Shown: positions 1 to 24,335 of the stretch, piece after piece
How positions within the stretch are numbered: the stretch's first letter is position 1
Layout: each line of letters begins with the position of its first letter
Source of the DNA: a virus
Virus record (IMG/VR): IMGVR_UViG_3300048592_001396
Span: 1-24,335 of that record
Direction: 5' to 3' (one strand)
DNA: 24,335 bases
Translations under genes and position numbers: made by a program
Notes under the pieces: model-generated
Databases searched by the model: none
Seen by the model: only the letters and a program-made list of their open reading frames with translations
Told to the model about the DNA's origin: nothing

Positions 1-513
1 CTAAAATGAATAACCTATTGAAAAAGTAATTGGTAAAGGTGTTGCAAATCGCAATAAGCCACAACTTAAAGAAATATCAATAGAAGAATCATCAAAAAGA
101 TAAAGTGGGGCATCAAATTCTACCACATTACCAAATGATGGGTAGGCCGAAGAAATCACTAAAAATGTTGCTATTTTAACTAATAAAAACGTATTAAATA
201 CATTTGTTTTATACCCAAAATTAAATCCTCCGCAAATCAGTCCGCCCTGGCTACCAGGATTATGTTTCCCACCATAAAACGAAAAATAATATCCATAACC
301 AAGAAAATCATTGGAGGAACTATTACTAGATATTGATAAAAATAATCCAGCAGATTTCATTTTAGAATGATAAGGAAAATACCCAATTCGCAGAGCTATA
401 ATTCCATTATGCAGTGTAGTATCGGTGGAATTTAGAGATATCGAATAGTCATCTGCTAAACAGTCTATTCTAATAAATTGCCAACAAAACAGTATCACTA
501 ATATTAGTCTCAT
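1..513 (-). CDS. small secreted or outer-membrane barrel-like protein
   Basis: I do not recognise a named family. The 170-residue product begins with a short basic start and a hydrophobic stretch (residues about 2-20), which reads as a signal peptide. The rest alternates polar and aromatic residues, with many Gly, Ser and Phe/Tyr, and the chain ends in an aromatic residue (FSIGYSF), as outer-membrane beta-barrels often do. The gene is complete: its TAG stop lies at the very first bases of the window and the ATG at 511-513. The start has no clear ribosome binding site, but the stop of the preceding lipoprotein gene is only 8 bases upstream, so the two are probably co-transcribed and translationally coupled. 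A role in the outer membrane is inference. Confidence 0.55.
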   Translation of the reverse strand: MRLILVILFCWQFIRIDCLADDYSISLNSTDTTLHNGIIALRIGYFPYHSKMKSAGLFLSISSNSSSNDFLGYGYYFSFYGGKHNPGSQGGLICGGFNFGYKTNVFNTFLLVKIATFLVISSAYPSFGNVVEFDAPLYLFDDSSIDISLSCGLLRFATPLPITFSIGYSF

Positions 514-521
514 AGAGTTTC

Positions 522-1586
522 TTAAATTAGTATTCCTCTAATAATGTAAGATCTAGTGCCATCCGACGCCAATAAAAATACAACATTTTCAAATACTTCC
601 ACATCATAATAACTTAGTTTTGGCAATTGTTCGAAGCGGTACCAATCAATTCCATTATAATGCATTACACCAAAATCTTGATTTGCAAGAAAAATATTGT
701 TTTCATCTGTTCCATTAAACTGCCCATAAATTCCTGCTTTAATAATTATCCAACTATTTCCATTTTTTTTCACAAAACCAACATCCCCACTTCCAAAAAT
801 AATTCCGTCTATTTTTTTCATTAACGTAGGATATGAAACTCTATTATAAGTTGATGAAGTAATATTGGAATCAATCAAAGTCCAATTTGCCCCTTCATAT
901 CGATACAAATAATCAGCTATGTAATATCCTCCTCCTATTAAAGTTTGTTCAGTATGTCCTGTTGCATAAACTTCATTAGAATTTATTGAGACTAAATTAT
1001 TTAATAATAGCTTTTCATTTCCCAAAAAATATTTTTGCCAAATATTTCCATCATATTTAAATATATTTCCTTTAGCTCCTCCAGTCCAAACTTCATTCTC
1101 GTTTGACCAACACAGGGTATAAAGTGTTGATGAACTTGGTAAGTTATGTACTATCCAATTTCCATTTAAGTATTGCAATACATAAGCACTATCTGTAAAA
1201 CTTGGTGGTGGTCCAGGGCTATAATATTTTGCCTTTCCAACAAAAAAAATGTTATTTGAACTATTGCCTTCTATACAATAAAATTGTTTAATAAAATTAG
1301 TTGGTGGGTTAGATATTACGTTCCATTTGTTACCAATATAATGATAAATACATTTAGTATTGTCAGCATCATAACCACATAGCCAAACATCTTCAGGTGA
1401 ACTGCCCCACATAGAAACCATATTAGTTTGAATACTACCTGTTAGTAAAGTATCTATATTCCAGACATAATTTCTGGATCCTGGTTTATTTTCGTTATTG
1501 TTTGGTTCAGTTGAGTTGCAAGAGATAGTCTGGAAAAGTATTCCTATTAAAAAGAGAAGTGTAAAATGGATTTGATAATGATTCAA
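522..1586 (-). CDS. lipoprotein with beta-propeller-like repeats
   Basis: The 354-residue product has a lipoprotein signal: a hydrophobic segment at residues 8-19 followed by a lipobox-like QTISC with the lipidation Cys at residue 23, then an Asn/Pro/Glu-rich linker. The mature part contains repeats about 45-50 residues apart of the form S-x-N/E-(D/E)-V/I-(W/F/Y)-x-x-G, for example SSPEDVWLCG, SSNNIFFVG, ENEVWTGG, SNEVYATG and DENNIFLA, often followed by Y-x-G-x-x-W. This spacing suggests blades of a beta-propeller. The gene starts with TTG at 1584-1586, about 9 bases after a GGGGA element; no other start retains the signal peptide. It is transcribed with the downstream 170-aa gene. It looks like a host cell-surface protein outside the mobile element; its substrate is unknown. 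Confidence 0.6.
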   Translation of the reverse strand: MNHYQIHFTLLFLIGILFQTISCNSTEPNNNENKPGSRNYVWNIDTLLTGSIQTNMVSMWGSSPEDVWLCGYDADNTKCIYHYIGNKWNVISNPPTNFIKQFYCIEGNSSNNIFFVGKAKYYSPGPPPSFTDSAYVLQYLNGNWIVHNLPSSSTLYTLCWSNENEVWTGGAKGNIFKYDGNIWQKYFLGNEKLLLNNLVSINSNEVYATGHTEQTLIGGGYYIADYLYRYEGANWTLIDSNITSSTYNRVSYPTLMKKIDGIIFGSGDVGFVKKNGNSWIIIKAGIYGQFNGTDENNIFLANQDFGVMHYNGIDWYRFEQLPKLSYYDVEVFENVVFLLASDGTRSYIIRGILI

Positions 1587-1618
1587 AATTATTTCCCCGA
1601 TAAATATTAAATTTCAAC

Positions 1619-1649
1619 TTTGATAAAGAATGAATGATTATTTATCAAA
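1619..1649. promoter_or_regulatory. inverted repeat upstream of the lipoprotein gene
   Basis: TTTGATAAA and TTTATCAAA form a perfect 9-base inverted repeat with a 13-base loop, 33 bases upstream of the lipoprotein start. It could be an operator or a transcript hairpin; nothing in the sequence decides between these. Confidence 0.4.
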
Positions 1650-1851
1650 TCATTAATAACACAAAAAACAACCTTGATGGAAGTTAAATTAGCAAACACT
1701 ATACCCATAAATCCCTCATTAAATAAAACAACTAATATCTTATTTGAAATTAACAAAATGAAAATTCAAACTCAATATATTATTAATAATTTCTTGAAAA
1801 AATTATTGTCTCTATTTATTCTAATATCAAGCACACATTTTCTAATTTTTT

Positions 1852-1927
1852 TTGGACGCCTGTCCCCATTTCCACCCTATTTTCAATCGCAATCAAAAAT
1901 AATATCTTTTTCTGTCCTCGCGTCCAA
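1852..1927. repeat. 76-bp element with 8-bp terminal inverted repeats
   Basis: TTGGACGC (1852-1859) and GCGTCCAA (1920-1927) are perfect inverted termini. Just inside them lie two direct copies of CTGTCC. The minus strand contains GGGGACAGGC, a motif often seen beside REP-associated IS200-like transposases (from memory). No coding potential is visible. It lies in the spacer between the host genes and the mobile element, so it could be a small non-autonomous palindromic element. Confidence 0.35.
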
Positions 1928-1936
1928 TTATAAATT

Positions 1937-1978
1937 CCTCTCCCTTAACGAAAGGGAGAGGATACAGGTGAGGGTTCG
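1937..1978. repeat. palindromic repeat after the primase stop
   Basis: CCTCTCCCTT (1937-1946) pairs with AAGGGAGAGG (1952-1961) around a five-base loop and is followed by ACAGGTGAGGGTT. Related hairpins followed by a similar G-rich tail occur inside the primase gene (3942) and at 14229. The element lies directly downstream of the primase stop codon, so it may also act as a transcription or mRNA 3' structure, although it lacks a U-run. Confidence 0.55.
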
Positions 1979-4303
1979 TCAAGCAGCTTCCTTCAAGCCC
2001 TTCAACTCTATCATTCTTGTAGAACCCGATTTACTCTCAATAACTTCCACAGCTTTAATTCGTGCATAAATCTTAAGCCAACGTGTGAATTTACCCTGGT
2101 TAAGTCTCTCAAGTTCTGGATATTCTTTTGTAAACTGCTCGAATAGATCTTTCTTGTTGTAAGGGTTATTAAAGACAAGCCCATCACTGAACTCTGCAAA
2201 TTCAGCACAAGTTTCATCCACCAAACGCTTACGATCAAGATTAACATAAGCATACGGCATCAATCCATTTGCAAGATAAAGCTGCAGACACCTGATCATA
2301 TAATTATAGAAAGCATTCCATTCATCTTTGTTCCAGCCATCAAAGAACATCTTACCGAACTCATCAAATGGTCTGTTGTTTTTATTATAATGGTCCGAGA
2401 ACTCAACAATAAACTGCCTATCAATAGTCGAATCATCAACGCCCTTTATCGAGTAATTAGTAGAGATCACTACTTTAGGCGATTCGGAAAAGGGTATGTA
2501 CATTTCATCTTTGTTTTTCTTCTCTATCGTAATGCCTTCAGTAAGGATCGAGAACAGCTTATCGAAGGGAAATTTCTCTTTCATATCTTCAATAGAAATG
2601 ATATTAGTATCTGCATTAACTCTCTGGAAAGCAAAATTCTTTCCGATGTCAAAGTTTCTGCCATCCTCAATAACAATATTTCGCAGCTTACCGATCGCTT
2701 TGATTACAAGACCTTTACCGCTTCTGCCAAAAGCACCTTCGCTCATTTTTTCATCAATAAAAACAATTGCCTTTGCATTATTGGCATCTTTAAAGTTATG
2801 TAATAGATAACCAACCCCGGATTTTAAAGCTCTAAACCTTTCTTTATCCTTCCGGCATACATTATACTGAAAGTCTTCAAAATCAGTGTGTTCATTTATC
2901 GGATAAAATTCACCATCTATTATCTGTCTCTTCCATATATACTTATCAAGCAGCTTGTATGCAGTTAACTGAAATGCATCTTTAGTCACTTCAACTATGC
3001 CATTCTTAAAGAACAGGTAAGCTTTAACTTTAGAATCTCGCAGGAACTCAATATTCTTTGTGATCAGAAATTCAAAAAATCCTGTAACAAAGTATTGCCC
3101 TGCCCCACGCATCAAAGCATCAATTACCTCTTGCCTATTTACGCCATCAAATTCTTCAATATCAATATGATGTAGATAATTAAGCACATAATCTTTAACA
3201 AAGATCGGTTCAAATTCAGCAACTATGTTCTGATCGCTTTTTACAAACAAGTAATTGTTATCTTTTTTAATTTTAAAGAATCCTTCTCTTTCAAGGAACT
3301 TCTTAAACTTAGTTCTGCTTATTCGTACTCTGCCTTTGTCATCCAGATCCCAGAACTTTAGAAAAGGTTTTCTCCATCCATTTATTTCTGCTATATGAAA
3401 TAATGTGCCGAGTGTTATCCTGCCGTCATAATCTTTCAAAAGCGAATCAAACTTTCTTCTTATTCCTGATTCGCTATCATTATAGTTTGGATTACTTATA
3501 CTCATCATTTCAAAATATTCGTAACCCGCTTCTCCTAAGGAGGCAAGTGCAAAACCGCATTTAAGCCATTCATCGTATGAGCCGTCAGGCAGACTTTTCC
3601 CTAAATATTCAGCGGCACTAAAAAGCGTATCTTCATCAAAATACTTTCTTTCCGCAAAGTAATTGATTGTTTTCTCTTCGTTTTCATCGGCATCAATTTT
3701 AATTTCAGTGATGCAATGTTTTTTAAGACATTGTATTACAACTTCTAAATCCACATAAGCAGGTGCTTCAGTTGGTTCGATATTAATATAATCGTAAATG
3801 CCGCCGGTAGGGTGCTGCGAAGGAGGTAATAAAGTTTGACATTCTTTAGCTCTAAACTCTAAATGATGACACAATCCTTCAGATTTCATTTTTAATTTAT
3901 AAACTGCTTTATCGCCGCCAATCTCATCCAATACATTTAATCCCCTCTCGAGAGGGGTAGGGGTGTGTAAATTGCATCTGAAATAAATATGATAACCGCT
4001 GCCACTCCCGCTTTGTATAACCCAGTTATAAGTATCAGGTAATCCAAGATCAGAAAGAAGCATTTTTATTAACTCTGGATTCTCAATACCATCAATATCA
4101 AAGCATCGTATGTCATTAATGCCCATTACTCCACCGATGCCTGTTGCATTAGTCCAGTCCATATTTTCAATATCATCAACAGTTTGTTTTTCTATTTGCC
4201 ATTTATCCCAGGCAATCAAAGGACGTTTTTCTTTTACTGGTAAAACATTAAAACCAAACTTTTCAAAATATGCTATTGCATATGTTTTATTGAAAGGGGT
4301 CAT
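1979..4303 (-). CDS. primase-polymerase / SF3-type helicase fusion
   Basis: This 774-residue replication protein probably primes and unwinds DNA for the mobile element. The N-terminus is a bifunctional primase-polymerase domain: FDID with the metal-binding Asp pair (residues 68-71), GSGSGYHIYF (99-108) and the HHLEFRA / LLPPSQHPTGG segment (146-168). Residues about 242-310 (SYDEWLKCGFALASLG to FHIAEINGW) match a PriCT-2-type linker. The C-terminal half is an SF3-like helicase: Walker A GAFGRSGKG (523-531), Walker B IISIEDM (568-574) and the STN sensor (614-616). ATG at 4301-4303 is preceded by AGGAG. The gene lies 115 bases downstream of the integrase on the same strand. A palindromic repeat is inserted in frame at residues 116-121. 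Such fusions are typical of phage satellites, plasmids and some prophages. Confidence 0.9.
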   Translation of the reverse strand: MTPFNKTYAIAYFEKFGFNVLPVKEKRPLIAWDKWQIEKQTVDDIENMDWTNATGIGGVMGINDIRCFDIDGIENPELIKMLLSDLGLPDTYNWVIQSGSGSGYHIYFRCNLHTPTPLERGLNVLDEIGGDKAVYKLKMKSEGLCHHLEFRAKECQTLLPPSQHPTGGIYDYINIEPTEAPAYVDLEVVIQCLKKHCITEIKIDADENEEKTINYFAERKYFDEDTLFSAAEYLGKSLPDGSYDEWLKCGFALASLGEAGYEYFEMMSISNPNYNDSESGIRRKFDSLLKDYDGRITLGTLFHIAEINGWRKPFLKFWDLDDKGRVRISRTKFKKFLEREGFFKIKKDNNYLFVKSDQNIVAEFEPIFVKDYVLNYLHHIDIEEFDGVNRQEVIDALMRGAGQYFVTGFFEFLITKNIEFLRDSKVKAYLFFKNGIVEVTKDAFQLTAYKLLDKYIWKRQIIDGEFYPINEHTDFEDFQYNVCRKDKERFRALKSGVGYLLHNFKDANNAKAIVFIDEKMSEGAFGRSGKGLVIKAIGKLRNIVIEDGRNFDIGKNFAFQRVNADTNIISIEDMKEKFPFDKLFSILTEGITIEKKNKDEMYIPFSESPKVVISTNYSIKGVDDSTIDRQFIVEFSDHYNKNNRPFDEFGKMFFDGWNKDEWNAFYNYMIRCLQLYLANGLMPYAYVNLDRKRLVDETCAEFAEFSDGLVFNNPYNKKDLFEQFTKEYPELERLNQGKFTRWLKIYARIKAVEVIESKSGSTRMIELKGLKEAA
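3942..3967. repeat. palindromic repeat inserted in frame in the primase gene
   Basis: CCCCTCTCGAGAGGGG is a perfect 16-base palindrome followed by TAGGGGTGTG. It resembles the hairpin-plus-G-rich-tail elements at 1937 and 14229. It encodes PLERGL and nearby residues in the primase-polymerase domain without breaking the frame. Confidence 0.6.
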
Positions 4304-4379
4304 TTACATCTCCTGCTTTATAATTATAAATTATTTTATTATTCATTTTTCATTTCTCCTTTTTATTTTCGCTTCTTCA

Positions 4380-4421
4380 CCTGTCCGCTGTGGCGGATTG
4401 ATCATTGAGCATTTAACATTA
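4380..4421. repeat. short dispersed repeat at the integrase 3' end
   Basis: CCTGTCCGCTGTGGCGGATT contains the hairpin TCCGC-TGTG-GCGGA and is followed by an ATCATTGAGCATTTAACATT tail. An almost identical unit, with CCGTGG in place of CTGTGG, lies at 16224 beside the large terminase, and a hairpin-only copy is at 13529. The last bases reach the integrase stop codon. Confidence 0.6.
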
Positions 4422-5423
4422 TAAAAGCCCAACCGCATCTCTCATATCATCCATTCCAACGTGTGTATACGCCATAGTAGTCTGGATGTTCGCGTGGCCT
4501 GCAATTCTCTGAACAGATGGCACATTAGCACCCTTTAATATCATTCCCGTAATACTACCGTGGCGGATACTATGGAAATGTATCGCTTCATCAATACCAG
4601 CTTTTCTGCTGGCTTTCTTAAACTGCTTTGATAGATAATCAGCAGTAAAACAATAACCACTGCTCTTGCAAAAAACATATCGCTTTTTGTCCGGCAATTG
4701 AACCAAATTAATTTCACATCCATCAGCTTCATTCCTTTTGACTTTTGACATTTGACTTTTGCCATTTCTTAAAAGAATTTCTTTAACCTTCGGATGAATA
4801 GGGATCACTCTTTGCTTGCGGGTTTTAGTTTTGAAGTTTTCGTTACCGATTGTAAGTAGATCTTTTTTCAGATTAACATCCTGCCAGGTTATATTCACAA
4901 CTTCACCCCGTCGTAAGCCTGTATAAAAAGTTACAGCAACCATATCCCTTATAACCTCGTTCTCTATAAACGGCATTATTTTATAAAGCATCTCTTCAGT
5001 TAAATGGGCTGCCCTCAAGTTTTGTCTTTTGGGTAGTTCAACTTGTTCAAAAGGATTTGAAGAAACATAATTCCATTTGATCAGCTTATTCCACATTGTT
5101 CTTGCCGTCTTACAGTAATTATATACAGCTTTAGGTGCATTCTTTTTTAACGTATCAAGAAAGCATTCACAATCTCTAAGCATTATCGTTCTTAAGTCTC
5201 GGTTTGCAGGAAAGTATTCCAGTAAATACTTGCAAACCAGCTTCACACCTTCAAGCGTCTTAGGTGCTCTGTTATGACTAACAAAACTCAAATACTCATT
5301 TACACCACGTTCAAGAGTAATAACAGCATTACTACAGACCTGGCCATCCCCCAGAATGGCCGCAATCTGTAATAACTTTTCAAGTTTGTCTTTATCTATA
5401 TTTTGTAATGCTTCTAAATCCAT
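4419..5423 (-). CDS. tyrosine recombinase / integrase
   Basis: This 334-residue site-specific recombinase has an N-terminal SAM-like core-binding domain (residues about 35-125) and a C-terminal catalytic domain. Visible catalytic residues are Arg171 in TGLRRGE, a Lys in the FKTKTRK hairpin (about 198-203), His284 and Arg287 in HSIRH, His310 in AGH, and the nucleophile Tyr319 in MAYTHV. It presumably integrates and excises the element. ATG at 5421-5423 is preceded by a weak AGAAGAAG. A 57-aa gene lies upstream and the primase downstream, all on the minus strand. An extra stretch at residues about 220-230 (MSKVK) derives from a TTTTGAC-type simple repeat. I found no convincing direct-repeat att pair in the window. 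Confidence 0.93.
   Translation of the reverse strand: MDLEALQNIDKDKLEKLLQIAAILGDGQVCSNAVITLERGVNEYLSFVSHNRAPKTLEGVKLVCKYLLEYFPANRDLRTIMLRDCECFLDTLKKNAPKAVYNYCKTARTMWNKLIKWNYVSSNPFEQVELPKRQNLRAAHLTEEMLYKIMPFIENEVIRDMVAVTFYTGLRRGEVVNITWQDVNLKKDLLTIGNENFKTKTRKQRVIPIHPKVKEILLRNGKSQMSKVKRNEADGCEINLVQLPDKKRYVFCKSSGYCFTADYLSKQFKKASRKAGIDEAIHFHSIRHGSITGMILKGANVPSVQRIAGHANIQTTMAYTHVGMDDMRDAVGLL
4735..4762. repeat. TTTTGAC simple repeat inside the integrase gene
   Basis: Three near-copies of (T)TTTGAC follow one another and are read in frame as the QMSKVKR region of the integrase, between the catalytic Lys and His motifs. This is where a surface loop would be tolerated. Confidence 0.4.
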
Positions 5424-5455
5424 CTTCTTCTAATTATTGCTTTTATCATATTTCA

Positions 5456-5517
5456 TTGAACATTGAAAATTGAACCTTTAACATTCACCGCTATGCGCTC
5501 TGCTCTCTGCCCTATGC
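5456..5517. repeat. A/T-rich and CTCTGC-type repeats between the small gene and the integrase
   Basis: The spacer holds TTGAACATTG and TTGAACCTTTAACATT units, related to the tails of the repeats at 4380 and 16224. They are followed by a CTCTGC-rich stretch whose CTCTGCCCTATGC (5505-5517) recurs exactly at 15944-15956 inside the portal gene. No gene is visible here. Confidence 0.5.
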
Positions 5518-5690
5518 TATTCTAAAAGCACTTCCAACTCCTCTATCGTTTCACTCAAATCATAAACCTTCTGGTTTATTTCCTTAATCTTGACTTCAAC
5601 ATCATAATTGGCCTGGTCATAGATTATCTCTTCCAGTTTCCTGATTATAAACCATAGGTTTATTCTTAGCACCAAAATTTTATCAGACAT
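5517..5690 (-). CDS. small helical protein upstream of the integrase
   Basis: This 57-residue protein begins at the ATG at 5688-5690, because GGAG lies 5-6 bases upstream of it. A further 11 codons upstream are open but would overlap the hairpin at 5709-5751 and have no binding site. The product is Glu/Ile/Lys-rich, with heptad-like spacing in the last 30 residues (EINQKVYDLSETIEELEVLL), so it probably forms a short coiled coil. It lies 93 bases upstream of the integrase on the same strand. It could be a recombination directionality factor or replication accessory protein, but it has no visible HTH and I do not recognise a family. Confidence 0.5.
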   Translation of the reverse strand: MSDKILVLRINLWFIIRKLEEIIYDQANYDVEVKIKEINQKVYDLSETIEELEVLLE

Positions 5691-5708
5691 ATAAACTCCA
5701 TTAAAAAG

Positions 5709-5751
5709 TAAAGCCTCGCTCATTCATACGGCTAAATGAGACGAGGCTTTA
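5709..5751 (-). terminator. probable terminator of the QueC-like operon
   Basis: TAAAGCCTCG and CGAGGCTTTA pair perfectly and enclose a second stem, CTCATT/AATGAG, with one bulged A and a ten-base loop. On the minus strand the stem is followed by a T-rich run (TTTACTTTTT). It lies about 130 bases after the QueC-like stop codon and just before the 57-aa gene. It could also work weakly on the plus strand. Confidence 0.6.
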
Positions 5752-5836
5752 TAGTCCTAAATTGTCTTTTTATATTTTGCCGTATGGTGAAGAGTTTTTC
5801 ATCTTCCTATAGGTAAAGTACGTTTTATATGGGGAT

Positions 5837-5871
5837 GTAAGGAAGGGTGTAAGTCTTACGTTTTTCTTACG
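5837..5871. repeat. phased GTAAG / CTTACG repeats
   Basis: GTAAG occurs at 5837 and 5849 and CTTACG at 5855 and 5866, i.e. sites about one helical turn (11-12 bases) apart with an inverted arrangement in the middle. This is the look of a protein-binding array (integrase arm sites, replication iterons or an operator). It lies between the QueC-like gene and the integrase unit. Confidence 0.35.
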
Positions 5872-5880
5872 TTGTGCGAG

Positions 5881-7548
5881 CTAAATCTTAGTTTTTCCGT
5901 CTCTGATGTTTGTTAGCTCAATTCTAATACTTTCTTTTTTCTGTTTTCTTTCTTTTCCTACAAGGTCAGGATGATATAGCTCAACATATTTATCAGCCAT
6001 AGCAGTTACATTTCCATCCAATTGTTCCAGGAAATTTGGATACATATTCTGTATAAAAGACTTTAGCAATATTCTCTGGCTTGCTTTGCTTTCAGAAGGG
6101 TCATCTTCTTGGTATGTTCTCTTCTTAAGTATTAAATTATAAAATGAATTTTGCCTCAGCTTATTGAAAGGCTTATAATAGATACTTTCCATTCTCTGTA
6201 TCGAAGTTTCTATATCTTTAGCGTGTTTTTTTGCAAGGTTATACATTTTCCCTACTCTATCAGCTTCACTTTTTCCATCAATATATTCTTCAGCTTCTAT
6301 TATCTGATCAGCTCTATTAATGTAAAATGTATCTGGATTATCATCAGCAAAGCTTTGCGCCAATCTTATATAATCCGTCAATGATTTTATCACAACGGGT
6401 TTATCTAAGTCCTCAGTTAAAAAATCATAGTCATAAATCCCGTTTTCATCAAACTTTTCTATTTCAGCGGCATAGACCGCAAACCTTCTATCAATACACT
6501 GCGAACAAACCCCGCAATGTGTGTATTGTGCCGGTTTATTTCTCGTTGAACTGCAGGAAACGGCACTATCAAGCAGTCTTTGTTTCTTATATTTCTTTAT
6601 AACTTGAAGCACTTCAGTTTTTGTTTTGAATAAAAACGGATGTTCAATCTTGAATGGCTTGCCTGCCATAATTGTAAACAATCTTTCAAGTAAAGCAATC
6701 GTCTTTGGATGTGTTGTCCGGCTTGCTCTTCCATTCATCATATCTTGTGTTTTAGCAAAATTTAGACTTGTAATACCATTCTCGAATACATAAATCTTTT
6801 CTTGATTATATGTATTGGCTATCGCAAATGCCATTGATGTGAATAAAAATGCTCTGGTTCTTTGCGTCTCGTCGATAGACTTGAGATGACTTAATCCACA
6901 ATGATATTTATAATGTTTACATCGTCCTGGATATAATTTATCTATTGCAGCAAATAAATCATCCTGTGTTTTTTTAACGCTTGGCTGCCCTGATTGATGA
7001 CTAACTAAACATAGTTCATCCTTTGTTGTTTCTAATTTTTCTATAATTCCTGCTAAAGAATCTAATCCACCTGAAAATAAAGTTATACTTATTTTTTTCT
7101 TTACGTCTAAACTTAATTGCTCTGTGTCAAAAAGATCTGCAGGAAAATCATCTGCTCCCTTGTAGAAAGTGAATTTGTATTCCTTATCTCCTGTTATAAA
7201 GCATAAAATATCATTCAGCAGTTTCTTTACTTCTTCAGTGTTCCAGAATTTTAAATCTCTTACTTTAGTATGAAAATGGAAAGAACGGCTCCAGCTATGA
7301 TATTCAACATCATTTGGTTTTCCCCTTCTAGATTCTCTATCAGCTGCAAATATATATCCCGTTATTTCTAAAAGATCTTTTACTCTTTTGGTTGTTGTAT
7401 AAATTGATGTAACAAATTTTTGAAGGGCAATATTAACATTTTTACTTGGTCCCGGATGGTATTCTAATTCAATGTATTTCGGATTGGATTTTTCTTCCTT
7501 CAGTTTTAATCCATTACAGGCTACTATGTATTCCCCACTCTCTGTCAA
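5881..7548 (-). CDS. QueC-like PP-loop enzyme, defence-associated type
   Basis: The 555-residue protein has a central QueC-like (7-cyano-7-deazaguanine synthase family) domain: PP-loop SGGLDS (159-164) for ATP pyrophosphatase chemistry, ENGITSLNFA (256-265), SRTTHP (276-281), and a zinc site made of Cys332, Cys345, Cys348 and Cys351 (CGVCSQC). Housekeeping QueC is about 220-240 residues; this one has ~150 extra residues on each side. The LVSHQS, ENG and SRTTHP segments resemble QatC-type defence proteins. The start is TTG (7546-7548), overlapping the TGA stop of the upstream gene by 4 bases, with AGGAAGAG before it, so translation is coupled. No QatA ATPase, QatD TatD nuclease or CD-NTase gene is adjacent. 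Inference: it attaches a deazaguanine base to the partner protein encoded upstream. Confidence 0.85.
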   Translation of the reverse strand: MTESGEYIVACNGLKLKEEKSNPKYIELEYHPGPSKNVNIALQKFVTSIYTTTKRVKDLLEITGYIFAADRESRRGKPNDVEYHSWSRSFHFHTKVRDLKFWNTEEVKKLLNDILCFITGDKEYKFTFYKGADDFPADLFDTEQLSLDVKKKISITLFSGGLDSLAGIIEKLETTKDELCLVSHQSGQPSVKKTQDDLFAAIDKLYPGRCKHYKYHCGLSHLKSIDETQRTRAFLFTSMAFAIANTYNQEKIYVFENGITSLNFAKTQDMMNGRASRTTHPKTIALLERLFTIMAGKPFKIEHPFLFKTKTEVLQVIKKYKKQRLLDSAVSCSSTRNKPAQYTHCGVCSQCIDRRFAVYAAEIEKFDENGIYDYDFLTEDLDKPVVIKSLTDYIRLAQSFADDNPDTFYINRADQIIEAEEYIDGKSEADRVGKMYNLAKKHAKDIETSIQRMESIYYKPFNKLRQNSFYNLILKKRTYQEDDPSESKASQRILLKSFIQNMYPNFLEQLDGNVTAMADKYVELYHPDLVGKERKQKKESIRIELTNIRDGKTKI

Positions 7549-8327
7549 TTATACTCTTCCTGTAATAATTCACCCTTCATTTTACCTAAAGCATAAGAAA
7601 GAAATCCTTTTATTTTTTTGTCATCCGGATATTCTCCTTTGACATTTTTATTAAACCATCCCGCAGAATATGATTGTGTAATTTTTGAAGTCTCAAAGGC
7701 GTGTTTAGAAATTTTTTCTATATGACCTGCAAGAGCATCACTGAATCTATTTCTGTCTTCAATATTACTTATTACTGCCGATGCTTCTCTGTCTAAAAAA
7801 TACTTCAGGTAACGTTCGGTTAATTTTGAGAAATATAATCTTGATAGCTCACAAAATCCGCTTCCATCAGCTGCTTTACTTAAAATAGCCTTAGAATCAA
7901 TTCCATCAGAAAAAAGCGTTTGTCCTTTGTCCAGGTTGCTATAATACCAGTTATTAATTGCGTCAATTGCAGCTTGTCTTGCAAATGTTTGATACTCATT
8001 AGAAATAACTTCTTCTTTTTTATAATTAGTAATCGCCCTTGCAAGCTTAAGTGCTGATAGCTCCTCGCTGAGTAGTATTTTATTTTTTGTTAAATAACCG
8101 ATAGGATCGTTTTTTTGGAATGCAAAAGATACTTGTAATAAAAATTCAAATGAGGTTTTTATCGAAGGATCATTTTCAAGTTTGCTGAATTGTTTTTGTA
8201 CTTGTTGGAGTGTATTTCTGGCTATAGAATTTACCTGTGCATAGCCCACTGCAAAGCCTGCCATCTCTGCAACTATTTGTCGCCAGGCTTGCGATTTAGG
8301 AAGGAAACCTAATCTTTCGTGTCCCAC
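7545..8327 (-). CDS. Gly-2 partner protein of the QueC-like enzyme
   Basis: This 260-residue, mostly helical protein belongs to no family I recognise. It starts with GTG at 8325-8327 (the only in-frame start nearby), with AGAGGA six bases upstream. The N-terminus reads (M)GHERLGFLPKS-AWRQIV, so removal of Met would expose Gly2. QueC-like enzymes in type IV CBASS are reported to modify the N-terminus of a partner, and QatB proteins also begin with Met-Gly (from memory), which makes this the likely substrate. Other visible segments are a helical region at 18-70, a conserved-looking FSDGIDSKAILSKAADGSGF (139-158) and a C-terminal SAGWFNKNVKGEYPDDKKIK (221-240). There is no transmembrane segment or catalytic motif. 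It is the first gene of the two-gene operon; its own function (sensor, effector or carrier) is unknown. Confidence 0.7.
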   Translation of the reverse strand: MGHERLGFLPKSQAWRQIVAEMAGFAVGYAQVNSIARNTLQQVQKQFSKLENDPSIKTSFEFLLQVSFAFQKNDPIGYLTKNKILLSEELSALKLARAITNYKKEEVISNEYQTFARQAAIDAINNWYYSNLDKGQTLFSDGIDSKAILSKAADGSGFCELSRLYFSKLTERYLKYFLDREASAVISNIEDRNRFSDALAGHIEKISKHAFETSKITQSYSAGWFNKNVKGEYPDDKKIKGFLSYALGKMKGELLQEEYN

Positions 8328-8346
8328 AAAATATCCTCTATAATTA

Positions 8347-8362
8347 GTAAATGATTATTTAC
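8347..8362. promoter_or_regulatory. inverted repeat upstream of the QueC-like operon
   Basis: GTAAAT-GATT-ATTTAC is a perfect 6-base inverted repeat 20 bases before the GTG start of the Gly-2 protein, in the 301-base spacer shared with the divergent restriction-modification gene. It is a candidate operator. The rest of the spacer (8363-8628) shows a small hairpin, ACCGA-C-TCGGT at 8577-8587, and no gene or clear consensus promoter. Confidence 0.35.
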
Positions 8363-8628
8363 CTCCCATCACTTACATATCCTAAGATATTCCGCTCTTT
8401 TCATTATTCATCTGTTCTACTGCAAATCTATAAATTAGTTTTTCCAAATTCAATTTTTAATCATAAATATTTCTCACGCTATTTATATCTTAATTTTAGT
8501 TTCCTTATTTTTAACCCGGTTGTTTCAGGATCAGATATACGATTTGCTAAACATCCCTTCTCTTAGCCTCAAGGGTACCGACTCGGTGGGTGAACTTAAA
8601 TTCTTACAAATAAATTAAAAGCATTCTT

Positions 8629-11600
8629 TTGCAAAACTCCTTTGAAAAATATATTAGTTCAGTTTCTAAAAAGTTTCAACTTGAACAAACAAGTGAAATG
8701 GGCTATCGCACTGAGTTTGAAAACTTATTAACCGAACTATTTGAATCTGTTAAATCTTTTTCAGGTGTTGATCACGATGCTAAAGCATTTAAAGGGAACA
8801 AACCTGATTTTGTAATTAGGAAGAATAATATTCCCATACTTTATATCGAAGTAAAGAACATTGGTACTGATCTATCTAAGATAGAACGGTCAGAACAGAT
8901 GAACCGTTACTTTGGTTATGCTAATCTTGTCCTATCAGATTATTTAGAGTTTAGATTTTATCGTAATGGTTTCAGGTACCAGGAACCGATTAAGATAGCT
9001 GCGTACGATATAGGCAGCAAAAACATAATCCCTAAACCTGAAAACTACGATCTCTTAAAAAAAACTCTTATTGATTTTGCTCAATCACACAAAGAACCAA
9101 TTCGTTCCGGTGAACATCTTGCAAAAATTATGGGCGGTAAAGCTCAGCGTATAAGAGATAATGTAAAACAATTTCTTGCTACAGATTCTGAAAAGAACAA
9201 TGAAATCATCCGCGTCTATAAAACAATCAAAAAACTTCTTGTTCACGATCTTGATCACCATAATTTTTCTGATATGTATGCACAAACACTTGTCTATGGA
9301 TTGTTTGTTGCAAGATACCACGATGAGTCACCTGAAAACTTCACAAGAAGAGAAGCTCGCGATCTAATTCCTGCTTCTAACCCTTTACTAAGACACTTCT
9401 TTGATCATATCACAGGAATTAATTTCGATAAACGACTTGAGTATATCGTTAATGAATTATGTGAAGTATTTACTCACGCTGATGTTCAACAACTGATGAA
9501 GCAGTATTTTGAAGATGATCTTTGGGGTAAAACACACGAAGGTCCTGATCCGGTAATACACTTTTATGAAGACTTCTTAAAAGAGTATGATGCTGAATTG
9601 CGAAAAAAACTTGGGGCATATTATACTCCTTTACCTGTTGTTAGATTTATCGTTCGTTCAGTTGATTATCTTCTCGAAAAAGAATTTGGCCTTGTAAACG
9701 GTCTTGCCGATACTTCAAAATCTGATGCAGATATTCACCGAGTTCAAATTCTTGATCCTGCAGTGGGTACAGGAACATTTCTAAGTTCCACAATTCAGTT
9801 GATATATGAAAAACTTAAAACATCGGGTCAAGATGGACGTTGGCCAAAATATGTTTTCAATGATTTACTACCACGCTTGCACGGTTTTGAACTTATGATG
9901 GCTCCTTATACTATTGCTCATCTAAAACTTAGTATGAGATTAAAAGAGACTGGATTTAAATATTTTAATCAGCGTCGTCTTGGTATTTATTTAACAAATT
10001 CTCTTGAAGAAAGTAGTACACTTGGCGGTTTGTTTACAAGTTTTGGCTTTGCTGAAAGCATCGCAGAAGAATCTAAGGAAGCAGCACAAATCAAAAATAT
10101 TACCCCAATTATGGTCGTTTTAGGTAATCCCCCGTATGCTTCAAGTAGTTCAAATCCTTCAGTTCAAAGCAATGGTAAAAAGACTTGGATTGGTAATTTG
10201 GTTGATGACTATAAAAAAGATCTCAACGAGAAAAAAATAAATCTTGATGATGATTACATAAAGTTTATTCGTTTTGCAGAATATTTTATTGAAAAGAATA
10301 AAACTGGGATCGTTGCAATGATTACAAACAATTCTTTTATATATGGTATAACACATCGCAAAATGCGCAAACATCTTATTGATACTTTTGATGAAATTTA
10401 TATACTTGACTTACATGGTGACTCAAATCATAAAGAGAAATCACCTGATGGCAGCAAAGATGAAAATGTTTTTGATATTCAACAAGGTGTATCAATAAAT
10501 ATATTTGTTAAAACAAAGGATAAAAAACAAAAAATTGTAAAAGTTCTACATTCAGAAATATATGGGACGCGATTATTTAAATTCGACTCGCTTAATGCAA
10601 ACTATTTAAAATCGATTAAATGGACGAAACTTGATTGTGTTGAGCCACATTATTTCTTTGTACCTAAAAATTTTACAGGTAGTGCAGATTATTCATCAGG
10701 ATTTAATATTAAAAATCTATTTATCAATTATAACACTGGGATTCAAACAAAACGTGATAATTTGACTATACATTTTAATATTAATGACGTTAAACTCGCT
10801 AAAGAAGATGTTTTAACATTAGAAGAATCAAGTCTAAGAGAAAAATACAATCTTCCGAAGGATGGTCGAGACTGGACAGTTAAATCGGCTAAGGAAGACT
10901 TATTAAAAAATAAAAGTTCTATACTTCAAATTTTTTATAGGCCATTTGATTTCCGATTTACCCTTTATACTGGTAAAACAAAAGGTTTTCAAGCGTATCC
11001 ACGTCACGATAGTACTAAACATTTGATCAATCAAAAGAATGTTTCTTTAATTACTTTACGTTTGAATGGCGAAAATGAAAAATTTGTTGTTCTTCTCACA
11101 AATTTGATAGTAGAAAAAGGATCTCTCGCCTCAGGTAATTATTCTTTTTTCCCATTGTATGTTTCTGATGGTTTTAATAATAAAATGGCAAATTTTAACC
11201 AGTCAATTCTAGCAGATATAGAAAAAGTAACTGGCAAAATAACCCCAGAAGATATTTTAGATTACATATATGCTGTATTACACTCCCCAACTTATAGAGA
11301 AAAATATAAAGAGTTTTTAAAGATAGATTTTCCTAGCGTTCCATATCCAAAAGACAAACAAATATTTAAGGAGTTGGTAAAGCTTGGTACAGAACTTCGT
11401 TTAATACATTTGTTAGAATCTACTAAAGTAAACAAATTCATTACAACTTTTCCTGTGATGGAAGGAAATGAAGAAGTAGAAAAAATTAAATACGCAAACG
11501 GAAAAGTCTGGATAAATAAATTACAGTATTTCGGTAACGTCCCGGAAGTTGCCTGGAACTTTTACATCGGCGGATACCAGCCCGCACAAAAATGGCTCAA

Positions 11601-11715
11601 AGACCGCAAAGGTCGCACCCTAACAAATCAGGATATAGAACACTATCAAAAAATCATTGTTGCTCTTATTGAAACTGATAGAATTATGCAAGAAATAGAT
11701 AAAATTAAATTTTGA
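8629..11715 (+). CDS. type ISP-like restriction-modification enzyme without helicase
   Basis: This single 1028-residue chain would both methylate and cut DNA. The N-terminal nuclease has a PD-(D/E)xK signature: PD at 59-60 and E74-V-K76. After a helical spacer comes an N6-adenine methyltransferase: LGAYYTPLPVVRFI upstream, SAM motif DPAVGTGTFL (376-385) and catalytic NPPY (500-503). The C-terminal ~450 residues (ending DYIYAVLHSPTYREKY and the PAQKWLKDRKGR region) match the ISP-type target-recognition part. True type ISP enzymes (LlaGI-like) are ~1500-1600 residues and carry an SF2 helicase between nuclease and methylase; no Walker motifs are visible here, so it acts more like a type IIG/IIL enzyme. 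The start is TTG, with no obvious ribosome binding site; the next Met is residue 24 and would clip the nuclease's first helix. It is transcribed divergently from the QueC-like operon. Confidence 0.85.
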   Translation: MQNSFEKYISSVSKKFQLEQTSEMGYRTEFENLLTELFESVKSFSGVDHDAKAFKGNKPDFVIRKNNIPILYIEVKNIGTDLSKIERSEQMNRYFGYANLVLSDYLEFRFYRNGFRYQEPIKIAAYDIGSKNIIPKPENYDLLKKTLIDFAQSHKEPIRSGEHLAKIMGGKAQRIRDNVKQFLATDSEKNNEIIRVYKTIKKLLVHDLDHHNFSDMYAQTLVYGLFVARYHDESPENFTRREARDLIPASNPLLRHFFDHITGINFDKRLEYIVNELCEVFTHADVQQLMKQYFEDDLWGKTHEGPDPVIHFYEDFLKEYDAELRKKLGAYYTPLPVVRFIVRSVDYLLEKEFGLVNGLADTSKSDADIHRVQILDPAVGTGTFLSSTIQLIYEKLKTSGQDGRWPKYVFNDLLPRLHGFELMMAPYTIAHLKLSMRLKETGFKYFNQRRLGIYLTNSLEESSTLGGLFTSFGFAESIAEESKEAAQIKNITPIMVVLGNPPYASSSSNPSVQSNGKKTWIGNLVDDYKKDLNEKKINLDDDYIKFIRFAEYFIEKNKTGIVAMITNNSFIYGITHRKMRKHLIDTFDEIYILDLHGDSNHKEKSPDGSKDENVFDIQQGVSINIFVKTKDKKQKIVKVLHSEIYGTRLFKFDSLNANYLKSIKWTKLDCVEPHYFFVPKNFTGSADYSSGFNIKNLFINYNTGIQTKRDNLTIHFNINDVKLAKEDVLTLEESSLREKYNLPKDGRDWTVKSAKEDLLKNKSSILQIFYRPFDFRFTLYTGKTKGFQAYPRHDSTKHLINQKNVSLITLRLNGENEKFVVLLTNLIVEKGSLASGNYSFFPLYVSDGFNNKMANFNQSILADIEKVTGKITPEDILDYIYAVLHSPTYREKYKEFLKIDFPSVPYPKDKQIFKELVKLGTELRLIHLLESTKVNKFITTFPVMEGNEEVEKIKYANGKVWINKLQYFGNVPEVAWNFYIGGYQPAQKWLKDRKGRTLTNQDIEHYQKIIVALIETDRIMQEIDKIKF

Positions 11716-11740
11716 TTTATACTTTTTTGGAGGAATTTAA

Positions 11741-11773
11741 ATGGCAAACTTAATTTGGGTAACTAAACACTAA
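11741..11773 (+). CDS. 10-codon open frame with strong ribosome binding site
   Basis: GGAGGAATTTAA directly precedes ATG, and the frame reads MANLIWVTKH before TAA. The binding site is among the best in the window, yet the product is only 10 residues. It may be the start of a gene whose remainder was lost downstream of the restriction-modification gene, or a microprotein. It is not followed by any homologous frame on the plus strand. Confidence 0.3.
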   Translation: MANLIWVTKH

Positions 11774-11793
11774 AATAAATAATCGATTTTTGG

Positions 11794-12291
11794 TTATGCT
11801 TTCCAAAGTTTAATTCGTTTTTCGCACTCGTCTTTCGGTAATCTGGTATTTATCGTAGTAAGTTTCTCTAACCTATCAGCCAAAACATTTCTTTCTTTTA
11901 GTATACTTTTTTCTATTTCGTCAAAAATCCACAAAATTCCATTTACTTCAATTTTCTTTTCTTCCGCAAAAGTTCTAAAAGTCTTGTCTCCTGTAAGAAT
12001 TGTTGCGTTATTCTTTTTAGCAAAGTAATAAACGCTAAAATCTTCGATTGATAATGCTGGTTTCGTTTTTTGTAGGTTTTCAATTTCCTCAATTTCTTTT
12101 TCATCCGCACTGTTCACTGCAATTTTATCAAGGTCAATTTTGGTTTGGATTGTATTCAACTGTTCATCATTTAATTCAAACAGTACAAAATCAGTTGTTT
12201 GTATTTCATAAGGCAATTCTAAAAATGTATCTAACAAATCAATGCTGATAAGATCAATAAAAATATTAGTATCACTTATGCAAATCTTCAT
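11794..12291 (-). CDS. PIN-domain nuclease-like protein
   Basis: This 165-residue protein has the PIN layout of acidic residues: D7 in SDTNIF, E39 in VLFEL, E83/D84 in SIEDF and D102 in LTGDKTF. This indicates a Mg2+-dependent RNase as in many toxin-antitoxin modules. The C-terminal ~40 residues are helical and charged. ATG at 12289-12291 overlaps the stop region of the upstream XRE-ImmA/IrrE gene by 4 bases (ATGA), so the pair is translationally coupled with the regulator first, the order expected for antitoxin-toxin. Pairs of an XRE-Zn-protease (COG2856-type) with a PIN protein are a known toxin-antitoxin-like arrangement; whether this PIN protein is toxic is inference. Confidence 0.8.
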   Translation of the reverse strand: MKICISDTNIFIDLISIDLLDTFLELPYEIQTTDFVLFELNDEQLNTIQTKIDLDKIAVNSADEKEIEEIENLQKTKPALSIEDFSVYYFAKKNNATILTGDKTFRTFAEEKKIEVNGILWIFDEIEKSILKERNVLADRLEKLTTINTRLPKDECEKRIKLWKA

Positions 12292-13328
12292 AATAAAACT
12301 TGCATTTCCTCTTGTAAATCAGCTACAGTTTTATTTGCAAGACTTGCTGCCTTGCTGATACTTATCATCTCCTCGGTTATTGCACGGAATATTAAATTAT
12401 TTTTCCTTATTGGTCTCTCATCACCGCTGTAATTCCCTAACTCATATTTTTCCCAGCCGCTTTTTTTTACCTTAATACAAAAATTCTTGAATTTAGATTC
12501 ACTTATTATTTCTAAATCCTTAGCCCGTCTCACAAGTCCTTGTATCGAAATGCCATATTCGTTTTTTAAATGAACTAACTCATTCATAGTTATTTGATTT
12601 CTTTTTTCGCCAAGTTCATTAATCATTACATCACGTGGGATTAAAAATGCTCCGGCAAATCTAAAACAATATTTTTCTTTGTCTTTTAAAATTAAACCTT
12701 TGGGTATTTTTAGAAGCAAATGTCCTAATTCGTGTGCAACAGTCATTCTCTTTCTAACAATGTCATCAATATTTTTATTTACAACAATCAATGGAGTATC
12801 CCCGCTAAAGCCGGCTAAACCATCGAACTCCTTCTTTCCTTCAATCTGGAGTACTCTGATTTCTCTTTCTTCAATAGTCTCAATTAAGTTTTTTATTGGA
12901 TTTAATCCTAATTCCCATTTATCTCTTAAATATTGTGCAGCAGCTTCAACATCTTCAATTCCTCTTAACTGGAAATCTCTTATAGGATTATTAAATTTTG
13001 ATTTAATACCGAGCAGGTTTTCAAGTTCCAAATATCTTTCAAGTTGATCCTTGGATTTTTCTTCTATCATTTCCTTATCCTGCTTACCAAGTTTCGCTTT
13101 TTTTCGATATTCAAAATTTTGCAATTGAATGGTATTCTCCCTAACAAAAAAATCAGGCTTTACTCGCAGTTCTTTTGCCAATCTGATTAGAATTTTACTG
13201 TCTGGCTTTCTCTTGCCATTTTCATAATTGCTTAATGATTGTTTTGAGATGTCACCTAAATTATTCGCTAATTGTGGTAATGATAATCCAGCCATTTTTC
13301 TAGCGGCTTTTAATCTTTCTCCAAACAT
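12288..13328 (-). CDS. XRE-type HTH regulator fused to ImmA/IrrE metallopeptidase
   Basis: The 346-residue protein has an N-terminal XRE helix-turn-helix (residues 4-58; LPQLANNLGDISKQSLSNYE is the recognition region) and a zinc peptidase domain. The peptidase shows VAHELGH (His199, Glu200, His203) and the EKYCFRFAGAFLIP segment (218-231), whose Glu218 is a plausible third zinc ligand. ImmA/IrrE proteins cleave repressors or antitoxins; the HTH would bind the operon's promoter. ATG at 13326-13328 has AAGGA seven bases upstream, and a large palindrome lies at 13349-13386, suggesting autoregulation. It is followed by the PIN gene with a 4-base overlap. It may be the antitoxin, or a stress-triggered protease controlling the element. 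Confidence 0.88.
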   Translation of the reverse strand: MFGERLKAARKMAGLSLPQLANNLGDISKQSLSNYENGKRKPDSKILIRLAKELRVKPDFFVRENTIQLQNFEYRKKAKLGKQDKEMIEEKSKDQLERYLELENLLGIKSKFNNPIRDFQLRGIEDVEAAAQYLRDKWELGLNPIKNLIETIEEREIRVLQIEGKKEFDGLAGFSGDTPLIVVNKNIDDIVRKRMTVAHELGHLLLKIPKGLILKDKEKYCFRFAGAFLIPRDVMINELGEKRNQITMNELVHLKNEYGISIQGLVRRAKDLEIISESKFKNFCIKVKKSGWEKYELGNYSGDERPIRKNNLIFRAITEEMISISKAASLANKTVADLQEEMQVLL

Positions 13329-13348
13329 AAAATTATTCCTTTAATTAC

Positions 13349-13386
13349 TGTTGACTAATTTACAAATTATTTCCAAATTGTCAACA
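13349..13386. promoter_or_regulatory. palindromic operator of the XRE-ImmA/PIN operon
   Basis: TGTTGAC at 13349-13355 and GTCAACA at 13380-13386 form a perfect inverted repeat, with the interior also partly symmetrical (TAATTT and AAATT). It lies 21 bases upstream of the XRE-ImmA/IrrE start, where the promoter should be. Binding by the adjacent XRE domain is the simplest reading. Confidence 0.55.
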
Positions 13387-13528
13387 CTTAAAACAAGTAC
13401 AATCTTTAATAAGGATTACATTTCGCTTAAATTGTAAAAAAGTAAATACTAAATTCATAAATTAGCCGTATAACTCCTCATTCTAAAGCAGGGCTGGTGT
13501 TGTTACCAACACTATTCAGCAAGTCCAA

Positions 13529-13547
13529 CCTGTCCGCCTTTGGCGGA
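13529..13547. repeat. CCTGTCCGCC hairpin repeat copy
   Basis: CCTGTCCGCCTTTGGCGGA has the same CCTGTCCGC head and TCCGCC/GGCGGA stem as the units at 4380 and 16224, but lacks their A/T-rich tail. Confidence 0.5.
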
Positions 13548-14228
13548 AAACTTTCACAACTCTTAATCATCCCTTCTCGCTTTTGCCTTTAGCCTCAATC
13601 ACTCATACGCTCCATTTCGTTACTTGATAGCTCCACAGTCCAGGTTTTAGCCATTCGTGAAGCAGTTTATCCCCGCCTTTAATTTAATTTTAGCAGCAGG
13701 GAAACTGCTGCACTCATAAATGTTTTACTGTTCCGCTATCACTCCACTTCATTCCGCTCCTTCGATTCATTCAGCTAAAAGCACAGTTTGCTGTTTAATT
13801 AACTCGTTAAAAAAGATTGCGTGTCTTTTGCATTTAGCCGCAAACTTTTTTTTAACACTCGCTAAATAAACTTGATCGCAAACTTAAAAGCTGGCATTCT
13901 CATTCCTAATGTTTTTACTCAACATTGTACATTGATAATTGTACATTGTAAATTCTATCAACTTGCTTCATAAAATTGATAATCAATTTTCAGCCCTTCC
14001 ACCAACAACGTACTACGAACAAGGAACAAATCTCATATTTTGCGTCTTAAGGATTACATTTCTTTACTCAGTTCACCCTGCTATTGACAGCCAGTATTAC
14101 ATAAGAAATATTATTGTACAAACTAATCTTTCTAACTTTACCTATGTAATTCTATCTACCGTCCAATAATATTGGCTTATGTAAACTCGGCACAGAACAT
14201 TATCAGTTCACCTTACATTTGTATTAAT

Positions 14229-14267
14229 TCTCCCCTTTTATCAAAGGGGAGAAAACAAGAGGGGTTA
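14229..14267. repeat. palindromic repeat with G-rich tail
   Basis: TCTCCCCTTT and AAAGGGGAGA pair perfectly around a four-base loop and are followed by AAACAAGAGGGGTT. This is the same architecture as the elements at 1937 and 3942. Confidence 0.55.
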
Positions 14268-14277
14268 TAATAACAGC

Positions 14278-14312
14278 GTTGGGGGTGGCTCACGCTTTCG
14301 CACACCCCCAAC
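14278..14312. terminator. strong GC-rich hairpin upstream of the HEPN gene
   Basis: GTTGGGGGTG (14278-14287) and CACCCCCAAC (14303-14312) form a perfect 10-base stem with a 15-base loop. It is the most GC-rich structure in the tract. There is no U-run on either side, so it may be a repeat end or a structured RNA rather than a classical terminator. Confidence 0.35.
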
Positions 14313-14421
14313 TAAATTGCTTTCCTTGTCGATACTTTTACCATTAAACATTCCTAAACATTTACTCGCTTAATTTTTATAATATTACTAATTTGATTAT
14401 ATATTTTATAAGGTGTTTACA

Positions 14422-15018
14422 ATGCCAAAACGTATTAGAACCAACCCAATTTACTTAGCCCCCAATATTTTAGGATATTATGATGTAAATGGTTCTCCAG
14501 TAGCCCGTAATGAGGTATCAGGTGAGTTATTAAATCCAAATTCTATTGATCATAAAATCATTATTTATTCTCGTCAAGTACACGGTTGGTTTTTGGAACC
14601 TGCAACACAACTTTTAAATTCCTCTAATTCTAATTTTATTGTATTGATGATTTGTTTTTCGTATCTCGAAGGTGTTGAACAATATCGTATTGGTCAAAGT
14701 AGTAATGGTAATAGTCGTTTATTTTTTCGTAATTCTATTTACAGGCTCTTCCCTTCACAAAATTTTACAGAACACGAATTAAATGATTTGTATCGAGAAG
14801 CAAGATGTGGTTTATTTCATAATGGTATGGTTCAAGGTAAAATAATTCTAAATGATTCCTTCACACCAGCAATTTCTTTTCCAAACCAAAATGACATTCA
14901 CATTAATCCTAATTTATTACTTACTTCAATCATTGCTGATTTTAATTCTTATTTGAATGATCTTAGAACTGATGATTTTTTAAGGCGTAATTTTAATCTT
15001 ATGTTCACAAATTTATAA
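14422..15018 (+). CDS. putative HEPN-domain protein
   Basis: This 198-residue, mostly helical protein starts at the ATG at 14422, which has AAGGTG six bases upstream; a GTG three codons earlier lies inside that binding site and is less likely. Residues 125-137 read LYREARCGLFHNG. The spacing Arg-x4-His (Arg128, His133) matches the catalytic motif of HEPN ribonucleases found in toxin and defence systems. Two helices before it (about 55-85) could complete the four-helix bundle. The family assignment rests on this motif and predicted helicity only. The gene stands alone on the plus strand, its stop overlapping that of the convergent portal gene by 6 bases. No partner nucleotidyltransferase is adjacent. 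It could be cargo defence or a host-interference gene. Confidence 0.5.
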   Translation: MPKRIRTNPIYLAPNILGYYDVNGSPVARNEVSGELLNPNSIDHKIIIYSRQVHGWFLEPATQLLNSSNSNFIVLMICFSYLEGVEQYRIGQSSNGNSRLFFRNSIYRLFPSQNFTEHELNDLYREARCGLFHNGMVQGKIILNDSFTPAISFPNQNDIHINPNLLLTSIIADFNSYLNDLRTDDFLRRNFNLMFTNL

Positions 15019-16194
15019 AGTTTCATTTAAATTAAAATCATTTTCACTAAGCTTGTATCTTTTCATAAAATACTCCTTACTAAACTTTACTCCCATATCC
15101 TTAAGCGCCTTATCTCTATCTACACTTTCCTCAATCACCTTTTCTTTATCCAGTAGTTTTATTTTTGGTCGTTCTATATTGCCGTAATTCAATTCGCAGT
15201 AGTAATCGATAATCTTATTCAAAGATGTTTCAACAAGTTTCCTGTCACTCTCTCCCAAAAACTGAAGCATCTCTTTATGCACTTCACCTGCTTTGTAAGA
15301 ACCGGTCTTTTCTATTTCAGTAGTTAATGTTACAGTCAAAACCGCTTTGCTTATTTCCCTGTTATGGAACTTCACAAGGTTTTCATACAACTGCCCAATA
15401 TCAAATTGCGGACTCTCTTTTAACTCAATCCCAAGTGCCTCATCAAATATTGTAATGTTATCAACTACCATTTGTTTAAGCTGCTCTAAGAACTCAGTTT
15501 TCTGAGTAGCAGTAAACGTATTCGGATAACGTCCAATCAGATAAGGCATTCCATATCTTTCCATCATTAACTGCCAGTACTCTATTCCCCCCTTTTTTAA
15601 TTGTACAGGCCAGTAACACCGGCTGAGTATCTTTTCACCATAGGGATTCGTAAACGTAGGCTTATGCTGTGTAAGTATAAACTTATAAGGCGGCAGCTTT
15701 TCACCTTCTTCAAATAAATAAAAACCGTGTTTGTACTTGCGTAATCTCAGTTCATTATTCTTATCAAAGATAAACCACTCTTGAGGCTTGCCTGTTATCT
15801 TATCAGGTCTTAAAATCTTTCCATCTTTTTTCCAGGTCAATTCAACAACAGAATACCCAAAGAATATTGCATCCATTAATTCAGATACAAGCTCATTAAA
15901 ATCTATTCGCTCAAACACACTTTCCAATTCTTTTGTAATTCCACTCTGCCCTATGCCCTCTGCACTCTGCTGTATTTCAAACTCAAGCTGCATCACCTGC
16001 ATTTTTCTTTGCTGAATAGTTGCCATCAAATGAGGATCAAGCAACAGATCCCGGTAAATCTCATAATCATATTCATTCTCAATTAAAATCTTATCTGGAT
16101 CAGGTAAAAAATTTGTATAGGTTGTAGTCAAATCAAACCTATCCCTTGTTGCAAGATCAGTTGTAATAGTCCTGCTTGTTGTTATGTCTGCCAT
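15013..16194 (-). CDS. phage portal protein, DUF935 / Mu gp29-like
   Basis: This 393-residue protein of the Mu-type portal family would form the dodecameric DNA channel at the head vertex. Family hallmarks are YDYEIYRDLLLDPHLMA and QQRKMQVMQLEFEI (43-75), the central GYSVVELTWKKDGK (113-126), and MERYGMPYLIGRYP (211-224), which is characteristic of DUF935. Mu gp29 is ~510 residues, so this one is shorter, mostly at the C-terminus. ATG at 16192-16194 has AGAGGA upstream. It follows the large terminase by 55 bases, as in Mu-like head operons. Residues about 75-85 (QQSAEGIGQSG) come from a CTCTGC-type repeat that is also present at 5505. No Mu gp30-like head morphogenesis gene follows it. Confidence 0.87.
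   Translation of the reverse strand: MADITTSRTITTDLATRDRFDLTTTYTNFLPDPDKILIENEYDYEIYRDLLLDPHLMATIQQRKMQVMQLEFEIQQSAEGIGQSGITKELESVFERIDFNELVSELMDAIFFGYSVVELTWKKDGKILRPDKITGKPQEWFIFDKNNELRLRKYKHGFYLFEEGEKLPPYKFILTQHKPTFTNPYGEKILSRCYWPVQLKKGGIEYWQLMMERYGMPYLIGRYPNTFTATQKTEFLEQLKQMVVDNITIFDEALGIELKESPQFDIGQLYENLVKFHNREISKAVLTVTLTTEIEKTGSYKAGEVHKEMLQFLGESDRKLVETSLNKIIDYYCELNYGNIERPKIKLLDKEKVIEESVDRDKALKDMGVKFSKEYFMKRYKLSENDFNLNETL
15942..15973. repeat. CTCTGC-type repeat inside the portal gene
   Basis: The stretch contains CTCTGCCCTATGC, an exact 13-base match to 5505-5517, followed by CCTCTGC and ACTCTGC units. It is translated in frame as residues ~75-85 of the portal protein. Confidence 0.45.
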
Positions 16195-16223
16195 TTAATT
16201 CCTCTTTGTTCTTTCATTGAAAA

Positions 16224-16265
16224 CCTGTCCGCCGTGGCGGATTGAACATTTAACTTTTAACATTT
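16224..16265. repeat. short dispersed repeat at the terminase 3' end
   Basis: CCTGTCCGCCGTGGCGGATT and its A/T-rich tail (GAACATTTAACTTTTAACATT) match the unit at 4380. The tail overlaps the end of the large terminase gene, so the terminal codons (RNVKS and the stop) appear to be supplied by the repeat. Confidence 0.6.
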
Positions 16266-17581
16266 CTATAACGCCAGTATTTCGTTCTAATCCTGCCTCT
16301 CGGTAAATGCACCACTTCGCTAACGTCCGGTGCTTTCGTTACTTTCATCGCATTCAAAAACTGCGATACACTATCAACAGTATCATCAAACTCACCGTTT
16401 GGAAACTCTTCCATCTCATCTAAAAATCCTTTAAGCCAGTGTGCTTCTTTAGGCAAGTACACTTTACCAGCTTCAATCAATGGTGTAACGCTATGCACCC
16501 TCGCTATTTTATCCGCTTCAACTTTAATCGCTTTAATAGGTAGTACAGTATTTCTCTGTAATTCCTGAATCAAACTTTGCCCGCTTGCTTTATCTTCAAT
16601 CAATATCTCATTAACAGAATGAAGCTTCGCAAGATCAACTACTTTTCTTTTTAATTCCGGAAACTCAACCCTTCCACGCCATACATCTATCAGATAAAAG
16701 CCAGTATTAGTATAAACCCAAGTCGTACAAACCGAATAATCATTTTCCTGGTTTTTCTTAAATGCAGTATCCCAGCTTTGTACTTTCTTAAATACTTGCT
16801 GTCTGTAAATATCATTTTCGTTTTCATAATACTTCCACCAGTTATTTTTAATTATTCCACTACTTTCTTTATCAATAAACTTCCCATAAATCTCCTGGTC
16901 CCTAAGAGCAGGACTAATCTGTTTAACCAATTCATCAATATCATTCCTATCCAGCAATGGATTATCATAAGAACTATAATTAAAACTCTTCCATTCGCCG
17001 CTTAATCCTCCTTTAGTAAAGGAGGTGTCTTTACTTGGTAAAGACGGAGGATTTTTCTGATACAACTCATAAAAGAGGTGCTTCTCATTACTCCGCTTAA
17101 CTGTTTTCCCTTTCGGTGTTCCGCCAATTAAAACATTTGCTTTATAATCTAAGATCATAGGAAGTATACTTTCATTCCAAAGACTTCTATTCTTTAGAAC
17201 TATTCCAGCTTCATTAACTACAATAAGAGCATATCCAAACCCTTCAATGTTTTCTGGATTGTCAGCACTTCTAAAGTCACAAACAGAACTGCCTATTCTT
17301 AATTCATTCCTATTACCCCTGTACTTCCAGTAATTCTTAGGCAGTCCTTTAAGCACAGGTACAAAATATCTTTCTACATATCTTTCAATATTCCCGTAAA
17401 TCGTATCAACCCATAGAATTGGCGTAACGCCATTAAGCATTTGTTCAATTACATAATTTGCAAAGCCACGTGTTAAACCAAATCTTCGTCCTTTAGCAAT
17501 TACCTTAAATCTTTCAGGCGCATCAAAAATCTCTTTCTGTTTATTATGATAACCAATATCTAATCCTATTTGCTTCTTCAT
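16250..17581 (-). CDS. large terminase subunit, Mu gp28-like
   Basis: This 443-residue packaging motor has an N-terminal ATPase and a C-terminal RNase H-like nuclease. The Walker A-like segment is KGRRFGLTR (30-38). The Walker B position reads YALIVVNEAG (118-126), with Asn in place of the usual Asp before the catalytic Glu124. The nuclease acidic residues are D271 in SWDTAF, E329/D330 in LIEDKASG and D399/D400/D403 in FDDTVDSV. It would cut concatemeric DNA and drive it through the adjacent portal. The start is ATG at 17579-17581. The putative small terminase lies 15 bases upstream, the portal 55 bases downstream. Residues 180-192 are encoded by a 50-base double-hairpin repeat, and the C-terminal residues by another repeat. 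Confidence 0.9.
   Translation of the reverse strand: MKKQIGLDIGYHNKQKEIFDAPERFKVIAKGRRFGLTRGFANYVIEQMLNGVTPILWVDTIYGNIERYVERYFVPVLKGLPKNYWKYRGNRNELRIGSSVCDFRSADNPENIEGFGYALIVVNEAGIVLKNRSLWNESILPMILDYKANVLIGGTPKGKTVKRSNEKHLFYELYQKNPPSLPSKDTSFTKGGLSGEWKSFNYSSYDNPLLDRNDIDELVKQISPALRDQEIYGKFIDKESSGIIKNNWWKYYENENDIYRQQVFKKVQSWDTAFKKNQENDYSVCTTWVYTNTGFYLIDVWRGRVEFPELKRKVVDLAKLHSVNEILIEDKASGQSLIQELQRNTVLPIKAIKVEADKIARVHSVTPLIEAGKVYLPKEAHWLKGFLDEMEEFPNGEFDDTVDSVSQFLNAMKVTKAPDVSEVVHLPRGRIRTKYWRYRNVKS
17004..17053. repeat. 50-bp double-hairpin repeat inside the terminase gene
   Basis: The element is bounded by AATCCTCC (17004-17011) and GGAGGATT (17046-17053). Inside are two perfect stems: CCTCCTTTA/TAAAGGAGG (9 bases, loop of one) and GTCTTTAC/GTAAAGAC (8 bases, loop of three). 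It is read in frame between the ATPase and nuclease halves, in the predicted linker. Confidence 0.65.
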
Positions 17582-17596
17582 CCTACCAACTACTCA

Positions 17597-17911
17597 CTAC
17601 TTACCACTAACTTCTTTTCGATTGATGACTATTTCATACTCCCCATTCTCATCTAACTTATCAGCTTGACCTAAATACTGTTTGCCAAGCCAGATAAGCA
17701 TAGACACATTTCCGCCTAAAGCAACATCAATTTGCTTTCTCTTTAATCGCTGTTTAAGGTTAGCCTTCCCTTTTGTAAGAAAATTCTCAAATTTCCTTTT
17801 CAGGGTACTATCGTCATAGCCCAAAGCTTCGGCTATTTCTTTATTGGTAAGTCCGTAAGACGCAAGTTTTTCAACCTGCTTTTCGATAGGTATTTCTTTC
17901 TTAGCCCTCAT
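17597..17911 (-). CDS. putative small terminase subunit (HTH protein)
   Basis: The likely start is the ATG at 17909-17911, because GGAGGA lies six bases before it; an ATG 11 codons upstream has no binding site. The 104-residue product begins MRAKKEIPIEKQVEKLASYG and carries a helix-turn-helix (LTNKEIAEALGYDDSTLKRK, residues about 23-42) followed by a basic KGKANLKQRLKRKQ stretch. This layout, and the position immediately upstream of the large terminase, fit a DNA-recognising small terminase such as Mu gp27. The family match is by position and fold rather than by a diagnostic motif, so a transcriptional regulator is the alternative. It is the first gene of the minus-strand head operon, downstream of the divergent promoter region. 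Confidence 0.65.
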   Translation of the reverse strand: MRAKKEIPIEKQVEKLASYGLTNKEIAEALGYDDSTLKRKFENFLTKGKANLKQRLKRKQIDVALGGNVSMLIWLGKQYLGQADKLDENGEYEIVINRKEVSGK

Positions 17912-17980
17912 TTTTTCCTCCAATAACCTAAATTTATTAGGCATTTTAATAAATATACAAAATAAAATTACCCTTCATTA

Positions 17981-18011
17981 CAAATATACCTAAATTATTT
18001 GTATTATTCAA
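17981..18011 (-). promoter_or_regulatory. Bacteroidota-type promoter for the terminase-portal operon
   Basis: On the minus strand TATATTTG (17988-17981) matches the TAnnTTTG -7 box, with TTG 20 bases further upstream (18011-18009). It reads toward the small terminase gene, whose start lies about 70 bases away. Confidence 0.5.
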
Positions 18012-18029
18012 GTTTTTTTCGTATATTTG
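17998..18029 (+). promoter_or_regulatory. Bacteroidota-type promoter for the protease-capsid operon
   Basis: TTTG (17998-18001), 20 bases, then TATATTTG (18022-18029) fits the -33/-7 consensus of Bacteroidota exactly. It reads toward the protease gene, which starts 65 bases downstream behind GGAGGA. It interleaves with the divergent minus-strand promoter, so one bound protein could control both head operons. Confidence 0.6.
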
Positions 18030-18093
18030 TTAGGGAGGATGTATATTTTTCCTTAATAACTTAGGTTTAACTCATAATTGGAGGATTCTATCA

Positions 18094-19101
18094 ATGAAAT
18101 TTGAAATTTTCAAAACTGGTACCCACACTTCAGACAAGGGGCTTACCAAAGAGTATTCACTCGATGATCTCAACTTTATAGCACAATCTTATAATCCCTC
18201 AGAAGACGAAGCACCAATTGTAGTAGGTCACCCTGCAGATAATTCACCTGCTTATGGCTGGGTTTCTTCTCTTGAAGTTACAGAGGATGGTAAGCTTGTC
18301 GCTGATGCACCCGATGATAAGCTTCACCCGGATTTTCTTAATGCAGTTCAGGAAGGTAGATACAAGAAAAGAAGTATCTCGCTTACACCCGATGGTAAAT
18401 TAAGGCACGTTGGTTTTCTCGGTGGTGCCGCCCCAGCTGTTAAAGGTCTGGCAGATATTCAATTCTCTCAACCATCTTCAACTGTAATCGAATTTGAATT
18501 GGATTCTCAAAACGACAATGAAGCAATAATTCAAAATAGCAATGAAGCAATTGAACCATCTAACAATGAAATTTCCTTACTCGATAACATCACTAATCAA
18601 TTAAACGAAATCAATGCAACAATTCAACAATTGAACAATGATTTTACAGAAACCCGTAATGGTGAGTTAAGCTCGAAGTTTAATGATTTATCAAATGAAC
18701 TAATCAAACTAAAATCAAAATTAAACAAGTCAGAGTTTGAGAGCCTTCTTGAAAATAAATTGGGGGAGGGTTCTCTTACTCCTGCTATCAAAGATAAATT
18801 ACTTGCTGTCTCTAACTTCGCTGAAGCTCAAAACTTTAGTACAGATTTCAGCCAGGATAAATTCAATAAAGAACTAAATCATCTGCTTACCGCCCTTGTA
18901 AATTCATTTCCTAAAGTAATCTATTATGAAAACTTTGCAGAGAAACCCGAATTTGAATCAGATAAACTAACAGATGAGTTCTCTGAGTATTCAATAGATT
19001 CAGAAGCAAAAGCATTACACAGCAAAGCGCTTGCATTATCTAAAAAAGAAAATATCACTTACTTGAACGCTGTAAAGAAATTATCATTAACAAATAAATA
19101 A
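18094..19101 (+). CDS. head maturation protease/scaffold, Mu I-like
   Basis: This 335-residue protein has an N-terminal protease-like domain and a scaffold-like tail, as in Mu gpI with its internal scaffold. The first 120 residues follow the Mu-type pattern: FKTGTHTSDKG (6-16), the IVVGHPADN segment (42-50), DAPDDKLHPDFL (71-82), RYKKRSISLTPDG (89-101) with candidate catalytic Ser94/Ser96, and GFLGGAAPAVKG (107-118). A low-complexity Asn/Glu linker (135-160) leads to a coiled coil (about 160-215, LNEINATIQQLNNDF) that would template the capsid, and a helical C-terminus. ATG at 18094 has GGAGGA eight bases upstream. It is the first gene of the plus-strand head operon, 14 bases before the major capsid gene. 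It should cleave itself and the scaffold during head maturation. Confidence 0.83.
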   Translation: MKFEIFKTGTHTSDKGLTKEYSLDDLNFIAQSYNPSEDEAPIVVGHPADNSPAYGWVSSLEVTEDGKLVADAPDDKLHPDFLNAVQEGRYKKRSISLTPDGKLRHVGFLGGAAPAVKGLADIQFSQPSSTVIEFELDSQNDNEAIIQNSNEAIEPSNNEISLLDNITNQLNEINATIQQLNNDFTETRNGELSSKFNDLSNELIKLKSKLNKSEFESLLENKLGEGSLTPAIKDKLLAVSNFAEAQNFSTDFSQDKFNKELNHLLTALVNSFPKVIYYENFAEKPEFESDKLTDEFSEYSIDSEAKALHSKALALSKKENITYLNAVKKLSLTNK

Positions 19102-19115
19102 ACTGAGGGTTCATT

Positions 19116-20039
19116 ATGTCAACACTACAAAAGAAAAGAGTCGTAGATCCTGTCCTTACTAATATTGCACGTGGTTTCAAAAACGCTTCACACGTTGCAA
19201 CAAACCTGTTCCCTATTGTATCTGTAAATAAAGAAGGCGGAAAGATACCGCAGTTCACTAAAGAAGCCTTCAAGATTTACAATACAGAAAGAGCAATCAG
19301 GGCTAAATCAAATCGTATCAATCCGGAAAACAGAAGTGAAATAGATTTTGTTCTTACCGAACACGATCTTGAATATCCGATCGATTACCGCGAGCAGGAA
19401 GAAGATATACTTCCCTTAAGGCTTCACGCAACTAATGTGGTAACAGATGGTATATCACTTCGCCTGGAAAAGCTTGCAGCCGATCTTGCTCAAAACCTCG
19501 CTACTTATCCGGTAGGCAATAAAGTCACTCTTGCCGCAGGTGATAAGTTTACAAACACTTCATCAAATCCATTTACTGTTTTCGATACAGCCAAAGAAGC
19601 AGTAAGAGCAAAGATTGCACAAAGGCCAAATGTTTGTGTTATCGGTGCTTCAGCTTATAACGCATTAAAAAACCATCCTGCAGTTTTAGATCGTATCAAA
19701 TACACTCAAACAGCAGTTATGACACCCGCCCTCTTAAAGAGTTTACTTGATTTTGATGAACTCTATATAGGCGATTCAGTTTATTCAACTGATGCAGGCG
19801 TATTCACAGATATATGGTCAGATAATGTAGTTATAGCCTATGTACCTAAAGCAAATCCAGATGCACCACGTTCTTATTACGAACCTGCATTTGGTTATAC
19901 GCTCAGAAAGAAAAACAATCCTGTAGTCGATTCATACACTGAAGGCGGTAAGGTAGAAATTATCCGTAACACAGATATTTTCATTCCTAAAGTCCTTGGT
20001 GCGGATGCAGGTTATTTAATCAACGATACAAACGCTTAG
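19116..20039 (+). CDS. major capsid protein
   Basis: This 307-residue protein begins with the family signature VVDPVLTNIARGFKNASHVA (residues about 9-28) and GGKIPQFTKEAFKIYNTERA (47-66), typical of Mu-like and related phage major capsid proteins of the HK97 fold. It has the extended E-loop region rich in charged residues (DYREQEEDILPLR, about 90-102) and a compact A/P-domain with NVCVIGASAYNALKNHP. The size is close to usual. ATG at 19116 is preceded by GAGGG. It lies 14 bases after the protease/scaffold gene and would assemble the head shell with it. A short palindromic repeat follows its stop. It is among the least A/T-biased of the genes here. Confidence 0.88.
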   Translation: MSTLQKKRVVDPVLTNIARGFKNASHVATNLFPIVSVNKEGGKIPQFTKEAFKIYNTERAIRAKSNRINPENRSEIDFVLTEHDLEYPIDYREQEEDILPLRLHATNVVTDGISLRLEKLAADLAQNLATYPVGNKVTLAAGDKFTNTSSNPFTVFDTAKEAVRAKIAQRPNVCVIGASAYNALKNHPAVLDRIKYTQTAVMTPALLKSLLDFDELYIGDSVYSTDAGVFTDIWSDNVVIAYVPKANPDAPRSYYEPAFGYTLRKKNNPVVDSYTEGGKVEIIRNTDIFIPKVLGADAGYLINDTNA

Positions 20040-20040
20040 T

Positions 20041-20066
20041 GTCATACTGAGCTTGTCGAAGTATGA
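20041..20066. repeat. GAGCTTGTCGAAG palindromic repeat in the head operon
   Basis: The core CATACTGAGCTTGTCGAAG with its closing AGTATG forms a CATACT/AGTATG stem. This is a short dispersed repeat familiar from Bacteroidota and Chlorobi intergenic regions (from memory). It starts two bases after the capsid stop and ends in TATGAGGAA, which serves as the ribosome binding site of the next gene. Confidence 0.55.
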
Positions 20067-20073
20067 GGAATAA

Positions 20074-20265
20074 ATGAAAACATACATAATCAAAAACATA
20101 GACATAATGCACAAAGGAAAAATATTTCCTGAAGGCAGCACAATCGATCTTGAAGATAACGATGCTTTAAGCATTTCTGATTTTCTTGATCTTATTAAAT
20201 CAGATAGTTCAAAATCTCTTGAACCCGTAAATAAACCTGAAACTAAAAAAAGGAGTAACAAATAA
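20074..20265 (+). CDS. small protein between capsid and cement genes
   Basis: This 63-residue protein belongs to no family I recognise. It begins with a beta-rich half (KTYIIKNIDIMHKGKIFPEG, then a DLEDNDAL turn) and ends in a Lys/Pro/Ser-rich tail (PETKKRSNK). It is in the position of small head-completion or decoration proteins of Mu-like phages. Its stop overlaps the ATG of the cement gene by one base (TAATG), so the two are coupled. Its ribosome binding site, GAGGAA, is at the end of a palindromic repeat, only three bases from the ATG. Confidence 0.55.
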   Translation: MKTYIIKNIDIMHKGKIFPEGSTIDLEDNDALSISDFLDLIKSDSSKSLEPVNKPETKKRSNK

Positions 20266-20600
20266 TGTTAACCGAACAACCTATTTTAATCACTTCAGTC
20301 GTATGCACTGAAGCAACTCAGATTCTAAAAAACCGTTTTATAAGTTTTGCAGGTGCTTATGCAACTCCATCTACAAAAGCTCTTGGTGTTGTAAACGCAG
20401 ATACAAATGAAAACGAGTACGTACCTGTAACAGCTAAAGGTATAGCTATTGTAGAAACAGGTGATGCAATATCATTAGGTGGTGCAATAGAAGTATTCGA
20501 TGACGGTGTAGCTGTTCCATTCAGTGCAGGTCCATTAGAAGGCTATGCAATGGATACCGCTTCCGCAGCAGGTCAGCTTATCCGCATCCTTTTAGTATAA
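20265..20600 (+). CDS. capsid cement protein, DUF2190 family
   Basis: This 111-residue protein has the DUF2190 pattern: an Ala/Gly-rich small beta-barrel with LGVVNADTNENEYVPVTAKG (residues 45-64), IAIVETGDAISLGGAIE (65-81) and a GYAMDTASAAGQLIRILL end (93-110). Members decorate and stabilise the head shell or fill trimer interfaces. The length is typical. ATG at 20265 has AGGAG about nine bases upstream and overlaps the previous stop. It is the last recognisable head gene; no head-tail connector or tail gene follows. Confidence 0.85.
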   Translation: MLTEQPILITSVVCTEATQILKNRFISFAGAYATPSTKALGVVNADTNENEYVPVTAKGIAIVETGDAISLGGAIEVFDDGVAVPFSAGPLEGYAMDTASAAGQLIRILLV

Positions 20601-20837
20601 TTAAAAAACACTATGCCATCAAATGCTTTTAATTAACTAATAAAACAAATGACATCAAATGATTTGTGGATAAAGAATAAACGAATGAAGCGTAAACAGG
20701 AAAAGCTCGTATTGGATAACGTACATATCTTTTACTGTAGCGGAATGAGTGAAATTCTCCGCAAATCATTTGCAGTCTTGAACTTTTGCTTCTTTTCTTT
20801 CAAGAGAAAAGAAGGTTAAAAGAAATAAAGGTATAAA
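20601..20837. other. spacer with palindromic repeats after the head operon
   Basis: No gene is visible. GCAAAT-C-ATTTGC (20761-20773) is a short palindrome. CTTCTTTTCT and AGAAAAGAAG (20789-20798 and 20805-20814) form a perfect 10-base stem, a candidate terminator or mRNA hairpin 23 bases before the next gene. CCATCAAATG and ACATCAAATG are near-direct repeats at the 5' side. Confidence 0.45.
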
Positions 20838-21218
20838 ATGAAATTTACAATTGTCTTAATATCGTTTCTCGTCTTTCTTCTCTCGTCTCTCTTAATGCCT
20901 CAAGGCATTAACAGCCAAACCATTGGTGCAACTAATTCAATTGCAAACTCAACGGCATTAACTACATCAGTAGATTCGTTGCAAAACATTTTCACAGCCC
21001 AGCCATCAACTTATTTTAAGTACTGGTATGTATTAACCATTACCACCGATGCTGATATTGATATGTCATCAACAAAAGACTTTGAAGCAGTTAAAACATT
21101 CAGACTAAAGGCAAACGAATCCTACACTTCAATACAAAGAGATGCAGTTTTATTTGATGATTATTATTTCAAAGCAGTATCAACAGCAAATATCAGGGTA
21201 ATATTAGAAGGCAGGTAA
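20838..21218 (+). CDS. small exported protein, possible virion-associated protein
   Basis: This 126-residue protein starts with a clear signal peptide: Lys2, then a hydrophobic run to about residue 20, with cleavage likely near INSQT (about 24-28). The mature part (TNSIANSTALTTSVDSLQNI, then WYVLTITTDADIDMSSTKDF and LKANESYTSIQRDAVLF) is beta-rich and resembles small phage head or fibre-type proteins in composition. No family is certain. The start has AAAGG six bases upstream. Its stop directly abuts the ATG of the following beta-helix gene, so the two form an operon. A signal peptide is unexpected for a head protein, which assembles in the cytoplasm. Confidence 0.6.
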   Translation: MKFTIVLISFLVFLLSSLLMPQGINSQTIGATNSIANSTALTTSVDSLQNIFTAQPSTYFKYWYVLTITTDADIDMSSTKDFEAVKTFRLKANESYTSIQRDAVLFDDYYFKAVSTANIRVILEGR

Positions 21219-22556
21219 ATGAAATATTTCTTTATCATATTTTTAATTCTGTTTTTAGATTCATTCAGTCAATCGCTAACAAGTCCGTCAATCAAAACAA
21301 TTAAGCAATTCAACAATTCCCGCCATTCGCTTAGTATTAAGCAAAAGCAAATTTCACATATTACTGGTAATGGTACCGATGTCGATCCTTACATCTTATC
21401 CAAAGCAGAACACATAGATTCAATAAGATATCTTGGCCTTAATAATAAATACTATGAACTTGCTAACGATATTGATTGCTCATCTATCCCGGAATTTGTA
21501 CCAATCCCAAACGATAATAATTCAGGTACATTCTCACTTGATGGTAAAGGATACACTCTAAGTGGTATTAAACAAACAGCAGGTATTTATTCAGGCACTA
21601 CATCAGCATATACACTTGGTATATTTGCTGGCAAATCATCAGGTTCATTCAGGGTAAAGAATATTGTTTTAGATGGTATAAAAATCGTTAAGACCTCAAT
21701 TACAACTACAAGTGCCTTGGTTTTTTCAGCTTCCATTCTTGCAGCATACTTTTTAAATACAGAAGTTCAATTTTCAAACATCACAATTAAAAACTCAACT
21801 ATCTATTTTACTAATAGCCCAACTACTTTCCCTTCCTTATCCTATGTCGGTCTTTTAACAGCCAGGGCAAATGTAACTCCAACTGCCGGTAATCAATCTT
21901 TTATTCGATATTGCTTAGTTGAGCACGATACTATCCATTACTATTCTACATCTACGGGCCATTATATTGGCGGGCTTGTAGGTATCATTCCCGATGGTTC
22001 AGCCTCAATTCCATTTGAATATAATGCATCACGCTACAATTACTTTTATTCTCGTATAACTACAACTACACGCAAAAATATTGGCGGTGGATTGATTGGT
22101 ATTATTTCTTCACCCGGATCAACATTCAGGTATAACTATTCACATTCTAACGTAGCAGATTTTGGAAACGGTGGTGCACCCTATAATCATCCCTGGGGCT
22201 GGGGCGGAATATTTGGTTATGCAGGAACAGATAACATTCATACTTTTCATCAGAACTATGCAGCTAACAATCAATGCTTTGGTGTAAATCAAAGTGGCGG
22301 ATTTTACACTGCAGATAATTCAACAACTACTGCTCTAATTATCGATAGCACATATAATTTTTGTGATATTACAAGCTTCGCAGAACCAAACACAGTTTAC
22401 GGCTCAGTACGTTTGATAGCATCACAACACCCCGCTCCAAAAACATCATTGCAGCTAAAAGACATCAACACATACACCGGCTGGGATTTCACAAACACCT
22501 GGGCAATAGATTCAACTAAGAATGGTGGATATCCTTATCTAATCGCTTTACCTTAG
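21219..22556 (+). CDS. exported beta-helix protein with GLUG-like start
   Basis: This 445-residue protein has a signal peptide (residues 2-16, hydrophobic, ending DSFSQS). After a short linker comes GNGTDVDPYILSKAEHIDSI and YELANDIDCS (about 50-90), the typical entry of proteins with GLUG or right-handed beta-helix repeats. It continues with LDGKGYTLSGI, LGIFAGKSSGSFRVKNIVLD and several G-G-L-(V/I)-G-I-I turns (YIGGLVGII, IGGGLIGII, WGGIFGYAG). Such proteins are adhesins, glycan-binding proteins or fibre-like. The C-terminus (TWAIDSTKNGGYPYLIAL) is the usual closing repeat. ATG immediately follows the upstream TAA, with GAAGGCAGG as binding site. It could be host-surface cargo or a fibre-like protein of the element. 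Confidence 0.65.
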   Translation: MKYFFIIFLILFLDSFSQSLTSPSIKTIKQFNNSRHSLSIKQKQISHITGNGTDVDPYILSKAEHIDSIRYLGLNNKYYELANDIDCSSIPEFVPIPNDNNSGTFSLDGKGYTLSGIKQTAGIYSGTTSAYTLGIFAGKSSGSFRVKNIVLDGIKIVKTSITTTSALVFSASILAAYFLNTEVQFSNITIKNSTIYFTNSPTTFPSLSYVGLLTARANVTPTAGNQSFIRYCLVEHDTIHYYSTSTGHYIGGLVGIIPDGSASIPFEYNASRYNYFYSRITTTTRKNIGGGLIGIISSPGSTFRYNYSHSNVADFGNGGAPYNHPWGWGGIFGYAGTDNIHTFHQNYAANNQCFGVNQSGGFYTADNSTTTALIIDSTYNFCDITSFAEPNTVYGSVRLIASQHPAPKTSLQLKDINTYTGWDFTNTWAIDSTKNGGYPYLIALP

Positions 22557-22627
22557 TATTCTAACATATCCATAAAATGGATTGAACACTATTTTTATAT
22601 CCTCTTGACTTTCTACTTATTAAAAAG

Positions 22628-22634
22628 GTTATAC
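22628..22634 (-). repeat. isolated R-box-like heptamer at the array edge
   Basis: GTATAAC on the minus strand lies 17 bases after the stop of the 147-aa cassette gene, the same spacing as in the next cassette, where a full attC-like site begins with GTATAAC. No L box or hairpin follows it, so it may mark a truncated or broken site, or it may be chance. Confidence 0.25.
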
Positions 22635-22651
22635 TAAAATGATAGATACTG

Positions 22652-23095
22652 TTAATAATTAGATTTATAATTGACACCCGGAAATCTTTTGTTGACTAAT
22701 TTATCACTCAATTCTGTTAAAGACCTAATTGTTTCTGAATATTTAGATGAACCAAATAAATCCAAAATAGTATCTAAATTGTTTTTAAGAAAAAGACTGC
22801 TTTCATCTAAACTAAAAAGTTCGTAATCGTTTTCAGTTCCATCGAACCATTGCTTTATTGTTCCAATTGAAAAGGCATCTTTTACATTGTGATTTTTGCT
22901 AATTTCAACTATCCAAACTTTATTTCTATCAAAATAAAATTCAATAAATAAATCATTCGAACGAATTACGAGCTGATACCCATTATAATTTAGCATCTCA
23001 GAGCTGACTATATTGAAATTATAGTCATTGAAAAGAAAATCGAATTTGTTTTTTATTTCTGTTAAAAAGTATTCTTCGTTGTATCTTTTAGTCAT
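22652..23095 (-). CDS. hypothetical protein in integron-type cassette
   Basis: This 147-residue protein belongs to no family I recognise. It is acidic and mixed alpha/beta. LVIRSNDLFIEFYFDRNKVW and IVEISKN in the middle look like an antiparallel sheet, and the second half is helical (SLFLKNNLDTILDLFG). The general look is that of small immunity-type proteins, but that is only an impression. ATG at 23093-23095 lies about 30 bases after the R' box of an attC-like site, with no clear ribosome binding site. Its own downstream attC is missing apart from a heptamer at 22628. Single genes of unknown function in this setting are normal cassette cargo. Confidence 0.6.
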   Translation of the reverse strand: MTKRYNEEYFLTEIKNKFDFLFNDYNFNIVSSEMLNYNGYQLVIRSNDLFIEFYFDRNKVWIVEISKNHNVKDAFSIGTIKQWFDGTENDYELFSLDESSLFLKNNLDTILDLFGSSKYSETIRSLTELSDKLVNKRFPGVNYKSNY

Positions 23096-23123
23096 TTTAA
23101 AAATTGAAACTTTATAATTTTTA

Positions 23124-23349
23124 GTATAACGGCTTTGTGCCTAACCCGCCGCCCATAACAGGAAAAACAAGCTATTTACAACAGCCAAAGTTTAAGCAAA
23201 CTGCACTTATCTTACTTTGCAAGTGCAGTTTACAAGTTAATTTATTTTTTAGAACACCTTTAACAAAAAACTATATACGTAACTACTAACCCGTAAATCT
23301 CTAAAATGCCGAGTGCGAATTGGCAGTCAGCTTGAGGCACTTGTTATAC
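23124..23349 (-). repeat. long attC-like recombination site 1
   Basis: Read on the minus strand it begins GTATAAC-AAG-TGCCTCAAGCTG and ends GGTTAGGCA-CAAAGCC-GTTATAC. The outer heptamers (R'' and R') are perfectly complementary, TGCCT(C)AA pairs with TTAGGCA leaving one extrahelical base, and the centre holds an 11-base perfect stem, AAACTGCACTT/AAGTGCAGTTT (23198-23208 and 23221-23231). This is the layout of an integron attC. At 226 bp it is longer than most described sites (roughly 60-150 bp). It begins 18 bases after the stop of the 102-aa gene. Confidence 0.7.
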
Positions 23350-23367
23350 AACCATTTAGTATTTATA

Positions 23368-23676
23368 TCATACAGGAACATCATTGATGTAAACATATAA
23401 TAGTTGATAAATACCAGTTACCATCAATATAGATATAAGAATAATTGCAAATAGAAACCTTATGCTATAATGCTTGTACTTAATCATACCATAAATATTC
23501 AATATCAAGAATGAAATACATACTGTTACTGAGCCGAGCATTAGAATAATCCAATATTCAAACAACATCTCATTATATACGATAGTATTAAAAATATATT
23601 TTACAAATGGCCAAATTAATCCAAATATTAGAATTGAAAGATTTAGAAAGTAAAGTATTTTAAAACTCGTTTTCAT
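23368..23676 (-). CDS. small membrane protein in integron-type cassette
   Basis: This 102-residue protein has three predicted transmembrane helices (about residues 7-28, 40-62 and 72-95), separated by short loops (FNTIVYNEMLFEY and KYKHYS). No catalytic motif or family signature is visible. ATG at 23674-23676 lies about 35 bases after the R' box of the upstream attC-like site and its stop lies 18 bases before the next, so gene plus following site make a cassette of about 588 bp. The function is unknown; a small inner-membrane protein is all that can be said. Confidence 0.65.
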   Translation of the reverse strand: MKTSFKILYFLNLSILIFGLIWPFVKYIFNTIVYNEMLFEYWIILMLGSVTVCISFLILNIYGMIKYKHYSIRFLFAIILISILMVTGIYQLLYVYINDVPV

Positions 23677-23711
23677 AAAACTTCAAAACTTAAACTTTAT
23701 AATCCCTTGTT

Positions 23712-23939
23712 GTATAACGGCTTTGTGCCTAACCTGATGCCCATAACAAGGATGCAGTATAAAGCACAAACATTAAATTTTTAGCCGAAGGTGCTTAACT
23801 TGTTTTCTCTTGACGCACCGAAGGCTGGTTAATTAATTTACAAAAACACCAAGAACAAAAAAGCCAAACTAAAACGAAATCTTAAAAACACAAATTAACC
23901 CGAACTAAAAAGGCATCCAGGTTGAGGCACGGGTTAGGC
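23712..23939 (-). repeat. long attC-like recombination site 2
   Basis: On the minus strand it starts GCCTAAC (fits RYYYAAC exactly), then CCG and TGCCTCAACCTGGATGCC, and ends GGCATCAGGTTAGGCA, CAAAGCC, GTTATAC. The two L arms pair fully except for two unpaired bases, both in the 5' arm, as the extrahelical bases of attC sites are. A central stem pairs AGCC and GGTGC with GCACC and GGCT around a symmetrical GAA/GAA loop (23783-23826). The length is 228 bp. The stop codon of the 133-aa gene lies inside the GCCTAAC box. Confidence 0.75.
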
Positions 23940-24335
23940 ATTTGCTAATTGATCTGGATAAATCTCAAATGCCAGTAAAGATTTATTAAGTAAAATTAAT
24001 CTTTTAAAACCACGATTAGACTTGTAAATAATTATTTTACCAAACTTTTTATGTTCTTTGAAATACTGTTTGTACTCAAGTCGAACACAATCTGCGTCTC
24101 TTACATTAATATAACCAGTGTATAAAGTACATCCTTTGGGGTTTTTAATAATAATTTTTGTTTCATTATCAAAATTCATAATCAGTTTATTATCATCAAC
24201 AGAAGAAGATTCGATTTTATAAACCCCATAAAAAGGTTTTCCGTGACAATCACCCCAAATTAAAATTGGTCCAATTTTGAGAGTACTGATTGATTCATTA
24301 ATCCTATTAGAAAATCTTATGATTTCGTTTTCCAT
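23934..24335 (-). CDS. hypothetical protein in integron-type cassette
   Basis: This 133-residue protein belongs to no family I recognise. It begins with an amphipathic helix (RFSNRINESISTL) followed by strands (ILIWGDCHGKPFYGVYKIES, KLIMNFDNETKIIIKN), so it is probably a small alpha/beta or all-beta cytoplasmic protein. An ATG occupies the last three bases of the window; a longer upstream extension cannot be excluded. The TAA stop is part of the R'' heptamer of the attC-like site, so gene and recombination site overlap, which is common in compact cassettes. Confidence 0.6.
   Translation of the reverse strand: MENEIIRFSNRINESISTLKIGPILIWGDCHGKPFYGVYKIESSSVDDNKLIMNFDNETKIIIKNPKGCTLYTGYINVRDADCVRLEYKQYFKEHKKFGKIIIYKSNRGFKRLILLNKSLLAFEIYPDQLANA

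Follow-up and report, generated by a model that had tools for sequence, protein, structure and literature searches.

Two unusually long, homologous attC-like sites bounding an orphan-gene cassette at the right end of a provirus record

Integron attC sites are described as 57-142 nt long (PMC2727003, PMC5371416), and those of sedentary integrons are mostly 120-129 nt (PMC2727003, PMC5371416) and alike in length within an array (PMC5371416). The length criterion is descriptive and not mechanistic, because removal of the 65-bp variable terminal structure (VTS) of the VCR, the attC site of the sedentary integron of Vibrio cholerae, had little effect (PMC2727003). In replicating DNA, long terminal structures cut recombination by up to four logs, whereas single-strand delivery brings no such loss (PMC8946536). 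Clusters of attC sites without IntI and attC sites in phages are already known, as is a Vibrio anguillarum prophage with attC sites on its flanks, and the attC sites of phage TJE1 recombine with IntI1 (PMC9892861). Chlorobi, Ignavibacteriae and Bacteroidetes include members with complete integrons, and integrons of Chlorobi, Ignavibacteriae and Salinibacter have been reported (IntegronFinder 2.0, PMC9024848).

Here, we present an analysis of two attC-like sites, A and B, at the right end of an IMG/VR virus record of 24,335 bp, the whole of which we refer to as the window (Table 1). Most of the window is a provirus, and we consider it likely that its host carries a sedentary (chromosomal) cassette array to which A and B belong as integron attC sites. 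Like the VCR, they have the R''-L''-VTS-L'-R' layout with an extra pyrimidine before the AA of L'', a large structured VTS, near-equal lengths among homologous sites of one array, and one small orphan gene per unit. Unlike the VCR and related sites, they are 226-228 nt long instead of mostly 120-129, have a 6-nt spacer on the R' side and the R' box GTTATAC, and are seen in the window without an IntI. They resemble the CALINs and phage attC clusters of Qi et al. (2023, PMC9892861) in that attC-type sites and small cassettes lie in or beside a phage without an IntI; they differ from those clusters in their greater length, in being part of a trimmed provirus record, and in that their array probably consists of host DNA. 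The new feature of A and B is thus their length, although longer sites may have been reported.

Table 1. Sites, genes and boundary features at the right end of the window
Feature	Position	Strand	Description
Zone with right end of provirus	22522..22627		Identity change relative to L003; loss of similarity to L004
GTATAAC box	22628..22634	-	17 nt after the stop of the 147-aa gene
Orphan gene, 147 aa	22652..23095	-	Follows site A; L003/L038 encode a 99% identical protein in this position
attC-like site A	23124..23349	-	226 nt; R'' GTATAAC 23349-23343; R' GTTATAC 23130-23124; L'' GTGCCTCAA, large terminal structure, L' TTAGGCAC
Orphan gene, 102 aa	23368..23676	-	Probably a membrane protein; without Pfam, NCBIfam or PHROG match
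attC-like site B	23712..23939	-	228 nt; R'' GCCTAAC 23939-23933; R' GTTATAC 23718-23712; L'' GTGCCTCAA with long L stem, L' TTAGGCAC
Orphan gene, 133 aa	23934..24335	-	Own 5' cassette end off the record

The initial annotation had described two long, related minus-strand sites that exceed most described attC sites, and both points are borne out: used as a single-sequence profile, A finds B with an E-value of 6.5e-11 over positions 3-226, and the two are ~60% longer than the longest attC site usually described. Site A had been located correctly; site B had been given as 23713-23940, one base off from 23712-23939. Identity between A and B amounts to 134 of 224 aligned positions and is highest at the L'-R' end (35 of 40), where a repeat finder reports the 42-nt arm as a direct repeat (88%). 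The middle is 50% identical, higher than in all 500 shuffles. The sites are therefore homologous over their full length and not at the arms only. The central hairpins, previously called different, are indeed present, but they occupy the same alignment position in A and B and show compensatory changes; 8 of 34 consensus pairs are changed on both sides, although with only two sequences such covariation is weak evidence. The presence of homologous long sites in a single array is in keeping with sedentary integrons, because the attC sites of these are alike in length (PMC5371416).

Along the gene strand, both sites are arranged as R''-spacer-L''-VTS-L'-spacer-R'. From 23349 to 23124, site A reads GTATAAC-AA-GTGCCTCAAGCTGACTGCC ... 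GGGCGGCGGGTTAGGCAC-AAAGCC-GTTATAC; from 23939 to 23712, site B reads GCCTAAC-CC-GTGCCTCAACCTGGATGCC ... GGGCATCAGGTTAGGCAC-AAAGCC-GTTATAC. The R boxes are complementary, with seven of seven pairs in A (GTATAAC/GTTATAC) and five of seven in B (GCCTAAC/GTTATAC), and AAC and GTT are kept in both. Relative to the strict consensus, R'' GTATAAC is one base off RYYYAAC and R' GTTATAC one base off GTTRRRY; GTATAAC is also the R'' of a site found in phage TJE1. The R-L spacer is unpaired, with 2 nt on the 5' side and 6 nt on the 3' side of both sites. The unpaired base noticed earlier in the 5' L arm is found in both sites, in which GTGCCT[C]AA faces TTAGGCAC and the extra pyrimidine lies right before AA; a second unpaired base, G in B and A in A (T on the bottom strand), lies 6-7 nt further inward. 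The extra pyrimidine is in the same register in attC sites that we extracted from a Vibrio integron in a phage, a Shewanella prophage, phage TJE1 and aadA7 (L033-L037), and unpaired L-arm bases of this kind have been described for attC sites (PMC2727003).

A loose scan for the R/L architecture gave ~3 hits per shuffled window, so that architecture alone is weak evidence. The L stem and R boxes of B score 14, and no hit of at least 12 was obtained in 100 shuffled windows. The score of A, 6.5, was matched ~2.4 times per shuffled window; its stem alone is therefore within chance, and the reading of A as an attC site rests on its homology to B. In single-strand models of the bottom strand, folds in which the R and L boxes pair are possible, but they account for little of the ensemble (0.001 in A and 0.0006 in B, compared with 0.009-0.21 in four known attC sites). 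For site A, the top strand is predicted to fold more stably than the bottom strand.

As the initial annotation had it, each site follows one small orphan gene: the R'' of A lies 18 nt past the stop of the 102-aa gene, and the TAA of the 133-aa gene sits inside the R'' GCCTAAC of B. The sites are in tandem and in the same orientation with one small ORF between them, giving one complete unit and two partial ones, and their polarity is canonical in that each lies 3' of a gene on the same strand. The complete cassette carries the 102-aa gene and extends between recombination points at ~23718 and 23130 as a unit of ~589 bp. Its R'' GTATAAC matches the bases at its own start, TTATAC, while the R'' GCCTAAC and R' GTTATAC of B disagree at two positions. 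Such a pattern would be left by recombination at R' between different cassettes, with R' contributed by the following cassette, as judged from one cassette. The GTATAAC box at 22628 is a possible R'' of an attC site of the 147-aa gene, cut off by the provirus end, although this reading is weak since the heptamer is over-represented in the window; a profile of A and B found no second half matching this box elsewhere in the window. In the whole window, GTTATAC occurs 12 times against 2.65 expected, a count reached in none of 100 shuffles, and few of the 12 copies fall within attC-like sites. The 133-aa protein has no relatives in IMG/VR or plasmids, and the AlphaFold models of two of the orphan proteins (mean pLDDT 43 and 57) are too poor for a fold search.

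We observed that identity to a second provirus record, L003, is ~91% up to 22521 and 99.65% beyond, with two mismatches in 574 bp, the 147-aa gene included. Similarity to the record L004 fades after ~22586-22619, and L004, L005 and L009 have different DNA at the place of the cassette region. Because of the identity jump and the other DNA in these three records, the cassettes are probably host DNA beside the provirus. Because the jump lies ~35 bp into the last phage gene, recombination between proviruses could also have produced it; moreover, sharing this junction with L003 does not show two independent insertions. Chlorobi, Ignavibacteriae and Salinibacter would be a plausible phylum-level setting for the AT-rich genome of the window, which is a guess on our part.

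The window contains no IntI, in agreement with what had been noted before: its only tyrosine recombinase, at 4419-5423, scores 58.6 bits against an IntI model with a cut-off of 265. The further description of the locus as a cluster lacking an integrase is not supportable, since the record is trimmed at gene edges and the absence is uninformative. Both record ends coincide exactly with ORF ends, as in proviruses excised from longer contigs by software, and so the array probably runs on beyond the record; an attI site would lie outside the window. On the attC reading, the bottom strand (the plus strand of the window) would fold into a hairpin, which would be recognised by an IntI encoded elsewhere on the host chromosome. 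This IntI would exchange strands in the GTT of R', and the complete unit with its gene would leave as a circle and re-enter at attI or at an attC site. Excision would be slow, as reported for attC sites with a long VTS, because the recombining fold is rare with a terminal structure of this length; slow sites would be in line with sedentary integrons. Several points count against reading A and B as attC sites, namely, their length, the lack of an IntI in view, the one-base departures of the boxes, the low share of the required fold, the more stable top-strand fold of A, the small number of units (two sites and one complete cassette), the reversed polarity of the relatives in the phage of L017/L049 described below, and the lack of a further copy in the cellular genomes searched.

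Further copies were sought in several collections. The exact arm is absent elsewhere in IMG/VR and has a single, chance match among 84,980 GTDB genomes; this match (L002, Burkholderiales) was rejected because it lies inside an unrelated coding gene and has no dyad. With one base left free, the IMG/VR scan returned nine hits, all attributable to chance and none with a second arm. L050, which has the motif and no dyad, was likewise rejected, and so was the second hit of the A and B profile, in L020 (E-value 0.043), which has no matching second arm. The DNA of the region has no relatives beyond chance in plasmids or phages. That the sites form a lineage-specific class, as first proposed, is thus plausible from the search of IMG/VR and these genomes. 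Relatives were found in a related phage (L017/L049; TerL 56% identical), but they point the opposite way to their genes, an orientation that the initial model had not predicted. In L017, the profile of A and B detects a ~186-nt relative (E-value 1.2e-6), and another full site in this phage is ~130 nt long, its L' arm being nearly that of site B. At L049:5778-11297 (the phage of L017:7615-12519 and L016/L047), these two complete sites accompany an array of ~ten small phage genes, most of which stop within an NNNTAAC box that leads into an L'-like arm (e.g., GTATAACGCTGTGGCGCTTAACCGGCGGC). These gene ends are attC-like half-sites in reverse polarity. Scored with the motif of the window, the ends of the ten-gene array lie above all TAA positions (p 7e-6, an optimistic value because the array was picked after sight), whereas the other gene ends of this phage are not above background (p 0.85).

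These relatives argue for the view that A and B are phage-associated bipartite gene-end repeats that resemble attC sites and serve phage gene exchange or expression, such that the cassettes would be phage accessory DNA and not part of a host integron. The full sites, the half-sites at most ends of the array and their enrichment there all favor this view; however, the rise in identity to L003 beyond 22521, the gene-edge ends of the record and the different DNA in L004, L005 and L009 speak for host DNA, and we give this view a small chance of being correct. It also largely merges with the attC reading, because phage-borne attC clusters are known (PMC9892861). In a related scenario, a long, bipartite attC-like family would be common to the cassette array of the lineage and to its phages, with the small phage genes of whole arrays ending in the motif in reversed polarity and with a provirus inserted in an attC site. 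We see a small chance for this scenario; if true, these phages and their host would regularly exchange genes by attC-type recombination.

A length of ~226 nt, inverted ends and two homologous copies would also fit a MITE, i.e., two copies of a non-autonomous element with imperfect terminal inverted repeats and a transposase encoded elsewhere. However, neither copy has a target-site duplication, the ends are unequal (2-nt versus 6-nt spacer, and an extra base in one arm only), and the outer boxes of B are mismatched to each other, a feature not accounted for by an inverted-end transposon. In addition, the two copies share one orientation, each sits at the 3' end of a gene, one of them containing the stop codon, and no copies were found in IMG/VR or GTDB, making a MITE improbable. 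Hairpins downstream of genes could alternatively be transcription terminators or other structured RNAs that act in the transcript and not in DNA recombination. We regard this as highly improbable because no terminator-like site was found in the region, there is no Rfam match, and termination does not need a conserved bipartite layout of 226 nt with conserved outer boxes.

If A and B are attC sites, their length has practical consequences. IntegronFinder has a default attC length limit of 200 nt, and the length limits of attC finders have been tuned on known sites (57-142 nt). Should sites of 226-228 nt be normal in some lineages, the integrons of these lineages would be missed and their arrays called orphan genes or parts of proviruses. 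Such sites would also allow a test of how far the length of the terminal structure slows recombination.

The remainder of the window encodes a tyrosine recombinase, a primase-polymerase, Qat-like defence genes, a Mu-type portal, terminase, protease and capsid, and one large enzyme with a weak methyltransferase match. Positions 1979-22600 form a ~20-kb element comprising the integrase, primase-polymerase, Qat-like defence, large restriction/methyltransferase-type and portal/terminase/protease/capsid genes; no tail genes were recognised, and the element looks like a capsid-forming phage satellite. No direct repeat marking the phage ends was found. A 42-nt direct repeat (ACCTGTCCGCTGTGGCGGATTGA..., 88% identical) is present at 4379-4420, beside the integrase gene, and at 16223-16264, between the portal and terminase genes. 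An inverted TTGGACGC ... GCGTCCAA motif at 1851-1926, with a matching end in L046, lies where similarity to a related phage stops on the left and is possibly the left end or attachment region.
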